64,000 nt of DNA. Source: Thermoproteus sp. (GTDB lineage Archaea; Thermoproteota; Thermoprotei; Thermoproteales; Thermoproteaceae). Of this stretch, positions 1 to 64,000 are shown piece after piece; the stretch's first letter is position 1, and the number at the start of each line of letters is the position of its first letter. The position numbers and the translations under genes are program-made. The notes under the pieces were generated by a model. It worked only from the letters and a program-made list of their open reading frames with translations, ran no database searches and was not told the DNA's origin. The stretch spans positions 1,105,824-1,169,823 of the forward strand of contig JAWARJ010000001.1 in NCBI GenBank assembly GCA_038893495.1. Reading direction: 5' to 3'.

Positions 1-114
1 GTAAAGGTGCTCCTAATAGGGGGCTCCAACTCCATCATAGAGTCTGAGTTGCCCACCATAAGGGTGGATTCTACAGATATAGAGTCTTTAAGATATATTT
101 TGAAAAATATATAA
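1..114 (+). CDS. C-terminal end of an unidentified protein (5' truncated)
   Basis: The frame is open from the first base of the window and stops with TAA at 112-114, giving the last 37 residues of a protein that begins upstream. The piece has a hydrophobic beta-strand-like stretch (KVLLIGG) followed by a serine-rich turn and a short charged helix. Too little is visible for a family call. Base composition matches the neighbouring genes. Confidence 0.5.
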   Translation, partial: VKVLLIGGSNSIIESELPTIRVDSTDIESLRYILKNI

Positions 115-165
115 AAAGAATAACTATATAGAAAATATTTTTAAGCAATTAAAACAGGGCTTTTC

Positions 166-588
166 ATGATGGTGAAAGAGATACTACACAGGCCGCCAGT
201 GACCATACCCATATCGGCTACATTAGAACAAGCCGCCGAGGCCATGGCGAGCAATAACGTGGGGCTTTTAGTGATAGTAAACCCCAGCGAGCCAAAGAGG
301 CCCTTGGGAGTCATAAGCGAGAGGGATATAATTAGGGCGCTGGCGCGCAAAATGCCGTTAAGCACCACGGTGGACAAGGCGGGCACTATGGGCAACTTTG
401 TGTGGATACGGGAGGATGAAAGCGTATATAGGGCGGCCTACCTCATGAGGAGACACCACATAAGGCACCTAGTAGTCCTCAACGGAAGTGGAGAGCTCGT
501 GGGCGTCCTGTCCATAAGAGACTTGATAGCCGAAGATAAAATAATAGAGAGCCTGTCGGCGGACAGAAGGCCTGCGACGAAGGAATAA
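166..588 (+). CDS. Two-CBS-domain protein
   Basis: A 140-residue protein made almost entirely of a CBS pair (Bateman module). CBS1 covers roughly residues 5-60 and ends in the GVISERDIIRA motif; CBS2 covers residues 70-130 and ends in GVLSIRDLIAED. Such modules bind adenine nucleotides and usually regulate a partner protein. No catalytic domain is fused, so a stand-alone sensor is likely but the partner is unknown. An AT-rich element (ATTTTTAAG, about 135-143) lies about 27 bp before the ATG, as expected for a leaderless transcript. A second in-frame ATG follows directly at 169. A similar CBS pair is encoded at 36281. Confidence 0.85.
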   Translation: MMVKEILHRPPVTIPISATLEQAAEAMASNNVGLLVIVNPSEPKRPLGVISERDIIRALARKMPLSTTVDKAGTMGNFVWIREDESVYRAAYLMRRHHIRHLVVLNGSGELVGVLSIRDLIAEDKIIESLSADRRPATKE

Positions 589-616
589 CTGTATATATAG
601 CTCGTTTTTAGGCTTC

Positions 617-1852
617 ATGAACAAAACTGTATTGGCCGTAGTGATAGCCGCAATTGCGGTCATCGTAGTTGCGGCGGTGTTAATCTTAAGGCCGCAGGCC
701 CAGCAGTTCCCGAAGGTCCTCAACGTCTCGTCTCTAAGCCAGCCCGATGGGGTATATATATACGACGTCTACGTGGGCGGGAATAGAGTCTCGTTGGTCT
801 ACGTACAACGTAATGGAAGCATATTGTTGGTATTGCCCCAAAACGCCAGTGCGGCATACGTCCTATTCTCTCAAAATAGATTCAGCGAGCTCTACAAGTC
901 TTCAAACATGACGCTCCTCGCAATAAGCTACCCTGCATTGCTAGGTTCATGTATGAACTTCACTATAATGGAAACAATAGCGGGAGTACCCACTAAAGTC
1001 GCCAACCACATATGCGGCGCTCAACAACTACCCACATATACCAATTTCGTGGAGGTCGTATCTACCTTATCCCAATCGCCTCAGCCTACCACATTGTCGT
1101 TTGTTGGCACGGCTCAAACTCCGTTCGGCCGAGCTATAGTTTACAAAAACTCAACAACAATAACTTACTTATTCTACAATATAAACTTTAATTATACAAT
1201 ATATGTACTTAATAATGGAGTTATATATGAATTCTCCATATTGGTGCCAATTCAGCAATATACCTATAATGTAACCTATGTGCTGAGGTCCGCAGGGCAG
1301 GTCAACTCCACATATATCGACCTGATTTCTAATCTTTCCGGCGTGTTGCCTATTAGCGATATGGGGGGTCTCTCGCTTGTCGAAGCCGCGAAGAAGCTCG
1401 GCATGGAGATAAGCGCGGGGCAGCCCACGGTGCTCGCCTATCTAGGCCTTAACGACATGTCCTCCGCGCAGTTGCTCCTATACAACTACACGCTGTTCAG
1501 AGGAGTAGGCCTAATAGTGTTGGATCCGCCAAGTCAGCCGTTGGTATATGCCGAGAGACTTAGATGCCTCTATGCGAGTATAGCTAACAAAACCCAGGTA
1601 ATAGATACGTTACGGACGATCTATAGGGGGCTGTTGAACAACGTCAGTAACCCGTATGCTGTGTTGCCCAACAGCACATGTCTTGTGGACGTATCTTCGG
1701 AGTCGGCCTTATTGTCGTTAGCGCTCACTGGGCTCAATATGCCGGACCAAACGGCCTCGTTGCCGGTGTTGATAGTGGTGTATCCCAACGGGACCTATAC
1801 GGCCATAACTGGCTATAACCCGTCGGCTCTGAAGGCCGCATTAGGCGGATGA
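617..1852 (+). CDS. Membrane-anchored extracellular protein of unknown function
   Basis: A 411-residue protein with one N-terminal hydrophobic segment (about residues 4-25, alternating V, A and I) acting as uncleaved anchor or signal peptide. The rest looks extracellular: rich in Asn, Ser, Thr and Tyr, with many N-x-S/T sequons and a few cysteines. No catalytic motif was recognised. The stretch 1141-1290 is clearly more AT-rich than the flanks. A TATA-like run (gtatatatag, 591-600) precedes the ATG. The last codons overlap the next gene by 4 bp (ATGA), so the two are probably co-translated. Confidence 0.7.
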   Translation: MNKTVLAVVIAAIAVIVVAAVLILRPQAQQFPKVLNVSSLSQPDGVYIYDVYVGGNRVSLVYVQRNGSILLVLPQNASAAYVLFSQNRFSELYKSSNMTLLAISYPALLGSCMNFTIMETIAGVPTKVANHICGAQQLPTYTNFVEVVSTLSQSPQPTTLSFVGTAQTPFGRAIVYKNSTTITYLFYNINFNYTIYVLNNGVIYEFSILVPIQQYTYNVTYVLRSAGQVNSTYIDLISNLSGVLPISDMGGLSLVEAAKKLGMEISAGQPTVLAYLGLNDMSSAQLLLYNYTLFRGVGLIVLDPPSQPLVYAERLRCLYASIANKTQVIDTLRTIYRGLLNNVSNPYAVLPNSTCLVDVSSESALLSLALTGLNMPDQTASLPVLIVVYPNGTYTAITGYNPSALKAALGG

Positions 1853-2544
1853 AATGTAGAGCTCTGGTGGCCGACATAGATGGGACGTTGACTGTGTCAA
1901 GGAGTAGCTATGAGCTCTCGCTGGAGGCCCTCGCGGCTTTGAGGGCCGTTAGGGATAGAGGTCTCAAGGTCGCGTTGGCTACTGCCAACGGTCTGGACTA
2001 CGCGCTGTCGATAGCTCGATATCTCGGCGTGAGCTCAATTATTGCGGAGAACGGCTGTATTGTATACCTCGAGGGCGATACCTACGAGCTTTGTTCTGGC
2101 AATATACGCGATGAGGTTGTTCCAGTAGCGCTGTCCACGGGCCTCGTCAGAGAGAGCGAACAGAATAGGTGTAGGAAATACGACATGGCGTTTTATCCCC
2201 TAGCGGAGCCGGATTTAGCGCTGGCCGCCTTGAGGTCCAGACTTGGCGATAGGTACCAAGTGGAGTATAGCGGCTATGCTATACACATAAGGCCTAGAGG
2301 CGTAGATAAGGGCGCAGGCCTGGCCTTTTTATGTAAGGCGTGGGGCGTGCCTTGTAGCCTCGTAGCTGTTGTTGGAGACAGCGAGGTGGACGTGCCCATG
2401 TTGGCTGTCGGCTGGGGTATTGCTGTGGGCAATGCCGATGATGCCGCCAAGAAGGCGGCCAGACTTACCGTAGAGGGCCCTAGCGGCTTGGGTTTTGTGG
2501 AGGCCGTAGACGTAATACTAGAGGGGATTGCCTGTAGCGACTAA
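1849..2544 (+). CDS. pgp: Phosphoglycolate phosphatase, archaeal HAD type
   Basis: A 231-residue HAD hydrolase of the Cof/archaeal phosphoglycolate phosphatase type. Motif I is DIDGTL (residues 9-14), with Asp9 as nucleophile and Asp11 as acid/base. A threonine-bearing motif II (ALATANG) follows near residue 43, and motif III/IV (VVGDSEVDVPML) lies near residue 176. The cap is inserted between motifs II and III. The family dephosphorylates 2-phosphoglycolate and related small phosphates in the cytosol. It overlaps the preceding secreted-protein gene by 4 bp, which implies coupling but not shared function. Substrate is inferred from family only. Confidence 0.85.
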   Translation: MKCRALVADIDGTLTVSRSSYELSLEALAALRAVRDRGLKVALATANGLDYALSIARYLGVSSIIAENGCIVYLEGDTYELCSGNIRDEVVPVALSTGLVRESEQNRCRKYDMAFYPLAEPDLALAALRSRLGDRYQVEYSGYAIHIRPRGVDKGAGLAFLCKAWGVPCSLVAVVGDSEVDVPMLAVGWGIAVGNADDAAKKAARLTVEGPSGLGFVEAVDVILEGIACSD

Positions 2545-2564
2545 CTGCAATTTATTTTTCTGAC

Positions 2565-3374
2565 ATGTTTCTTATTGTGAGCACAGTGGAGGCTGGGATA
2601 TTGGCGAGCAACTTCGCAAGGCTGGCCCTTATGAACGCAGCTATAAGGCCGGACAAGAGGCTAGAGAAGCTATACGACATATTGATGAAACTCGGCTACT
2701 TCGTGAAGCGCGGCGAAGTTTACGTGAGGACAGGCAAATTGCCTCCGGAACGTGGAGACCCCATAGTGGCTAAAGTAGTAGATGAAATAATAGTTCCGTA
2801 CCTCTTAGGGAGACCTGCCGATTTGAACCCCTCGCTCCTCCACTCGTTCACTTATATATTCCAAGGCCTAAGGATAAGGGTAGCTACAGAGATACTGCCC
2901 TGGGGCGGATTCACGTTAGTTGCGGGCTTCCTTCCGTGCGGCTTTTCTTCTGAACTTTCGGCCCAGGCAGGTAGAGACTTGGTCCTAAGCGACGAGCTAC
3001 AAGACGTGTTGGATATAGAAAGCGAACGGCTCTCTGTGCTGCCTATAATGAGCTCGCCTCTATCGTCGTACTTAGCCCCGGCGGCATTTATAGCGTTGGA
3101 GCCGTCTACAGATCTCCAATTTATTAAGTCGAAATACGGGATGTTTGATACAGTAATAGTTTGTCATAGGCCTATAGATTTCAGTCTTGCTAAGAAAATA
3201 GGCAATGAAGTCATATTTATATATGTAAACGGAATATTGGGAGAACTCGCCTCTTTGATAAATGGGGCATTAGGCCTTGAGGAACCTCCTCAGTGCGGCG
3301 AAGTTGTTAATAGGCTGGGCGGTCAGATTATACATAACGACGAAGATATGTGTATCATAAGTTCTCGAGGATAG
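2565..3374 (+). CDS. Conserved-looking protein of unknown function
   Basis: A 269-residue soluble protein starting at ATG 2565, 20 bp after the previous stop. The N-terminal 75 residues are mostly helical and charged; the remainder is mixed alpha/beta with hydrophobic strands (IFIYVNGILGEL near residue 220). No signal peptide, metal motif or nucleotide-binding loop was seen and I do not recognise the family. Its 3' end overlaps the convergent GTPase gene by 20 bp. Coding is supported by length, codon use like the neighbours and operon-like spacing. Confidence 0.65.
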   Translation: MFLIVSTVEAGILASNFARLALMNAAIRPDKRLEKLYDILMKLGYFVKRGEVYVRTGKLPPERGDPIVAKVVDEIIVPYLLGRPADLNPSLLHSFTYIFQGLRIRVATEILPWGGFTLVAGFLPCGFSSELSAQAGRDLVLSDELQDVLDIESERLSVLPIMSSPLSSYLAPAAFIALEPSTDLQFIKSKYGMFDTVIVCHRPIDFSLAKKIGNEVIFIYVNGILGELASLINGALGLEEPPQCGEVVNRLGGQIIHNDEDMCIISSRG

Positions 3375-3840
3375 GCATTATCAGCTCGTTGGGTGGGTCC
3401 TTTATGGCCGATATGTAGTATACCTTACTAGCGCCGACGGCTTGTGCCATCTCGTCGCCCTCTATAAGCGTCCCGATCTCCTCGGCTAAATCCCTCTTGT
3501 TTCCTATTAGTATTGCCTTTCGAAACGGCTTCAAGCCGCTATCTAGGAGGGCGCTATGTATTTCGGCTATGGCCCTCAACGACGAGGGGTCAGTCACGTC
3601 GTACATATATACCATCAAGTCCACATAGAAAGACCACATTCTGCTGAAATTCAGCGCGACTTCTCGTGCCAGCTGTCCGGGCACATCTATTACGTCCATT
3701 TCGTAGTCGCCGTAATAATATCTATATACGCCTGGCCTCAAAGTCACGCGGGGCTTGAGCGAAAGTCCAAGAAGCCTATAGATATATGTAGTCTTGCCCA
3801 CACCGCCTACTCCCAAAACTGCCCATATGACTCTCTTCAC
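3355..3840 (-). CDS. Small Ras/Arf-like GTPase
   Basis: A 161-residue single-domain GTPase. The P-loop GVGGVGKTT is at residues 11-19, G3 is DVPGQ near residue 52 (DxxGQ as in Arf, Rag and Gtr proteins), G4 is GNKRD near residue 113 and G5 is SAI near residue 144. The glutamine after G3 suggests ordinary hydrolysis. Archaeal small GTPases of this kind are often encoded beside small helical or roadblock partners. Here it is last in a minus-strand operon after a coiled-coil protein and a two-helix membrane protein, so a membrane-associated signalling unit is possible but unproven. Its start overlaps the previous stop by 4 bp. Confidence 0.85.
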   Translation of the reverse strand: MKRVIWAVLGVGGVGKTTYIYRLLGLSLKPRVTLRPGVYRYYYGDYEMDVIDVPGQLAREVALNFSRMWSFYVDLMVYMYDVTDPSSLRAIAEIHSALLDSGLKPFRKAILIGNKRDLAEEIGTLIEGDEMAQAVGASKVYYISAIKDPPNELIMPILENL

Positions 3841-4022
3841 GAGCTTTCAAGTAGCCTGTCTACTAATAACTCTATCTCTTCAAGTTCCCGCTCGATGAGC
3901 TTTATCCTATTGTACATCTCTTCGCCTCTACCCGCCAATATCGACGCCAGCACTTCCACGTCCTTCACGCTTACACCGGCTCTTGGCGGCGATCTTCCCA
4001 ATCGAATAGACCGCATAGCCAT
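3837..4022 (-). CDS. Small coiled-coil protein next to the GTPase
   Basis: Up to 61 residues. The C-terminal half is a strongly heptad-like acidic helix (about residues 33-60, ending in LLVDRLLESS) suited to dimerisation or binding a partner. The ATG at 4022 overlaps the upstream membrane-protein gene by 95 bp. An in-frame GTG at 3968 would cut the overlap to 41 bp and give 43 residues, so the start is uncertain. The stop overlaps the GTPase start by 4 bp, supporting a real coupled gene. A GTPase partner role is inferred from position only. Confidence 0.5.
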   Translation of the reverse strand: MAMRSIRLGRSPPRAGVSVKDVEVLASILAGRGEEMYNRIKLIERELEEIELLVDRLLESS

Positions 4023-4173
4023 ATAGGAGAATTAATGCAACTGCCACCATATCGCCTATGCTAACTCCTGGGAGGAACTTCACCCTCAAATAGCCTAACA
4101 GCAGGCCGCCGATATAGAGGTATAATAGGAGCAGGACTGCTGAGAACAACACGACGAATAGTGCCGTCCTCAT
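3928..4173 (-). CDS. Small two-helix membrane protein
   Basis: An 81-residue protein with two predicted transmembrane helices, about residues 4-27 and 39-62, followed by a basic and glycine-rich cytosolic tail (KSRCKREGRG). No family recognised. The start overlaps the stop of the MraY-like gene by 4 bp, so it is translated from the same mRNA. The tail coding region overlaps the next small gene in another frame, so one of these two boundaries may be wrong. Confidence 0.6.
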   Translation of the reverse strand: MRTALFVVLFSAVLLLLYLYIGGLLLGYLRVKFLPGVSIGDMVAVALILLYGYAVYSIGKIAAKSRCKREGRGSAGVDIGG

Positions 4174-5090
4174 AGGGCTACCGACAGTATAGATGTAATA
4201 ACTGTGAGGTAGGTAAGCCCCTTGAATATTTCATATTCGCTCATAGGCCCGTCACCCACTAGGAGTCTCACCAGGCTGATTATATTCGAGTCGCAGTTCT
4301 GTTGGACCTTCCCGTTTATCAAGAGAGTTGGCCGCGCTATTTTGTTCCGTCCTCTTATGCCGCGCGCCGAGAATATAATCAAAATGCCGTTTACTATATA
4401 CGGCATTGATGCGAAGACTAGTTGAGGCACCATATCGTATACGGCGGCCAGAGTGGCTATCTCGGCTCCCAAGAAGTAGCTACCGACGTTGCCGTTAAAC
4501 GTCCTTGCCGGGTACCTATTGTATAGAAACAGCGCCAGAGAGGCGGCCACATGTACCGCGAAGGCGTAGGACGCTTGTACGTCGCCTTTAAGGAATGCGC
4601 TTACAGATAGAGCCGCCCCAATTATCGCATTGGAGAGAGGCAAGAAGCCGTTCACCGGGTCCAACATGTTGTAGGCGTTGGTCATAATTGGTATCGAGAG
4701 CACTGCCAGCCAAGAGGGGCTGTAGAAAGTGCCCATAAACGGTAGAGTCATGCGAAGCTTGACGATGAAGTATAGGAGGATCGCCGCCACTAGGGGCACA
4801 GCCACACGTATAGCCTCGCTTATGTCATAGACGTCATCTAGGAGCCCCACCAAGCCCACAATTGCCGCTAACACGGCGACGTACGCCAACTTTATGTCGA
4901 AGAACGAAAGTATCCCGAGCCCCACCAAGCCTGAAATCACTGCGATGAGGCCTCCGGCCTTGGGCACGCCGCTCCTATTCTTGTAGACGTCGATAGAGAC
5001 GAGGCCGCGCCTTCTTTGGTACTCCAGCCATAAAGGCCCCAAGGCCGCGCCTGTTATAAACGCCAGGAGGACCGCCAGCGCCTCCAACAT
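4170..5090 (-). CDS. MraY/WecA/Alg7-like phospho-sugar transferase (polyprenyl-phosphate acceptor)
   Basis: A 306-residue polytopic membrane protein with about ten hydrophobic segments. Family signatures are visible: the Mg-binding DD motif in LLDDVYD (about residues 85-91), the motif NAYNMLDPVNGF (about 138-149) and the loop FNGNVGSYFLGAE (about 199-211). Enzymes of this family move a sugar-1-phosphate, usually GlcNAc-1-P, from a UDP-sugar to polyprenyl or dolichyl phosphate on the inner membrane face. In crenarchaea this starts N-glycan assembly (Alg7/AglH role). The exact sugar is not deducible. It lies between deoxyhypusine synthase and small membrane/GTPase genes in one operon. Confidence 0.85.
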   Translation of the reverse strand: MLEALAVLLAFITGAALGPLWLEYQRRRGLVSIDVYKNRSGVPKAGGLIAVISGLVGLGILSFFDIKLAYVAVLAAIVGLVGLLDDVYDISEAIRVAVPLVAAILLYFIVKLRMTLPFMGTFYSPSWLAVLSIPIMTNAYNMLDPVNGFLPLSNAIIGAALSVSAFLKGDVQASYAFAVHVAASLALFLYNRYPARTFNGNVGSYFLGAEIATLAAVYDMVPQLVFASMPYIVNGILIIFSARGIRGRNKIARPTLLINGKVQQNCDSNIISLVRLLVGDGPMSEYEIFKGLTYLTVITSILSVAL

Positions 5091-5092
5091 GA

Positions 5093-5971
5093 TTACAGAT
5101 AGCCCAATAATATAGGCAGGACCAACGTGGCGTCGGCCATTATGTGTGTAGACTTAGCCCGTTGTTTCACCTTGCCCCAAGTTATGGCCTCCCTGGGCCT
5201 CGCACCGCTTAAAGAGCCGTCGTATTCGGTGGCCGTCGTTATATATACTACGTAGTCGAGACCGCCCTTGAACTGCGCCCACCATATGACGTGGTGTTTA
5301 GATATGCCGCCGCCGACTATCAACGCCGCCAGGCTACGGGCGGCGCCTACAATATCTCGTAGCTCTTCCTCGTCCCGCAGGACGTCCACCACAATACGCC
5401 TCCCACCTCTTTTGACCCTCTGGACGTCGTTGTACGTCAAAATCGCGGTGCCAACTGCGCCGTCCACTATGCCGGGCACAAAGACCTTAACGCCAGCCCT
5501 AGCGGCAGCTCCCAGAATGGAGTTGTCGGGCATCATCTTGCCGAAATGTTCGGCCAGCTCGAATGTGCCCACTCTATCTCTATCTAGAGAATCGAGAGCT
5601 CTAAACACAAAACGCTCCACATAAGGCCCATATTCCTCCCTCCTCAATACCAAATTGCCTAGCCTGTGGTATCCCCTATTGGATAGATCTATATCGTCTA
5701 GATCGAAAGACGCAGGCATGTACTTAGCTCCCTCGGCCTTGGCTATATCGTGGTCCATCGCCCCGGCGGTCGTCACAACCACGTTGAACAACTTTCGATG
5801 TATCGCGTCGGCAATAATTTCTCTTAAGCCGGTAGCGACTAGGTTAGCCGTAAATGAGAAAAAACGCAAGTCTGCCTTCTCGACGGCTTCTTTTAATATT
5901 TCTGCCGCCTCGACTACATGAAGCGCTTGAAACCCACCGATCTTCCTATAGATTTCTATAATTTCCCTCAT
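5093..5971 (-). CDS. dys: Deoxyhypusine synthase
   Basis: A 292-residue protein. Recognised by the NAD-binding stretch VVTTAGAMDHDIAK (about residues 75-88), the GGGISKHH block (about 219-226) and the C-terminal active-site block ITWGKVK whose lysine forms the covalent spermidine imine. The enzyme transfers the aminobutyl group of spermidine to a lysine of aIF5A, the first step of (deoxy)hypusine formation. It is encoded 4 bp inside the end of the lysine methyltransferase gene and two bases ahead of the MraY-like gene. The pairing of two lysine-modifying enzymes is notable. Length and motifs are complete. Confidence 0.95.
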   Translation of the reverse strand: MREIIEIYRKIGGFQALHVVEAAEILKEAVEKADLRFFSFTANLVATGLREIIADAIHRKLFNVVVTTAGAMDHDIAKAEGAKYMPASFDLDDIDLSNRGYHRLGNLVLRREEYGPYVERFVFRALDSLDRDRVGTFELAEHFGKMMPDNSILGAAARAGVKVFVPGIVDGAVGTAILTYNDVQRVKRGGRRIVVDVLRDEEELRDIVGAARSLAALIVGGGISKHHVIWWAQFKGGLDYVVYITTATEYDGSLSGARPREAITWGKVKQRAKSTHIMADATLVLPILLGYL

Positions 5972-6699
5972 CTAACTATCTTTATCTCGTCTATAAGGCC
6001 GGCCTCTAGTAGCTTCTTCAAGGCGTTTCTCACCTCGCGTGGGGTTGTGTTGAGCTTCAATGCTATGTCCTCCACCGAATTGGATCCATCAACTAGGGAC
6101 ATGACGCTCTTCGTGAAGGGGTCCTCTAACGACGCGCTCTTGCCAGAAGGTATGGGCACCTCCTTGCCCGGTATCTTGTAGAGGTATATCTTGTGGGACC
6201 GCCACTCCTCATATACCTCCTCCACTATGATGGGTCTCCATCCCGACACCTCGAAGTCATGGCTGACAACTCTAGTGCCCGGTCTTAACTCCTTCTCGAG
6301 CTTGGGCTTGAGTCTCTCGTTGACCGATGTAAGTAGATACATCGTAACTACATCTGCATCCGAGATATCGGCGTCGAAGAAATTCGTGTTTATAATCCTG
6401 GCCCTGCCTTCCAGCCCCAGATCTCTTATCTTGGCCATACTCTGTTCGTATAGATCCTTACGTATCTCTATGCCGTAGGCGTAGGCGCCGAACTCCTTGG
6501 CGGCCATTATGACTATACGCCCGTCGCCGCTACCCAAGTCGTATAGGACCTCGCCGGGCCTCACACGAGCCAGTTGTAACATACGCCTCACGACCACCTC
6601 GGGGGTCGGCACGAAGGGAACGTCGTAGTACATATAGGTCAGGACTATATCCCCATATAAATCTATCAATGGGAGGTCCCAGGGATATGGGCTGGCCAT
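5968..6699 (-). CDS. aKMT/Dot1-like protein lysine methyltransferase with C-terminal winged helix
   Basis: A 243-residue protein. Residues about 28-175 form a class I SAM methyltransferase closely resembling crenarchaeal aKMT: entry motif FVPTPEVVVRRML, SAM loop YDLGSGDGRIVI, acidic EIRK, motif IV region VVTMYLLTSVNERL and KPKLEKELRPGTRVVSHDFE. aKMT of Sulfolobus methylates lysines of many chromatin and other proteins. Here about 65 extra residues (SLEDPFTKSV to the end) look like a winged helix, absent from the roughly 160-residue Sulfolobus enzyme. First gene of the minus operon with dys; a TATA-like run (ttttatattg on the plus strand, 6718-6727) lies about 25 bp upstream. Confidence 0.85.
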   Translation of the reverse strand: MASPYPWDLPLIDLYGDIVLTYMYYDVPFVPTPEVVVRRMLQLARVRPGEVLYDLGSGDGRIVIMAAKEFGAYAYGIEIRKDLYEQSMAKIRDLGLEGRARIINTNFFDADISDADVVTMYLLTSVNERLKPKLEKELRPGTRVVSHDFEVSGWRPIIVEEVYEEWRSHKIYLYKIPGKEVPIPSGKSASLEDPFTKSVMSLVDGSNSVEDIALKLNTTPREVRNALKKLLEAGLIDEIKIVR

Positions 6700-6745
6700 A
6701 AAGTCCTAGGGGCGAAATTTTTTATATTGTGGAGATCCAGAACGC

Positions 6746-7201
6746 GTGCCTCACCGTAGTAGACATAAGAGGGGCTCATCGTCGTCGACAAGGCCTCCGC
6801 ATCCCACTGCTCCGAATTGGATACAATACACACCGGAGGAGGTAGAACAGTTAGTGTTGGAGCTGTACAGGAGGGGGTTCCCGCCGTCCCAAATAGGCAT
6901 AGTACTTAGAGATCAATACGGCATACCGCTAGTTAAGGTCATAACCGGCAAGAAGATAGTCAAGATCTTAGAAGAGCACGGAGTGAAAATGGAGCTCCCT
7001 GAAGACCTATTGAATTTGATAAGAAAGGCGTTGAGGATTAGGAGGCATCTAGAGGAACACCCGAAAGATATGGGATCGCGTAGAGGCCTCCAGTTGGTAG
7101 AGTCGAAGATACATAGACTGATAAAGTACTATAAGAGAGTAGGTAAGCTACCTGTCGATTTTGAATATTCGCCAGAGCGGCTTTCGCACTTAGCGACATA
7201 A
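6746..7201 (+). CDS. rps15: 30S ribosomal protein uS15
   Basis: A 151-residue archaeal/eukaryotic-type S15 with the N-terminal extension [16 protein letters not shown] and the core that binds 16S rRNA three-way junction ([51 protein letters not shown]). It starts with GTG at 6746. It is the first gene of a cluster with a RecJ-like protein, Pcc1 and S3Ae, a gene order conserved in many archaea. Confidence 0.97.
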
Positions 7202-7202
7202 T

Positions 7203-8267
7203 GTGGAGCTAGACCAATTCTTTCTAGATAATATAAATAAAATTCTTGAATATCTCGATCAAGACATTCTTACTATATATACGAGGAGGTCTGTCGACAC
7301 ATTTATAGCAGGATATTTCCTAGTGGACAAGTTCGCAGATACCGCCCAGTTGAAGCTGGCCGACTGGCCTCCAGACGCCGGGATCTGTCTGGGTTTTAAA
7401 TGCGATGGGTTCTATATCAACGAGAACGAGGCCGGCATAGAGGGAAACGCCTTCAAATTCCAATCGCCAACTCCTATAAGTTATGCCATATATAAATTAG
7501 CCAAGTTAATATTAACTACTAATAGAGATGATTTGTTGAAGTTATATATAGGTATCTATAGTTGGTTAATAGATAATTGTGTTGTGAAGTGTAACGACCC
7601 TATGGATATAATCGCGGAGCTAGGCGCTCGGCAGGAGCTATTACCGCCTTTTCCCGAGGCCCCGTTGGGCAGATCCCTCTCGTTGATGACGCTCCCCATA
7701 CTGCCGGGAGTCTTGGGGCGTGGAGTCAAAGAAGATAGGCCTTTAAGGTCTCTCGACCCCAAGAGGGTTGTTGACGTGTTGGATGAGGCTTTGGGTGCTG
7801 TCTACGAGGCCGGCTTCTATCCCGCTCTGGCGGATAAATGGCTTAGGTATGTCCCTGAGGGCTTCGATATAGCCACAAAGGCGGTAGAGCTAGAGGCGTT
7901 GCTAGCGGGCTTTACGCCAGACGTAAACGGCGTCGAGTCTTATGTAGAACTACTATCTAAGTCGCTAGAAAATATTCTAAATAGTAAGTCAAATATAATT
8001 AATATAAATAATGTGTTCTTTATATATAAACTATCAAACTATTTACCTTATTTTATGAGAATAAAAGAATTTATAGCACTTAGGGCTGAGACCAGTAGGG
8101 GTTTTGTGACCTCCCTAATAGCGCCCCTCAAGGAGACCCAAAAGCTGAAGGGCCTGGCGGAACGGCTTAGAGGATTGGGCCAAGTTATAGAGTTCGAGTC
8201 AAGCATCCTGATCTACGTACCTAGAGACAAATGGCCAGAGATATCTCGCCTATTGCAGTTAGAATAA
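7203..8267 (+). CDS. Degenerate RecJ/Cdc45-like (DHH-family) protein, probably GINS partner
   Basis: A 354-residue protein starting with GTG two bases after the S15 stop. Similarity to known families is weak, but its place between S15 and Pcc1/S3Ae is the usual place of the archaeal DHH-family RecJ/GAN/Cdc45 homologue. The N-terminus (ILTIYTRRSVDTFIAGYFL) resembles the first strand and helix of a DHH domain in which the catalytic aspartates are replaced, and no DHH triad or DGxGS-like C-terminal motif is visible. A nuclease-dead Cdc45-like subunit of the replicative helicase is the best guess. The segments 7490-7570 and 7970-8060 are strongly AT-rich. Confidence 0.55.
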   Translation: MELDQFFLDNINKILEYLDQDILTIYTRRSVDTFIAGYFLVDKFADTAQLKLADWPPDAGICLGFKCDGFYINENEAGIEGNAFKFQSPTPISYAIYKLAKLILTTNRDDLLKLYIGIYSWLIDNCVVKCNDPMDIIAELGARQELLPPFPEAPLGRSLSLMTLPILPGVLGRGVKEDRPLRSLDPKRVVDVLDEALGAVYEAGFYPALADKWLRYVPEGFDIATKAVELEALLAGFTPDVNGVESYVELLSKSLENILNSKSNIININNVFFIYKLSNYLPYFMRIKEFIALRAETSRGFVTSLIAPLKETQKLKGLAERLRGLGQVIEFESSILIYVPRDKWPEISRLLQLE

Positions 8268-8479
8268 CGACTGACCTGCCTTGTGAGGTCTCGAGGATAT
8301 TGATGCCAGATGATGTGGAGGTCCCCCCAGGTCTTTATATCAGGCACATCTGTGAGGGCGGTAGGTACGTCTTGGCGGTAGGTGGGTCCGACGTGTTGAA
8401 GGTAAAAAATACGGTGGACGATATGATGTTGTGCCTAAAGGTAGTCGAGGCGGCATGGCGCGAATTCGGCGGCAATTAA
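8231..8479 (+). CDS. pcc1: KEOPS complex subunit Pcc1
   Basis: An 82-residue protein of Pcc1 type: strand-helix-strand-strand-helix with the segment GRYVLAVGGSDVLKVKNTVDDMMLCLKV. Pcc1 dimerises and is the platform for Kae1 in KEOPS, which makes t6A37 in ANN-decoding tRNAs. It overlaps the upstream gene by 37 bp in another frame and precedes the S3Ae gene. Other KEOPS genes are not in this window, but e-MtaB at 61544, which acts on t6A, is. Confidence 0.85.
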   Translation: MARDISPIAVRITTDLPCEVSRILMPDDVEVPPGLYIRHICEGGRYVLAVGGSDVLKVKNTVDDMMLCLKVVEAAWREFGGN

Positions 8480-8496
8480 TATATTTATACCCCTAG

Positions 8497-9171
8497 GTGT
8501 CCGGTGTCGTGGCCGAGAGGCAACAGGTAGCGGCGCAACAAGAGAAGGTTACTCTATCCAAGAGGGACGTATGGGCCGCCAAGAGGTGGTATACCGTATA
8601 CACGCCTTCATATCTAAACGGAGTAGCTGTCGCCGAGGTCCCCGCGTCAGAACCCCAGAAGCTACTGGGCAGGACGCTTGAGATTTCTTTCTTCGAGTTG
8701 ACAAAAGACATATCGCACCTCCCCATTAAGATAAGGCTCCAGATAAATAGAGTAGATGGAGGCAACGCATATACGCGCTTTAAAGGCCTAGAGCTCTCGA
8801 GGGACTACATAAGGTCTTTAATTAGGCGTGGCACGAGCAAAGCCGTCGCGTATATAGACGTGACTACTCGCGACGGCTGGAAACTACGCCTTACGGTGAT
8901 GGGAATAACATCAGCCCGAGTTTCAACCAGCAGAAAGTCCGCAATAAGGAAGGCTTTCTCCTCGTTGGTGTCGCAAAAGGCGCAGTCGTTGGACATAGGG
9001 TCGTTGTTGAAGGAAGTGCTCGAGGGCTCTCTGGCGGCGGAGCTCTTCGTGGCGGCTAAGAAGATCTACCCCATGAGGAAAGTAGAAATAGCGAAGATAA
9101 AAGTCCTCTCGTACCCCAAGGAGGAGGGGATAGTTGAGGTTAAGGAGCTACCTATACAACAACAGGCCTAG
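8497..9171 (+). CDS. rps3ae: 30S ribosomal protein eS1 (S3Ae)
   Basis: A 224-residue S3Ae: KRDVWAAKRWYTVYTP near the N-terminus, FFELTKDISHLPIKIRLQI, then ISSARVSTSRKSA-like block (written here MGITSARVSTSRKSAIRKA), then the conserved C-terminal KKIYPMRKVEIAKIKVL. GTG start at 8497, 17 bp after Pcc1. Its stop overlaps the stop of the convergent KH protein gene by 4 bp. Confidence 0.97.
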   Translation: MSGVVAERQQVAAQQEKVTLSKRDVWAAKRWYTVYTPSYLNGVAVAEVPASEPQKLLGRTLEISFFELTKDISHLPIKIRLQINRVDGGNAYTRFKGLELSRDYIRSLIRRGTSKAVAYIDVTTRDGWKLRLTVMGITSARVSTSRKSAIRKAFSSLVSQKAQSLDIGSLLKEVLEGSLAAELFVAAKKIYPMRKVEIAKIKVLSYPKEEGIVEVKELPIQQQA

Positions 9172-9689
9172 GGTTGCCTAAGCGCTTTTTCGATATACTT
9201 ATAGACGGTCCCGTGTTTCTTTCCCGATATGAGCATCAAGAGGGCCTCTTTGGCTACATCTACTGCGTCTGCAGGGCCCAAGATGCCCACATATCTGTCG
9301 CCCACTACTATCTTCGCGCCTGTCAGTGCCTCGATTGTGGCCTTAGCCCTCCCGTCCTCACCTATAATTCTTCCCTTTACTCTAGATATATGTTGACGTT
9401 TAACGTGCTCCTTGAGGTCTATATACTCAAGCCTATAGTTTTCATTTTCTAACTTCAAGGCGTCTTCTGGCGTGAAGCCCAAGGAAATCGCCTGCGCCAT
9501 GTCGCGTAGTTTCAACACCTCGTCAACGGTCACGCCCTCGTTGGGCTTTATTACTATATAGAGGGAAGTGGAGTCTATCTGTATCGTCGCTCTATACCTG
9601 CCAGCAACCGCGTCGGCCCACCTCCTGGCGTTAATGAGGTACTTATGTTCAATAGGCACTTGGATAGCTCCGCGTAGGTACTCCCCCAT
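9168..9689 (-). CDS. KH-domain ribosome assembly protein (Pno1/Dim2 archaeal homologue)
   Basis: About 173 residues with two KH domains. KH1 is degenerate; KH2 carries the full GxxG loop in GRIIGEDGRAKATIEALTGAKI. Archaeal Pno1/Dim2 binds the 3' region of 16S rRNA with Nob1 and aIF2 alpha. The frame extends to an ATG at 9722, but the ATG at 9689 is preferred: a TATA-like tttttaact lies about 23 bp upstream of it and the first KH starts nine residues later. The gene is divergent to Rio1, another late small-subunit maturation factor, which supports the assignment. Confidence 0.88.
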   Translation of the reverse strand: MGEYLRGAIQVPIEHKYLINARRWADAVAGRYRATIQIDSTSLYIVIKPNEGVTVDEVLKLRDMAQAISLGFTPEDALKLENENYRLEYIDLKEHVKRQHISRVKGRIIGEDGRAKATIEALTGAKIVVGDRYVGILGPADAVDVAKEALLMLISGKKHGTVYKYIEKALRQP

Positions 9690-9754
9690 GGGGTGCTCTA
9701 CGCCGCAGTTAAAAACATACACGAAGAATGTAATTTAAACGCGATAGTAACTTT

Positions 9755-10603
9755 GTGGACCCTACAGATGATATAGATGTGGAGAAGCGGTATAGGACTG
9801 AGAAAGACCATGAATACTTCGAGACGTTGGACGAGGTGTTTAATGCCTACACGTGGCGTGCCCTGCTCTCCCTAATGAACAAGGGAGTGGTGGACGAAGT
9901 CCTAGGCCCGCTGGCTCAAGGCAAGGAGGCCCGCGTCATTTTGGCGCGCAATAAGGGAGGCGAATATATAGCTCTAAAAATTTATTATACAACTACTTCA
10001 ACATTTATAAAATCAAGATATAAATATATATTGGGTGATCCTAGATTCAAAAACAAGAGGATAAAAAAAGACATAATAGATATAGTGGAGATTTGGTGTA
10101 GAAAGGAATTCGGGAACATCTCGGCGGCCTTCAAGGCCGGCGTCAAGACGCCCAAGCCCATAGCCATAGAGAGGAACATCTTAGCCATGGAGTTCATAGG
10201 CGAAGACGGACGGTCTGCGCCTACGCTGAACGAAGTGGGGCTCGAGGGGCTTGAGGACCCCGACGAGACCTTCTGGGAAATTTTAAGGAATGTAGAAAGG
10301 ACCTATGTGCTCGCCAAGCTCGTCCATGCAGATCTGAGCGAATTCAACGTGTTGTACCACAATGGGGACATCAAGATAATAGACTGGGGCTCCGCGGTGA
10401 AGAGGGAACACCCCCTCGCGTTGGAGTACCTCGCCAGGGACCTAAACAACATATTTAGGTTCTTCGGGGTTAAGCTAAACGGGACACGTGTGGCGCGACT
10501 GATCCACGAGAGGTCGACGGCGCCCTACGAGGAAGACGAAGAGGGGTGGCTGGTGGTCGGCGGGAAGACGCTTTATGAAGCCATAGGCGAGCTAGAGAGC
10601 TGA
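9755..10603 (+). CDS. rio1: RIO1-type serine protein kinase/ATPase
   Basis: A 282-residue RIO kinase starting at GTG 9755. Motifs: glycine-poor P-loop replacement (LAQGKEARVILAR), catalytic lysine in YIALKIYY, lysine-rich RIO1 loop (KSRYKYILGDPRFKNKR), catalytic loop LVHADLSEFNVLYH and metal-binding IIDWGSAV. In archaea and eukaryotes Rio1 releases assembly factors from the small subunit precursor. The segment 9965-10085 is AT-rich, mainly from lysine and isoleucine codons of the RIO1 loop. The divergent KH protein gene is a functional neighbour. The 3' end overlaps iorB by 12 bp. Confidence 0.95.
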   Translation: MDPTDDIDVEKRYRTEKDHEYFETLDEVFNAYTWRALLSLMNKGVVDEVLGPLAQGKEARVILARNKGGEYIALKIYYTTTSTFIKSRYKYILGDPRFKNKRIKKDIIDIVEIWCRKEFGNISAAFKAGVKTPKPIAIERNILAMEFIGEDGRSAPTLNEVGLEGLEDPDETFWEILRNVERTYVLAKLVHADLSEFNVLYHNGDIKIIDWGSAVKREHPLALEYLARDLNNIFRFFGVKLNGTRVARLIHERSTAPYEEDEEGWLVVGGKTLYEAIGELES

Positions 10604-11128
10604 GGCCAGCCTACGGCCCTCCTCGAAGGCTCGTAGGTTCTTCTCATCGAGCCAATCAACGAAGCCGTCAAGTCTCAACAGCTTGGCGACATATCCCAAC
10701 AGGACCGAGTTCTCATATATGGGGTCTCCGATCTTCAAGGCTAGCTCGAAGGCGGGCACTAGCCTTAAGCCCTTATGGACCGCTAACGCCCTGTACACCT
10801 GCTCTGGGTCCACATATTTACCCGGCACCTGAATGATTCTCTTGTTGACTACAAATAGCGCCTCTTCTTTCAGGTACCTAAACGCCCTCAACGCCTCTAT
10901 GGCTTCCATGGCGACCACATAGTCGGCATCGCCCTCCGAAACTACAGGCGCATATACCCTCTCTCCGATCCTGACGTGTACCTCGACAGAGCCCCCTCTT
11001 TGGCTCAACCCATGTACTTCGGCTATCTTCACGTCGTATCCAGCCGCTACGGCCGCCCTGCCTAACCATCTGGCTAGAGTCATCACGCCTTGGCCGCCGA
11101 CGCCGACGATGACTATGCTTGTGACCAT
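10592..11128 (-). CDS. iorB: Indolepyruvate:ferredoxin oxidoreductase, beta subunit
   Basis: About 178 residues starting at an ATG within the 3' end of iorA (16 bp overlap), giving the typical N-terminus MVTSIVIVGVGGQGVM. The GxGGQG motif and EVHGLSQRGGSVEVHVRIG block mark the gamma-type (beta) subunit domain of 2-oxoacid:ferredoxin oxidoreductases. A longer frame to 11236 runs antisense through iorA and is not needed. With IorA it oxidises aryl pyruvates from aromatic amino acids to acyl-CoA with ferredoxin as acceptor. The gene ends converge with rio1 (12 bp overlap). Confidence 0.93.
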   Translation of the reverse strand: MVTSIVIVGVGGQGVMTLARWLGRAAVAAGYDVKIAEVHGLSQRGGSVEVHVRIGERVYAPVVSEGDADYVVAMEAIEALRAFRYLKEEALFVVNKRIIQVPGKYVDPEQVYRALAVHKGLRLVPAFELALKIGDPIYENSVLLGYVAKLLRLDGFVDWLDEKNLRAFEEGRRLASAL

Positions 11129-12900
11129 AGCTCTAACCACTTGCTCACTTTGTCGGGCTCTGCGGGCTTTATCGCATCGTAGGGGCACACCTGTGCGCAC
11201 ATGGAGCAGCCGTTGCAGAGGCTTGGATCTATCCAAGCCTTCCCGTCGGGCAGTTTAGTTATGGCGTAGCACTTCAGCAGATTGTAACATATGCCGCAAC
11301 TTCTACATCTATCGGAGACAACGTAGTATTTAGGCGGCTTGAAGCCGCTCCTCCGGGCGGCCCTCAAGGCCTCTAAGACGCAAGGCCTTCTGGAGATCAA
11401 AGCGACGGGCTCCCCCGACTTGGCTTCGGCTATCGCTCTCTTCGCGACCTCGACGCTTCTCTTGACGTCGACAGGATCTATGACGTAGTGTTTTATGCCG
11501 ATGGCCTCCATGAGCCGTTCGGCGGGCACGGCCCTGCTCGGGCTGGGCTGTCCGCCCGTCATGGCGGTATATTCGTTATCCATAACGACGAGCACCAGCG
11601 GGATCTTCTTGGTCTTGAGGTCTATTAATTGTGGCAACGCGGCGTGGTAGAACGTAGAGTCGCCTATGGTGGCCACTACGAGCTTCTCCCTATCGGACAG
11701 CGCTATGCCCATGCCCAAGCCGATGCTGGAGCCCATGTGGGTGGCCAGGTCCTGCTGTCCGGTATTGATGCCGAGAGTATAACATCCTATGTCGCCAGAC
11801 CAGACTACTTTTTGTCCGGCCCCCGCCAGCTTCAACGCGTAGAAAGTGCCCATATGCGGACATCCGGGGCAGAGATACGGCGGCCTTGGCGGCGGCTGGA
11901 GCGTCGGCTTGGCCGGATCGGCTAACTTGACGCCCAGCCCTAACGCCTTAGAGAGCCCCTCCACGACGGCCCTCAAGGAGAGCTCTCCAGACTGAGGGAA
12001 GAACCCATCTATCTTGCCCTTAGTCTTTATGCCCATTACGCGTAGTTGCGTCTCGACTACGGGGTCGCCCTCCTCCACTACGACCACCTCATCTGTAACT
12101 ACGTCCACGACCTTCTTGGAGAGAGGTACCGACATGCCTATTTTGACTATTCTGGCCTTGACGCCCAGCCTCTCCAGAGCCTCTACGGCGTAGAGGTAGC
12201 CCACGCCGGAGGCCACCACAGTTACGTCGCCCTCGCCCTCCACCGACATAAAACGCGCAGAGAAGTCCTTCAGGAGTTCCCACTTCCTCAACACGTCAGC
12301 TCTCCTACGCCTCGCGTTCTGCGGCACTAATACGTACCTCTCCACGTCTCTAGAGAATTTCCCAAATTTGGGAGGGGCTGGCGGCTCCACGACGACGGGC
12401 GCCCTCACGTGGCTCACCCTAGTGGTGCTCCTCAACAGGACGGGATGTTCTAGGCTCTCGCTGAGGGCTAAACCATCCTTGGCCATCTTGAAGGCCTCTT
12501 GCGGCTCGGAGGGCTCCAGGACCGGTATGTAGGACTGAAGCCCATACCACCTAGTGTCCTGTTCGTTCTGCGAAGACCACATATGGGGGTCGTCTGCGGT
12601 TACTATCAAGAGGCCGCCTACGACTCCAGTATAGGCCGCGCTGTGAAACGGATCGGCGGCCACGTTGAGACCCACGTGCTTCATAGCGGCCAGAGCTCGC
12701 GCGCCGGCGAGCGCCGCGCCGTAGGCGAGCTCCACTGCAGTCTTCTCGTTGGACGCCCAGTACACCTTACGGTCTTTGAACTCTAAAAGAGTCTCTATGA
12801 TCTCCGAGGAGGGAGTGCCAGGATATCCGGCGGCCACCGCGACTCCTGCGGATAAAGCGCCGTAAGCTATCGCCTCGTTCCCCAAGAGTAGGTGTTTCAC
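11113..12900 (-). CDS. iorA: Indolepyruvate:ferredoxin oxidoreductase, alpha subunit
   Basis: A 595-residue protein in family order: N-terminal pyrimidine domain (LLGNEAIAYGALSAGVAVAAGYPGTPSSEI), a middle transketolase C-like domain, thiamine-diphosphate domain (CPGCPHMGTFYAL, then GDIGCYTLG and GDSTFYHAALPQL) and a C-terminal ferredoxin-like domain with two CxxCxxC...C sets (CRSCGICYNLLKC and CNGCSMCAQVCP). Complete for the family. Cytosolic step in aromatic amino acid fermentation. Cotranscribed with iorB; a TATA-like tttataaat element lies about 25 bp before the ATG at 12900. Confidence 0.96.
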   Translation of the reverse strand: MKHLLLGNEAIAYGALSAGVAVAAGYPGTPSSEIIETLLEFKDRKVYWASNEKTAVELAYGAALAGARALAAMKHVGLNVAADPFHSAAYTGVVGGLLIVTADDPHMWSSQNEQDTRWYGLQSYIPVLEPSEPQEAFKMAKDGLALSESLEHPVLLRSTTRVSHVRAPVVVEPPAPPKFGKFSRDVERYVLVPQNARRRRADVLRKWELLKDFSARFMSVEGEGDVTVVASGVGYLYAVEALERLGVKARIVKIGMSVPLSKKVVDVVTDEVVVVEEGDPVVETQLRVMGIKTKGKIDGFFPQSGELSLRAVVEGLSKALGLGVKLADPAKPTLQPPPRPPYLCPGCPHMGTFYALKLAGAGQKVVWSGDIGCYTLGINTGQQDLATHMGSSIGLGMGIALSDREKLVVATIGDSTFYHAALPQLIDLKTKKIPLVLVVMDNEYTAMTGGQPSPSRAVPAERLMEAIGIKHYVIDPVDVKRSVEVAKRAIAEAKSGEPVALISRRPCVLEALRAARRSGFKPPKYYVVSDRCRSCGICYNLLKCYAITKLPDGKAWIDPSLCNGCSMCAQVCPYDAIKPAEPDKVSKWLELWSQA

Positions 12901-12984
12901 GAAATAAATAGATATATATAGTTTATAAATTTACTACCCCCAGCGGACTGATATACTTATATATCAGATGCTACGAGATAAGAG

Positions 12985-13254
12985 ATGCGGTTCTGTCCGC
13001 GCGATGGGACGTTGATGGTGCCAGTGAGGAAGGACGGCCAGACCGTTCTGCGTTGTCCTAAGTGCGGGTATGAGACTAAGCTCACTGAACGGGACAAAAA
13101 GGCCTACAGCGTGAAGACCACAGTATCTGAGGACAAGAAGCGCGGCGTCATGACCGCCGCCGAGGCGAGCTCCGAGATAGACCAAGAGGAACTAGAGGAA
13201 CTCCGGAAGCAACTACTTGAGAACCTACAGGAGGGAGAGGAGACAGAGGAGTAG
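12985..13254 (+). CDS. RPB9/TFS N-terminal-like zinc ribbon protein
   Basis: An 89-residue protein whose first 35 residues look like the N-terminal zinc ribbon of TFS/RPB9/RPA12 (FCPRDGTLMVPV ... LRCPKCGYETKL). The second expected ligand cysteine is aspartate (CPRD instead of CPxC), leaving C-x2-D and C-x2-C. The C-terminal half is an acidic coiled-coil-like tail with no second zinc ribbon and no DE hairpin, so it cannot stimulate RNA polymerase cleavage like TFS. A polymerase-associated role is inferred only. The gene precedes ABCE1 by 32 bp on the same strand. Confidence 0.75.
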   Translation: MRFCPRDGTLMVPVRKDGQTVLRCPKCGYETKLTERDKKAYSVKTTVSEDKKRGVMTAAEASSEIDQEELEELRKQLLENLQEGEETEE

Positions 13255-13286
13255 CGTTTATAACATAACGACTTTTGTAAAGCGTT

Positions 13287-15053
13287 ATGAGGATTGCAGT
13301 AGTAGATCGCGACTCGTGCGACCCTAAGAAGTGTGGACAGGAGTGTATTAAGTACTGTCCAGTGAACAGAAACGGGAAAGTCGTCTGGCTTGACGAAAAG
13401 ACAGGGAAGGCAGTGATATCGGAGAAGCTCTGCATCGGTTGCGGCATATGCGTCCATAAGTGTCCCTTTGAGGCCATTACGATCATCAACTTGCCCGACG
13501 AGTTGGAGAGAGACTGCGTCCACCGTTACTTCCCCGGCGGCTTTAAACTCTATAGGCTCCCTCTCTTGAGGAAGGGAGGGATCGTGGGCGTTATGGGGCG
13601 GAATGCGCTCGGCAAGACCACCATCGCGAGGATTATAGCGGGCGAGCTGGTGCCCAACTTGTGTAGGGAGGGCGGGGCCGACCCCTCCGACGTGGTGAAG
13701 TCGTTTAGAGGCACTGAGCTCCAGACGTTCTTTACGGAGTTGTACTCAAAGAAGTTGAAAGCTGTGCATAAAATACAGTATATAGAACTCATACCTATGT
13801 ATCTAAAGGGAACTGTAAAAGAGATAGCAGAGAAGGCCAAAATACCACAGGAACTCATGGAGAGACTAGGGCTCTCCAAGCTGGCCGATAGGGACATATC
13901 GCATCTATCTGGCGGCGAGCTACAAAAACTCGCCATAGCCGCGGCATTGGCTAAAGACGCCGACGTCTATATATTCGACGAGCCGGCCACCCACCTGGAC
14001 GTCGTGGAGAGGCTTAGGGTCTCGACTTTAATCCGCGAGAAGGTAGAGGGGAGGTACGCCGTTGTGGTGGAGCACGACTTGACGGTGTTGGACTATCTGG
14101 CCGACACCGCCGTGGTGCTCTACGGGAAGCCGGGCGCCTACGGCATAGTCTCCCGGCCTATGGGGGCGCGGGAGGCCGTCAACGAGTACCTCAAGGGCTT
14201 TTTGAGCCACGAGAACCTACGCATAAGGGACGAGCCCATAAAGTTCGAATATAGGCCGCCCGAACGGAGGGCGTCGCGGCAGAGGGCTTTGACTCAATGG
14301 ACCGATTTGTCCATATCTCTGGGGTCCTTTAGGTTGAGAGTTAGGAGCGGTTTTATCAGCAGGGGCGAAATAGTGGGCGTGATAGGGCCGAACGGGGTCG
14401 GGAAGACGACTTTCGTGAGGGCTCTCGTGGGCGAGATAAAGCCGGCCGAAGGCGAGATATATGCGGTCCAGTCCATAAGCTATAAGCCGCAATACATTAG
14501 GGATATAGCCGTCAAGAATTCAGATGTGCCGGTCAGGCTGTGGCTGGCGAGAGAGGTCCCCGAATATACCGACTCGCCCATATGGCCCGACGTATCCTCC
14601 GGCCTCGGCCTCCCCAATATCTTAGAGAAGAAGATGGGCGAGCTCTCTGGAGGGGAACTACAAAGAGTCGTGGTGGCCTCGGCGTTGTTGAAGAAAGCGG
14701 AGCTCTATGTCCTCGACGAGCCTATGGCCTATCTAGATGTGGAGCAGAGGATAGCTGTGGCTAAAACCATAAGGAGGATTATAGAGGAGAGCGAGTCGGC
14801 GGCGTTAATAGTGGAACACGACGTGGCCATGTTGGACTATATGTCCAACTCGATCATGCCGTTTGTAGGTGTCCCCGGCGTTGAGGGCCAAGCCGAAGGT
14901 CCTTTAGACGTAAGGACAGGCATGAACGTGTTCTTGAAGTGGATAGACGTCACATTTAGGCGGGAACCCAACACGGGGAGGCCTAGGGTCAATAAGCCCG
15001 GTTCGGTTCTCGATAGGGAGCAGAAAGAGAGAGGGGAATACTATTACAGCTAG
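13287..15053 (+). CDS. abce1: Ribosome recycling ATPase ABCE1 (Rli1)
   Basis: A 588-residue ABCE1. N-terminal iron-sulfur domain has CDPKKCGQECIKYCP and CIGCGICVHKCP sets for two 4Fe-4S clusters. NBD1 has a Walker A of GRNALGKTT, signature LSGGELQKLAIA and Walker B DVYIFDEPATHLD; NBD2 has GPNGVGKTT, LSGGELQRVVVA and LYVLDEPMAYLD. Both switch histidines (EHD) are present. The enzyme splits post-termination 70S ribosomes with aRF1/Pelota and contributes to initiation. Length and domains are complete. Confidence 0.97.
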   Translation: MRIAVVDRDSCDPKKCGQECIKYCPVNRNGKVVWLDEKTGKAVISEKLCIGCGICVHKCPFEAITIINLPDELERDCVHRYFPGGFKLYRLPLLRKGGIVGVMGRNALGKTTIARIIAGELVPNLCREGGADPSDVVKSFRGTELQTFFTELYSKKLKAVHKIQYIELIPMYLKGTVKEIAEKAKIPQELMERLGLSKLADRDISHLSGGELQKLAIAAALAKDADVYIFDEPATHLDVVERLRVSTLIREKVEGRYAVVVEHDLTVLDYLADTAVVLYGKPGAYGIVSRPMGAREAVNEYLKGFLSHENLRIRDEPIKFEYRPPERRASRQRALTQWTDLSISLGSFRLRVRSGFISRGEIVGVIGPNGVGKTTFVRALVGEIKPAEGEIYAVQSISYKPQYIRDIAVKNSDVPVRLWLAREVPEYTDSPIWPDVSSGLGLPNILEKKMGELSGGELQRVVVASALLKKAELYVLDEPMAYLDVEQRIAVAKTIRRIIEESESAALIVEHDVAMLDYMSNSIMPFVGVPGVEGQAEGPLDVRTGMNVFLKWIDVTFRREPNTGRPRVNKPGSVLDREQKERGEYYYS

Positions 15054-15097
15054 CGGCTATAGGGAGGAAAAAGTAAAAGGGGTGTGTTACTTCTAAA

Positions 15098-15562
15098 GTG
15101 CCTTACATATACGGCGTCTTGCCCCCTGTGGCGTCTCTCAAGCCGTTTGAGGGGATAGTTCCGGTTAAGCCCCACATAACTCTGTTGAAAATAGAAAGGC
15201 CTAAGGTTGTGTCCGTAGATTTTAGGGCGTTCACGGCGTTTATAGGAGATGTATTGTTTCTGCCCAGCAGGTCGAGGCCGAGATATATAGCGCTGGCGGT
15301 GGAGCCCCGTCTGGAGTTCATGGCGCTTAGAAGGGCGTTGGAGGCGCTTCTGGCAGAGGTCCTCGTCGAACGCCATGGGGACTTCAAGCCGCATCTATCC
15401 GTCTATGCCGTACGCATTAAGAGCCCCACCATGGACGAATTGGCTCCTGCCGTAGAGGAGGCGTCTAGACTTAAAGGCGCAGCCTTCGACGTACGGAGCG
15501 TCGCCCTCATAGACACCTCGGGCGGCGAATATAAACCCCTCTATACGATCCAGCTGAAATGA
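15098..15562 (+). CDS. thpR: 2H phosphoesterase, ThpR-like RNA 2',3'-cyclic phosphodiesterase / 2'-5' RNA ligase
   Basis: A 154-residue protein with the two 2H signatures PHITLL (about residues 25-30) and PHLSVY (about 102-107), spaced as in LigT/ThpR. These proteins open 2',3'-cyclic phosphates and can join tRNA halves with 2'-5' linkages in vitro; the in vivo role is unsettled. It starts with GTG at 15098 and overlaps the next gene by 4 bp. A link to RNA splicing in a genome with unusual introns is plausible but not shown. Confidence 0.85.
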   Translation: MPYIYGVLPPVASLKPFEGIVPVKPHITLLKIERPKVVSVDFRAFTAFIGDVLFLPSRSRPRYIALAVEPRLEFMALRRALEALLAEVLVERHGDFKPHLSVYAVRIKSPTMDELAPAVEEASRLKGAAFDVRSVALIDTSGGEYKPLYTIQLK

Positions 15563-15945
15563 GCTCTGAGGCCTATCGCGCCGGGCTGTCATGGAGGCTC
15601 TGCCTGAAGACGTACATGCCCGAATGCGACTACGTGCCCCGCACCGTAGAGGAGACCGAGTCCTATATCCGCGGCCTTTTCGAGGCGGTAGGCGAGGTCT
15701 TCGACCCGGATCCCCACGTCGAGAGGAATTTAGTGGTGGTCTTCAAGAATCCCCCTCAAATCCTCGCTGGTCTATTAAAGTCCCTCGGCATAGACAGCAT
15801 GGAGACCACTAACGAGAACGGGACTGAGAGGTACGTCGTGATATACGACCAAGAGTCTGTGAGGCTGTTCTTCAAAAGGATAAGACCTCGGCTCCCCGAA
15901 GTCGAACCATTGTTGAGAAAGGTCGCTGGGTATTATGATAGCTGA
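15559..15945 (+). CDS. Small protein of unknown function coupled to thpR
   Basis: A 128-residue soluble acidic/basic mixed protein starting with an ATGA overlap on the thpR stop. The visible pattern is alpha/beta: VERNLVVVFKNP strand, ILAGLLKSLGI helix, YVVIYDQESVRLFFKRIRPRL. It resembles small LAGLIDADG-like or KOW-free RNA-binding folds only superficially, so no function is assigned. It also overlaps the downstream membrane protein gene by 11 bp, which places it in a tight three-gene operon. Confidence 0.7.
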   Translation: MSSEAYRAGLSWRLCLKTYMPECDYVPRTVEETESYIRGLFEAVGEVFDPDPHVERNLVVVFKNPPQILAGLLKSLGIDSMETTNENGTERYVVIYDQESVRLFFKRIRPRLPEVEPLLRKVAGYYDS

Positions 15946-16546
15946 CTTAATAATTGAGGCGTTGAACTACGTGGGCATAGTCGCCTTCGCGGTATCTGGA
16001 GCGCTTAAGGCAGGCGAGAAGGACATGGACCTATTGGGCTTCATAGTCCTGGGCTTCTCGACGGCGCTCGCCGGCGGGATAATTAGGGACGTCCTTCTGG
16101 GTAGATTTCCGCCAGTAAATATAACCTACCTGCCGTACCAAGTAGCCGCTATCCTGGCCTCGGCGGCTACGTTTGTGCTGTATGATAGAATAAACAGGTA
16201 TAGAGATGTAGTGCTGTATCCAGATGCGGTGGGGCTGGGCGCCTTTGCGGCGATAGGCGCCGACATAGCCGCCAGGGCTGGCTTGAACCCACTGGCGGTG
16301 ATGGCTATGGCCGCAATCACGGCGGCGGGTGGCGGGGTGGTCAGAGACGTTCTCTCGGCTGAAGTTCCGTTGATATTGAGGCGTGAGATATACGCCACGG
16401 CGGCGGCCGTAGGGGGGCTCATATATCTAGCCCTATTGTATCTAGCAGACAGAGAGGCGGCGCTTCTCGGCACTGCGCTCTCAGTGACGGGGTTAAGGTT
16501 GGCGTCGTTGAGGTTCCAGTGGGAGTTGCCTAGGCGCAGGGCTTAA
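15935..16546 (+). CDS. TRIC-family (UPF0126) membrane protein, probable cation channel
   Basis: A 203-residue membrane protein with about seven helices and an internal duplication. Each repeat carries the family motif GG(I/V)(I/V)RDVL: GGIIRDVLLG near residue 48 and GGGVVRDVLS near residue 131. Bacterial and archaeal proteins with this fold form trimeric potassium-permeable pores. Substrate is not readable from sequence. The 3' end overlaps the convergent gene by 17 bp. Confidence 0.88.
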   Translation: MIADLIIEALNYVGIVAFAVSGALKAGEKDMDLLGFIVLGFSTALAGGIIRDVLLGRFPPVNITYLPYQVAAILASAATFVLYDRINRYRDVVLYPDAVGLGAFAAIGADIAARAGLNPLAVMAMAAITAAGGGVVRDVLSAEVPLILRREIYATAAAVGGLIYLALLYLADREAALLGTALSVTGLRLASLRFQWELPRRRA

Positions 16547-17207
16547 GCCCAAGGAGCTTGGCGAGACCCCGCGGCGCCACGGCCCCGCCGGCGCTTATAG
16601 AGCCCTCGATGAGGCAGAGCGCCTCGCCTCTCGTCGCAATTTTGTAGCCTAACTGATGCGAGAGTTGAAGTGGGTGAAGCTCTTCGGGCCTTCCGGAGGG
16701 TGAATATGGCACTACGCATAGGGTGTCCCAGTCCAACACGTAATCGCCTCCGCTATTCAGCACCAAGTATGCATGCGCCCGCGCGGACTTGGCCAGGACC
16801 CCGCGAGGGGGCATCTCGTAGGGCATGCCGTAAAGCGAGAAGCGGGGATTCTCCACGAACACGGCCGCGCCCATGTCGCATGTGGTCCGGCCTATGCTTA
16901 TCATCAACGCCCGTTGCATCGCCAATAAGTCTGCGACGTCCATATCGGCGAATAGCTCCGCCACACGAGAAAGCAAGGCCTTCTCGTCGATGAGTCCCCT
17001 TCTGTATTGAATTACATATGCATATATAGCCTCAGCTAGTTTCTGGTCGCCGACGCGGGCCCATGCGCTAAATGCAGCCTCGACCAGCTCGGGCACCTCC
17101 CTGAACACTATAGAGGAGAGGAAAAGCTTGGGGGTTGACAGTACTCTTTCCAACGCCTTTATGTCGGCGATAGGCCCACCGTCTGGATGGTCCACATAAC
17201 CTATCAT
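16530..17207 (-). CDS. Unknown protein, 225 residues
   Basis: A soluble protein with a helical first half and a mixed second half. Conserved-looking small features are DMDVADLLAMQRALMISIGRT and the C-terminal glycine-rich end (EGSISAGGAVAPRGL). No known motif was found. Its ATG overlaps the upstream gene stop by 4 bp (ATGA), so the pair is co-translated. Convergent overlap of 17 bp with the TRIC-like gene. Confidence 0.65.
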   Translation of the reverse strand: MIGYVDHPDGGPIADIKALERVLSTPKLFLSSIVFREVPELVEAAFSAWARVGDQKLAEAIYAYVIQYRRGLIDEKALLSRVAELFADMDVADLLAMQRALMISIGRTTCDMGAAVFVENPRFSLYGMPYEMPPRGVLAKSARAHAYLVLNSGGDYVLDWDTLCVVPYSPSGRPEELHPLQLSHQLGYKIATRGEALCLIEGSISAGGAVAPRGLAKLLGLKPCA

Positions 17208-17563
17208 TTAAACAGCGCGTTGCGCCGATCCACCAGCCTATCTAAGTCGGAGACCAGTTGGAGCAGTCCATCGTAGTTTTTCGACTGCAGTAGAGAAAAG
17301 ATCGAGTTTATCTTGTCGAAGATCTCTCCGTCTATTTCCTCGAGCTGTTCGATGTCCGAAGGTCTGCCTTTGGGCGTCTTGAGCTTCACAGATATCATGT
17401 TGACGGCTTTCAGCGCCCTCCCTAACGAGTCCAAATGTTCCTCGCCAACCATACGGCGCCTTATGGCCGCTTCTATATCCTTCAGCGCTTTGTATATCTT
17501 CTGCCGTATTTCCGGCTCATCGTCCTCGTCGTCGTATCCGGGAAACACATAGAGGCGGGCCAC
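17204..17563 (-). CDS. Small helical protein of unknown function
   Basis: A 119-residue, charged, almost all-helical protein (acidic N-terminus DDEDDEPEIRQK, long amphipathic helices later). No domain recognised. It is first in a two-gene minus-strand unit; the next gene begins within its stop. The 155-bp gap upstream is AT-rich and separates it from the divergent zinc-ribbon gene, so it likely contains both promoters. Confidence 0.65.
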   Translation of the reverse strand: MARLYVFPGYDDEDDEPEIRQKIYKALKDIEAAIRRRMVGEEHLDSLGRALKAVNMISVKLKTPKGRPSDIEQLEEIDGEIFDKINSIFSLLQSKNYDGLLQLVSDLDRLVDRRNALFK

Positions 17564-17718
17564 TGTTCACTCTCCACATTGGCTTTAAATGACTTTTTTA
17601 GAAAAACATTTAAATCGAGATATACATATCCTCTTCTGCTGAGTTTTCGCTTTAATAAAATATTATGTGTGCAGAATTACCGACGCAAACCTTTTAAATA
17701 TCTTCGAAATATATACTT

Positions 17719-18051
17719 GTGTCTGTAGTTCAAAAGTTTAAGTGTCCGGTTTGCGGTGCTGAGGTCGAGCCCACATTAACATCGGAGGCTTTAAGGGCCT
17801 ATGAGTCTGGCGAGGCTCTCTTCTTAACTCTCACATGTCCTCGGGGCCACAGTTTTTCTGTTGTACTGAAGAAACAAGCCGAGGAGGAGACGCTACTAGA
17901 CTGTGAGATAAGAGACTGGGAGAGATTTTCCCTACTTCCACAACAGCAACAACAAGTGGTTCTCGAGTCCATACAGAGTGGGAGGGCCAGCCCCTCGATT
18001 AGAGCATTACTACGTAGGCTAAAGGACGCGGGGATAGTAGTCTGTACATGA
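17719..18051 (+). CDS. Small zinc-ribbon protein
   Basis: A 110-residue protein starting at GTG 17719. An N-terminal zinc ribbon is formed by CPVCG (residues 9-13) and a second half CPRGHSF in which histidine may replace the last cysteine. A glutamine run (PQQQQQVV) and a helical end resembling a small winged helix (SPSIRALLRRLKDAGIVV) follow. DNA or RNA binding is plausible. The stop overlaps the start of the methyltransferase gene by 4 bp. Confidence 0.7.
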   Translation: MSVVQKFKCPVCGAEVEPTLTSEALRAYESGEALFLTLTCPRGHSFSVVLKKQAEEETLLDCEIRDWERFSLLPQQQQQVVLESIQSGRASPSIRALLRRLKDAGIVVCT

Positions 18052-19019
18052 GTTTTTTCGGCCGCTTTATAGAGGACCTAAACGTAACTAGGTACTATAG
18101 CGATTTCATAAAGGCCGCTGGCGGTCTCGATGAGGTGAGGAATGCGTTGAGATGGAGCGTCTGGTATGCGCTTAAATGGTGGTACGAAATATATAGAGAG
18201 GGTTTAAATAAGAGTAATAATATATTTGTTAGAGCTCTATATTTATCGTTATTAGAAAATGGATATATAGATAGAGATGGTAAAATCGTAAAGAGAGTAA
18301 AAGAGCCTAAGCCTCCTATAAATAGTTATGCGGCAGAATTCGTGAGCCTTCACGAATCGTTTGACAGAATAGGTGCGGTCAAAATAGCGTCGAATCAAGC
18401 GGATGAGAATACTATAGGTATCCTGTACTCAACCATGCTCTCGCAGGGGTGGTACGACGTAATGCGCGTTACATTCTTTAGGCTAGTGGAACTCGCTGAG
18501 TATAAGAGGATTTATGTGCCTGTAGTGAAGGAGGGCCATGACATAGCCTCACTTTTAACCATAGCGGCGCCGGAGCTAGTAGTGGGCTACGACTACAGGC
18601 CTGATTCGGTCGAGCTGTCTAGGGAGGTTTTGGGTAGGAATGTCAGTATAAGCTCTTGTCAGGGCAAGGGAATCTGTATCTTCCAAGCCTCAGGTAGTTG
18701 CGATGTGGCAGACCTACTGGGGGCCCAGTACTCCCAGAGCTTTGATGCCGCTTTGGTGTTCCATTCGCTTTACTGGATGTTAGACCCCATGGCGGACCTC
18801 AGGTGTATACGCAAATTATTGAGACCCGGCGGTCGGCTGTTGGTCGGCCAACAGGTCGTCGAGTCTACGCCCGGCCTTGTGGCGATGGTGGCCGCCATGG
18901 GTGCGAAGCACGTCTTTCGTTCTTCAGATGTCGAAAACATGCTGGAGGCCGCGGGGTATAAACGGGAGAAGGTCTACCTGAGGACTACGCCGTTTTATAT
19001 CGCCGTGTGGCGTTCGTAA
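18048..19019 (+). CDS. SAM-dependent methyltransferase with helical N-terminal region
   Basis: A 323-residue protein. The C-terminal 150 residues have class I methyltransferase character: the post-I acidic strand VVGYDYRPDS, the motif FDAALVFHSLYWMLDPMADLRCIRKLLRPGGRLLVGQQ, and a final beta hairpin. The glycine-rich motif I is weak (AAPELVVG), so SAM binding is not certain. The N-terminal 150 residues are helical and may bind substrate. The stretch 18190-18330 is AT-rich. Methyl acceptor unknown. Confidence 0.7.
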   Translation: MSFFGRFIEDLNVTRYYSDFIKAAGGLDEVRNALRWSVWYALKWWYEIYREGLNKSNNIFVRALYLSLLENGYIDRDGKIVKRVKEPKPPINSYAAEFVSLHESFDRIGAVKIASNQADENTIGILYSTMLSQGWYDVMRVTFFRLVELAEYKRIYVPVVKEGHDIASLLTIAAPELVVGYDYRPDSVELSREVLGRNVSISSCQGKGICIFQASGSCDVADLLGAQYSQSFDAALVFHSLYWMLDPMADLRCIRKLLRPGGRLLVGQQVVESTPGLVAMVAAMGAKHVFRSSDVENMLEAAGYKREKVYLRTTPFYIAVWRS

Positions 19020-19674
19020 AGCCATAGAATATATATATAGCGCCGACCCCCCTCGTCCCGAAGTACTTAAGGTCTAGCCACCTCTCGAGTAGGGATTTCA
19101 ACTTCTCGTTGGGCAACGCGGCGTCGAGGATGTCTACAAGCGCCTTGTACTCGCCCACATGGCCCGGCGCTAACACGCGAGCCAGCATCGGGACGAAGTA
19201 CTTGACATATAACCTAAAGAGTCTCCTGACGATGAGGCTGTCGGGCTTGCCCATGCTGACCGCGGCGACTTCTCTAGACACTCGTGTGAGCTCGGCCAGA
19301 GCCCTCTCTAGATCGCGTGCTGCGTGTAGCGAATATGCGAGCACGACGGCGTCGAACGCCCCATCTCTAAATGGCAAGAACTCGAAGATGCCCTGCACCC
19401 TATCCACATCGAGTCTCAAGGCCCTCAACATCTCGATGGAGTAGTCGAGGCCTACGACGTACCGCGTCGGAGACAGTAAATGCCTGGTCATATTGCCCGG
19501 TCCGCACCCGGCGTCTAATATCCTAACAGCGTTGGGCGGCAACAACGCGGCGAGTTGCCTTCTCCATTTGTCTACCTGGCCCCAAGTCATCGCAATGTTC
19601 ATCCTCTCATAGACTTCAGGCAACCTATCGTAGGCCGGATACACCTTACGCCAACGCTCGCCGAGCCCCGTCAT
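18985..19674 (-). CDS. Class I SAM-dependent methyltransferase (UbiE-like fold)
   Basis: A protein of 229 residues with motif I ILDAGCGPGNMTRHLL (about 55-70), acidic strand end VVGLDYS, post-motif FDAVVLAYSLHAARDLERALAEL and VAAVSMGKPD. Start placed at the ATG at 19674, which overlaps the Taw3 stop (ATGA); six more residues are possible from 19692. Coupling to taw3 suggests a tRNA or small-molecule role, but UbiE-like enzymes are diverse. The 3' end overlaps the convergent methyltransferase gene by 35 bp. Confidence 0.82.
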   Translation of the reverse strand: MTGLGERWRKVYPAYDRLPEVYERMNIAMTWGQVDKWRRQLAALLPPNAVRILDAGCGPGNMTRHLLSPTRYVVGLDYSIEMLRALRLDVDRVQGIFEFLPFRDGAFDAVVLAYSLHAARDLERALAELTRVSREVAAVSMGKPDSLIVRRLFRLYVKYFVPMLARVLAPGHVGEYKALVDILDAALPNEKLKSLLERWLDLKYFGTRGVGAIYIFYGFTNATRRYKTA

Positions 19675-20330
19675 GTCGACCCCCAAAGGCATTGAGATAG
19701 GGCCCTCAGCGCCATCTTTACGTCTTCTTCCCTCGGCGAGGTTCCCCCCAAATATTTTGCCTCAAGCACGCCGGCTAGAAACGCTAGACGGGCCTTAGCT
19801 AAGAGCAACACCCTATTGGCCATGGCCACGGCGACCTCGAGGTCCGTAACAAGCCTTCCGCCTGTTTTGATCGGAACGTCCAGCCTCTCCTCGCCCAATA
19901 TTTCCACCACTATGCCGGCTCTATTGATGGACAAGATGCCGCTGTGTTTATGGCCAGTCCTACGCGCCAAAGAGACCAGCTCGAACGCCCTTTTAGCGGA
20001 GTCCACCACTACGTGGAGTATGCCCCCTCTTACCATCATCCACACGTCATCATAAGGCCTCACAGCGTTTTCGACCTCGTCAACGGTCACAGCCCTATGC
20101 CATTTGGCTATGGGCTTGAATCCCTTCCCCTTGCTGTAGCTGGGGCTCTTTACAGAGGCAAGCAAGATTCTCCCGGAGCAACTACTAGTGGTATACAGCC
20201 AAGGGAGTTCGTTCAGCCTCTTGAGGAGGGGGTATATATCTTCGTCTACCCTCCTTTGGGCCGCCTCGCGTTCTAGTCTCTCTAAAAACGTCTTCTTCCT
20301 GCTGGCAAATGCGGCGGGATTTACTATCAC
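19671..20330 (-). CDS. taw3: tRNA wyosine-derivative methyltransferase Taw3
   Basis: A 219-residue Tyw3/Taw3 protein. Signatures: the N-terminal FLERLEREA, the SSCSGRILLAS block (about residues 51-61), the W-containing WHRAVTVDEVENAV and the RRTGHKHSGILSINRAGIVVEILG block. Taw3 methylates N4 of yW-86 in the biosynthesis of wyosine derivatives at G37 of tRNA-Phe. The gene lies between dipeptidase and a methyltransferase, with 4-bp overlaps on both sides. Confidence 0.93.
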   Translation of the reverse strand: MIVNPAAFASRKKTFLERLEREAAQRRVDEDIYPLLKRLNELPWLYTTSSCSGRILLASVKSPSYSKGKGFKPIAKWHRAVTVDEVENAVRPYDDVWMMVRGGILHVVVDSAKRAFELVSLARRTGHKHSGILSINRAGIVVEILGEERLDVPIKTGGRLVTDLEVAVAMANRVLLLAKARLAFLAGVLEAKYLGGTSPREEDVKMALRALSQCLWGST

Positions 20331-21253
20331 GACAGATTGGCCTCAATTACCCTTTTAGCGTTTTTGTACGCAATCCCCTCTATTTCATCCTCGCTAAAGC
20401 CCGCACTGCGTAGTAGATCTAAGAAAATCGGCAGCTTGTCGATGGACTCCATGCCTACAGCCATGCGGTCCACCCCAAGGGCGTCAGACCCTATGGCCAA
20501 AAGCTCGGCACCAAAGGTCTCCTTCACATATAGGGCGTGTCTGACTAAATCCCTAACGCTACCGTCTCCGCCGATAGTTGAAGGTATCGCCGTAAGTCCA
20601 ATCACGCCGCCGTTTCTTTTCAACGCCTCTAACACCTCGTCATCTACATTACGATTAGTTTTATACACCGCAGCGACATTTGCATGGCTTATTACCACCG
20701 GCTTTTTGCTTATATACAAGACGTCGAGGGCTGTGTTCTTGCTGGCATGGGCCAGATCTATCACGACGCCGAGCCTATTTGCGAGCTCCACAAGCTCTAC
20801 GCCGTAGGCGGTGAGCCCGTAGTCTCTTTTCGTCATGCACGAAGCGCCGTATTTGTTGTCTAAATTCCACGTAATGCCTACAGCCCTAAGGCCCAGCCTA
20901 TAGTACAACAAAAGGTCTTCGGGCTCGTCTAGGGCGTCAGCCCCCTCAAGCGAAATTAAGAACTTAAGGCCGCTGCGGTTTAGATCTGCCGCCCTTTCGA
21001 CTATAGTTATTTCATGCCGCGTGGCCAATCTGTAAATTATCTTAAACATCTCTAACGAGGTCTCCTTAGAGCCCGCAGGGGAGGCGCCCAGAGAGCTGTA
21101 GCGTATAGGGAATATCGACGCGAAGACGAGGTCGACTTCAGCCCTCTTGAGTTTCGGCAAGTCGGACTGCCTACCGGCTTCATCCACGTCGAATTCTGAT
21201 TTACGTTCAACGAAGTAATAATAGGATATGTCTTCATGTAGGTCGTATATCAT
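20327..21253 (-). CDS. Membrane-dipeptidase-like zinc hydrolase (peptidase family M19)
   Basis: About 308 residues. HxD metal motif appears as YDLHEDIS at the N-terminus, further ligands in ISLEGAD (Glu) and VIDLAHASKNT / VISHAN (histidines), and the C-terminal AIGSDALG. The family hydrolyses dipeptides, often with D-residues, and uses two zinc ions. Despite the name no membrane anchor is visible. The frame runs to 21325, but ATG 21253 has a TATA-like acttaaaagt about 25 bp upstream and starts just before the HxD motif. Operon with taw3. Confidence 0.9.
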   Translation of the reverse strand: MIYDLHEDISYYYFVERKSEFDVDEAGRQSDLPKLKRAEVDLVFASIFPIRYSSLGASPAGSKETSLEMFKIIYRLATRHEITIVERAADLNRSGLKFLISLEGADALDEPEDLLLYYRLGLRAVGITWNLDNKYGASCMTKRDYGLTAYGVELVELANRLGVVIDLAHASKNTALDVLYISKKPVVISHANVAAVYKTNRNVDDEVLEALKRNGGVIGLTAIPSTIGGDGSVRDLVRHALYVKETFGAELLAIGSDALGVDRMAVGMESIDKLPIFLDLLRSAGFSEDEIEGIAYKNAKRVIEANLS

Positions 21254-21343
21254 TAAGTTACTGAATATCCCACTTTTAAGTATTTCGTTAATATGCTTCA
21301 AAACTAACGCAAAGTTTATTTTCAATACGGCACATAAAAAGCA

Positions 21344-21561
21344 ATGATAAGACCCTCAAGATAAAATCTGACGAAATAGCTAGGTTCTTCTCAACCTTAG
21401 ACCTAGCATATAGGACGTTAATCAACATAAAGCTGAAGAAGATGTTTGGACGCGACTTCTACCAGTTAGCCTTAGAGAGACCCGACAAGATATATAGTTT
21501 TTTAGTTAGAGCTATAGGTGAACAAAATACCGAAGTATTTTTCATAATGTTCTCCCAATGA
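21344..21561 (+). pseudogene. Frameshifted, truncated copy of the small protein gene at 21686
   Basis: Reading from 21361 gives IKSDEIARFFSTLDLAYRT and continues to a TGA at 21559-21561. It aligns with the intact neighbour at 21686 over about 65 residues (FFSTLDLAYRTLI vs FYRSLDVSLRLLI; AIGEQNTEVFFIMFS vs ALGEHNAEVLLNMLS). An ATG at 21344 lies 26 bp after a TATA-like tttatttt but is one base out of frame and stops after six codons. Adding one base near 21360 restores a start. The copy also lacks the last 30 residues of the paralogue. A single-base deletion in a tandem duplicate is the simplest reading; sequencing error is possible. Confidence 0.65.
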
Positions 21562-21685
21562 CTTATAAATAAATCTAGTGATAAGTACATAAATTAAATA
21601 ATAAAGTAAATATTGATAGTTTATAAGAGTTAAATCTAATTCTGGAAAAATCGAAAAATTTAATTATAGAATAATTACAGGCCCT
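21562..21685. other. AT-rich spacer between the duplicated small genes
   Basis: The spacer is about 80 percent A+T and has no coding signal on either strand. It contains the likely promoter of the 21686 gene (aatttaattatag, about 21657-21669, 20-25 bp before the GTG). No repeat or RNA fold stands out. Confidence 0.5.
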
Positions 21686-21973
21686 GTGGACTCAAGCGAT
21701 TTGCTTAGATTTTACAGATCCCTGGATGTCTCGTTGAGGCTACTCATAAGATTTAAGTTAGGCCGTGTCGTCGGCAGAACGTTTGAAGAGTTGGCGGAAC
21801 GAGAGCCATGGGCTCTCTATCCAGCTCTAGTGAAAGCTCTAGGGGAACACAACGCCGAGGTACTTTTAAATATGTTGTCAGACTGGCTTATGAAGAATGG
21901 CGAGAGGATAGACGTAAATATATTGAGGTATAGATTAAGCAGGATGGAGGCGTGGCCCAAGGCCGAGACGTGA
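21686..21973 (+). CDS. Small helical protein upstream of split KaiC-like ATPases
   Basis: A 95-residue protein beginning with GTG 21686. Four or five amphipathic helices, with core pattern LLRFYRSLDVSLRLLIRFKLGRVVGRT and ALVKALGEHNAEVLLNMLSDWL. No known family, but a damaged copy lies directly upstream, so it belongs to a duplicated lineage. The last codons overlap the next ATPase gene as GTGA at 21970-21973, a strong sign of coupled translation. A regulatory subunit of the ATPases is an inference from position. Confidence 0.7.
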   Translation: MDSSDLLRFYRSLDVSLRLLIRFKLGRVVGRTFEELAEREPWALYPALVKALGEHNAEVLLNMLSDWLMKNGERIDVNILRYRLSRMEAWPKAET

Positions 21974-22599
21974 ACGGGCTAGTGCTCAAAGGCGTTACCG
22001 TCGTTGTGGGCAGGCCGGGGACAGGCAAGACTACGTTCTGCATGAGAGTTGCGCAAGAGGCGCTGAGGGCCGGTAGGAAGGTCCTCTGGGTCTCGTTATA
22101 TGAGGGGAAGGACTTATTCCTAGAGGAGGCCGCCAAATTGGGCTATAAGCTCGAGGACGTGGACTTCTGGGATGCCGTGGCGGTCCAGGCAGAGGCCTTT
22201 TGGAGCCGCCTTATGGATTACATATCGGAGCGCCGCCCAGATTTAATCGTGATAGACTCGGTGACGCCGCTAGTGGAGGGCGCTGACGGTAGGTCGCTGA
22301 TGTTAAACGCCCTTTATCGCGCATTGAGGCCGGCGTCTATAGACATATTGATGACGGCGGAGAGGGGCACGCCTCCCTTCGTCGAGTATATAGCCGATAA
22401 CGTGATTAAGATGTTCCTAGAGCGTACGGAGGAGGGTGTGCCCGAGCGGAGGATGTGTATAGACAAGGCTAGAGGGCTTCCAGGAGGCTACTGTAGGCAG
22501 TTCGACATAATAGACTCGGTAGGTTTGGTGTTCTTCGACGAGCTCAAGCCGACCGCCCGGAAGGCCCGTAGAGATATCGATGGGCTCCACCCTAGATGA
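21970..22599 (+). CDS. RecA/KaiC-like ATPase, first of a pair
   Basis: About 209 residues, a single RecA-fold ATPase: Walker A GRPGTGKTT (near residue 12) and Walker B LIVIDSV (near residue 95). It lacks the second domain of KaiC and the N-terminal DNA-binding domain of RadA. GTG at 21970 overlaps the previous stop; GTG at 21952 would add six residues. The next gene encodes a second such ATPase, overlapping by 20 bp. Together they resemble the two halves of a KaiC-like protein split into separate chains. Confidence 0.8.
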   Translation: MNGLVLKGVTVVVGRPGTGKTTFCMRVAQEALRAGRKVLWVSLYEGKDLFLEEAAKLGYKLEDVDFWDAVAVQAEAFWSRLMDYISERRPDLIVIDSVTPLVEGADGRSLMLNALYRALRPASIDILMTAERGTPPFVEYIADNVIKMFLERTEEGVPERRMCIDKARGLPGGYCRQFDIIDSVGLVFFDELKPTARKARRDIDGLHPR

Positions 22600-23137
22600 C
22601 TTAGTTGGCGGCTCTTTTGTGGGCAATACGCTGTTGGTGGGACCGGCTGGCGCGGGGAAGACTAGACTCGCAGTGAAGTTGGCCTCCATGGCCGCCGCCA
22701 GAGGCTATAAGGTGGTCTATAGGACGTTTTCGGAGGAGCCTTGGCAGATAAAAGAGAGGGCAAAGGCCTATGGGGCTGACTTCGACGTAGTCGCGATTAA
22801 GCTGAAGCCGCCGAGTTACGGGACCCATGTATATGAGTTCTATAGGCTCATAAACGAGGCGAGACCTGACCTCATAGTCTCCGACGGCTTCGACTTGGAG
22901 TTTAGGGTATACGGGAGGAAGGCCTTCGAGATGAACATAAGAATGCTATCCGCATTGAAGGAGGCCGGCATTGCATTCATAGGGACTATGTCTAGAACCT
23001 ACGGGCTGGCCAACTATGTGGACAACGTGCTCGCCCTAAAATTCGACGACGGCGGCAGGAGGGTCGAGGTCATAAAGTCGTTCAGAAAGCCTAGGCGTCT
23101 CGTTTGCCGTCTCTCGGAATCTCTCGAGTGCGATTAA
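22580..23137 (+). CDS. RecA/KaiC-like ATPase, second of a pair
   Basis: A 185-residue RecA-fold protein. N-terminus STLDDLVGGSFVGNTLLVGPAGAGKTRLA is typical of KaiC domains (LDxLLGGGxxxG followed by Walker A). Walker B is LIVSDGFDLEF, with the strand ended by Ser-Asp rather than the usual Ile-Asp. It starts inside the end of the first ATPase gene (20 bp overlap). Catalytic glutamate after Walker A helix is not obvious, so it may bind rather than cleave ATP. The 3' end overlaps the convergent glycosyltransferase gene by 47 bp. Confidence 0.8.
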   Translation: MGSTLDDLVGGSFVGNTLLVGPAGAGKTRLAVKLASMAAARGYKVVYRTFSEEPWQIKERAKAYGADFDVVAIKLKPPSYGTHVYEFYRLINEARPDLIVSDGFDLEFRVYGRKAFEMNIRMLSALKEAGIAFIGTMSRTYGLANYVDNVLALKFDDGGRRVEVIKSFRKPRRLVCRLSESLECD

Positions 23138-24203
23138 AAACCCAAGTTTCCGACAAGATATAATTCGCTACGAATCCTGCGAGGACGCCTATGATATAGG
23201 CCAAATATCTAGAGGCGCCAGCCAGCACGAGGGCGTTGGAGAGGCCGTAGTTGGCGGCGTTGCCTAGGGCGGTCGCGACGTGGTACTTCAGCCACCCCTC
23301 GAGGGCCCCTCCGCCCCTCCCCCTAAATGTCCACAGTCTGTTCAGGAGGTAGTTTGTGGTTAGGGAGACCTCTATGGCGGCGAGTGCGGCGATGTAGTAC
23401 GGCAGTCCCGCCAAGGCGTAGAGGACGGCCTCGGCGACGGCTATGCCGGAGGCCCCTACGGCCGCGAACTTGAAGGGCCTCCAGCCCGACAGCCTCATGA
23501 GCTGCGCCAGGTAGTCGGCCATGTGCCTCACGCCGAGCTTCGACTTGCCGGCCCTCCTGGGGCGGAAGACATAAGGCACCTCGACCACGCGCTCCGGCCT
23601 GCATTGAACCAAGACGTCCAGCAGTATCTTGTAGAGGCCTGTCGGCCTGACCGAGGCGAGGCAGCTCCTCCTCACGGCGAAGAAGCCAGACTCTGGATCG
23701 GAAAGCGCCCTCGCCTCGGGCAGGACCAGTCTTGCCAGGAGGGTGGCCCCCCTCGATATGAGTCGCCTGTAGGCTGGCCACCCCGCCACTCCGCCGCCCC
23801 TCCCGTACCTAGTGGCGACAGCCAAGTCGGCCTCGCCCTCGCGGACGGCCCTCGCCAAGATCGGCGCGAGCTCCGGCGGGTGTTGCAGATCTGCGTCCAT
23901 CACCACTACGACGTCCCCCCTCGCCGCCCTTGCCCCGAATACCACAGCCGAAGAGAGGCCGAAACGGCCGGGCCTCACCAGGACTCTCACGGGGTACCTA
24001 CGGGCGAGTTCCCCTGCGGCCTCGGCAGTTCCGTCGGGCGAGCTGTCGTCTACTACCACCACCTCGTAGGGAGTTCCCGAAAAGGCGACGTCCAGTCTCT
24101 CGACGAGAGGCCCTATGTTCTCGACCTCGTTGTATGTGGGGACTACGACTGAAATCAGCACAGGAGCGCTCTTCACGCGGTCAGCATTGGAGTCTGTCGT
24201 CAC
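23091..24203 (-). CDS. Polyprenyl-phosphate sugar transferase: GT2 domain fused to GtrA membrane domain
   Basis: About 370 residues. Residues 10-240 form a GT2 dolichol-phosphate-mannose-synthase-like domain: VVVPTYNEVENI, VVVDDSSPDGT, MDADLQHPPE (DxD) and SGFFAVRR. Residues about 245-370 are a GtrA-type domain with four membrane helices ending AGFVANYILSETWVF. Such fusions make Dol-P-sugar and help flip it. GTG 24203 is preferred over the frame-extending start at 24401, since a TATA-like box lies about 23 bp upstream; the extension runs antisense through malQ. Base composition here is about 65 percent G+C, above neighbours. Confidence 0.88.
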   Translation of the reverse strand: MTTDSNADRVKSAPVLISVVVPTYNEVENIGPLVERLDVAFSGTPYEVVVVDDSSPDGTAEAAGELARRYPVRVLVRPGRFGLSSAVVFGARAARGDVVVVMDADLQHPPELAPILARAVREGEADLAVATRYGRGGGVAGWPAYRRLISRGATLLARLVLPEARALSDPESGFFAVRRSCLASVRPTGLYKILLDVLVQCRPERVVEVPYVFRPRRAGKSKLGVRHMADYLAQLMRLSGWRPFKFAAVGASGIAVAEAVLYALAGLPYYIAALAAIEVSLTTNYLLNRLWTFRGRGGGALEGWLKYHVATALGNAANYGLSNALVLAGASRYLAYIIGVLAGFVANYILSETWVFNRTREIPRDGKRDA

Positions 24204-24234
24204 AGTTATATTAACGACATAGTTCTTAAATGCT
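24204..24234. promoter_or_regulatory. 31-bp bidirectional promoter with two interleaved TATA boxes
   Basis: The whole gap between the GT2-GtrA gene (minus) and the glucanotransferase gene (plus) is 31 bp. It holds TTATATTAA at 24206-24214, about 25 bp before the plus-strand GTG, and TTCTTAAA at 24223-24230, which read on the minus strand is TTTAAGAA about 23 bp before the minus-strand GTG. Spacing fits leaderless transcription both ways. No room is left for other regulatory sites, so binding of the two initiation complexes may be exclusive. Confidence 0.65.
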
Positions 24235-25683
24235 GTGCTCCGAGGCGCTGGCGTCCTCCTCCACGTGTCGTCGTTGCCGGGACCCCATGGAGTAGGCGAC
24301 ATGGGCCCCTCTGCGTACCGCCTAATAGACTTCCTCCATGAGGCCGGACAGACATATTGGCAGGTATTGCCCCTCAACCCGGTCCTACCTGAATACGACA
24401 ATTCGCCTTACAGCTCCATTTCGTCTTTTGCGGGCGAGCCCGCCTACATAAGCCTGGAGCTTCTGGCGGAGCAAGGCGTGATATCGAGCATGCCCTCTGT
24501 CGAATTCGGCCGAGGGCGTGCCGACTACGCCGCGGCCCGTATGTATAAACTAAAGGTCTTGCAAGACGCCAGAAGGCCAGAGGACTTAGATGAATTTGTG
24601 GCTGTGAACGAGTGGTGGCTTGAAGACTACTCCCTCTATGTGGCCTTGAGGGAGTACTTCGGGACTCCGTGGGTCCAATGGCCTAGGGAGCTTAGGGATA
24701 GAGACAAGGTGGAATTGAGGCGGTGGCGCCAAAAATTGAGAAGGCGGATAGAGCTGGAGAAACTCCTCCAATATTTCTTTTGGAAGCAGTGGCACGAGTT
24801 GAAGAGATACGCCAATTCGCTCGGCATATTCATAATCGGCGATTTGCCGATCTATTTGAGCCTAGATAGCGCCGACGTGTGGGCCCATAGGCATTTATTC
24901 AAGCTCAACGAAGACGGAAGCCCCAAATACGTGGCAGGAGTTCCTCCAGACTATTTCTCGCCTACAGGCCAGTTGTGGGGCAATCCGGTCTACGACTGGG
25001 ACGCGATGAGGGCCGAGGGCTACGGCTGGTGGCTGAGTAGGCTGAAGTACTTGCTTACGGTTTTCGATTACGTCCGCCTCGACCACTTCAGAGGCTACGT
25101 GGCGTATTGGGAAGTTCCCGCCGGGGAGCAGACGGCCATAAATGGACGTTGGGTTCCGGCGCCTGGCCGCGAGCTGTTCGAAAAAGCGCTTTCGGAGCTA
25201 GGCGAGTTGAAAATAATAGCGGAGGACCTCGGCTACATCACCCCAGACGTAATAGAGCTGAGGGAACAATTTGGCCTTCCGGGAATGAGGGTGATTCAAT
25301 TCGCTTGGGACGGCAATCCGGCCAACGAGCACAAGCCCCATAACTACGTCAAGAACCTGGTCGTATACACGGGCACCCACGACAACAACACCATAGTGGG
25401 TTGGTTCAACCACGAGGCGTCGCCGAGGGCCAGGAGGGAGGCGTTAGAGTATATGGGCCGCCGTTCCCTAAAGGGTATCAACTGGGCCTTCATAAGGCTC
25501 GTCTACTCCTCGGTGGCCGACGTCGCGATCGTGCCGATACAAGACTTCTTGGGGCTGGGCCCCGAGGCGAGGATGAACAAGCCGGGCACCAGGGGCGGCA
25601 ACTGGACTTGGCGCCTAGCGGAGTTGCCGGGGAGGGAACTGGCAGGGAGGATAAGGCGCTTGGCCCGCCTGTACGGCCGTTAG
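24235..25683 (+). CDS. malQ: 4-alpha-glucanotransferase (GH77)
   Basis: A 482-residue GH77 amylomaltase: SSLPGPHGVGDMG at the N-terminus, QVLPLNP, IIGDLPIYLSLDSADVWAH, the nucleophile region VRLDHFRGY, acid/base region IAEDLGYITPDV and FVYTGTHDNNT-like block (VVYTGTHDNNTIVGW). It moves maltosyl and longer glucan units between chains in glycogen or maltodextrin metabolism. Compact size suits the thermophilic short form. GTG start; an ATG at 24230 is out of frame. Confidence 0.96.
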   Translation: MLRGAGVLLHVSSLPGPHGVGDMGPSAYRLIDFLHEAGQTYWQVLPLNPVLPEYDNSPYSSISSFAGEPAYISLELLAEQGVISSMPSVEFGRGRADYAAARMYKLKVLQDARRPEDLDEFVAVNEWWLEDYSLYVALREYFGTPWVQWPRELRDRDKVELRRWRQKLRRRIELEKLLQYFFWKQWHELKRYANSLGIFIIGDLPIYLSLDSADVWAHRHLFKLNEDGSPKYVAGVPPDYFSPTGQLWGNPVYDWDAMRAEGYGWWLSRLKYLLTVFDYVRLDHFRGYVAYWEVPAGEQTAINGRWVPAPGRELFEKALSELGELKIIAEDLGYITPDVIELREQFGLPGMRVIQFAWDGNPANEHKPHNYVKNLVVYTGTHDNNTIVGWFNHEASPRARREALEYMGRRSLKGINWAFIRLVYSSVADVAIVPIQDFLGLGPEARMNKPGTRGGNWTWRLAELPGRELAGRIRRLARLYGR

Positions 25684-25722
25684 GGCTACGTAAAAAATAT
25701 AACGCCTGGCGATAGTAGGGCC

Positions 25723-26739
25723 ATGAGGGCCATATTATTAGTTTTAATGTTATCGTCAATAGTTATAGCGCAGGCGCTCAATATATGTCCAAACGCAGTC
25801 ATAGTGGGCCCGCAGAACGCCACGGAGATCGCCTCCTATATATCTAAAGCACAGAAGGCGGTCTATATAGAGACCTACGCGCTCACTTGGCGCGACCTGG
25901 CTCAGACCCTTGTGTCTTTGGCCCAGAGGGGCGTGGAGGTATATGTAGTTCTGTCGGGCAACGTCTACGGCGGGATTCCCACCACCGAGAAGCAGTTGGC
26001 ACAGTACCTCAAGGACAATGGGGTGAACGTGGCGTTTAATTACGACTTTAAGTATGTACACACAAAGGCTTTCGTCATAGACAACAAGACTGTGATATTG
26101 GGCTCGATAAACCCCACCTATTCGGGCGTCACAAGCGATATAGGCCTCGACGTGGTGATAAACAACTCGACTTTAGCGCAGGAGGTGGCCTCCATAATCC
26201 TCAATGACTATATGGGGGTCTATCCGGACTACGACTACCCCGGCGTGGTCATATCGCCCGTGAATTCCTACAACGAGCTGAGCTGGCTTTTAAATAGGCC
26301 TGGGCGCGCCTACGCCGCAGTGGAGGAGGTCTACTCCAGCTCTGGCCTTGCCGACACCCTCATGTCCAAGGCGGAGGTCGTCTTGGCGAGAGTCACAGAT
26401 GTACAGGGAGTTGAGACAATCAACGACTTGACGGCGAAGGTCATAGTCGTCGGCGACTACGTATACGTGGGGTCTGTCAATTTGAGCGGGAACTCCATAA
26501 ACAACAACAGAGAGCTCGGGCTAGTGCTCTACTGCCCCTTGCTCGCCGAGGCGGCAAGGAGTCTTATACTCCAATGGGCCGGCTCCGCCGCGGGCACCAT
26601 CAGCGCCTCCTCGACATCTTCTGCCGTAAGCTATACTACCGCCGCCACGACATCGCAGGACTTAATTACGCTTGTGGCCATTGTGTTGTTGGCCCTCCTA
26701 ATCGTATATTCAAGTAGGAGGAAAAGGAGGAGGCCTTAA
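25723..26739 (+). CDS. Secreted, membrane-anchored phospholipase D-like protein
   Basis: A 338-residue protein. Signal peptide about residues 1-17 and a C-terminal transmembrane helix (about 310-330) with basic end RRKRRRP. In between are two PLD-type half-sites: the first is complete (VHTKAFVIDNKTVILGSINPT, HxK then GS.N), the second has LTAKVIVVGDYVYVGSVNLS, where the histidine is replaced. The fold suggests a phosphodiesterase or nuclease on the outer face, but one altered half-site makes activity uncertain. A TATA-like aaaaaatataac sits about 25 bp upstream. Confidence 0.82.
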   Translation: MRAILLVLMLSSIVIAQALNICPNAVIVGPQNATEIASYISKAQKAVYIETYALTWRDLAQTLVSLAQRGVEVYVVLSGNVYGGIPTTEKQLAQYLKDNGVNVAFNYDFKYVHTKAFVIDNKTVILGSINPTYSGVTSDIGLDVVINNSTLAQEVASIILNDYMGVYPDYDYPGVVISPVNSYNELSWLLNRPGRAYAAVEEVYSSSGLADTLMSKAEVVLARVTDVQGVETINDLTAKVIVVGDYVYVGSVNLSGNSINNNRELGLVLYCPLLAEAARSLILQWAGSAAGTISASSTSSAVSYTTAATTSQDLITLVAIVLLALLIVYSSRRKRRRP

Positions 26740-27146
26740 GCCCCCGCGGCCAGCTCTAGAGCCACCTCGAGGAGGCTGACGAAATCGCCCTCCGTCTTTA
26801 CGGACCTGACCGCATTAATGAGCTCCGGGTCGTTGCCCAACTCTATGACCTTGTCCTGGAGGGGCTCCCTGGCCTCAGACACCTCGTTGGGCCCCTGCCC
26901 ACACCTCTTGTAATTGCCCGAAGCCAGCTTAAGGCTGACCTTGCCGCCCGCCAGAGAGATGGAGGCCAAGGCGTAGGGCCCCTGGAGGCAAGTCCCGCTC
27001 GCCTCGATTCCCTGGAGGACTAGTGTCGCATTGACTATATCGCCCGTCTTTATTAGCTCGAAGCTGTGGAAATTGCTTTCTGATTTCCCTATCCGGTTAA
27101 ACGCCTGGATCCAGGCGTTCACCGCTTGTAGACCTTCTCTTTCCAT
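26736..27146 (-). CDS. Unknown protein, 136 residues
   Basis: A soluble protein with mixed alpha/beta character; two cysteines (SGTCLQG and YKRCGQG) may form a pair. No recognised domain or signal peptide. It converges with the PLD gene (4 bp overlap) and a TATA-like gatatatagg lies upstream, about 22 bp from the ATG. Coding is supported by codon use and by the fit of both gene ends with neighbours. Confidence 0.6.
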   Translation of the reverse strand: MEREGLQAVNAWIQAFNRIGKSESNFHSFELIKTGDIVNATLVLQGIEASGTCLQGPYALASISLAGGKVSLKLASGNYKRCGQGPNEVSEAREPLQDKVIELGNDPELINAVRSVKTEGDFVSLLEVALELAAGA

Positions 27147-27216
27147 TAGGAAGAAGGAAAGGGCCTATATATCTCTTTCCGTCTAGGTATTTATAGCGGA
27201 AAATTAAGGCGTCTAT

Positions 27217-28815
27217 GTGCGTATCGCCATAATCGACGGCTATACCGACGAGCCGGCGGGACTGGGGGTCCCGCCGTATATAGACGTATATCCCCGATAC
27301 GTCGCCGGCGCGATTAAGACCGTGGATCCGGCCCACGAGGTGTTCTACTTCACAATAGACTCGTTAAGGGGCGATTGGCCTGCGTCTTTGAGGGCGCTTG
27401 CAAGATACGACATGTTGGTCGTAGTGGCTGGCATCACTACGCCAGGGAAATACCTAGGCGGGACGCCCATATCCTACGAGGAGCTCCTCGACATAGGGCG
27501 TATAGAGGGCCCCGTGAAGGTCTTGGGGGGCCCTGTGGCGAGGTACGGCTACGGCATAGAGGGCGGTACCGTCGCCATACCCCCCGCGAGGTTTAAGCGC
27601 TATTACGACATAGTAGCTACAGGCGATGTGGACTTGGCGGTATACGAGGTGCTTAAATATGGCGTAGAGAAGGCCAGACCTTCGGCGGTCCACGAGAGGT
27701 ACGAGCTCGTTGACCAGTTTGCCGTCCGCGGCGCCTTTATAGTACGTCAACATCCAAACTTCGGCGTGAACTTGATAGCAGAAATAGAGACCTACAGCGG
27801 CTGTCCCCGCTATGTGTCAGGCGGCTGTTCTTTTTGCACCACCGTGGCCTACGGCGCCGTTGAGTTCAGAAGGCCCGAGGCGATAGCCAGAGAGGTCGAG
27901 GCGCTCTACAATGCCGGCGTCGTGCACTTCCGCCTGGGCAGACAAGCGGACTTCTACGCCTATATGGCGGAAGATACAGGGAAGGTAGACCTGCCCAAGC
28001 CCAATGTGGCCGCAATAGAGCGACTTCTAATGGGGGTCAGGAACGCCGCGCCGGGACTCGAAACTCTACATATAGACAATGTCAACCCCGGCACGATCGC
28101 CAAGTGGCCCGCCGAGTCGGCAGAGGTGACCAAATTGCTGGTTAAATACGGCACGCCGGGCAACGTGGCGGCTATGGGGGTCGAGACGGCGGACCCCCGC
28201 GTAGTCAAAATCAACAACTTGAAGGTCGAGCCGGAGGAGGCCTTTGAGGCCGTCAAGCTGGTCAGCTCCATAGGGTCCGTCAGAGGCCCCAACGGCATGC
28301 CCTGGCTCCTCCCCGGCTTGAACTTCGTGTTGGGTCTCCCCGGCGAAACCAAAGAGACCTACGAGCTGAACAAACAATTCCTGAGGCGGATCCTAGAGGC
28401 CGGCCTAATGGTGCGGCGCGTGAACATAAGGCAGGTCTTGATATTCCCCAGCACCAGGCTCTGGTCTCTCGCCAAGAAGCTGGAGGCCAAGTTGAGGGAG
28501 AGGAAGCGGCTCGTCCACGCGTTTAAGAAGTGGGTAAGGGAGAATTTCGACAGGCCCATGCTGGAGAGGGTGGTGCCCCGCGGCACCGTGTTGAGGGGGG
28601 TCGTGGCCGAGCAGAACTACGGCCGCGGCACATATGCCCGCCAGCCCGGCTCCTACCCCCTCCTCGTCTACATACCTGCGGAGATAAAGCCGGGGACCAA
28701 ACTGGACGTAGTGGTGGTGGAACACGGCTTTAGGAGCGTCTTAGGGGTTCCGTTGGGGTACAAATCCAAGCATCTTGAGAGATACCTCAAAAAACTCGGA
28801 GACCTCTCTCCGTAG
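27217..28815 (+). CDS. Radical SAM enzyme with C-terminal TRAM-like domain (COG1031 type)
   Basis: A 532-residue protein starting at GTG 27217, 26 bp after a TATA-like gtatttatag. Residues about 1-160 resemble a B12-binding-like Rossmann region (VVAGITTPGKYLGGTPIS, VKVLGGPVARYG). The radical SAM cluster motif is spaced C-x7-C-x2-C (GCPRYVSGGCSFC, about residue 194), as in this archaeal group. The end (about 460-520) resembles a TRAM RNA-binding domain. The organisation is close to tRNA methylthiotransferases, so RNA modification is a reasonable guess, but the substrate is not known. Confidence 0.85.
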   Translation: MRIAIIDGYTDEPAGLGVPPYIDVYPRYVAGAIKTVDPAHEVFYFTIDSLRGDWPASLRALARYDMLVVVAGITTPGKYLGGTPISYEELLDIGRIEGPVKVLGGPVARYGYGIEGGTVAIPPARFKRYYDIVATGDVDLAVYEVLKYGVEKARPSAVHERYELVDQFAVRGAFIVRQHPNFGVNLIAEIETYSGCPRYVSGGCSFCTTVAYGAVEFRRPEAIAREVEALYNAGVVHFRLGRQADFYAYMAEDTGKVDLPKPNVAAIERLLMGVRNAAPGLETLHIDNVNPGTIAKWPAESAEVTKLLVKYGTPGNVAAMGVETADPRVVKINNLKVEPEEAFEAVKLVSSIGSVRGPNGMPWLLPGLNFVLGLPGETKETYELNKQFLRRILEAGLMVRRVNIRQVLIFPSTRLWSLAKKLEAKLRERKRLVHAFKKWVRENFDRPMLERVVPRGTVLRGVVAEQNYGRGTYARQPGSYPLLVYIPAEIKPGTKLDVVVVEHGFRSVLGVPLGYKSKHLERYLKKLGDLSP

Positions 28816-28839
28816 TCATACGTGGAGTCCCGGCTAGCA

Positions 28840-29109
28840 TTATTTCCTGGCCCTAGTCCTCCTAGCTGGCTTTTGGGCTTGGGCTGTCGGGGTGGCCTTG
28901 CTCTCTTCGACGTATTTCAAGTATATGGCGAAGACCGTCGCGGCTCCGAATATTGCCGCTACTAACTCGGCGAGATTTATAGAAGCGCTTCCTATCGACA
29001 CGTTGGGCGATATATATCCGCCAAGGGTCAAATACAAATAGAATACGGCAACCCCCAACGCGAAGCCTATGTAGGCATAGTAGTAGAGCTCGTAGGCGAA
29101 TTTAGCCAT
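28840..29109 (-). CDS. Small two-helix membrane protein
   Basis: An 89-residue protein with helices about residues 9-31 and 45-64 and a basic C-terminal tail (KPARRTRARK). It follows cbiB by 16 bp on the same strand, so it may be co-transcribed. No family recognised. Confidence 0.6.
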   Translation of the reverse strand: MAKFAYELYYYAYIGFALGVAVFYLYLTLGGYISPNVSIGSASINLAELVAAIFGAATVFAIYLKYVEESKATPTAQAQKPARRTRARK

Positions 29110-29125
29110 AGAGGCTCGAGAGACC

Positions 29126-30028
29126 TCATATATATATGATGTAGAGCGACGACAAGAGAGCCGCCGAGTACAGCGCCATTGCTACCGCCAAGACCGCCAG
29201 CCCTTTACGGACGTCCTCCCTACAGGGAAGGTCGCCGGACCCCACGGAATAACTGCCTGGTTTCTCCAACTTCACGTGTACCGCGGCGGCTATCGCCGAT
29301 ATGGGCCAACGGGCATTTATACTCTCCACGAGGTGTCTATCCTTGAGGGCCCTTAGATTCGGCCTCGAGCCGACTAGATAGGCCGAGGCCAATATGAAGA
29401 CGGCCGCAATTCTCGCAGGCGCCCAGTTAAGCGCAGTGTCCAGACGGGCCGCTGCGGTCCCCGACCGCCCCCACTCCTTGAAGCCCATGAGGCCGTCCAG
29501 CATGTTGGCGGCCCTTTGGATCCAAGCTCCCGGTAGCCCCAGCAGGGCGTACCAGAACAACGGCGAGACGAAAGAGTCGACGAAGGACTCGGCCGCGGAT
29601 TCGAGACACGCCGAGGCCACATGGGGACAGGACGCAGAGGATAGATCCCGCCTGACGAACTGTTGGACTACCTCTCTGGGGCACTCGTCGCGCCTATACT
29701 CCCACAGGCAGGGGTACAATATGTGGGTCTCGGAGAAGGTCAGTTTGAGCAGATACGCCTCGACTACAGCCTGCCACAGGCCGGAGCCCAGATAGGCCTG
29801 AACCGCCCAGAACACGAGCGCCGTCGAGACAGTAAGCAAAAGGACCACGGCGGTATTTCGTAGAACTCGGCCCCTAACGGCGAGGCGGGCGGCCGCCTTG
29901 TATATCAACGACGCCGGATGCGCCTGCGGAGGCGCCAACCTACTTACCAAGTACCCCCGCCACCGCCTCGGCACGTCTATAGCCTCGAACAGCAAGGCGA
30001 TGGCCAGAACTAGCGGTTGTCCCCACAA
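29126..30028 (-). CDS. cbiB: Adenosylcobinamide-phosphate synthase CbiB/CobD
   Basis: A 300-residue polytopic membrane protein of the CbiB family, recognised by the block AESFVDSFVSPLFWYALLG followed by RAANMLDGLMGFKEWGRSGTAAARLDTALNWAPAR. It attaches aminopropanol phosphate to adenosylcobyric acid late in cobalamin synthesis. Its ATG overlaps the ASCH gene by 19 bp, so both are on one transcript. No other cobalamin gene is in the window. A weakness is an unusually cysteine-rich middle (four cysteines between residues 105 and 145). Confidence 0.85.
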   Translation of the reverse strand: MWGQPLVLAIALLFEAIDVPRRWRGYLVSRLAPPQAHPASLIYKAAARLAVRGRVLRNTAVVLLLTVSTALVFWAVQAYLGSGLWQAVVEAYLLKLTFSETHILYPCLWEYRRDECPREVVQQFVRRDLSSASCPHVASACLESAAESFVDSFVSPLFWYALLGLPGAWIQRAANMLDGLMGFKEWGRSGTAAARLDTALNWAPARIAAVFILASAYLVGSRPNLRALKDRHLVESINARWPISAIAAAVHVKLEKPGSYSVGSGDLPCREDVRKGLAVLAVAMALYSAALLSSLYIIYI

Positions 30029-30540
30029 GACAGCTCCCTGGCGACTCGCTTTAAAAGCCTTCTTATGACCTTCCTCTTCTCAACGGAGCCGAAGAGCTTG
30101 AGGGCGGCCCTCCTTATACTTTTATATTTGGCAACGGCGCCTAGAATCCTCCTCTCCTCTTCTTTCAACTCCAGCCTCTTGAGGGCCAGTTCGGCGAGTT
30201 CGTTAGGTTTTAAGCCCAGGTAGTCGGAGCCTTCCGGCATGTCGACCTTCTTGACGTTACCGAATATTATGATAGAGACCACATCGCCGTCTTTAATCTG
30301 CGGGTAGTGCCTACGAAGCGCCTTTTTCAACTCCCTCACGTCTTTATAGCCGTCGAGTTGTGCGTCGAAGTCGTCAAGCTCGGCTACACGTTTATACCTC
30401 ACGTCGAGTATCTCGGCCACTGCGACTATCTTCCCGCCGCTATGTATAATGGCCTCGTGGTCCCTCTTGACTCTGCCCAGCCTTATTGTTGCCCTCTTCT
30501 TGCCGGCCAGCAGATCTTCGAGGTAACGCCGAGACAACAT
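30010..30540 (-). CDS. ASCH/PUA-like RNA-binding protein
   Basis: About 176 residues. The first 110 residues form an ASCH domain (RRYLEDLLAGKKRATIRLGR, then IHSGGKIVAVAEILDV, then GDVVSIIIFG). The rest is a charged helical tail with a possible winged-helix end. ASCH domains are thought to bind RNA, and some act on modified nucleotides. The frame can extend to 30663, but the ATG at 30540 begins directly at the domain and leaves the divergent transporter promoter free. A GTG at 30549 is an alternative. Confidence 0.78.
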   Translation of the reverse strand: MLSRRYLEDLLAGKKRATIRLGRVKRDHEAIIHSGGKIVAVAEILDVRYKRVAELDDFDAQLDGYKDVRELKKALRRHYPQIKDGDVVSIIIFGNVKKVDMPEGSDYLGLKPNELAELALKRLELKEEERRILGAVAKYKSIRRAALKLFGSVEKRKVIRRLLKRVARELSCGDNR

Positions 30541-30628
30541 CAAATGCACGCAATAGGTTCTAGGCGTAAATTTGAGGTTTACGCCTTGTGGGGAAATATG
30601 TTTTATACCCAAGAGTTGTTGTATGGCT

Positions 30629-31813
30629 ATGTCTTCCGGAGCTACGTTTAGGCGTAGAGCCATAGCGTCGTCGTATTTGGGGTGGATCCTCGACGGCTAC
30701 GACGCGCTCCTCGTCGTGCCTATCATGCCGCTACTAGGCCAGTTGTTCTTCCCCGGGCCTTATTCGTTTTTAGGAGGGCTCTCCACGTTAGTCGCCACCT
30801 TAGTCGGGCGGCCTTTAGGCTCGGCGGTTATGGGCTACGTCGGCGATAAGTTCGGCAGGAGGATAGGGCTTTTAACGACCGTATTGGGCTACAGTCTATC
30901 TGCCGTCGCCATAGCGCTGTTGCCCACGTATAACTCCATAGGCGTATTGGCGCCAATCCTATTGTTGGTCCTCAGGTTCGTGCAGGGGATTTTTCTGGGC
31001 GGCGAGTGGGGCCCTGGTACCGCTATGATTATGGAGTGGAGCCAATGGAGAAGCGAGTGGGCTTCTGCGTTCGTGCAGAGCGGCTATCCGATAGGCGCGA
31101 TTATAGCCACGTTGGTGTACACCGCGTTTCTGAACGTGGTGGGCCTTCCCACATTTAACTCGACTATGTGGCGAGCTTATATGGCCACGGGCGCTGTGGC
31201 GGCCTTAATAGCCTTCGCCGTTAGGAATAAGCTCGTCGAGTCGCCGATTTGGAGGAAGCCCAGGGGCAACCCCCTGGCTATGTTGTTCAAATTAAGAGGC
31301 AAGCCTCTAGGCGCTGGGATTATGTTCACAGGGGGGCTACTTATGGTCTACTACTCGACTTACTTGATATATTCTGACTTCTTGCAATACCTAAATAGGG
31401 CTTGGATGACGCCTAGCGTTATGCTTGTATCGACGATAGCCGCAGTGGCGGCTGTATTACTTGCAGGACCCCTTTCATATATAGTAAATTATAAATTAGT
31501 TATAATATCAACATTAATTATTTCGTTAATATTTGCTCCATATGCATTACTTATAGATCCATCATTTATAAATCTTGTACTCTTGGCGTTTATAGAGAAC
31601 TTCGCCATGGGGCTTGTACCGCACGTCCTGATAGCCAAATTCGAGCCCGACTATAGGGCCAGCGGGCTCGGCATATCTTACAACTGGGGTCTGCTCATAG
31701 GCGGATGGGCGCCCATACTCGTAGGTCTGGTGGCCCCCATGGGGCTCGGCATGGTCGTATGGATGGCGGTGGGGGTTATCCTGGCAATAGCCGGCCTTCT
31801 ACTCCTCAGGTAA
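30629..31813 (+). CDS. MFS transporter, metabolite:H+ symporter type
   Basis: About 394 residues with twelve predicted membrane helices. The loop 2-3 motif GDKFGRRIG and the helix 4-5 region RFVQGIFLGGEWGPG are typical of the metabolite:H+ symporter group (organic acids, sugars). Start chosen at ATG 30629: a TATA-like ttttatac (30601-30608) lies 25 bp upstream, and longer frames to 30572 would run into this promoter. Substrate unknown. The run 31480-31570 is AT-rich, encoding a helix. Confidence 0.87.
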   Translation: MSSGATFRRRAIASSYLGWILDGYDALLVVPIMPLLGQLFFPGPYSFLGGLSTLVATLVGRPLGSAVMGYVGDKFGRRIGLLTTVLGYSLSAVAIALLPTYNSIGVLAPILLLVLRFVQGIFLGGEWGPGTAMIMEWSQWRSEWASAFVQSGYPIGAIIATLVYTAFLNVVGLPTFNSTMWRAYMATGAVAALIAFAVRNKLVESPIWRKPRGNPLAMLFKLRGKPLGAGIMFTGGLLMVYYSTYLIYSDFLQYLNRAWMTPSVMLVSTIAAVAAVLLAGPLSYIVNYKLVIISTLIISLIFAPYALLIDPSFINLVLLAFIENFAMGLVPHVLIAKFEPDYRASGLGISYNWGLLIGGWAPILVGLVAPMGLGMVVWMAVGVILAIAGLLLLR

Positions 31814-31843
31814 TCGATTTTTAATCCCAGTACTATCATCTGC

Positions 31844-32725
31844 GTGAAGTGGGACCCCGAGGCAGCCAGCTCGGTCTTCTCGCGCTATTTGAAATTCGTG
31901 AGGATAGAACACACCCTATTCGCCCTGCCCATGGCCTACGCCGCCGCGTTGGAGGCCTCAGGCGGCTATTTGACCTTGTGGCAAGCCGTATGGATAGCGC
32001 TAGCCTTTGTCGGGTTGAGAATAGCAGGGATGTCGTGGAACAATATAGCCGATCGAGATATAGATGCCCTAAACCCGAGGACTAAAGGCAGGATGTTAGT
32101 CACAGGTGCCGTCACCCTAAGGGGGGCCTATACGGTCTTCGCGGTGGGTGCGGCGCTCTTTGAGGTTTCGGCGGCCATGTTGGGGCCTTGGCCGTTATAC
32201 CTCAGCTTGCCCTACCTAATAGTGACGATGACGTATCCCTACGCGAAACGCCGCCACTGCGTGCCCCATATGCACCTGGGGGCCATCTACGCCTTAGTCC
32301 CTCTGGGGGCCTCCATCGCAGTCTACAGTCGAGACGTAGTGTCGGCAATGGCGCACACGCCTTGGCTCTTGGTGTTTGGGTCCGCCTTTTGGGTGGCTGG
32401 CTTCGACGTGTTTTACTCCAAGATGGACTTGGACTTCGACAGAGCTGTGGGGTTGGGTAGTATACCGGCATGTTACGGCGAGAAGACCGCGAGGGCTACG
32501 TGGACGGCGCTGTTAACAGCATCGGCGGCTTTATATTTGGCGAACTATTTATCGCTCAGAGGCGGCGCGCCCGGCTTATTGCTTACAGCCGTAGCGGCGG
32601 CCGTCGAGATCTGGTCGGCGATAACGGCATATGACGACAAGAAGATACCGAAGGCCTTTAACGCTAACCTCTCCGTGGGCCTCCTGGTGGCCGCCGGCGT
32701 GTTGATCAATTATATCCCCATTTAA
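31844..32725 (+). CDS. ubiA: UbiA-family prenyltransferase
   Basis: A 293-residue membrane protein starting with GTG 31844. First Asp-rich motif WNNIADRDIDALNPRTKGR (about residues 66-84) and second motif YSKMDLDFDRAVGLGSIPA (about 188-206) bind Mg-prenyl diphosphate. Together with the next gene, a UbiD decarboxylase, it suggests synthesis of a prenylated quinone, most likely menaquinone-type in this order. Which aromatic acid is prenylated is unknown. Confidence 0.93.
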   Translation: MKWDPEAASSVFSRYLKFVRIEHTLFALPMAYAAALEASGGYLTLWQAVWIALAFVGLRIAGMSWNNIADRDIDALNPRTKGRMLVTGAVTLRGAYTVFAVGAALFEVSAAMLGPWPLYLSLPYLIVTMTYPYAKRRHCVPHMHLGAIYALVPLGASIAVYSRDVVSAMAHTPWLLVFGSAFWVAGFDVFYSKMDLDFDRAVGLGSIPACYGEKTARATWTALLTASAALYLANYLSLRGGAPGLLLTAVAAAVEIWSAITAYDDKKIPKAFNANLSVGLLVAAGVLINYIPI

Positions 32726-32733
32726 GTTGGCTC

Positions 32734-34161
32734 ATGAAAGACCTCCGAGACTTCTTGGAGGCACTAGAGGCCAGGGGCGAGTTGAAGAAAATCGACGCGG
32801 AGCTCTCGCCGGAGCTAGAGATCCCCGAGGCCATTAGGCAAGTGTCATATAGGCGAGGCCCCGCCTTGTTGTTTCAACGCGTCAAGGGGCATCCGGGCTG
32901 GCGTATTGCCGGTAATATATTCGGCACGCTCGACAGAATTAAATTGGCGCTGGGCGTCGAGAGGCTGGAAGAAATAGGCGAGAGGCTTCTGGCCCCTCTC
33001 TCCGCGCCGCCGCCTATCACCCTAGTGGATAAGATAAAGGCGCTGGCGGAGGCGACCTCTCTGGGCAGATATACGCCCAAACTAGTGAGAAGAGGGCCCG
33101 TAAAGGAAGTAGTAAAGGAGCCCGACTTTGAGGAGATACCTGCCTTCAAGACATGGCCTAAAGATGCCGGCCGCTATATAACCTACGGCCTCTTCATAAC
33201 TAGAGACGTCAGGGGCATAACCAACATCGGCGTATATAGGATACAGATAATAAACAAGAGGGAGGCCATAGTCCACGCCCAGATACACAAGAGGGCCGCC
33301 GAGCTTTTCTCCAGCTCCACCGGATGTGTAGATGCCGCCATCGCCGTGGGCGGCGACCCCGCGTTGATGTTAAGCGGAATGATGCCGACGCCATATCCGC
33401 TAGATGAATATCTATTTGCAGGCGTGGTCAAGGGCGAAGGCGTCGAGGTGGTCAAGGGCGAGTCGGTAGACCTCCTGATCCCAGCTACGGCCGAGCTGGT
33501 TGTGGAGGGCTGTGTAGACGTGAGGGATTTACGGAAGGAGGGCCCCTTCGGCGACCACTACGGGGTCTACGACCCCGGCGGGATGTATCCAGTCTTCAAG
33601 GCGAAGTTGATGGAGAGGAGGGAGGACCCAATATATTACGGCACGGTCGTCGGGAGGCCGCCTCTAGAAGACGCCTGGATGGGAAAGGCCGTCGAGAGGA
33701 TCTTCCTCCCGATATTGAAGTTCATGTTGCCCGAAGTCGTCGACTTGAACCTGCCGGAGTACGGCCTCTATCAGGGAGTCGCCGTGGTCTCCATCCGCAA
33801 ACGGTATCCAGGACACGCCAAGAAGGTCATGCTCTCCCTATGGGGCCTCGGCCACATGATGTCGTTGACGAAAGCCATAATAGTGGTGGACCACGACGTG
33901 AACGTACACGACCTAAACGAGGTGGTTTTCGCCATCGCCCAGAGGGTCGACCCCCAGAGAGACGTCGTCGTGATTCCAGGCGCCCACGTGGACGTGTTGG
34001 ACACCGGCTCGCCGACGCCGGGCTACGGCTCTAAGCTCGGCATAGACGCCACGCGGAAGCTCCCAGAGGAATACGGGGGGAGGCCCTGGCCGGAGGAGGT
34101 GGAGCCAGACCCGGAGGTGGCGCGTAGAGTGTCGGAACTGCTGAAGTCAATACTCCAATAG
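32734..34161 (+). CDS. ubiD: UbiD-family decarboxylase
   Basis: A 475-residue UbiD: N-terminal RDFLEALEARGELKKI, core GVYRIQIINKREAIVHAQIHKRAA and E-R-E-like acidic network in PFGDHYGVYDPGG, then the C-terminal GIDATRK block (KLGIDATRKLPEEYGG). It needs prenylated FMN made by UbiX, not seen here. It starts 8 bp after ubiA and probably removes the carboxyl group from the prenylated ring in quinone synthesis. The 3' end overlaps the converging isomerase-like gene by 15 bp. Confidence 0.94.
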   Translation: MKDLRDFLEALEARGELKKIDAELSPELEIPEAIRQVSYRRGPALLFQRVKGHPGWRIAGNIFGTLDRIKLALGVERLEEIGERLLAPLSAPPPITLVDKIKALAEATSLGRYTPKLVRRGPVKEVVKEPDFEEIPAFKTWPKDAGRYITYGLFITRDVRGITNIGVYRIQIINKREAIVHAQIHKRAAELFSSSTGCVDAAIAVGGDPALMLSGMMPTPYPLDEYLFAGVVKGEGVEVVKGESVDLLIPATAELVVEGCVDVRDLRKEGPFGDHYGVYDPGGMYPVFKAKLMERREDPIYYGTVVGRPPLEDAWMGKAVERIFLPILKFMLPEVVDLNLPEYGLYQGVAVVSIRKRYPGHAKKVMLSLWGLGHMMSLTKAIIVVDHDVNVHDLNEVVFAIAQRVDPQRDVVVIPGAHVDVLDTGSPTPGYGSKLGIDATRKLPEEYGGRPWPEEVEPDPEVARRVSELLKSILQ

Positions 34162-35303
34162 GGCCATGTCCAACAGGTGGGCAACCGCCTTCAACTCGTC
34201 CCTTAGGTCGCCAGGCATAAACACGTGGTGGTTGGCGGGCGCCAGCTCGGCTATCCTCCTCCCGTCGAATTTGGGACGCGCCTTCATTTGAGTCCTACAG
34301 GCCCACTCGACCAAATTGCCCGACTCGACTACGTCGACACGCCGACCGCCATCTTGTCGAAAAGAGGCCCCACGCTCACGCCCGTATATTCCCGATGGGC
34401 CAACGTCGCGGCGAGGCCGTAGGGCCTCCCCGTCTCGAAGTGGGGCATGAGACGCCACGTCCTTGCCATATTTAAAGCGAGAGTGCAATGGGCGAAAAAG
34501 GCCTCTTCGCTCCGCGCATAGACCACATTGGCTATCCAGCCGCTGAAGCCGGTCAAGCTCCTAGAGATAATCATAGCCGTTAGGGCCTGTAGGTCCCCCT
34601 CGCAGGCCACTAGGTCGCCCTCGGAGTTCATCAACGAGAGCGCCAGACAGGGCGTAAGGCCGCGCTTCATGATAAAGGGAAAACAAGTCAAGGCAATTCC
34701 GTCGTATCCGCGGAGAGATTTAAGCGCTGAGTATATCCTAGATAGTTCCTCATCGCCGAAAGTAGAGACGAAGCGGGGATCCGGCTTAGACCTCTCGACT
34801 AGGTCCGCGAATTCGTCAAGTCCCATCACCTCCACGACGCCGCCGAACTTGGCGGCGAAGCGGTCGGCTTGCGCCGTACGCCTCCCTATAAGTAAGACTC
34901 GCGGCGAGGTCAACACGGCGACGGCCTCGGCGACCCTCTTGGCGACCTCTACGGCCGACCCCAAGTCCCGATCTGGAGAGCCGAGAAAAGCCCAAGCCCT
35001 AATCCCTTCCGACTCCAAAAGCGATTTGGCCGACAGAGCCGACGCGGCCCCGTTGTGTTGGTGGGTCCCCACGGCCAACACGCGGCGGACGCCGATACGT
35101 CTAGCGTATTCCACAACCGCGGCGCTCGTGCCGCCAGTGAGGGTGACCGCCACTAGGGCCTTGGGCTTGAGTTCCGGCGCCTCCTCGGCGTTGTGGAAGG
35201 GCCCCAAAGCCTCCGGGATTCTCGATTTGACTTCCAGAAACCTCCCCTTTACGTATCCCTCGCCATGTATGGGCGACGCGAAGGCCACAACGGCGATAGA
35301 CAT
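34147..35303 (-). pseudogene. L-fucose/arabinose isomerase-like gene interrupted by a frameshift
   Basis: From ATG 35303 the frame encodes about 324 residues (VVAFASPIHGEG, VAVTLTGGTSAAVVEYARR, VGTHQHNGAAS, TCFPFIMKRGLTPCLALS, EGDLQALTAMII) and stops at 34329. The family's C-terminal part, with GNLVEWACRTQM and NHHVFMPGD, continues in another frame to 34147. Joining the frames near 34332-34345 restores a normal-length protein. Either a real one-base insertion, a sequencing error or recoding explains it; no slippery heptamer is visible. The family isomerises sugars or acts as sugar-binding regulators. TATA lies 25 bp before the ATG, shared with tRNA-Cys. Confidence 0.75.
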
Positions 35304-35321
35304 ACACGTGTGGGGCGATAA

Positions 35322-35334
35322 AGTTAAAAAATTG
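35322..35334. promoter_or_regulatory. Shared TATA region between isomerase-like gene and tRNA-Cys
   Basis: The AT-rich run AGTTAAAAAATT (centre about 35328) is the only TATA-like element in the 48-bp gap. It lies about 25 bp from the minus-strand ATG at 35303 and about 24 bp from the first base of tRNA-Cys at 35352. Both transcripts therefore probably initiate from the same element. Confidence 0.55.
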
Positions 35335-35351
35335 AGACCATAATATTGCCG

Positions 35352-35444
35352 GCCGCCGTAGCTAAGCCCGGTATAGCGGCGGTTCCAAAGGAGCCGATGC
35401 TGCAGACCCGTAGGTCCCGGGTTCAAATCCCGGCGGCGGCTCCA
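35352..35444 (+). tRNA. tRNA-Cys(GCA) with a 16-nt non-canonical intron and encoded CCA
   Basis: Acceptor GCCGCCG pairs with CGGCGGC; D-stem GCTA/TAGC; T-arm CCGGG-TTCAAAT-CCCGG; variable loop AGGTC; U73, then CCA. The canonical Cys loop CTGCAGA (35400-35406, anticodon GCA at 35402-35404) follows only after removing 35383-35398. Removal joins positions 30 and 31 and gives a perfect anticodon stem GCGGG/CCCGT. The precursor folds as a bulge-helix-bulge: central helix CGGC (35377-35380) with GCCG (35393-35396), bulges GGT and ATG, inner helix TCC/GGA. Cleavage in the bulges by tRNA endonuclease gives exactly this intron. Confidence 0.93.
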
Positions 35445-35452
35445 CGTGAGCC

Positions 35453-35875
35453 CTACTGGCAGAGGCCTACTTCCTCTACGTCCCTGAAGTCTTCGTCTTT
35501 CGTCAATATGCCGTAGCCGAGCCTTAGCGCCGTAGCGGCTATCAACGCGTCGTTGGGCAAGAGGCCATATTTAGCCATGATGCGCTTCGCACGCTCTACG
35601 TCCTCCGCCTTGTGCTCCACTATGCCCAAATAGGATGCGAGTTTATTCAACACTTCGATTCTCCTCCAGGCAAGCGGTATTTTGCCTTGTTCGAAGGCCC
35701 TTTTGGCCTGATAGAAGTCCGTATAGCCTTGTTCCCTCGCGGAGACTCTAATCAGGATATATATGGCCTCCTCTAAGGCCACTAGGGGGACCTCGACCTC
35801 AAACCTCTTTATGCTTGATAGATCTCTTGAGAGAATCGCGTCGACGAGCACCGACGTGTCAGTCAAACATCTCAT
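35453..35875 (-). CDS. vapC: PIN-domain ribonuclease toxin VapC
   Basis: A 140-residue PIN domain. Acidic residues fit the family: TDTSVLVDAI at the N-terminus, the glutamate in ALEEAIYIL, and LLPNDALIAATAL with ILTKDEDF near the end. VapC toxins cut tRNA or rRNA. The start overlaps the end of vapB by 17 bp. It ends 9 bp from the convergent tRNA-Cys. Confidence 0.9.
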   Translation of the reverse strand: MRCLTDTSVLVDAILSRDLSSIKRFEVEVPLVALEEAIYILIRVSAREQGYTDFYQAKRAFEQGKIPLAWRRIEVLNKLASYLGIVEHKAEDVERAKRIMAKYGLLPNDALIAATALRLGYGILTKDEDFRDVEEVGLCQ

Positions 35876-36095
35876 ATACGTATTTCTTCAGCTCTTTCCA
35901 GTCGAATTTGGCTCCGGGTAGCGATTTGAGCTCTTGTTCTATCTCCTCTAGCGGATCTACTTTCTTCACCTTAATGACTCCCTCTTTCTCGTCGTACCAT
36001 ACCCTCACCAAATCGCCCTCCCTAATCCCCACGGCCTTCCTTATGGATGCCGGTATGACCATTTGGTAATTCCTGGTGATCCTCACCGTCTCCAC
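35859..36095 (-). CDS. vapB: AbrB-type antitoxin VapB
   Basis: A 78-residue protein. Residues 1-47 form a SpoVT/AbrB swapped-hairpin DNA-binding domain (ITRNYQMVIPASIRKAVGIREGD); the C-terminal acidic-hydrophobic tail wraps VapC in this family. GTG start at 36095; a TATA-like tttatattatag lies about 26 bp upstream. The pair is expected to autorepress. Confidence 0.9.
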   Translation of the reverse strand: METVRITRNYQMVIPASIRKAVGIREGDLVRVWYDEKEGVIKVKKVDPLEEIEQELKSLPGAKFDWKELKKYVYEMFD

Positions 36096-36280
36096 AAGCT
36101 CTGCTATCTACTATAATATAAACTTTTCTATGAGGACTGCGCTGTCGGCGAACCGTAATATATAGACTATATATTAATATATATTAAGAATCTCTGAAAG
36201 GAATGTATTATATCACTTAGAAGAAATGGTATATTTTATAGGTGTAATAAGGTTTTTAAATACAGATCGCTATTCAACAC
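36096..36280. promoter_or_regulatory. AT-rich divergent intergenic region, vapB / CBS gene
   Basis: The region is about 70 percent A+T. It contains the vapB TATA box near its left end and, for the CBS gene, tttttaaata at about 36252-36261, 25 bp before the ATG at 36281. The middle includes a near-palindromic series of TATATATTAATATATATTAA (36168-36186) that could bind VapBC. No coding potential was found. Confidence 0.5.
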
Positions 36281-36694
36281 ATGAAGGCACTAGATCTAGC
36301 GAGGAAGGCGCCTTTGATAAGGCTCGGGGACAAGCTGGTCGATGCCGCCAAGGCGGTGTTAGAGGGCTGTGATTGCGTTGTTGTGGTCGATGGCGACGAC
36401 GTGGTCGGCGTGGTCGGTGAGGACGATATAGTTAGGGCCGTCGCGCGGGGCGCCACGGCCTACACGCCGCTGGCCGAGGTCTTGACGTCCCCTCCGCTTT
36501 TGGTGGAGGGCTTCGAGCCCTTGTGGAAGGTGGCTGAGGCGATGTTGGCGACCGGGCTTAGAGTAGCAGTGGTGACCGTCGGCGGCAGATTCGCCGGCGT
36601 GATATCGGCGGGCGACATAGCGGATGGAGAGGGCCAGTTGCGGGAGGCCTCTTCGTTCGCTGAGGCGGTCCTATCGGCGTCTCCCCCTGCATAA
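36281..36694 (+). CDS. Two-CBS-domain protein
   Basis: A 137-residue Bateman module: CBS1 ends GVVGEDDIVRAVARG, CBS2 ends GVISAGDIADGEGQ. It is distinct in sequence from the CBS protein at 166 but has the same architecture, so both probably sense adenine nucleotides for different partners. A clear TATA box lies 25 bp upstream. Confidence 0.82.
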   Translation: MKALDLARKAPLIRLGDKLVDAAKAVLEGCDCVVVVDGDDVVGVVGEDDIVRAVARGATAYTPLAEVLTSPPLLVEGFEPLWKVAEAMLATGLRVAVVTVGGRFAGVISAGDIADGEGQLREASSFAEAVLSASPPA

Positions 36695-36725
36695 TCCTTT
36701 AATTCTAGGCCCTTTTTCTCGCCTC

Positions 36726-36914
36726 ATGGTTAGAATAAGTTGGGACGTAATTGCGGCGTTCGTAATAGCGGTGTTGTTGGCGATAGCGTTTACGTGGATA
36801 GCCGAGGTCTCTCGGGACTTCGTCCTTTTGGCCTTAGCTTGGTTTGTGGTGTTGCTGGTGGCCGCCTTAGGCGCGCGCCAGACGCGAGGCGAAGAGGGCG
36901 GCGGGCCTACTTGA
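36726..36914 (+). CDS. Small two-helix membrane protein
   Basis: A 62-residue protein: two hydrophobic helices (about residues 8-27 and 31-49) and a short polar tail (GARQTRGEEGGGPT). ATG 36726 is preferred to upstream in-frame starts that would run back into the CBS gene. A TATA-like ctttaattc occurs about 29 bp upstream. The end overlaps the convergent YbaK gene by 8 bp. Confidence 0.6.
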   Translation: MVRISWDVIAAFVIAVLLAIAFTWIAEVSRDFVLLALAWFVVLLVAALGARQTRGEEGGGPT

Positions 36915-37356
36915 AGGCCTCTAGGAACGAGGGCCTCAAGGCGTTTATTAAGTCCGACACTTTGACTCGCGCCAGCCTGTTGGTCGCGCCGCCCCCAATA
37001 AGGACGTATTGGTACTGGAGTATGCCTGGGTCCGCCACGGCCTTCAGTCTCATGGCCCTTTCGCTTAGAGGAGTGACCGCGCCCGGCTCTACGCCGAGGA
37101 CCTCCCTCACCTCTTTGGCCTTGGCCATGACTACGGCGACGCCCAAGGCCCTCGAGAGCGCGTCCAAGTCCACCCTCACGGACCCTCTTGCCAGCACTAA
37201 TAGGTATTCGCCGCCAGCTCTAACCAAAAGGGTCTTCACTATGGAGTCGGGCGGGGCTCCGCTGGCTCTGGCCGCCTTCTCTACAGTCTCGACGCCCTCC
37301 TCAAATTCTAATATCTCAACGTCTACGCCGGCCAGTTTGTCCCTATAGGACTTCAT
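36907..37356 (-). CDS. YbaK/ProX-like aminoacyl-tRNA deacylase
   Basis: A 149-residue YbaK-domain protein: VETVEKAARASGAPPDSIVKTLLVRAG with the conserved lysine in IVKTL, then VDLDALSRALG, and GAVTPLS and IGGGATNRLARVKVSDLI. Such trans-editing enzymes clear mischarged tRNA-Pro or others. It overlaps the glmS-like stop by 4 bp, so it is on the same transcript; no pathway link is evident. Confidence 0.88.
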   Translation of the reverse strand: MKSYRDKLAGVDVEILEFEEGVETVEKAARASGAPPDSIVKTLLVRAGGEYLLVLARGSVRVDLDALSRALGVAVVMAKAKEVREVLGVEPGAVTPLSERAMRLKAVADPGILQYQYVLIGGGATNRLARVKVSDLINALRPSFLEAFK

Positions 37357-39095
37357 ATAGTCACTGTCTTGACCAGTCCGGGCGGGGCGTCTACAGGCAC
37401 TCCTCGATTGACTCCAGCCCTATACGCCAGCAGTTGTAGCGATACAGCATAGGATATAGGCGCCAGCTCCCTCGTCGTATAGACTACAGGCATTTCGCAC
37501 TCGGGGCCTACGGCCAACACCTCGGCCCCCCTCTCCATAGAGGTTTTGAGCACTTTGTTGTATAAATCAATTGCCGTCTTGTCGACAGGTTTCAAAATTA
37601 CGGTCAACACGCCCCTCGATGCTAAGGCTAAAGGTCCGTGTAGCAATTCGCCTAGTTGTAAACCCTCTGCGTGTATCAACGCGGCCTCTTTTAACTTCAG
37701 CGCGCCCTCTAGCGCTACTGGGAATACTATCCCGCTACCGGCAACGTACATCGAGTCTCTGGCCGCCAATTTTCGGGACAGCTCATCGGCCCTTTCGTCG
37801 AGCCTACGCATAGAGTCTTTAAGTCTCGCCGCCAGCAGCTCGATCTCCTCGTAGAGAGTCCCTATGTCGTCCTGTTTTTTCTTACCGGTATGGAGCCCGA
37901 CGTAATAGGACAATATGAGTAATGTCGCCAATGTTGATGTGAAGGTCTTGGTAGCCGGAACCGCCATTTCGGGGCCCGCCGTTATGGGCAGATACACGTT
38001 GGACTCTACGGCGAGCCTAGAGCTCACAGAGTTGGTGACTCCTATTATCACAGCGCCGCGTCTTTTTGCGCTCCTAATGCTTTTAATCACGTCGGATGTC
38101 TCGCCGCTCTGACTTATGGCCACCACAACAGTGCCAGTGCCGACGTTCTCCAAGGCGTAGTACGGAAACTCGGCGGCGCTCACCACGCCCACCTCTACGC
38201 CCACCTCCGCGAAGTAGTAAGAGGCTACCATTCCTGCGTGGAGACTAGTGCCGTTACCTATAACATAGACATTTCTAGCTCCTTGTATTATCATAGAGGC
38301 AAGTCTCAAGTATTTTTCCATTAAGGCGGCCTTAGTCCTAATTAGCGCATCTGGCACTTCATAGATTTCTTTCAACATGAAGTGAGGAAAGCCGGCTTTA
38401 TCGGCGTATAGTAGCTCTTTGACTCTCTTCCTCTCTAGGAGGACCGGCGGGCCGCTCTCTATGCTATAAACATCGAAGCCGCCAGGTTTGAGCTCCACGT
38501 AGGCCCCCTCGGGGACTATGTACGCCTCCTCGGCAAATCCGTAGAGGCTCGCTATATCGCTAGAGATATAAGAACAGTCTCCGGAGGTTGCCACTACGAG
38601 CGGCTGGCCCCACTGGACTGCAAGAAGTCGGCCGTCGGCGGTCAGAACGGCGAAGGAAAACGTGCCTTTAAGCCTCTGGGCGACTTCAGTCGGTTGCATC
38701 TCTTCCAATAGGTGGACGACAACCTCGGCGTCTGTCGTCGAGACGAATTTATGTCCTCGTGCGGAGAGTTCATCCCTAATGGCTTCGTAGTCGTCAATAA
38801 TTCCGTCAAGGACCAACGCGATATGTTTTCTACAATCCAGTAGTGGGTGAGTGTTCTCATATGTAATTCTGCCGCGCGACGCGTATCGAGTATGTCCCAA
38901 CGCCACATGGGCGAATTCGTCGGGGACTTCGAGCTGATCTATATGTACAGGCTTTTTTACTACGTGGAGCGCCCCGCCGCTTATATATGCGATGCCGCTA
39001 CCGTCGTAGCCCCTATATACCAGCCTCCTCAGGCCTATCTGTAGGTCTTTTAGGCTCCTCGGCTCTCTACAGTAAAACCCGAAGATGCCGCCCAC
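37353..39095 (-). CDS. glmS: GlmS-type sugar-phosphate aminotransferase lacking the catalytic cysteine
   Basis: A 580-residue protein with an N-terminal GATase II-like domain (about 1-215) and two SIS domains (IGNGTSLHAGMVASYYF, SQSGETSDVIKS, TKTFTSTLA, and near the end HAEGLQLGELLHGPLAL). It starts GTG and reads MGGIFGF, so Cys2, the amidotransferase nucleophile, is absent. The oxyanion asparagine is also changed (LVLDGIID instead of NGIIEN), while DAEV is kept. The SIS isomerase looks intact, so it may use free ammonia or only isomerise. An out-of-frame ATG two bases upstream would give MC if one base were added. Confidence 0.85.
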   Translation of the reverse strand: MGGIFGFYCREPRSLKDLQIGLRRLVYRGYDGSGIAYISGGALHVVKKPVHIDQLEVPDEFAHVALGHTRYASRGRITYENTHPLLDCRKHIALVLDGIIDDYEAIRDELSARGHKFVSTTDAEVVVHLLEEMQPTEVAQRLKGTFSFAVLTADGRLLAVQWGQPLVVATSGDCSYISSDIASLYGFAEEAYIVPEGAYVELKPGGFDVYSIESGPPVLLERKRVKELLYADKAGFPHFMLKEIYEVPDALIRTKAALMEKYLRLASMIIQGARNVYVIGNGTSLHAGMVASYYFAEVGVEVGVVSAAEFPYYALENVGTGTVVVAISQSGETSDVIKSIRSAKRRGAVIIGVTNSVSSRLAVESNVYLPITAGPEMAVPATKTFTSTLATLLILSYYVGLHTGKKKQDDIGTLYEEIELLAARLKDSMRRLDERADELSRKLAARDSMYVAGSGIVFPVALEGALKLKEAALIHAEGLQLGELLHGPLALASRGVLTVILKPVDKTAIDLYNKVLKTSMERGAEVLAVGPECEMPVVYTTRELAPISYAVSLQLLAYRAGVNRGVPVDAPPGLVKTVTI

Positions 39096-39115
39096 ATGTT
39101 TAGAACAAAAAAGGC

Positions 39116-39126
39116 ATTAATATTAT
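39116..39126. promoter_or_regulatory. Palindromic TATA box shared by glmS and tatD
   Basis: ATTAATATTAT contains the perfect palindrome TAATATTA (39118-39125) in a 46-bp gap. The centre is 26 bp from the glmS-like GTG at 39095 and 21 bp from the tatD ATG at 39142. A symmetrical TATA box can in principle be read in both directions. No second TATA element is present in the gap. Confidence 0.55.
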
Positions 39127-39141
39127 GGAGTCAAGCAGTAC

Positions 39142-39855
39142 ATGTTAGCGGACTGCCACTGCCACTGCCACGAGTTTAAAGAGGAAGAACTAGCCTCTTT
39201 TACTGAAATAAAGCTCGTCGCTGTGTCCGATGACGTGGAGAGCTCCAAGAAGACGTTAGAATTAGCCAAGAGGTTCGGAGTGACGCCCTGTTTGGGGATA
39301 CACCCCTGGAACGTAGGGAAGGCCAGACCGGAAGACCTCTCAGAGGCGTTGAGGCTAATAGAGAAGAACGAAGTCCCCTGCGTGGGGGAGGTCGGTCTCG
39401 ACAAGAAGTTCGTCCCCGAGACCTACGAAAAACAGAGGGAGTTCTTCTCGGAGTTCCTAAAGGTGGCTAGGGAGTACGACCTAGTTGTCAACGTCCACGC
39501 GCCCGACGCGTGGGCGGACGTCGTAGAGGCCTTGAGGAGGGCCGACGTGGATAGGGCTGTGATCCATTGGTACACAGGCCCCCTCCAGCTCCTCGAACAA
39601 ATAGAGCAGTACGGCTACTACATCTCCATAAACCCCGCCATTAAGATACAAAAGAAGCATAAAGATGTGGCGGAGGCCGTGAAGCCCGACATGGTGGTCC
39701 TAGAGAGCGACGGCCCCTACGAGTATAGAGGCTTAAGGCTGGCGCCGCCTATGGTCAAGGAGACCATCAGCGTGCTGGCCGAGATATGGCGCATGTCCCC
39801 CCAGGACGTCGAGGAGAAGCTATACCTCAACGCGTCCCGGCTGTTCAGGTTCTAG
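39142..39855 (+). CDS. tatD: TatD-family metal-dependent hydrolase
   Basis: A 237-residue TIM-barrel hydrolase: N-terminal DCHCHCH (HxH metal motif with two cysteines), LGIHPW, GEVGLD, VNVHAPDA, VIHWYTG and VLESDGPY near the end. TatD proteins are DNases or phosphoesterases. It begins close to the shared promoter and precedes the PP1-like gene by 23 bp, making a probable two-gene unit. Confidence 0.9.
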   Translation: MLADCHCHCHEFKEEELASFTEIKLVAVSDDVESSKKTLELAKRFGVTPCLGIHPWNVGKARPEDLSEALRLIEKNEVPCVGEVGLDKKFVPETYEKQREFFSEFLKVAREYDLVVNVHAPDAWADVVEALRRADVDRAVIHWYTGPLQLLEQIEQYGYYISINPAIKIQKKHKDVAEAVKPDMVVLESDGPYEYRGLRLAPPMVKETISVLAEIWRMSPQDVEEKLYLNASRLFRF

Positions 39856-39878
39856 AAACCGTAATATTTAGGACTCGA

Positions 39879-40721
39879 ATGGTGGATGTGGATCTAAGCG
39901 GCTTGTTTAGAGAGGCGGCGCAGAAATTCGCAGAGGGGGGACTGGTGTTAGAGGTATCCGAGAAGGAGCTCGTAATAGTGGGCGACCTCCACGGCGATAT
40001 GGACACTCTAGACGTCATATTGGAGAAGTGGGGAGACAAAAAGGTGCTCTTCCTGGGCGACTACGTGGATAGGGGGAAGCACGGCCTCGAGGTGTTGACC
40101 ACAGTGGTCCAGCTCTTCCTAGAGGGGAGGGCCTACGTCCTTAGGGGCAACCACGAGTCGCCCCTAATGAACGAGGATGGGGGCTTCATCGACGAGCTGT
40201 GTATCTTAAAGAAGGTGCAGAACTGTGTGGACCTATATAGGGATATAGAGTATATGTACACAAAAATGCCTATTGCCGCAAAGCTCAACGGCGCCGTCTT
40301 GGCGGTACACGGCGGGATACCGCTGAAGGAGCCCTCTATGGAGCCCGCCTCTCTCGACGAGTTGAGAAAGGTGGAGGGCGATTTGTTGTTGCCGGGGGAG
40401 CCCCTCGTATATCAGGCGCTTTGGAACGACCCCTGCGAATGCGAGACCTATATGCCCAGCCCCCGCGGGCCGGGCATATGGCTCTTCGGGAGGGTCCCCA
40501 CCGAGAGGTTCCTCCAAAGGGAGGGCCTCAAGGCGGTCGTGAGAGGCCACCTCTACGCCGCCTCCGGCTATATGAGACACCACGGCGCGGTCCACACAAT
40601 ATTTTCAAGCAAGGCGGGGCCCTACAGATCTGTGAAGCCCAAAGTGGGCCTCCTCTCGGGGCGTACGTTAGCAATCTACGACGTATATTCCGGCGATCAA
40701 GTCGGCGAGTTCGAACTATAG
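39879..40721 (+). CDS. PP1-type serine/threonine protein phosphatase
   Basis: About 280 residues of the PPP family: GDLHGD (GDxHG), GDYVDRGKHG (GDxVDRG) and RGNHES (RGNHE), then the later HGGIP and histidines in VVRGHLYAASG. The two-metal site is complete. Archaeal PP1-arch enzymes dephosphorylate Ser/Thr proteins. ATG 39879 is used; the frame extends into tatD from 39786 without support. The stop is at 40719-40721. Confidence 0.9.
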   Translation: MVDVDLSGLFREAAQKFAEGGLVLEVSEKELVIVGDLHGDMDTLDVILEKWGDKKVLFLGDYVDRGKHGLEVLTTVVQLFLEGRAYVLRGNHESPLMNEDGGFIDELCILKKVQNCVDLYRDIEYMYTKMPIAAKLNGAVLAVHGGIPLKEPSMEPASLDELRKVEGDLLLPGEPLVYQALWNDPCECETYMPSPRGPGIWLFGRVPTERFLQREGLKAVVRGHLYAASGYMRHHGAVHTIFSSKAGPYRSVKPKVGLLSGRTLAIYDVYSGDQVGEFEL

Positions 40722-41205
40722 GCCGAGACGCCCTCACGGGCCTTGGCACAACCCGCCACATCTCTGGGGCCCATTATGGCGCCAATCCGCCGACCGTCTA
40801 GGCTGAATAATTTGAAACATCTTTTTTACTTTCATAAAGATTAAGTTCATATTAATATTAGCGTCAGTTATTTGCCATTCTTCCTACAAGTATCTGTCAG
40901 GCCTTCGGCAGACAGATCCTCGGTACTCGACTACAACGTCTCGTCCTCGGTGTTGTTGAAGTTCGACCCGGTGACTCCGGCCGTAAACAAAATACATGGG
41001 CCTTAAGGCCACTAGATACGCCTTCTTCGTAGCGCAAATAACTTTCCCTATCTAATGCTGAGTTTTCAATTAGCTGGCCTGCCCCCAGATGGGTGGTTAA
41101 GGCATTGGGGCGACCGGTTCGAGGCGACGTATTTCAACTGGGCGCGATACATAATCTTCTGTATCACTACTTCATTTTCTCTATATCTAACTAAAACGGT
41201 AGGCG
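40722..41205. other. Non-coding region with degenerate coding-like stretches
   Basis: About 480 bp between the PP1-like gene and the SRP RNA hold no complete gene. Coding-like relics are visible. From 40872 to 41006 a short frame (TTG start) reads DRSSVLDYNVSSSVLLKFDP. From 41055 to 41246 a 63-codon ATG frame reads LPPDGWLRHWGDRF then hydrophobic residues. The last part of the second frame enters the RNA gene, so it is probably not functional. Remnants of an inactivated gene are a reasonable explanation. No repeats were found. Confidence 0.35.
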
Positions 41206-41219
41206 TGACGTCGGCCTCC

Positions 41220-41527
41220 CGGACCTCCCCTGGTTCGCCGCCTTAGCCGACGCCGCCAAGCCCTACGGCTTGGGGACGCCGGCTCGACAGGCCCCGAGGG
41301 TCGGAGCTTCATCGCCTCCCGGCTTGCCGCGCGGGGGCTACGACCAGCCCAGGCGGGGGTTTCGGGCCCCCCAGACCTAGGGCTCCTCTCGGAGGGACGG
41401 GCGGCGCCCGTCCGGCCCGCTCCGACCCCCCACCGACCAGCCGCGCCTACCCGTGCGGCCCGCCGGAAGGTACATCCGCCCCGAGGCCCCTCGAACGCGC
41501 TGTCGGGCGGCTTAAGGGTGCTCCTTC
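41220..41527 (-). ncRNA. Circularly permuted SRP (7S) RNA
   Basis: A GC-rich 308-nt RNA on the minus strand. Joining its two ends, ...GGUCCG (ending at 41220) and GAAGGAGCA... (starting at 41527), recreates the universal helix 8 apex AGGUCCGGAAGGAGCA, which is absent from linear sequence. The flanks pair GGUC with GACC (41222-41225 and 41530-41533) between bulges CGG and CCG, a bulge-helix-bulge-like site whose cleavage gives exactly these ends. Helix 8 stems GGCGGC/GCCGCC and AGGG/CCCU, and helix 6 hairpin CCAAGCC-GUAG-GGCUUGG (41256-41273) with a GNAR loop, are present. Same design as T. tenax. Confidence 0.9.
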
Positions 41528-41563
41528 GGGGTCGGCCTCTCGGGCCTAAAAGATACCCCTATC

Positions 41564-41576
41564 AGTTTATTAAACT
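41564..41576. promoter_or_regulatory. Palindromic TATA box driving SRP RNA and C/D sRNA in opposite directions
   Basis: AGTTTATTAAACT is a perfect palindrome around 41570. About 25 bp to the left, the GC-rich SRP precursor begins (near 41546, minus strand); about 25 bp to the right, the C/D box RNA begins (near 41592, plus strand). On the minus side a purine-rich GGAAAT that could act as BRE lies just upstream of the box. No other TATA element occurs in the gap. Confidence 0.65.
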
Positions 41577-41591
41577 AATTTCCCCTTATTG

Positions 41592-41645
41592 GGAGTGATG
41601 AATTCCGATATGAAGAGAGGTGAATTGGCCGTCCCAGACTGATCA
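41592..41645 (+). ncRNA. Candidate C/D box guide sRNA
   Basis: Box C GTGATGA (41595-41601) and box D CTGA (41639-41642) are separated by 37 nt, the usual archaeal spacing for two guides. A weak internal C' (GGTGAAT, 41619-41625) and a degenerate D' (ATGA near 41610) are present. The second guide, ending directly before box D, is about TTGGCCGTCCCAGA, suggesting a target containing the complement. A T-run (CTTTTT, 41647-41652) follows and the palindromic TATA box lies 25 bp upstream. The 3' end overlaps the stop of ppdK on the other strand. Confidence 0.6.
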
Positions 41646-44402
41646 CTCTTTTTCGGCCTTGCCGCCCCTGCTTAATATCTTGGCTTGCGCCGCGGCGAGT
41701 CTGGCCAGGGGCACTCTAAACGGCGACGCGCTCACGTAGTCCACTGCCGTCTTCTCGAAGAAGTATATCGACTTGGGATCTCCGCCGTGCTCGCCGCATA
41801 CCCCCACCTCTATCTTGGGGTTTGTCTCTTTGGCCGTCCTAGCGGCCAGCTCCACTAGTTTGCCCACGCCGTCTGCGTCCAAAGTCTCGAAGGGGTCTGC
41901 GTCCAATATCTTGAGCTCTAGGTACTGCGGGATGAATTTATTCTCGGCGTCGTCCCTACTGAAGCTGAAGACTGCTTGAGTCAGGTCGTTGGTGCCGAAG
42001 CTTATGAAGTCCACCTCCCTAGCTATTTTGTCCATAGTCAACGTGGCCCTCACGGTCTCCACCATGGTGCCTATCTTTACGTCCAGCTTGACGTCCATCT
42101 CCCTCTCTACGTCCTTTAGGGCCGGAATTATGCCTTTGTCCTTCACGTACCTAATCTCCCTCACGTCGCTGACTTGAGGTATCATGATCTCGACTATGGG
42201 GTTACGGCCCTCCCTCTTCAACTCGGCGGCGGCCTCCAGTATCGCCCTAGAGAGGTAGTAGTAGAACTCGGGGTAGGTCACGCCGACCCTCACGCCTCTA
42301 TGGCCCAACATGGGGTTGGCCTCCTGCAATGCTTTGATCCTTCCGTAGAGCCATTCGAGCTCCTTTACGTCCCTCCCGGCGGCCTTGGCTTCGTATATTT
42401 GTTGTAATACCTCCTCGGGCTTCGGCAAGAACTCGTGTAGCGGCGGGTCGATAAGCCTCACTATGACTGGTAGCCCGTCCATAATCTTGAATATCTCCTT
42501 GAAGTCGGCCTTCAACATCTTATACAGCGGCTCTAGGTGTCTGACCCTCTCCTCACGGGTCTCGGCAAGGATCACCTTCCGGAGTAATTCGAGCCTTTCG
42601 GGCTTTCTGAACATACGTTCTATCCTCAACAGCCCTATCCCTTCGGCCCCGAACTTCCTGGCCAGCGCCGCGTCTTCCGGCAGATCTGCGTTGGCTCTAA
42701 CGCCCAGTCTCCTAATTCCGTCGGCCCACTTCAATAACTCCTCCAGCTCTGGTATCAACTCCGGCTCGACAGTGGGCACGACGCCTACATATACGTTGCC
42801 AGTATTCCCGTCGATTGTGACCCAGTCGCCCTCCTTGAGGACACGCCCGTTGACGCTTAACGTCTTCGCCGTCTCGTCTATTTGTAGCGCCTCGGCGCCC
42901 ACCACGGCGGGCTTGCCTATGGCTCTAGCCACCACCGCCGCGTGCGACGTCATCCCGCCCCTACTGGTCAGTATGCCGACCGCCGCGTAGAAGCCATGCA
43001 CGTCGTCGGGCTTAGTCTCGACTCTAGCCAGTATGACCCTCTTGCCCTCGCGGGCCCACTTGACCGCATCGTCGGGGTGGAACACCAGCTGGCCGGACAC
43101 GGCGCCGGGGCTGGCGGGCAGGCCCTTGGCGATAGGTTGCGCCTTTGCCTTCGGGTCTATACGCGGATATAACAACTGCAGTACGTGGTCTGGCGATACC
43201 TTCAGCAACGCCTCCTCCTTAGTGATGATGCCCTCCCTAGCCATATCGACAGCCGTCTTGACGCGAGCCAGCGGCGTCATTTTGGCGTTGCGACACTGCA
43301 AGAAGTACAACTTTCCTCTCTCCACTGTGAACTCCACGTCTTGGACGTCCTTATTGGCCTTCTCCAACAGCTTAACGCCTCTGTAGAGCTCGTCGTATAG
43401 GTGTGGGAACCTCTTTCTGAACTCCTCTATGTCCATCGGCGTGCGTATGCCGGCCACTACGTCCTCCCCCTGTGCAACCGGCAGGAACTCGCCGTATAGC
43501 TTATTCTCGCCAGTGGCCACATCGCGCGAGAACACGACGCCAGTGCCACTGTCCCATCCCATATTGCCGAAGACCATAGTGACCACATTGACGGCCGTGC
43601 AGTCGGCAACGTCGGGCGTTATCTTCTCGGCGACTCTATAGAATATGGCGCGGGGGCTGTCCCAAGAGCGGAATACGGCCTTTATGGCTAGCTTCAGTTG
43701 CTCCCATGGGTCCTGTGGGAACTCTCCGTATTGTCTCCTAATTATTTCTTTAAACTTCTCGACAGCCTCCTTCAGCCCCTCTACAGGTACGTCTGGATCC
43801 TCCTTGGCGTTGTACTTCCTCTTTATTTCCTCCCAAGCCGAAGAGAACAGCTTGTCGTCTATGCCCAACACTATTCTGCCGAACATATTGACGAAGCGCC
43901 TATATGCGTCGTATGCGAACCACTCGTTGCCGGTCTGTTTGGCGAGGCCTTTGACGGTCTGGTCGTTGAGGCCTAAATTGAGCACTGTGTCCATCATGCC
44001 CGGCATGGACACCGCGGCGCCGGACCTCACCGACACCAACAGCGGGTTCTCCGGATCTCCGAACCTGCGACCCGTCTTCTCTTCGAGGCGCTTCATATGC
44101 GTCATTACCTCCTCCCAGAGACCCGGCGGCAGATCTAGGCTGTTTATCAGCGAGAACAATTTGGCTATAGCCTGGTCTCTAACTTCGGGTGGCGGTTGTC
44201 TCTCCAATAGGGCTTCTAACTCCGAGATCTCGGCCTTCCGCGGCGTGAAGAAGTCTTTACAGGCCTCGGTGGTTATTATGAAGCCAGGTGGCACCCTCAA
44301 GCCCAGCTGGGTCATTTGGATCAGACTGGCGCCCTTTCCGCCGAAGAGCTTCTTGTTCTTATAGTCGGCCTCCTCGAAGTCGTAAACATACTTCTTTGGC
44401 AT
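41643..44402 (-). CDS. ppdK: Pyruvate, phosphate dikinase
   Basis: A 919-residue PPDK: N-terminal ATP-grasp domain (LFGGKGASLIQMTQLG, VSVRSGAAVSMPGMMDTVLNLG), swivelling phosphohistidine domain (GGMTSHAAVVARAIGKPAVVG, catalytic His) and C-terminal TIM barrel (FGTNDLTQ, VGVCGEHGGDP with catalytic Cys). It interconverts pyruvate, ATP and phosphate with PEP, AMP and PPi, in glycolysis or gluconeogenesis of Thermoproteales. Complete length. Promoter: tttaaaaaag about 24 bp before the ATG, in a 153-bp gap of roughly 80 percent A+T. Confidence 0.97.
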   Translation of the reverse strand: MPKKYVYDFEEADYKNKKLFGGKGASLIQMTQLGLRVPPGFIITTEACKDFFTPRKAEISELEALLERQPPPEVRDQAIAKLFSLINSLDLPPGLWEEVMTHMKRLEEKTGRRFGDPENPLLVSVRSGAAVSMPGMMDTVLNLGLNDQTVKGLAKQTGNEWFAYDAYRRFVNMFGRIVLGIDDKLFSSAWEEIKRKYNAKEDPDVPVEGLKEAVEKFKEIIRRQYGEFPQDPWEQLKLAIKAVFRSWDSPRAIFYRVAEKITPDVADCTAVNVVTMVFGNMGWDSGTGVVFSRDVATGENKLYGEFLPVAQGEDVVAGIRTPMDIEEFRKRFPHLYDELYRGVKLLEKANKDVQDVEFTVERGKLYFLQCRNAKMTPLARVKTAVDMAREGIITKEEALLKVSPDHVLQLLYPRIDPKAKAQPIAKGLPASPGAVSGQLVFHPDDAVKWAREGKRVILARVETKPDDVHGFYAAVGILTSRGGMTSHAAVVARAIGKPAVVGAEALQIDETAKTLSVNGRVLKEGDWVTIDGNTGNVYVGVVPTVEPELIPELEELLKWADGIRRLGVRANADLPEDAALARKFGAEGIGLLRIERMFRKPERLELLRKVILAETREERVRHLEPLYKMLKADFKEIFKIMDGLPVIVRLIDPPLHEFLPKPEEVLQQIYEAKAAGRDVKELEWLYGRIKALQEANPMLGHRGVRVGVTYPEFYYYLSRAILEAAAELKREGRNPIVEIMIPQVSDVREIRYVKDKGIIPALKDVEREMDVKLDVKIGTMVETVRATLTMDKIAREVDFISFGTNDLTQAVFSFSRDDAENKFIPQYLELKILDADPFETLDADGVGKLVELAARTAKETNPKIEVGVCGEHGGDPKSIYFFEKTAVDYVSASPFRVPLARLAAAQAKILSRGGKAEKE

Positions 44403-44555
44403 GGATAAAATATTTTCTGCTTTAAAAAAGATTTTTCATATATATTTATTTGAGAAAATATTAATGTTAGAAGCTAATCTATTTTATATTTGTAAATACA
44501 ATCTAAAATGACATTAAGGCGAATTATCATAATAGATCATTAACGTTAAATAGAC

Positions 44556-45179
44556 CTACTTATCTGAAAGTAGACTCAATAAATATCTGGTCAAAACATA
44601 TAGCTTCTGCGACCGGAGCACTACATCTGCCGCCTTTTCTACCTCTCTGCTCGTGGGGTTGAAGGCTATGGAGAACCCAGCCCGCTCCAACAGCGGTAAG
44701 TCGGTCTCGCTGTCTCCGATGGCTACAGCCTCCTCTAAGGAAATACCGCGTCTCGCTAAGGCCTCCCGCGCCACTTCGGCCTTATTGGTGTTGGTGACCG
44801 CCACAGATATTCCCGCCACGACGTCGCCATCATAAACCAAATCATTAACATAAAACTCGTCAAAACAGTTGGAGAGCCTCCTCGTGTAGCCGACGCCGGC
44901 AGATACGGCCATCTTATATATGGGGAAACGCCCCAACGTCTTGCAGAGCTCGTCGAACCCCTCCCTCGGTTTGAAGAGAGACTCGGCAATGTATCTCGGC
45001 GTCCCTCTCCACATGGCGGCATCGGCGACTGCCCAATCGGCGTAGTCGATATAGCCGCGCTCATAGAGGGCTCTATTGAGCTCGGCGTCGATCCCCAATA
45101 TCACATGTAGCCGTCTCCAGGCGGACCGGAAGGTGGTCAATACGCCGTCGACGTCGAAGACCACCGCCTTGTACTTCAT
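44556..45179 (-). CDS. HAD-family phosphatase (phosphoserine-phosphatase-like)
   Basis: A 207-residue HAD protein: motif I FDVDGVL (residues 8-14), motif III lysine in NTNKAEVAREAL and motif IV AIGDSETDLPLLERAG. The helical cap insertion after motif I (about 20-90) places it in subclass I near phosphoserine phosphatase. Substrate not fixed by sequence. It follows the ferredoxin gene by 3 bp on the same strand. Confidence 0.82.
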   Translation of the reverse strand: MKYKAVVFDVDGVLTTFRSAWRRLHVILGIDAELNRALYERGYIDYADWAVADAAMWRGTPRYIAESLFKPREGFDELCKTLGRFPIYKMAVSAGVGYTRRLSNCFDEFYVNDLVYDGDVVAGISVAVTNTNKAEVAREALARRGISLEEAVAIGDSETDLPLLERAGFSIAFNPTSREVEKAADVVLRSQKLYVLTRYLLSLLSDK

Positions 45180-45182
45180 CTA

Positions 45183-45416
45183 TTACTCCCTATAGACCTT
45201 AATGGCGCCTGAGGGGCAGTGCCTCTCTGCCTCTTTGACGGCTTCGTAGAGCGAGTCGGGCACTATACCCTCATCGGCTTTGCCGTTAAGTCTGAATTGA
45301 TCTATTACCGCCGGCTTGCCTTCAGGTAAAGTTGGCATGAAGACAGTTGGGGCGTAAAAGAGGCAGAAATGGGCCACTACGCACTTCTGTCGGTCTATTT
45401 TTACCCTGACAACCAT
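45183..45416 (-). CDS. Small single-cluster ferredoxin
   Basis: A 77-residue ferredoxin. The cluster ligands appear to be Cys12, Cys18 and a cysteine near residue 68 (HCPSGAIKV); a fourth cysteine is not seen in the expected position (CVVAHFC instead of CxxCxxC), so a 3Fe-4S cluster is more likely than 4Fe-4S. Role as an electron carrier is assumed; the window also contains ferredoxin-dependent IorAB. Confidence 0.82.
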   Translation of the reverse strand: MVVRVKIDRQKCVVAHFCLFYAPTVFMPTLPEGKPAVIDQFRLNGKADEGIVPDSLYEAVKEAERHCPSGAIKVYRE

Positions 45417-45445
45417 GGCCCTTCGTTATCTAGTAAATATATATT

Positions 45446-45889
45446 TCAACGGAGCCCCAAACTCCTCAATAGAGCCTCCTCCAAGTCTCCCACATCCTCG
45501 ACCGCCGAGAGGCGGCAGACCTTCTCGCCGCAAAATTCAACTCCCTCATATGCCAGTAGGGCCCGCTTGAGCTCTAAGCCGTAGGAGAACCCGCCGAGAG
45601 ATCTGTCGGAGCGGACCACCCTATGGCAGGGGAGGACCACAGGGTATGGATTTTCTGCGAGGAGCCGGCCCACCGCCCTGGGATGGAGCCTCAACGTCGT
45701 AGCGAGTACCTTGTAGGAGGTCGCAGAGCCGCGCCGTATGCCCAGCAGTCGTGTCAACGGGTGGGCTGGGTCTATCTTCACGTACTTTATGAATTCTTCA
45801 AGTTCGACGTATTTATCGCACTTATTTACCAGATATATCCTCCCGCCCTTTAGGGCTAGAGACGCAGGGCCGTATCTGCTACACAACAT
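45446..45889 (-). CDS. ogt: Methylated-DNA--protein-cysteine methyltransferase
   Basis: A 147-residue Ogt/AGT with helix-turn-helix (VLATTLRLHPRAVGRLLAENP) and active-site block VVLPCHRVVRSDRSLGG. The acceptor cysteine in PCHRV removes O6-alkyl groups from guanine in DNA. Small version typical of thermophiles. It is divergent to the SAMP-like gene with 28 bp between start codons. Confidence 0.93.
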   Translation of the reverse strand: MLCSRYGPASLALKGGRIYLVNKCDKYVELEEFIKYVKIDPAHPLTRLLGIRRGSATSYKVLATTLRLHPRAVGRLLAENPYPVVLPCHRVVRSDRSLGGFSYGLELKRALLAYEGVEFCGEKVCRLSAVEDVGDLEEALLRSLGLR

Positions 45890-45917
45890 TTTATCTACGC
45901 CATTACTTCACCTCGTG

Positions 45918-46178
45918 GTGAAGGTGGTTCTGGAGGGCGTCTTGGTGAACCTAGCGGGTAAGAGGGAACTCGAAGTCGAGGCGTCTACAGTCGGGGAGCT
46001 CCTAGAGAAGTTGAAAGAATATCCGAAACTATATGAGAGGATAAAGAGGGGGAGGGGCCTCTCGCCCGATATATACATAGCGGTAAACGACGTGGACGTC
46101 AAGCTCCTATCGGGGTTGGATACGGGACTGAAGGAGGGAGATGTCGTCCTCATCCTGGCCTATATACACGGAGGTTGA
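45918..46178 (+). CDS. MoaD/ThiS-family ubiquitin-like protein (SAMP-like)
   Basis: About 86 residues with a beta-grasp pattern and a C-terminal diglycine (LILAYIHGG), as in MoaD, ThiS and archaeal SAMPs. It can serve as a sulfur carrier for molybdopterin or thiolation of tRNA, or as a protein modifier. A TATA-like ttttatct (45889-45896) lies 26 bp before GTG 45918; GTG 45915 is alternative. A JAMM protease that could remove it from proteins is encoded at 48396. Confidence 0.85.
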   Translation: MKVVLEGVLVNLAGKRELEVEASTVGELLEKLKEYPKLYERIKRGRGLSPDIYIAVNDVDVKLLSGLDTGLKEGDVVLILAYIHGG

Positions 46179-46706
46179 TTACTTTTTGTTCCGCGCCTTG
46201 GCCTCTACCGCCTTGGCGGCGGCCTCTTCTTTCAACTCCGATGGGGGCTCTTCGAGCTTAGCCCATACCTCCCGGGCTGCTATTTTCTGCGGCGTCATGA
46301 GGACCTCCTGCCTGTAGTACACGACGCCCTCCGGCAACTCAATGCCCTTGGCGAATATGGCCTGTAGGAGGAGAGTACCGCCGAAGAAGGCCACGGTGAG
46401 AAATCCCGTGAGGACTACGCCCCAGAGCGTAGCGTTCTCTATAAATCCCTGTATGGGCCCTACGGGAAAGACGAAGCTCTGGGCCAGTACCTCCCTAAGC
46501 GCCCAGAAGGAGAAGAAGACGAACCAGAGGAAAAGCCCCGCGAGGCCCCACCTCACGAAGAAGTCGGCGACCCAACGCCTATAGCGTCCTTTAGGGCGTC
46601 CAGAAGCGATTAAAGCAATGACCGCGGCGACCAGCAACATGGCGACCCATGACAACAAGACCGATCCCCTGACGCTTTGAAGCAGAGACGCCAATTGGCT
46701 CAACAC
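46179..46706 (-). CDS. Membrane protein of unknown function with charged tail
   Basis: A 175-residue protein with three predicted membrane helices (about 16-35, 48-70, 92-115) and a cytosolic C-terminal part rich in Glu, Lys and Ala (EELKEEAAAKAVEAKARNKK-like). A pattern of W and F (LFLWFVFFSFWALRE) is in the second helix. No family was recognised. The gene ends directly at the stop of the SAMP-like gene, without a gap. No respiratory-complex signature is evident, though the topology resembles small accessory subunits. Confidence 0.62.
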   Translation of the reverse strand: MLSQLASLLQSVRGSVLLSWVAMLLVAAVIALIASGRPKGRYRRWVADFFVRWGLAGLFLWFVFFSFWALREVLAQSFVFPVGPIQGFIENATLWGVVLTGFLTVAFFGGTLLLQAIFAKGIELPEGVVYYRQEVLMTPQKIAAREVWAKLEEPPSELKEEAAAKAVEAKARNKK

Positions 46707-46878
46707 GACAAACTACAGCCAGTTCGATATAAAGGTATCGCAAAGCCTAGGAACATAAAGGAGCAATTCGGCGCGTATACGTCCGCAATGTGGCCCAAGC
46801 CCTCCGATATGTGCGAATAATACAGGACAAATAGCCTTTTCGTATTCAGTCCATTTTTTTAATCGCGGTAATGCCGTT
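46707..46878. promoter_or_regulatory. Divergent intergenic region upstream of dcd
   Basis: The 172-bp region separates the divergent membrane protein and dcd genes. A T-rich and A-rich block (catttttttaatcg, 46851-46864) lies 20-27 bp before the dcd ATG and acts as likely TATA box. No RNA or coding signal is seen in the rest. Confidence 0.45.
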
Positions 46879-47418
46879 ATGATACTGGCCGGCGACGAGA
46901 TTAAACGCTTAATCTCGTTGGGGAGGCTCTCCATAGAGCCCCTTAGGGACGACGCGATAAGGGAGAACGGCGTTGACCTCCGTATAGGTCGGGAGTACGC
47001 CATATATGCCTACGAGGGGGCCGCCATAAGGCCTTGCGATCTGGCCGAAGGCGAGGCCCGCAGGCACTTCAGAGTGGTTAGAGACGCCGAGGAGATAGTC
47101 ATACCGCCGAGGAACTTCGTCCTCCTAACCACCGAGGAGTACGTCAAGATGCCCAACGACGTGGCGGGCCTAGCCAACCTCCGCTCGACTCTGGCCAGAT
47201 ACGGGCTGGTCATACCGCCGACAGTAGTCGACGCAGGCTTCGAAGGCAATATAACCATAGAGGTCGTCAACGAGTCGCCCAACGCCATAGTCCTCAAGCC
47301 CGGCCTCCGCTTCCTCCACCTAATCCTAGTCAAGACCGAAGGCTCGGCGAAGTACCTAGGCGCCTATCTGGGCCAGAGGGGCGTCACGCCGCCGAAGGGG
47401 CTCAAGGCCGAGTGTTAG
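46879..47418 (+). CDS. dcd: dCTP deaminase
   Basis: A 179-residue trimeric dUTPase/dCTP deaminase fold: LAGDEIKRLI at the start, LANLRSTLARYGLVIPPTVVDAGFEGNITIEVVN with catalytic glutamate (GFEGNITIE) and RSTLAR phosphate-binding motif, then C-terminal KYLGAYLGQRG. It makes dUTP from dCTP for dTMP synthesis. It ends 4 bp into the convergent prolidase gene. Confidence 0.94.
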   Translation: MILAGDEIKRLISLGRLSIEPLRDDAIRENGVDLRIGREYAIYAYEGAAIRPCDLAEGEARRHFRVVRDAEEIVIPPRNFVLLTTEEYVKMPNDVAGLANLRSTLARYGLVIPPTVVDAGFEGNITIEVVNESPNAIVLKPGLRFLHLILVKTEGSAKYLGAYLGQRGVTPPKGLKAEC

Positions 47419-48392
47419 AGCACTCTGCCGCCACTCTCCTCGACGACTATGTCGTCTTCTATCCTCACGCCGAATCGGCCCGGCAGGTAGACTCCAGGCT
47501 CTATGGTGAAGACGTTGCCGGTCCTCAACACGTAATTGCCGCCAGGGGCTATATTCGGCGCCTCGTGGAACTCTAGGCCCAGCCCGTGGCCCGTCCTATG
47601 GATGAAGTAGCCGTCGAGGCCTCTGGCCCTCAACGCGGCCCTTGAGGCCTCGTCCACCTCGCCGGCCCTCCTCCCAGGCCTGACGGCAGAAATTGCGGCT
47701 CTCTGGGCCTCTAAGACCGCCTCATATACCTCTTCGAAGCCCCTCGGCGGGGCCCTAAAGGCGAAGGTACGCGTTATGTCGCCGTAATAGCCCATATAGG
47801 CCGCCGTGACATCTATTATGACTACGTCGCCCTCCCTCAATTTCCTCTCGGTGGGGCCTTGGTGCGGCAGCGCGGTGTTTTCTCCAAACTGCACCAATAT
47901 GGGCCCCGGCTCGAGCCCCTCTTCGACTAGCTTCAAGTATATACGGGCAGCCGCCTCTCTTTCCGAAATTCCTTGTGAAAGCTCGGCGCTGATTTCGTCG
48001 ATGACCCTTTTGATCCTCCTGGCGGCCTCGGCTATCTTCTCCACTTCGTCTGGCCTCTTGACGGCCCTCCTCTCATATATATAGCCGTCCGCGATTCTGT
48101 ACTTCACCTCGCCGAGCGCCCTTCTGAACACCTCCCATGCCCTAAGCGTCGTCGATCCGTCGACTTCTATTTCGCCTCCGCCGCAATCCTGTACTGCCCT
48201 CCTCAAGGCTCCGGCCGGGTCCTCGCCGTCGGCGTACGTATAGGAGGGCCTCGGCACCCTCCCCTCGTCTAGTTTAGGCACGACGAAGATCGCCCTGTCC
48301 TTGCAGAGTATAAGCGCGGCGAATCTCTCGTAGGTCTCAAGCTTCACGCCAGAGAAATAGTATATGTTTACGGGGGACGTCAAGACGAGCAT
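47415..48392 (-). CDS. pepQ: Xaa-Pro dipeptidase (M24 family)
   Basis: A 325-residue pita-bread metallopeptidase. Ligands appear in VVIIDVTAAYMGYYGDITRTF (two Asp), HRTGHGLGLEFHE (His), VFTIEPGVYL (Glu) and VRIEDDIVV (Glu). The N-terminal creatinase-like domain is short. Likely a cytosolic prolidase for peptide turnover. It is 3 bp from the upstream JAMM gene. Confidence 0.93.
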   Translation of the reverse strand: MLVLTSPVNIYYFSGVKLETYERFAALILCKDRAIFVVPKLDEGRVPRPSYTYADGEDPAGALRRAVQDCGGGEIEVDGSTTLRAWEVFRRALGEVKYRIADGYIYERRAVKRPDEVEKIAEAARRIKRVIDEISAELSQGISEREAAARIYLKLVEEGLEPGPILVQFGENTALPHQGPTERKLREGDVVIIDVTAAYMGYYGDITRTFAFRAPPRGFEEVYEAVLEAQRAAISAVRPGRRAGEVDEASRAALRARGLDGYFIHRTGHGLGLEFHEAPNIAPGGNYVLRTGNVFTIEPGVYLPGRFGVRIEDDIVVEESGGRVL

Positions 48393-48395
48393 AGA

Positions 48396-48776
48396 TCATT
48401 CCAATATGTTTATATTTACTGACTCTAACTGTGCGTCTCTAAGCCGCCAGGCCTTAACCTCGCCGGTATATATATCTAAGATCATCCACACGACGGGCCA
48501 CAGCCTCATGTACTTCAAGTCGATTGGGCTCGGGGTCGGCGGGCCTAGATGTGTGTGGAATATCGCGATCAATTCTGCTCCGAACTTCTCGAAGTCCACA
48601 ATAGCCTTATAGACATCCTCAGGCCTCAATTTGAACTCGTAGGGGCTCCCAGCTACGTTTTCGAGCCACGTCCACAACTCCACTCGGCCCCCCGCGCCGA
48701 ACAACAACGCGGCGCACTCTTCGCGGGGCGTACAACGCCTCCTGGCCTCATCTAGGAATTTTCTGGGCACGTCCAT
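48396..48776 (-). CDS. JAMM/MPN-type metalloprotease
   Basis: A 126-residue JAMM domain: catalytic HTH-LGPPTPSPID (H-x-H-x7-S-x2-D) near residue 75, with the glutamate in TPREECAALLFG near the N-terminus. Archaeal JAMM proteins remove ubiquitin-like SAMPs from targets or process them. A MoaD/SAMP-like gene is 2.2 kb away. It overlaps the HdrC-like gene by 29 bp, so it shares its transcript. Confidence 0.88.
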   Translation of the reverse strand: MDVPRKFLDEARRRCTPREECAALLFGAGGRVELWTWLENVAGSPYEFKLRPEDVYKAIVDFEKFGAELIAIFHTHLGPPTPSPIDLKYMRLWPVVWMILDIYTGEVKAWRLRDAQLESVNINILE

Positions 48777-49032
48777 GTAGGATCGCCCTAGCTTGCGTTA
48801 TGACGTCGACTATCCTAATAGAGGCGGGACATACGAGCTCGCACGCCCTACACCTAAGACAAGTCTCTATGCTCTCGACCACATATCTGGACTTATTACC
48901 GTCGGTATAGACGAGGAGGGCCATCTGTAGCCTCCCGCGAGGCCCCATGTGCCTCGTCCTAAAGGCGTTATATGTGGGGCAGACGGCCTCGCAGAAGCCA
49001 CATCTAGCGCAACGCTCTATTTCTTCGATCAC
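48748..49032 (-). CDS. HdrC/GlpC-like iron-sulfur subunit
   Basis: A 94-residue ferredoxin-like protein with two 4Fe-4S motifs: CARCGFCEAVCP and CLRCRACELVCP. Such subunits pair with CCG-domain proteins to pass electrons to disulfides or from flavoproteins. The next gene upstream is the CCG protein (4-bp overlap). No catalytic flavin subunit is visible in this window. Confidence 0.88.
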   Translation of the reverse strand: MIEEIERCARCGFCEAVCPTYNAFRTRHMGPRGRLQMALLVYTDGNKSRYVVESIETCLRCRACELVCPASIRIVDVITQARAILHGRAQKIPR

Positions 49033-49946
49033 GATATGACCTCGGCGAGATCGTACATCTTAAGCCCCGAGGCCGCCCGAGATAGATTTACATAACATAT
49101 GGGACAAACAGTCACAACTACGTCGGACAGTCTGGACAGCTGTTTCACGCGTATCTTAGCGACTTCGCTGGCCACGTCGGGTCTGACAGATTCCACGGGG
49201 CCGCCGCAACAGCCGGAATACGCCTTGCCGGTGATGTAGGGGTCCTCTATGTGGACCACGCCGACCGAGTCCAATAGGCGCCTATATGTGTCGTATTTAT
49301 CGAGGAACCGGGCGTAGAGGCAGGAGTCGTGGATCACCACCCTATTCACTACGGCTTTGGAGGGCCTTACGAGGTCCATATAGCTCACTACCTTTAGGTC
49401 GAACCCATCTACGTATTTGGGGTACAGCCTCTCCAGGGTGTAGTGGGTATGGGGGTCCACCGTTATGACCTCCTCGACGCCGCGCTCCTTGAAGTATCTA
49501 TACACCTCTTTGGCGTAAGATGCGAAGTCGTCTTCGAAGCCCAGTTCGTAGAGGAGGGCGCCCGAGTAGGGCTCGTCCTTCAACACGCCGAACTGGACGC
49601 CGGATTTAGCCAACATCGCGGCTATATTCCTTAAGATGTTCTCAGCCCTCCTGGTCTCCTCCTCGGAGGGCTTAAGCGCGAGCCCACCGAAGAGTTTCGC
49701 CCCAGCGGCCGCCAGCCTCGCCCTCAAGCCGCCCGAGCTCGCCCCGACCTTTTGTAGCAGATCTACGGCTTTCGCTATTAACGGGGCCAGTTGGTACATA
49801 CAGGAGGTGTACAACACCCTCTTCCCCCCTTCGGCCAGACCGGAGGTCCATCTATTGCAGATCGCCCTATCTATAGGTAGCGGCATCCCATTACGCCTTA
49901 GGTTGTCTAGGATTATTCCCCTAAGCGAACGGATCCAGTCCTCCAT
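49029..49946 (-). CDS. CCG-domain protein, HdrB-like
   Basis: About 305 residues. Two cysteine-rich regions: the first is weak (NRWTSGLAEGGKRVLYTSCMYQL), the second contains HDSCLYARFLDKYD, YSGCCGGPVESVRPD and VVTVCPICYVNLSRA, close to the CX(31-38)CCG-X(33)-CXXC motif. These bind a [4Fe-4S] or double-cubane-like cluster in HdrB. The ATG at 49946 shares its A with the NikR-like stop (TAATG); longer frames to 50051 overlap NikR and are not preferred. Proposed HdrBC-like redox unit with the upstream regulator gene. Confidence 0.82.
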   Translation of the reverse strand: MEDWIRSLRGIILDNLRRNGMPLPIDRAICNRWTSGLAEGGKRVLYTSCMYQLAPLIAKAVDLLQKVGASSGGLRARLAAAGAKLFGGLALKPSEEETRRAENILRNIAAMLAKSGVQFGVLKDEPYSGALLYELGFEDDFASYAKEVYRYFKERGVEEVITVDPHTHYTLERLYPKYVDGFDLKVVSYMDLVRPSKAVVNRVVIHDSCLYARFLDKYDTYRRLLDSVGVVHIEDPYITGKAYSGCCGGPVESVRPDVASEVAKIRVKQLSRLSDVVVTVCPICYVNLSRAASGLKMYDLAEVIS

Positions 49947-50314
49947 TATTCTATCGGGGTGAAGTACGTCTTTACGGCTCTTTCCGAAAGGCCCACTAGG
50001 AACTCGCCGATTTTCCTCCCGTCTCCGTGAACTACGAACACAGATACGCACTTATCACCTATATGTATATGTGAGTAGTTAGCGATAAGCTCCTTATATT
50101 GTTCAATCAATTCGCTTAGGAGCTCTACCCCCTCTGTTAGGGATAAGACGGCGCCTAGACACACATGCCCGTCCTTTAGGTGTTGGGAATAGGACTGGAC
50201 GAAGGCCGAGACAGCCTGCGCCACTATTGCACTACGGGTGACGCCGAGCTCTCTAGAGAGCTTATCGACCTCTTGAGCCAGCTCGTTGGGAAGCGACACG
50301 CCGAACCTCTTCAC
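49946..50314 (-). CDS. nikR: NikR-like metal-responsive transcriptional regulator
   Basis: A 122-residue ribbon-helix-helix protein: FGVSLPNELAQEVDKLSRELGVTRSAIV (DNA-binding), then an ACT-like metal domain with HVCLG, SHIHIGDKC and a further HG. His and Cys spacing (H-x-H-x4-C) matches nickel ligands of NikR. It leads the HdrBC-like genes and overlaps the next start by one base, so it may control that redox unit; the operator was not found. Confidence 0.82.
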   Translation of the reverse strand: MKRFGVSLPNELAQEVDKLSRELGVTRSAIVAQAVSAFVQSYSQHLKDGHVCLGAVLSLTEGVELLSELIEQYKELIANYSHIHIGDKCVSVFVVHGDGRKIGEFLVGLSERAVKTYFTPIE

Positions 50315-50356
50315 GTACGGTAGTGACTAGATATATATTTAGTTTGTGGTCACGTC

Positions 50357-50812
50357 ATGGACTGTATAGGCGTGGTGGATACCACTTTCGCCAGAGTCGA
50401 CATGGCTTCAGAGGCCATCGACGAGATAAAGAACCTAGCCCCAGACGTGGAGATCAAAAGGGTTACAGTCCCCGGCATCAAGAATACAATCTGGGGCGCC
50501 AAGAGGCTTATAAAAGAGGGGTGTTCAGCCCTTCTCGTGTTGGGCTGGGTCGGACCCAGCCTTACGGATAAACTAAGCTATCTGGCTATGTCCATAGGTC
50601 TCATAGAGCTACAAATACATGAGGACGTCCTCATATTAGACGTCACAGTACATGAAGACGAAGCGGCAGGAGAAAAAGAGCTTAGAGCGATCGCCATAGA
50701 TAGGGCCAGAAAACACGCCAGAAACCTAGTGGCGTTGCTACGCGGCGATTTGTCGAGATTTGCTGGCATGGGGCTGAGACAGGGGAGGCCCGATGTGGGG
50801 CCTATAATATAG
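50357..50812 (+). CDS. ribC: Archaeal riboflavin synthase
   Basis: A 151-residue protein of archaeal RibC type, related to lumazine synthase rather than to bacterial RibE: GVVDTTFARVDMA, VTVPGIKNTIWGAKRL and DKLSYLAMSIGLIELQ, followed by basic tail residues. It converts two 6,7-dimethyl-8-ribityllumazine molecules to riboflavin. It stands alone on the plus strand. Confidence 0.93.
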   Translation: MDCIGVVDTTFARVDMASEAIDEIKNLAPDVEIKRVTVPGIKNTIWGAKRLIKEGCSALLVLGWVGPSLTDKLSYLAMSIGLIELQIHEDVLILDVTVHEDEAAGEKELRAIAIDRARKHARNLVALLRGDLSRFAGMGLRQGRPDVGPII

Positions 50813-50978
50813 AAAAAAAGAATTATATTTACTATTATTACGCGATCATTTATGTTCAAATAGCCTCGGCGGGATATTCTATAAAAATATATAAATGGTA
50901 CATATTATTATTTAGAGAGATTATATTTTACCTAAATCCATAGAAAGCCATATATAGTCCTAAGATAGTTAGCAAACA

Positions 50979-51026
50979 ACGGGCGGTTAGCCCCGGCGTA
51001 CCCCCCATATGGCTAACGCCGCCCGT
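50979..51026 (+). terminator. Inverted repeat before the end of DUF1614 gene, possible terminator
   Basis: ACGGGCGGTTAGCC (50979-50992) and GGCTAACGCCGCCCGT (51011-51026) pair with a 2-nt bulge and an 18-nt loop, then ATTTTCTTC follows. The hairpin lies in the gap between the convergent riboflavin synthase and DUF1614 genes, so it may end plus-strand transcription, although archaeal termination usually relies on T-runs. A small regulatory RNA is an alternative. The rest of 50813-50978 is AT-rich without other signals. Confidence 0.4.
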
Positions 51027-51033
51027 ATTTTCT

Positions 51034-51744
51034 TCACCTGAAAAATAGGCCCAATGTAGCGGCTAGTATTCCTGTCAGATATACGCCGTCCCAGACCCCT
51101 GCCCCTCCGATGGAGGCCAAGGGGGGCATTTGCGTCAATATCTTCTTTATGTTGTAGATATCGGCGCCCAGGAGGGTGCCGTAGACTCCTACTATATACG
51201 CCACTGCTGGAGTTAAATGGCCGGCCCAAAGCGAGAAGAGAAAGGCGATGATGGGGGGTATGAAGCCCGGCGTGACGACCCCCACGCCCGGGACTACTCT
51301 ACTTAGGCGATATACCACCAGCGAGGTGGCTAGAGATGCGGCGACGGCGCCTAGGGCGTAGATCGGCGGCAACCTTGTCAACATGTAGGTAGAGAGGGCG
51401 AGGGGTATTAAGGCGCCTCCTACGTTCACTGCCAGCCTCGCTACCTCCTCGTGGAAGGCGAGCTGGGGTATCGGTATAGGCATGCCGAAAATATATATTA
51501 CGCTTAAGGCTGGATAGTAGATTTTCCTCCTGGCCGTATATATCACTATGTGGAATGGGCTTAATAAAAGGCTTAGGAAGGTAGATGCCGATGCGACCAA
51601 CACGGACATGGCGAAGCCCACGCCCAACGTCCTCAATACGGCGGCCAGTCCGGCCAGATAGGAGGGAAGTAACAATAGGGCGAGGAGGGCGTATATCGCC
51701 CCGATAATTCCAGTAAATGGGGGCGAGAATACAATACGGCCCAC
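51034..51744 (-). CDS. DUF1614 family integral membrane protein
   Basis: About 236 residues with six to seven membrane helices. The final part (YIVGVYGTLLGADIYNIKK, then ASIGGAGVWDGVYLTGILAATLGL) matches the DUF1614 signature. Function unknown; the family is found in archaea and bacteria. GTG 51744 is used because it lies 5 bp after the PhoU stop, while the longer frame overlaps PhoU by over 100 bp. Confidence 0.82.
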   Translation of the reverse strand: MGRIVFSPPFTGIIGAIYALLALLLLPSYLAGLAAVLRTLGVGFAMSVLVASASTFLSLLLSPFHIVIYTARRKIYYPALSVIYIFGMPIPIPQLAFHEEVARLAVNVGGALIPLALSTYMLTRLPPIYALGAVAASLATSLVVYRLSRVVPGVGVVTPGFIPPIIAFLFSLWAGHLTPAVAYIVGVYGTLLGADIYNIKKILTQMPPLASIGGAGVWDGVYLTGILAATLGLFFR

Positions 51745-51749
51745 GCCGC

Positions 51750-52652
51750 CTATGTTCCTCGACGTACGTGCTTCGAGTACGCTGCCTCCGCTATATCTGC
51801 CGCCAGCGCTGTGATCAACATGGCTTCGTGCATCACAGGAGCCGCCCCCTCGCATGTAGACAAGGCCAAGATCCTCTTAAAAATGGACTCCCTCTCTAGT
51901 ATAGTCTTTAGGGCCCCCTCATGTCGGTCTTCGAGAAACGCCTTGGCCGCATCTTCTGCGTACTTCTGTAGGGCCTCGAACCTCTCCACAAGCTCCTTCT
52001 GGCAAGCCACTTTGTTCTGTTTGAGGTAGTTAGTGGCTCTATCTAGCGCATCGCCCATATGTTCTAGATTTTTGACTACTATCACATAATCCACAAAGCC
52101 TTGTGGATTTTGGTAGATATTCTTCTTTATTATCCTCAAAGATAAGAAGTAGAGCCTATCCAGCTGGTCGTCCATACGTAGAAGCTCCTGGGCGCTCTCC
52201 TCGTTGGAATCCTTTATGAAGTCTAGAAACAAATGGAACATAGCCGAGACTGTAGTATACATACTTCTGACCACCTCATCTACGTTTACGTCCTCCTTGG
52301 TGACTATACGGAGTTTTAATTTGCCCTCAGATTCTAATGCGACCACGCCAGGCAGTTTGCCCTCTATCCTGCTGACTAGTGCCGATATTTCATCAGACTC
52401 TATTTCTATCTCGTCGGCCCCCTCTATGTAGTACGCTATCACGTCCCTCAAGGCGGTCTCTACGTCCTTCTCCTGTATTTTAGCCGTAATGGCTGTCTTC
52501 TCGGCGGTCGCTGGCAATATGAGTATTTTGTTGGACTCAGTAAGTATCTTTATAGGAGAGCCGACCTTCAATTGATTGGATTCTACCCACTCTCTAGGGA
52601 GGGTGATCCCATACGACCTCTCGCCTATCCTAATTAACTTTCTAATCTCCAT
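51750..52652 (-). CDS. PhoU-like protein with N-terminal AbrB domain
   Basis: A 300-residue protein. Residues 1-45 form a SpoVT/AbrB DNA-binding hairpin (LIRIGERSYGITLPREWVESN). The rest are two PhoU three-helix bundles: AMFHLFLDFIKDSNEESAQELLRMDDQLDR and VVKNLEHMGDALDRATNYL (with E/D-x3-D metal pattern). Archaeal fusions of this kind are thought to regulate phosphate uptake or gene expression. The next gene downstream (DUF1614) is separated by 5 bp. Confidence 0.9.
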   Translation of the reverse strand: MEIRKLIRIGERSYGITLPREWVESNQLKVGSPIKILTESNKILILPATAEKTAITAKIQEKDVETALRDVIAYYIEGADEIEIESDEISALVSRIEGKLPGVVALESEGKLKLRIVTKEDVNVDEVVRSMYTTVSAMFHLFLDFIKDSNEESAQELLRMDDQLDRLYFLSLRIIKKNIYQNPQGFVDYVIVVKNLEHMGDALDRATNYLKQNKVACQKELVERFEALQKYAEDAAKAFLEDRHEGALKTILERESIFKRILALSTCEGAAPVMHEAMLITALAADIAEAAYSKHVRRGT

Positions 52653-52792
52653 TAAATATGAAATACTGTCGGTCTAATAAACATTACTTAGGTATAAGCC
52701 TTGTACTTACGCCGAGAGTAGATGAATACAGAATATCCAGATATGATTCCGCGCAATGCTCTTCCATTTATTTGCGGGAGACAAAAGCCGTG

Positions 52793-53476
52793 ATGTTTCC
52801 TCTACAGAGGAGCATACCGTTCCCTCCAATAAAGCTAGAACGACTGGCTAAGTACCTACAGGAAGTAGTACAGAGGGGTTCTGTGGAGCTGGACGAGTTG
52901 AAAAAGGAGGGCGTAGATTTCGGTAAAGGCAAGGGGGACATCACGCGTTTCCTCGAGAGGCTGGGCCTCGTGGCAGTCTCCGGCAAGACTGTAGCTCCTA
53001 CGAAGCTGGCCTACGAGGTGCTCTCCATATACCGTATAATCGGCAATGCGGCGTTCCATCCGCTCTTCTACGCCGTGTTGTTGCAGTACAAACTGCTTTC
53101 CGACATAATGAGAGATCTCCGTATGGCGTCTGTAAATGAGCTACATGAGGCCCTAAATAAGAGGATCGCTGAGATATCGCCTTCGAGTTGGATAAACAAT
53201 GTCGCATTTAGATCGCTCGTGGCTATAGCCGTGGATATAGGCCTCCTGAGCAAAAAGGGAAGGATGGTGGAATATCTAGGGGACCCCATATCTCGCGCTC
53301 TCGCCAGCGCGGCGAACGGGGCGCTTATAGGCAAGTCGGCATATATGGAGGAAGTCCCCGAATGGTTGAGGGACTGCGTAAAGGTGCAGAAGCCGCTGGG
53401 CGTAGTGGAGCTTGACCCCGAATGCGCATCTCGCATCTTGGAAGAACGCATATTGGGGCTATTAATTGATAAATAG
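52793..53476 (+). CDS. Winged-helix protein of unknown function (ParA cluster, gene 1)
   Basis: About 227 residues. N-terminal winged-helix-like segment (LAKYLQEVVQRGSVELDELKKEG...ITRFLERLGLVAVSGKTVAPT), a long helical middle and a second winged-helix-like region. ATG 52793 is used: a TATA-like ttatttg occurs about 24 bp upstream, whereas the longer frame to 52658 starts inside the PhoU promoter region. It is followed by two smaller winged-helix genes, a membrane protein and a ParA ATPase on the same strand. Confidence 0.7.
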   Translation: MFPLQRSIPFPPIKLERLAKYLQEVVQRGSVELDELKKEGVDFGKGKGDITRFLERLGLVAVSGKTVAPTKLAYEVLSIYRIIGNAAFHPLFYAVLLQYKLLSDIMRDLRMASVNELHEALNKRIAEISPSSWINNVAFRSLVAIAVDIGLLSKKGRMVEYLGDPISRALASAANGALIGKSAYMEEVPEWLRDCVKVQKPLGVVELDPECASRILEERILGLLIDK

Positions 53477-53493
53477 GCTCGAGATAAGTATAC

Positions 53494-53787
53494 ATGAGGC
53501 GCAGACAACGGGGGGAGGATAAGAGGGGGAGTCTCTTGGATTTTCTAGGCGTCTCCGAGGAGAAGCCTCCCGAGAAGAAACAGGAGGAAGCAGGCGGAGT
53601 GGCGGAAGCGATATACGGCTATATATCCAGCAAGAAGTCTATAACCAAAGACGAACTGTTCGACTGGGGCAAGGCCAAGGGATACACCGTGGCTGAAGTC
53701 ATGAGGGCCGTAGACTTCCTCGTAAAGTCTGGCAAGATAAAAAGGCGTCTAGACGACGAAGGTCGTTTAGTCTATACGGCGCCCTAA
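53494..53787 (+). CDS. Small winged-helix protein (ParA cluster, gene 2)
   Basis: A 97-residue protein. A charged, disordered N-terminus (residues 1-33) precedes a winged helix (SITKDELFDWGKAKGYTVAEVMRAVDFLVKSGKIKRRL). Such domains bind DNA or protein. It starts 17 bp after gene 1. Confidence 0.7.
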   Translation: MRRRQRGEDKRGSLLDFLGVSEEKPPEKKQEEAGGVAEAIYGYISSKKSITKDELFDWGKAKGYTVAEVMRAVDFLVKSGKIKRRLDDEGRLVYTAP

Positions 53788-53824
53788 ATAGAAAACTATA
53801 TATTTAGATATTGCAATACCGTTT

Positions 53825-54133
53825 GTGGAAGTCTGCGAGATACTTGGGCGATACCTCGCCAAGTTGGTGGAGGGAGCTAGAGGTAATGTAGTCAGCTTCA
53901 CCGTTGGGGATGTGTCTAGGTGGTCCGAGGAGAAGTATAGGACTACCCGCTCTGTTACGCTTAGAGTGGCTGCGATATGTGAAGCGTTGCTGGCTCAGGG
54001 GCTCTTGGAGAAAATAGGCAAGAAGTACATCTTACGCCGCGGCTCGCCGCTTTGGGAGGCGGCAGCCAAGAACGACGAAAAGGCCGTCTGTGACATAGTG
54101 AGGCACGCGATTATTGTAACCGAGAGAACTTAA
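53825..54133 (+). CDS. Small winged-helix-like protein (ParA cluster, gene 3)
   Basis: A 102-residue protein beginning at GTG 53825. A helix-turn-helix-like core (VSRWSEEKYRTTRSVTLRVAAICEALLAQGLLEKIGKKYIL) and a final helix are visible. A TATA-like tatatattta lies about 24 bp upstream, so it may have its own promoter. Family unknown. Confidence 0.68.
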   Translation: MEVCEILGRYLAKLVEGARGNVVSFTVGDVSRWSEEKYRTTRSVTLRVAAICEALLAQGLLEKIGKKYILRRGSPLWEAAAKNDEKAVCDIVRHAIIVTERT

Positions 54134-54155
54134 TTATAACTCCCTTTTAGTTGAT

Positions 54156-54401
54156 GTGAGGCAATACCTAGGCGTATTGTTGACGACAATTACAGTCTTA
54201 CTGCTTTTTGTATCACATGAACTCATAATTAGCGTTATAGCCTTAATAATATATATAGTTGGTATCTCGTTGATTATAATTCCGCAAAAAACTAAAGTTG
54301 AGCAAACTGAGGCGCCGAGAGCACAGCCCCGAGCCCCTCCGGCTGTTGCGACCCCCGAAGAGTTGAAGAAAAGACCCGTAAGGCCTCCAGAGGTCGAATG
54401 A
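54156..54401 (+). CDS. Small membrane protein coupled to ParA (gene 4)
   Basis: An 81-residue protein starting with GTG 54156. Two hydrophobic helices (about residues 4-21 and 24-43) are followed by a proline- and charge-rich cytosolic tail (RAQPRAPPAVATPEELKKRPVRPPEVE in part). Its stop overlaps the ParA start by 4 bp (ATGA). A role as membrane anchor or partner for the ATPase is suggested by this coupling. Confidence 0.68.
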   Translation: MRQYLGVLLTTITVLLLFVSHELIISVIALIIYIVGISLIIIPQKTKVEQTEAPRAQPRAPPAVATPEELKKRPVRPPEVE

Positions 54402-55162
54402 AGACCATCGCGTTCCTCTCAGGGCTCAAGGGGGGCACCGGCAAGACGACCCTAGCGGTGAATACGGCGGTCGTGTTGGCTTACGCCTTGAGGCGAAAGG
54501 CGAAATACCCTGTAGTGTTGATAGACTTGACGCCGGGGGCAGGCACCGCGGCCATATTGCTGATGGGCACCTACAACCTCCAAAATGCGGCCAGCCTATC
54601 GGAATATTTCGAGGGGAGGATAATAGATCCGCTACAAGCCTTCTACCTAAGGCGCTGGCAGGTACAGCCGGAGGAATTCAATGTGGTCTTCACGTTCTTG
54701 GCCAGACAAGCCGCAATCTCAAGAAGGCTTTTGGAGGCGCTGATGAGACAGATAGAGGGGAGGCTTGGTCCGTTAGTTGTGATCTTCGACTCGCCGCCGG
54801 CTGGGCGCGAATCGGCTATAGAGGGCCTTCTGGATTTCGTCGTTCCGGTAACCACGCCCGACATGTCGTCTATAACCACTGCGGCATCTATCTCTAGGGC
54901 TGTCGGCGGCAAGATGTTGAGGCCTATACTAAATATGTATATAAAAGATCACGACGTCACGGCGATATACGGAAAGAACTGGCCAGATATAGTCAGGGAG
55001 GCGTTCGGCGAGGAGCCCCACATAATACCGGCCGACCCGCTCTTTGAAGTCGCCAGGCAGGCTTTAGAGATAGAATCGTTGAAATTAAGGCCTGAGGAGT
55101 CGCCGGGCCTGACGGCTATGCTCTCGTATATACGCTACTTAATGACACAGCTCTCTATTTGA
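54398..55162 (+). CDS. ParA/MinD-like ATPase
   Basis: A 254-residue P-loop ATPase with the deviant Walker A GLKGGTGKTTLAVN (residues 9-22, two signature lysines), Walker A' VVLIDLTPGAGT and Walker B VVIFDSPP. Unlike MinD no C-terminal amphipathic membrane helix is obvious; unlike typical ParA the N-terminal helix-turn-helix is missing. Such ATPases partition DNA or protein clusters. The preceding membrane protein could provide the anchor. The end overlaps the convergent HAD gene by 28 bp. Confidence 0.88.
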   Translation: MKTIAFLSGLKGGTGKTTLAVNTAVVLAYALRRKAKYPVVLIDLTPGAGTAAILLMGTYNLQNAASLSEYFEGRIIDPLQAFYLRRWQVQPEEFNVVFTFLARQAAISRRLLEALMRQIEGRLGPLVVIFDSPPAGRESAIEGLLDFVVPVTTPDMSSITTAASISRAVGGKMLRPILNMYIKDHDVTAIYGKNWPDIVREAFGEEPHIIPADPLFEVARQALEIESLKLRPEESPGLTAMLSYIRYLMTQLSI

Positions 55163-55887
55163 TGGGTGATCAGCCCCAGCACCTTCAAGTCGCGTACTAT
55201 ATAGGCCCTGCAGGGCACGGCCTCGTGGTAGTCCCTCTTGATGTAGACCCCTCCTCTGTCCACCAACACCGCCTGATAGTCGGCCATCATGGCGCCTAGG
55301 AAGTCCTCGTAGAAGTCGTCGCCGACATGTACATATACGTCTGGCATCACGTCGCCTACGAGCACCGTCAGCGCCATTTCGAATATGCGGGGGTTCGGCT
55401 TCACGACCCCGACGTCGTCGGCATATATCTGTGCGTCTAGAAGGCCCGTTATGTCTAGCTTCGCCAAGAGCTCTCTAGTAGCCTTAGAGCTCCACAACAA
55501 TATGTTAGAGACGATGCCCACCTTATACCCGTCATCTCTAGCTGCCTTCAATGCCTCCACTGCGTCTTGAAGCGGCCTCACATCAAGACTACCCACCGCC
55601 CGATCAATGGCGTTCTGTACCTCATATACGTCGAAGTCGGCCGCCATGCCGCGCTCCTTCATCTTCCTCTTTATGCGGAATAGGTTATACGTCGGCGGCA
55701 CGAACTCTTGTCGCTCCCTACGGGCGAGCTTTAACGCCCGCCGCTCCTCCTGGATGAAGGAATAGACCGAGCTCCAAGACGCCCTTCCCCCCAAAGTCTT
55801 GACCAAGACGTCGGCAACAGCTTTTATAGCGGGCTCTACTGGGAGAATCGTGCCCCACACGTCGAATGTTATCGCCTTGATGCTCAT
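55135..55887 (-). CDS. HAD-superfamily hydrolase
   Basis: About 250 residues. Motif I TFDVWGTIL (DxW instead of the usual DxD, so the acid/base residue is altered), motif II GIVSNIL, motif III lysine VVKPNPRIFEMAL and motif IV HVGDDFYED. Substitution of the second aspartate suggests reduced phosphatase activity or a dehalogenase-like/other role. ATG 55887 has a TATA-like taaatattaa about 26 bp upstream. Its start lies 7 bp beyond the start of the divergent surface-protein gene, so the two starts overlap. Confidence 0.82.
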   Translation of the reverse strand: MSIKAITFDVWGTILPVEPAIKAVADVLVKTLGGRASWSSVYSFIQEERRALKLARRERQEFVPPTYNLFRIKRKMKERGMAADFDVYEVQNAIDRAVGSLDVRPLQDAVEALKAARDDGYKVGIVSNILLWSSKATRELLAKLDITGLLDAQIYADDVGVVKPNPRIFEMALTVLVGDVMPDVYVHVGDDFYEDFLGAMMADYQAVLVDRGGVYIKRDYHEAVPCRAYIVRDLKVLGLITHQIESCVIK

Positions 55888-58357
55888 AACGGTATTTATA
55901 TTCAGCATTAATATTTATGCCTACCTACTACCGCCATTTTTCCCAACCGCCGAGTTTGCTATATATCCACAAGAGGTAAATATAGGTACTTTCACGAATC
56001 TCACTATAACATTTAAAAATAATATAAATATAAATAATACAACTATAAATATCACTAATGCGAGGATAGTTTACGAAAGGGCTGTAGGCAATATATTAAT
56101 CTTAGGCATATACCCCACAGGCGGGATTGGAGATAAGGTCTTGATCCAAATAAATGGCACTACTAGGAGCTTAGAGATAGCCAATATATGCTCAATAAAT
56201 ATATCTTCAAATAATTTTACCAGCTATATAGCCATTAATATTACATCTAATTGTATAAACCTAAAGAGCTATATAAACGGCACATATGTCCCACTAGGCG
56301 GCACAGAAGGCACATATACGTTAGCCTACAGCCCTTCATATTCCGGTTTGTATAACATAATAGTCACTAATGGCACATATTACCTAAACCTAACGTACAT
56401 CGTCTCTCCACTAATTAAGGCCAGTACCGCATACTATGGGAATTGGGTGAACATAACTTTTATGCCCCCTCTATATAGGCCTGGACTCGTCATTATAGAC
56501 GGCCTAGAATTCACAGCCACATCTATGTTAACAATCCCGCCGTTCTTTCTACCGGCGGGAAATCACAGCCTCTTGTTGTTTCAAAACAGTCTGCTTCTCG
56601 CCAATACCACAATAACTATATTTAAGGCACGGCCAAATATAAATATATTGAATTTTACCAACAACATAATTTATGGAATTTCTAATATATTGTATATTAA
56701 TAGTTATGTATCTAATAGATATTACCCATTAAATATGAGTATATATATAAACGGCACGTTAATGGCAAGCGGCACAACTCCGCTCTCCTTCAAGGAGCCC
56801 ATATTGGATGTAGGCACCTATAACATCACTATAGTCGCCAGCGAGACCGCCAACACCACGGGGGTAGCCATCACGAAATACTTCAAGGTGGTCCCCGCGC
56901 CGGTGAGACTGGAGGCGTACGTAAATGGGACGCCCCTAGGCCAGGTGTTGGTGGCCTCCTACGGCCAGCTGTTGACGTTTGATGTAGCTACATCTTCTAC
57001 AGTGCCCCCTAGGGGGAGCGTCTCCATACTTGTCGACGGCAAGAAGTACGGTCGTGTGTTGGACACATTGGATGTAGGCGCCGGCGTGCACAACCTCTCC
57101 ATAACGTTCACGCCGAGCAATAAGGACTTCGCCCCTGCCACGATAAATTCGACTCTAGTCGTGGCGAAATCGGCGCCGACATTAACGGCGCCTAGATATG
57201 TCGTGACGACATACGGCACGACCCCTATGGCCACTATAGGGCTCTTCGTTTACGGCAGGCCCATATCGGGGATCTTGACAGTGACGGTGGCCAACTACAC
57301 GGAGGAGGTACAAGTCTACGGCAACACTACTGTAGTCTTGCCAAAACTCCCCGCGGGAGCCTATCAAGTCTTGGTGTCCTTCCCCGGCAACAACAACTTG
57401 TACCAAGCAAGCACGTCGTTCTTCCTAGTCGTAGAGAGCGCAAAGACCACAGTGGTCGTCCAAGTTCCGCCTAAGTCGGTCTACGGCTCCGTCGTGCCCA
57501 TATCAGCATACATAACGCCACAGGTCCCCGGGACGATCTCCATATTGGTCAACGGGACTCTGATATATAACAGCCGCGGTCCCAGTATAAGCACCTCGTG
57601 GGTTCCCCCCAGAAGCGGGCATTTCAACATAACGGCTGTATTCCAAAGCCTTTCGAGCAACTACTCGAACAGCATGACATATACTATAATATATGTAGAA
57701 AAAGCAAATTGCAATATACTACTTCAAATAAATTCATCAAATATTTATGTATTAAGAAAATATTATATCATTATAAATTCATCTGTGGTGCCAGAAGTCT
57801 ATATAGATGGGAGATATATAGGCGCCGCCACAGTCCTCCCCATAGTCTTTAACTCCACAGGTCCTCACGACATCTACGCAGTTTTTAGCGGCGATGAGAG
57901 GTACACGTCGTGCAATTCGTCTCTGCTGGTCGAGGCCGCGAAGAACCCCTCCACCATAGTGGTGGAGACGCAACGAAAGCTAGTCATGCCCAACAGCCCG
58001 CTTGAGCTTACTATAGATGTATATACAAATTCATATATTGTTAATGGCAACGTTATTGTAGTTGCTCAAAATATAATAAATAAAAATAATTATACATTTA
58101 TTAAATATATAAATAATTCTAAAAGTACTATCTATATATCTCTGCCTTCTGCCGGCTCCTATGTGTTGCGGGTCTACTACGAGGGGAATCCCTACACCGA
58201 GGGCAACTACTCGAACGCCATAGCCGTGACGGTGGTGGAGGGGGTACTGGGGATTCCGCTCATCCTTGTGGCGAGTTATGGAGCCGCCGCCATTTCGGCG
58301 TATGTGGCGGTGTTGGCGGTAAAGATAATAAGGAGGAGGAGTTATAGAGCTTCATGA
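55880..58357 (+). CDS. Large Ig-like repeat surface protein with membrane anchor
   Basis: About 825 residues. N-terminal signal sequence (about residues 1-20: LITVFIFSINIYAYLL), then at least five Ig-like/cadherin-type beta-sandwich repeats (for example FKARPNINILNF, VNGTPLGQVLVAS, ARYVVTTYGTTPMATIGLFVYG-like), and a C-terminal membrane helix with basic end (ILVASYGAAAISAYVAVLAVKIIRRR). Very rich in N-x-S/T sequons, so probably heavily glycosylated S-layer-associated or adhesive protein. ATG 55880 is used as the only start giving a signal peptide. AT-rich patches alternate with GC-rich ones. Confidence 0.8.
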   Translation: MLITVFIFSINIYAYLLPPFFPTAEFAIYPQEVNIGTFTNLTITFKNNININNTTINITNARIVYERAVGNILILGIYPTGGIGDKVLIQINGTTRSLEIANICSINISSNNFTSYIAINITSNCINLKSYINGTYVPLGGTEGTYTLAYSPSYSGLYNIIVTNGTYYLNLTYIVSPLIKASTAYYGNWVNITFMPPLYRPGLVIIDGLEFTATSMLTIPPFFLPAGNHSLLLFQNSLLLANTTITIFKARPNINILNFTNNIIYGISNILYINSYVSNRYYPLNMSIYINGTLMASGTTPLSFKEPILDVGTYNITIVASETANTTGVAITKYFKVVPAPVRLEAYVNGTPLGQVLVASYGQLLTFDVATSSTVPPRGSVSILVDGKKYGRVLDTLDVGAGVHNLSITFTPSNKDFAPATINSTLVVAKSAPTLTAPRYVVTTYGTTPMATIGLFVYGRPISGILTVTVANYTEEVQVYGNTTVVLPKLPAGAYQVLVSFPGNNNLYQASTSFFLVVESAKTTVVVQVPPKSVYGSVVPISAYITPQVPGTISILVNGTLIYNSRGPSISTSWVPPRSGHFNITAVFQSLSSNYSNSMTYTIIYVEKANCNILLQINSSNIYVLRKYYIIINSSVVPEVYIDGRYIGAATVLPIVFNSTGPHDIYAVFSGDERYTSCNSSLLVEAAKNPSTIVVETQRKLVMPNSPLELTIDVYTNSYIVNGNVIVVAQNIINKNNYTFIKYINNSKSTIYISLPSAGSYVLRVYYEGNPYTEGNYSNAIAVTVVEGVLGIPLILVASYGAAAISAYVAVLAVKIIRRRSYRAS

Positions 58358-58746
58358 TATCGTCTCCGCCTGCGGTGTTGATACTGCCGTTGCCCAGCAG
58401 AGACCAAGTGGTCTCCGCGGTGGCTATGGTGGTCAATAGGATCAAGAAGTTGGGCGTGCCTGTAGAGTTGAGGAAGGTCGACGGCCCTATCTTCATCGAA
58501 TGTAAGGTGTCGGCCGACGGTCTCCTCCAGAGGCTTGACGTGTATCTAGCCGCCAGCGGCGACGACTTCGCGACGGTCACGCCGGTGCAGGAAAGGATAG
58601 TGGGGAACTTCGTGGAGAGGATAGCATACGCCCATGTGGCCCAGGGGGTTGCGGTCCAGATGAACTACGAGGCCAAAGGCGACGTGGCTCTGAGGGGAGT
58701 TGTGGTATATGCAGTGGGCCCCGCATATAGGGACCTAAAACTCTAA
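58354..58746 (+). CDS. Unknown protein coupled to the surface protein
   Basis: A 130-residue soluble alpha/beta protein starting with ATGA overlap on the previous stop. Pattern LILPLPSRDQVVSAVAMVVNRIKKLG, then strands around PIFIECKVSADGLLQ. No family is recognised. Overlap implies coupling. Confidence 0.7.
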   Translation: MISSPPAVLILPLPSRDQVVSAVAMVVNRIKKLGVPVELRKVDGPIFIECKVSADGLLQRLDVYLAASGDDFATVTPVQERIVGNFVERIAYAHVAQGVAVQMNYEAKGDVALRGVVVYAVGPAYRDLKL

Positions 58747-58770
58747 ACGTGAATAACGTTTATATATATT

Positions 58771-59112
58771 TTGGAAGTCCCCTTCGTGAGCCTTATCACA
58801 ATCGACGACTTTAAGAAGATCGACTTGAGGGTCGGCAAGATCGTCGAGGCGACCAGGATAGAGGGCTCCCGGAAGCTTATTAGGATCTTGGTTGACTTGG
58901 GCTCCGAGAAGCGACAGGTCGTGGCTGGCCTCGCCGAGCGCTATAAGCCGGAGGATCTGGTGGGGAAATACGTCGTGGTTGTGGCCAACTTACAGCCGAG
59001 AAGGCTCATGGGCTATGAAAGCCAGGGGATGTTGCTCGCCACATGCGACAAGCCGACCCTCCTCACAGTGTTGGAGCCAGGGGACGAACATGTCGGCGAG
59101 CGGGTCTGTTAA
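58771..59112 (+). CDS. MetRS beta-like tRNA-binding domain protein
   Basis: A 113-residue EMAP-II/Trbp111-like OB fold (IDDFKKIDLRVGKIVEATRIEGSRKLIRILVDLGSEKRQVVAGLAERY, then GMLLAT). In archaea this domain is often a separate partner of methionyl-tRNA synthetase, and metG follows 725 bp later. Starts TTG 58771. It overlaps the next gene by 23 bp. Confidence 0.9.
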   Translation: MEVPFVSLITIDDFKKIDLRVGKIVEATRIEGSRKLIRILVDLGSEKRQVVAGLAERYKPEDLVGKYVVVVANLQPRRLMGYESQGMLLATCDKPTLLTVLEPGDEHVGERVC

Positions 59113-59806
59113 CCTGCCTAGACATATAGCGGTAATTCCGGACGGCAATAGGAGGTACGCCAAGAAGTATGGGCTGTCGCTAGTGGAAGCCTATAGGCGC
59201 GGAGTCGAGAAGGTCCGCAAATTCGCCACATGGGCGCTCGAGTACAAAGAGATAAAGCATATGACATTCTTCGCGTTGTCTACAGAGAACCTACAGAGGA
59301 GCAAACTGGAGTTAGAGCTTTTGTTTAAAGTCTTTAAGGATGAGATCAGGAGGACTCTGGAGGATCCGATAATCCATGACAACAAGATAAGGGTGTGGTT
59401 TATAGGAGACCGGACGTTGCTCCCGCGGGATTTAGTTGCAGAAATGGAGAGGCTTGAAGACGCCACTTCGTCTTATGGCGACTACGATCTGGTGCTGGCC
59501 CTCGGATATGGGGGGAGGGCCGAAATAGCTAGATGCATTAGAAGGATACTAGACGGCGAGGTCAAACTGGATAAAATCGACGAAATTACGCTTTTCAACT
59601 GCTTGGACACGCGCTTCCTTAAATATCCAGAGCCGGACCTAATAATTAGGACTGGAGGCGAGAAGAGGTTGAGCAACTTCCTCCTATATCAGACGGCATA
59701 TAGTGAGCTGTTCTTTTTGGATAAGTACTGGCCGGAGATAGAGAAGGAGGACCTGAGGGAGATTTTGGAGGAGTATACTAGGAGGCAGAGGAGGTTTGGG
59801 CGCTAA
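59090..59806 (+). CDS. uppS: cis-Prenyltransferase (undecaprenyl/dolichyl diphosphate synthase)
   Basis: About 238 residues. PDGNRRYAKKYGLSLVEAYRRG contains catalytic Asp and phosphate-binding GNRR; further motifs are FFALSTENLQR and LIIRTGGEKRLSNFLLYQTAYSELFF. The enzyme extends FPP/GGPP in cis to make the lipid carrier for glycans, which links with the MraY-like and GT2-GtrA enzymes in this window. ATG 59090 is used. Confidence 0.95.
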   Translation: MSASGSVNLPRHIAVIPDGNRRYAKKYGLSLVEAYRRGVEKVRKFATWALEYKEIKHMTFFALSTENLQRSKLELELLFKVFKDEIRRTLEDPIIHDNKIRVWFIGDRTLLPRDLVAEMERLEDATSSYGDYDLVLALGYGGRAEIARCIRRILDGEVKLDKIDEITLFNCLDTRFLKYPEPDLIIRTGGEKRLSNFLLYQTAYSELFFLDKYWPEIEKEDLREILEEYTRRQRRFGR

Positions 59807-59836
59807 ATTTAGATAGGAGAAGGTTTACTGCCATTA

Positions 59837-61549
59837 ATGGCAAAGTACGTCATCGGGAGCGCTTGGCCCTACGTACAGTCTGTGCCCCATCTGGGCAACA
59901 TGATAGGGTCTGTGCTCTCCGCCGACGTATATGCGCGATACTTGAGGATAAAGGGACATGAGGTGGTCTTCGTGTCCGGCTCGGATATGCACGGGACCCC
60001 CATAGAAGTCGAGGCGATCCAGCTGGGCGTAGACCCCGAGCGTTACGCCATGCGTATGCACGAAATAGTGGCGGAGCTCTTCAGGCGGTGGAACATCTCC
60101 TTCGATCTCTATACACACACCCATTCCGACACACATATAAAATTCGTACAGGATTTCTTCAAGAAGATTTACGATAACGGCTACGTCTTCGTGCAGGAGG
60201 ACGAACTGCCCTACTGCCCCAACGACAAGATATTCCTCCCGGACAGATTCGTCATAGGGAGATGTCCCTATTGCGGCTACGAGAGGGCGAGAGGCGACCA
60301 ATGCGAGAGGTGTGGACGGCTGTTGGAGCCGCGGCTCCTCATAGAGCCTAGATGTGCCGTATGCGGAGCCAAGCCCGAATGGCGAAAGACCAAACATTGG
60401 TATCTCGACCTTAAGAGGCTCGAGGAGCCCGTCAGGAAGTACGTAGAGTCTAACGACGAGTTGCCGCAAAACGCCAGAGAGATGTCGTTGGGCATATTGC
60501 GCGAGGGGCTGAGGCCTAGGGCCATCACGAGGGACAACAAGTGGGGCATCCCCGCCCCGTTCCCGGGCGCCGAGGGCAAGACCATCTACGTCTGGTTCGA
60601 AGCCGTGTTGGGCTACATCTCTGCCGTAAAGGAGTACTTCGAGAGGAGGGGCGAGCCGGAGAGGTGGAGGGACTTCTGGATGGACCCCTCAACTAAGGCC
60701 GTATTCTTCGTGGGCAAGGACAACATACCGTTCCACGTGATAATACTGCCGGCCCTGATTATGGCCAGCGGCGAGAAGTACACCACGAGGCTCACGACTT
60801 CCTCCACCGAATATCTCAACTACGAAGGCGATAAGTTCTCTAAGAGCAGGAGATGGGGGATCTGGATCGACGAGGCGCTTAGGCTCCTGCCTGTCGACTA
60901 TTGGCGTTTCGTGTTGATCTACTTGAGGCCTGAGAATAGAGATGTGGACTTCACCTGGGCCTCCGCGGTGGACATAATAAATAAAGTGCTAAACGACGAC
61001 ATCGGCAATTTCGCCCATAGGGTCCTCTCCTTCATCAAATCTAGATTCGACGGGGCGTTGCCGGAGCCCGGCCCCTCGTCTCAAGCAGATAGGGAGTTTA
61101 TCGAAAAGCTGATTGGATACATCAAATCGGCCGAGAGGCACTACGAGAGGATAGAGCTAAAAGAGGCTCTTGGCGACGCCGTAGAGATAGCCAGAGAGGG
61201 CAACCGCTATTTGAACTCGAGGGCTCCCTGGCAGCTAATAAAGGAAAGGCCCGAGGAAGCGAGGACGGTCATCTACAACGCATATAGGGCCCTGAAGGCC
61301 CTGGCGGTGTTGATGTACCCTGTGGTCCCCTCCTCTGCAGAGAGGCTTTGGGCCATGATGGGGCTCAAGCCGCCCATAACTTGGCACGACGCTGAGAGGG
61401 AACCAGAGCCTGGCGTAAAGCTAGGCGACGTGGAGCCTCTATTTAAGAAGATAGACAGGAAGGAGCTAGACGCCATGTTGGAGAATTTAAAGAGGTTGAG
61501 AGAGGAGCGTTGGAGCAGAAAATACCCCTGGGAGCAAGTGGTCCTATAA
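59837..61549 (+). CDS. metG: Methionyl-tRNA synthetase
   Basis: A 570-residue class I synthetase. HIGH-like signature is [12 protein letters not shown]; zinc knuckles [19 protein letters not shown] and CAVCG lie in the connective peptide; KMSKS is present as KFSKSRR. The anticodon-binding helical domain ends the protein, and the usual C-terminal tRNA-binding domain is provided by the separate gene at 58771. Good length for archaea. Confidence 0.97.
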
Positions 61550-62782
61550 GCCTCTGGCCCAGAGGTATATCGGCTCCGCACGCCCTATTTCGACCTCCAC
61601 GAAGTAGCCGATAGGACCGTCCCCCCTGCCCACCACCACCTGTCTATAGTCAGGGGCCCTCCCGACCACTAGGCCGTGGTCTATTTCGTCCACCAACACC
61701 TCTACGCGCCTCCCCACCAGCCGTAAATTCCTGGCGTGGGCTATCCTCAAGGCGAGCTCCGAGGCCTTTTTGCTACGTTCTTTCTTCACGGAGTCTGGGA
61801 CTTGGTCCGGCATAACCGCAGCCTCTGTAAACGGCCTTCTGCTATACCGCGCCACGTGCACTTTATCGAACTGGAGGTCCTCCATGAGCTTTAGAGTGGC
61901 GTAGAAGTCCTCTTCGTCCTCGCCGGGGAAGCCCACAATTATGTCGGTCGCTATGAACACATCGTCGTTGAGCTCCCGCTTTATCCTGTAGATCAGTTCT
62001 CTAAATTCGTCCGCGGTATATCTCCTCCCCATTCTGCGTAATATTCTGTCGCTTCCGGACTGGACCGGGAGGTGGAAGTAGCGATATACCCTTTCATCTC
62101 TCTTCACGATGTCCAGTATCTGATCGGCGAACTTCTCGAACACCCAAGGCTCGGACATGCCGATCCTAACTCTATACCTCCCCTCAACCTCCTTGAGCAT
62201 CCTCTCGAGCAGATCGGGCAGATTCCAGCCGGACTTCCACCTCATATCGAAGCCGTAGGTAATTACGTCCTGCCCTGTAAGGTATATCTCCCTGGCGCCT
62301 TTAGCTACGGCGTCCTTTACGTATTCGACCACCAAGTCGGGGGGAGCGCTCCTCACATAGCCGGCGCCCCCCCTCGTGTATTTCGTTATACAGAAGGTAC
62401 AATTACCGAGACACCCCACTTGGAGCGGCACTGTGTAGATCAGCGAGCCGTCGTGGCGAGGCAATAAGCTCATTTCCCTCTCGGGGCTTCCCTCGATTTG
62501 TTCCGGATATATCAACTCGGCGTTTTTTGCCACCTGCCTTATGGTATAGGGCCTCGCCTTGGCGAGACATCCGGCCACTATTAGCCTATTCGGCGTCGTC
62601 GCCAGTTGGCCTATCCTCTTCAACTGCCTGACCTCTCCGTCCTCTCTAACCGCGCAGGTGTAGACCAACACTATATCGGCTTCCTCCGGCCTGTCGACTT
62701 TAACCCCACCCAGCCTCTGGGCTAAAATCTCCGCGTCGGCTCTGGCTAGCCAACAGCCGTAAGACTCGACGTAGATCTTCAC
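61544..62782 (-). CDS. tRNA-t6A37 methylthiotransferase (e-MtaB)
   Basis: A 412-residue MTTase: N-terminal UPF0004 domain ([34 protein letters not shown]) with three cysteines for an auxiliary 4Fe-4S cluster, radical SAM core ([19 protein letters not shown]; CxxxCxxC) and a C-terminal TRAM domain ([14 protein letters not shown]). Archaeal members convert t6A37 to ms2t6A37 in tRNA. Ends overlap the metG stop by 6 bp. Confidence 0.93.
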
Positions 62783-62800
62783 GCCGAAGTCGTTATGGAT

Positions 62801-63100
62801 CTATTTATGTTTGGAGCAAGGCTCAAATTTGACAAACCTATAATATAGGGTGTCCTTCTCGAAGTCCCTAATCTCGTCTATCTCCATCAAACAGCCGCAG
62901 GACGGCTCTATATATATTCTCCTCACCCTACTTCTGGCGTCCTCCTTGACCACTTTGGTCTTTACCTCTCCGGAGTCCATGGTGAAGACGGTCAACACGC
63001 CTTTAGACGCCACGCGTCCCCACTGAGACAGTCTGGCCACTATCTCCTCGCTTATAGGCGCCTCGAACACAAAGGTCTTGGTCTTAACTACACGTTGCAT
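62801..63100 (-). CDS. Unknown small protein with two clustered cysteines
   Basis: A 99-residue soluble protein. Contains EPSCGCLMEIDEI (two cysteines) and ends FEPCSKHK, so it may bind metal. It precedes the MTTase gene by 18 bp on the same strand. No family is recognised. Confidence 0.62.
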   Translation of the reverse strand: MQRVVKTKTFVFEAPISEEIVARLSQWGRVASKGVLTVFTMDSGEVKTKVVKEDARSRVRRIYIEPSCGCLMEIDEIRDFEKDTLYYRFVKFEPCSKHK

Positions 63101-63133
63101 AGTAGGACATTAGCATGTAATTAAAGCTTTTCC

Positions 63134-63556
63134 CTATTTGATTCTTTCAAATAACATAATCAGTACATCAACAGCGCTCTTGACCACGTCGTCAGGGATT
63201 TCGCCGGACGTCGCTTGAGGCGACGGATGCACATACGACGACACTTTTAGGTAGGCCCTAAGGGCCTTCCTCTTATACGGCCCCGGCAGTCCGCTACGCT
63301 CCAACATGGACATGTTGAACGCGGCGGCGCGTTTTCCCCTCCTCCTGAACACCTTCGGCCTCTCCTCTGGGGGAAATCGCCTCATATAGTGTAGCTGTAT
63401 CCCTATTTCGATCAACAGTTTAAGGCAGCAAGCCCTGGATAGCCCCTCGGCGCCTTTACAGTAGCTCAGAGTCCTCGCGGCAAGGCTCTTTATTGACTTC
63501 TCGTATTCTGACTCCTCTCTGATGGCTCCAATGGCCTCCTCCAGACGTTCCCACAG
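63134..63556 (-). CDS. Unknown helical protein with unclear start codon
   Basis: The frame is open from 63556 to the stop at 63134 and looks coding over its full length (LWERLEEAIGAIREESEYEK, then CKGAEGLSRACCLKLLIEIG, then YVHPSPQA). No ATG, GTG or in-frame alternative lies before a TTG at 63415, which would remove 47 coding-like residues. A TATA-like aataaaac lies 23-24 bp before CTG 63556, so a CTG or another rare leaderless start is possible. A lost start codon is another possibility. Fold is helical; family unknown. Confidence 0.6.
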   Translation of the reverse strand: MWERLEEAIGAIREESEYEKSIKSLAARTLSYCKGAEGLSRACCLKLLIEIGIQLHYMRRFPPEERPKVFRRRGKRAAAFNMSMLERSGLPGPYKRKALRAYLKVSSYVHPSPQATSGEIPDDVVKSAVDVLIMLFERIK

Positions 63557-63583
63557 AACTTAAATGGGGTTTTTTGTTTTATT
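63557..63583. promoter_or_regulatory. 27-bp bidirectional promoter region
   Basis: Between the helical-protein gene (minus) and the folP-like gene (plus). The gap holds ACTTAAAT (63559-63566), about 22 bp before the folP GTG, and on the minus strand AATAAAAC (near 63576-63583), 23-24 bp before CTG 63556. This is similar in style to the gap at 24204-24234. Confidence 0.45.
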
Positions 63584-64000
63584 GTGAGCTCGGCGCGTTT
63601 AGGCAAGCTCCTAGTGGGTCCGGACCACCCCGTGAGGATAATGGGCGTTGTGAACGCATCCCCCGAGTCTTTCTATTCGAACTCCACGGTCTCCAGCCCC
63701 GGCGAGGCGGTGTCTCGTGTCGAGAGCTGGAGGGGGTATGTGGATGTGGTGGATATCGGCGGTATGTCCACTGCGCCATATAGGGATACATGGGTGCCGC
63801 TGGACGAAGAGCTCAAGAGAGTCGTGCCTATAGTTAAGGCCCTGGCGGAGGCCACAGACCTCCCCATCAGCGTCGACACCTTCAGGCCTAAGGTGGCCGA
63901 GGAAGCCCTTAAGGCCGGCGCCACGATAGTTAACGACGTGACGGGTTTGAAGCTATACCCCGATATGTGTAGAGTCGTGAGGGACTACGGCGCCTCCCTC
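63584..64000 (+). CDS. folP: Dihydropteroate-synthase-like pterin-binding protein (3' truncated)
   Basis: At least 139 residues from GTG 63584 running off the window end. DHPS-type TIM barrel motifs are visible: RIMGVVNASPESFYS, VVDIGGMSTAPY, ISVDTF and IVNDVTG. These bind pterin diphosphate and Mg. The full enzyme joins pterin to p-aminobenzoate or a related arylamine; in archaea without folate the function may be in modified folates. The C-terminal half lies outside the window. Confidence 0.85.
   Translation, partial: MSSARLGKLLVGPDHPVRIMGVVNASPESFYSNSTVSSPGEAVSRVESWRGYVDVVDIGGMSTAPYRDTWVPLDEELKRVVPIVKALAEATDLPISVDTFRPKVAEEALKAGATIVNDVTGLKLYPDMCRVVRDYGASL

Follow-up and report, generated by a model that had tools for sequence, protein, structure and literature searches.

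What does a ParA/MinD-type ATPase do in Thermoproteus, and which of the small genes that precede it belong to the same system? The window analyzed here is a 64,000-nucleotide stretch of a complete 1.99 Mb chromosome (genome G000). The initial annotation described five plus-strand genes in it, namely three winged-helix proteins (A227, B97 and C102), a small membrane protein (TM81) and an ATPase, and tentatively read them as one system for chromosome segregation or membrane attachment. All five open reading frames are present as described (5/5; Table 1). Each has orthologues in other genomes, which rules out chance reading frames.

Table 1. Genes and sequence elements of the locus, in window coordinates.
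Feature	Position	Strand	Description or basis
A227	52793..53476	+	227 aa; neighbouring order-wide gene outside the unit; 42/81 class genomes, at a different locus outside Thermoproteus
B97	53494..53787	+	97 aa; small probable winged-helix protein paired with A227, outside the unit; also directly downstream of A227 in Pyrobaculum-type genomes
Putative BRE/TATA promoter element of C102 (AGAAAACTATATATT)	53790..53804	+	about -35 to -21 from the GTG start
C102	53825..54133	+	102 aa, GTG start; winged-helix protein; opens the unit in Thermoproteus and Pyrobaculum only
TM81	54156..54401	+	81 aa, GTG start; small two-helix membrane protein, proposed ATPase receptor
TM81 hydrophobic hairpin (predicted), residues 1-46	54156..54293	+	hydropathy over 30 orthologues
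TM81 conserved C-terminal motif, TP-EELKKRPVRPP type	54354..54389	+	alignment of 30 sequences
ATPase, MinD/FleN-like, deviant-Walker	54398..55162	+	254 aa; alignment of 34 orthologues, AlphaFold, Foldseek, profile matches
ATGA overlap, TM81 stop / ATPase start	54398..54401	.	sequence
Deviant Walker A KGGTGKTT with signature lysine K11	54428..54451	+	alignment of 34 orthologues

We compared wide loci around the ATPase gene from 40 relatives and searched 81 genomes of the class with profiles, using a threshold of E below 1e-50 for the ATPase family. Conservation of the locus is nested. All five genes stay together in Thermoproteus, both in the window and in the five other genomes of the genus examined. 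Pyrobaculum loci keep only C102, TM81 and the ATPase together, and in Vulcanisaeta, Thermocladium, Caldivirga and a second genus of Thermoproteaceae only TM81 and the ATPase remain. The ATPase family occurs in 39 of the 81 genomes (those of the five named genera and relatives), in one copy per genome. TM81 was detected in exactly these genomes, each time (39/39) immediately upstream of the ATPase gene and nowhere else; neither gene occurs without the other among the 81 genomes. By the same profile searches, both are absent from all five genomes of a lineage labelled g8 and from one genome of a lineage labelled f3, all of this order, as well as from the 36 remaining genomes of the class. The ATGA overlap by which TM81 and the ATPase were said to be coupled is present in the window, and overlap or abutment of the two genes was also found in Pyrobaculum, Caldivirga and Thermocladium. 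In Vulcanisaeta they are separated by 56-116 nt. The real unit is TM81 plus the ATPase (54156-55162), an order-restricted, single-copy two-gene module. The suggested coupling of a MinD/ParA ATPase to a membrane protein of its own is borne out, and the pair is kept in all five cultured genera of the Thermoproteales. Further downstream in the window (55799-58357) is a gene for a large secreted protein with Ig-like repeats (Big_3_5) and a C-terminal membrane helix, which stays beside an HAD gene and the ATPase in Thermoproteus and Pyrobaculum.

Given the nested synteny and the genome-wide distribution of each gene, the five genes are two modules that happen to abut in Thermoproteus, rather than one system. 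That all five genes form one conserved functional cluster, the original proposal, accounts for their joint presence in the Thermoproteus genomes, but we regard it as extremely improbable. A227 and B97 lie at another locus outside Thermoproteus, C102 is missing from most other genera, and between B97 and C102 there is a promoter signal. Of the four supposed partners of the ATPase, three are not conserved with it, and the five-gene order expected across the Thermoproteales is kept whole in Thermoproteus alone; only TM81 and the ATPase are kept together throughout the ATPase-bearing genomes. A five-gene operon is rejected on the basis of this synteny and the conserved internal promoter signal.

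A227 and B97 form a pair of their own (window 52793-53787). A227 is order-wide, with the g8 and f3 genomes included, and B97 is Thermoproteaceae-wide. The description of three winged-helix proteins holds for C102, for which the AlphaFold model is confident (pLDDT 90.2; H-E-H-H-E-E-H-H) and the Foldseek matches, although weak, are mostly to winged-helix proteins. Profile support for the other two is weak; for A227 it consists of AAA_assoc_C and HTH_45 matches in a minority of orthologues. A conserved stretch near the N-terminus of B97, of the type [ST/L]-L-[FL]-D-F-[VIL], appears to resemble an archaeal PCNA-interacting motif.

Orthologues of C102 adjoin TM81 in all 17 Thermoproteus and Pyrobaculum genomes (17/17). 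A true orthologue is absent elsewhere among the 81 class genomes, including Caldivirga, Vulcanisaeta, Thermocladium and one genus of Thermoproteaceae. In both genera, C102 is preceded, about 21-35 bases before the start, by a TATA-like element and, in front of it, an A-rich BRE-like stretch. An all-A/T 8-mer occurs at -40 to -19 of C102 in 15 of the 17 orthologues, as compared to 4.5% of random positions. A comparable element precedes TM81 in 23 of 29 genomes and the ATPase in only 4 of 29. The conserved TATA box in front of C102 suggests that a new transcription unit begins there. These signals fit leaderless transcription from C102 and possibly again from TM81, with the ATPase read from TM81. 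C102 would then head the operon in Thermoproteus and Pyrobaculum, where it probably regulates operon expression. A diverged paralogue of C102 (127 aa; G000:C1:190005-190298) is conserved in Thermoproteus and weakly in many genomes of the class. It was considered as part of a ParA module and rejected, as its immediate neighbour is a thiamine-type kinase-like gene.

The ATPase has the deviant Walker A motif attributed to it (KGGTGKT, K11-T17), which conforms to the xKGGxGK[ST] signature of the ParA/MinD superfamily. Residues K11, G12, G13, T14, G15, K16 and T18 are invariant in 34 orthologues, as are further residues of the nucleotide site. The AlphaFold model is confident (pLDDT 92.5) and has the MinD-type fold of this superfamily. 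The best Foldseek match is MinD of Archaeoglobus (1hyq, E 6e-12). This structure and MinD bound to a MinE peptide rank ahead of FlhG/FleN and Soj, with MinD and FlhG matches at E 1e-9 to 1e-12, and a family profile compared with the PDB also places MinD and FleN first by sequence. Scores against the curated MinD models are far below cut-off (24.9 bits for TIGR01969, cut-off 201.75; 17.6 bits for TIGR01968, cut-off 212.9). A C-terminal amphipathic membrane-targeting helix of the MinD type was not found in the alignment, the AlphaFold model or the tails. Little or nothing follows the last core helix, and the tails are short and unconserved, with a net charge of -2 to +2. Plasmid and phage collections gave no match and PHROGs matched only a generic ParA family, so that a plasmid or phage partition gene was rejected; a defence system was rejected on the absence of a PADLOC match.

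TM81 consists of 40-53 hydrophobic residues followed by a basic, Lys/Arg-rich tail of 26-35 residues (30 orthologues, hydropathy). The hydrophobic part is long enough for two helices joined by a very short turn, suggesting a hairpin with almost no extracellular loop, and the positive-inside rule predicts that the tail is cytosolic. The proline-rich tail noted previously is present. In most genera it terminates in the pattern P-[STG]-P-x-x-[IL]-[KR]-x-R-x4-P, and P67, K71, R73 and P78 are invariant in 30 aligned sequences. Between the two families, identity is 47% over the motif versus 18% over the rest, so that on alignment a near-invariant tail lies beside a fast-changing hydrophobic part. 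A scan of all reading frames of the loci found the tail pattern nearly confined to TM81.

As the ATPase lacks a membrane helix of its own, TM81 is its natural membrane attachment. The co-occurrence and adjacency of the genes in 39 genomes, their translational overlap in most genera, the near-invariant tail, the intact nucleotide-binding motifs, the MinD fold and the absence of a membrane-binding tail on the ATPase all point to TM81 as a receptor or regulator of the ATPase. The linkage of the genes and the conservation of the tail strongly suggest that the two proteins interact. We infer that the ATPase dimerises on ATP, that it is probably unable to bind the membrane alone, and that the TM81 hairpin, with its tail in the cytosol, would recruit it there. 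The conserved C-terminal peptide of TM81 probably sets the ATPase cycle, much as MinE, ParB-type and CapA-type peptides act on P-loop partners. Once localised, the ATPase may determine where or when a further machine assembles, the likeliest candidates being type IV pilus-type (TadC/T2SSE) surface structures. On balance, we somewhat favour this reading, in which TM81 and the ATPase together form a spatial regulator of the MinD/FleN kind that is bound to the membrane and positions, most likely, pilus-type machinery. The pair is a new variation on MinD/ParA positioning, with a transmembrane receptor; a description of the module was not found in the literature searched. It shares with MinD (with MinE; 1hyq, 3r9i) the fold, the deviant Walker A with its signature lysine and, as proposed here, a short peptide partner on the dimer. 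Unlike MinD, the ATPase falls far below the NCBIfam cut-off and lacks the C-terminal helix, and membrane contact is proposed to occur via a separate transmembrane protein. No gene for MinC or MinE was found near the ATPase.

Pilus-type machinery is the leading guess for the cargo rather than a result. Archaeal type IV pili are known to be accompanied by FleN/MinD ATPases (PMC4858521; PMC6668835). The nearest relatives outside the order (lineages f4 and f7) are reciprocal best hits of the ATPase, and most occur in loci with T2SSE ATPase, TadC-like and pilin-like genes. Within the order, a T2SSF/TadC gene immediately adjoins the ATPase in 14 of 15 Vulcanisaeta and Thermocladium genomes. The distant relatives in pilus loci and this adjacency make a pilus-type machine the likeliest cargo. 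The TadC orthologue is elsewhere in the genome in Caldivirga and one Vulcanisaeta. In Thermoproteaceae no pilus gene adjoins the pair and the TadC orthologue is absent; it also occurs in lineages without the ATPase, so it is rejected as an obligatory partner. The tree does not join the ATPase family with its pilus-linked relatives, and their common descent is neither supported nor rejected (p-AU 0.26).

Other ATPases of this superfamily are present in these genomes. The DNA-import system Ted likewise includes a ParA/MinD ATPase (VirC1/ParA-like) in Thermoproteales (PMC9905601). The Ted-locus gene is, however, a different paralogue (at L128, beside a TedC-like pilin reading frame) that scores 49 bits versus 377 for the core ATPase of the same genome and falls outside the core clade in the tree; identity with the Ted ATPase is therefore rejected. 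Two closely similar gene groups on the window's chromosome (G000:C1, about 99,000-106,000 and 192,000-196,000; L163 and L162) each encode a ParA-like ATPase (about 212-214 aa) and a two-TM protein of 634 aa, and are probably copies of an integrated element. Another MinD-like gene lies among pilin-like single-TM genes in at least one g8 genome that has no TM81-ATPase pair (L117:2931-3797, G029).

It is possible, though doubtful, that the ATPase simply regulates the known type IV pili of clade 4G as a FleN/TadZ-type protein (such as arCOG05608), its gene being stand-alone in Thermoproteaceae. A distinct FleN/MinD ATPase is reported to accompany 4G pili in Pyrobaculum, Thermoproteus, Vulcanisaeta and Caldivirga (PMC4858521), such genes are often unlinked, and TadC adjoins the ATPase in Vulcanisaeta. 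FleN/FlhG, the archaeal pilus-linked FleN/MinD proteins (arCOG00589, arCOG05608) and TadZ are also the second-best profile group, and the distant relatives of the ATPase are in pilus loci. However, in that report the 4G systems themselves encode arCOG05608, whereas the ATPase gene lies apart from all five T2SSE loci in the genome of the window, one of which has a different MinD-like gene about 9 kb away. The ATPase differs from all of these proteins in standing alone with TM81 in Thermoproteaceae, with no pilus genes adjoining, and TM81 is not mentioned for 4G pili, or described for those systems, in the available text of PMC4858521.

The pair could instead serve cell division or chromosome segregation, with the ATPase and TM81 marking the membrane and the winged-helix proteins binding the chromosome. 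The premise that Thermoproteales lack ESCRT/Cdv is dated and needs care, as CdvA-like proteins are reported there; what is reported absent is FtsZ and a complete ESCRT system (including ESCRT-III/Vps4), leaving an actin cluster, whose role is unclear, and the CdvA-like proteins as the only parts found (PMC10936438). The Snf7 Pfam model scores even the Sulfolobus control below cut-off, and with it lineages with and without Cdv are not separable. Restriction of the pair to this order, its chromosomal location with no match in plasmid or phage collections, its single copy per genome and, in Thermoproteus and Pyrobaculum, the presence of a winged-helix gene in the operon are consistent with such a role. 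We nevertheless consider it unlikely, since no SegB/ParB-like gene accompanies the ATPase, its association with the winged-helix genes is not kept elsewhere, and the pair is absent from six genomes of the order. SegAB likewise includes a ParA-superfamily ATPase in Crenarchaeota, but the closest folds and profiles here are MinD/FleN rather than ParA, and the initial annotation was right that the locus is not SegAB-like. A DNA-binding adaptor beside the ATPase, as in SegAB or ParABS, is not found throughout: C102 occurs in two genera only, and A227 and B97 are unlinked elsewhere. In genomic context, the ATPase is linked most closely to type IV pilus-type loci. It is less probable still that the pair is a Min-like cell-organising system in its own right, in which the transmembrane receptor peptide stands in for MinE as well as for the MinD membrane helix, and the division site or poles are set without FtsZ or ESCRT-III. 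A membrane activator with a P-loop signalling enzyme, like the CapA/CapB or TkmA/PtkA tyrosine-kinase pairs, would have a similar layout, as in these the gene next to that of a MinD-like P-loop protein encodes an activator with two TM helices, of which a cytosolic fragment does the activating (PMC5035731), and some ATPase members weakly match tyrosine autokinase models (TIGR01007/TIGR03018). Yet a C-terminal tyrosine cluster is missing from the ATPase, whose last 25 residues contain 1-3 Tyr, in the last helix; the P-loop is of the deviant ParA/MinD type, and TM81 lacks an extracellular domain. The kinase explanation is very unlikely, and a tyrosine-kinase pair as such is rejected because the cluster is absent.

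The TM81-ATPase pair provides a concrete handle on the organisation of division, poles and surface machines in the Thermoproteales: its MinD-type ATPase is small, single-copy and restricted to the order, and comes with a membrane partner of its own and an evident candidate for the binding peptide. The predicted interaction is between one short peptide and one ATPase. If true, the design would be unlike that of MinD, whose ATPase binds the membrane itself.
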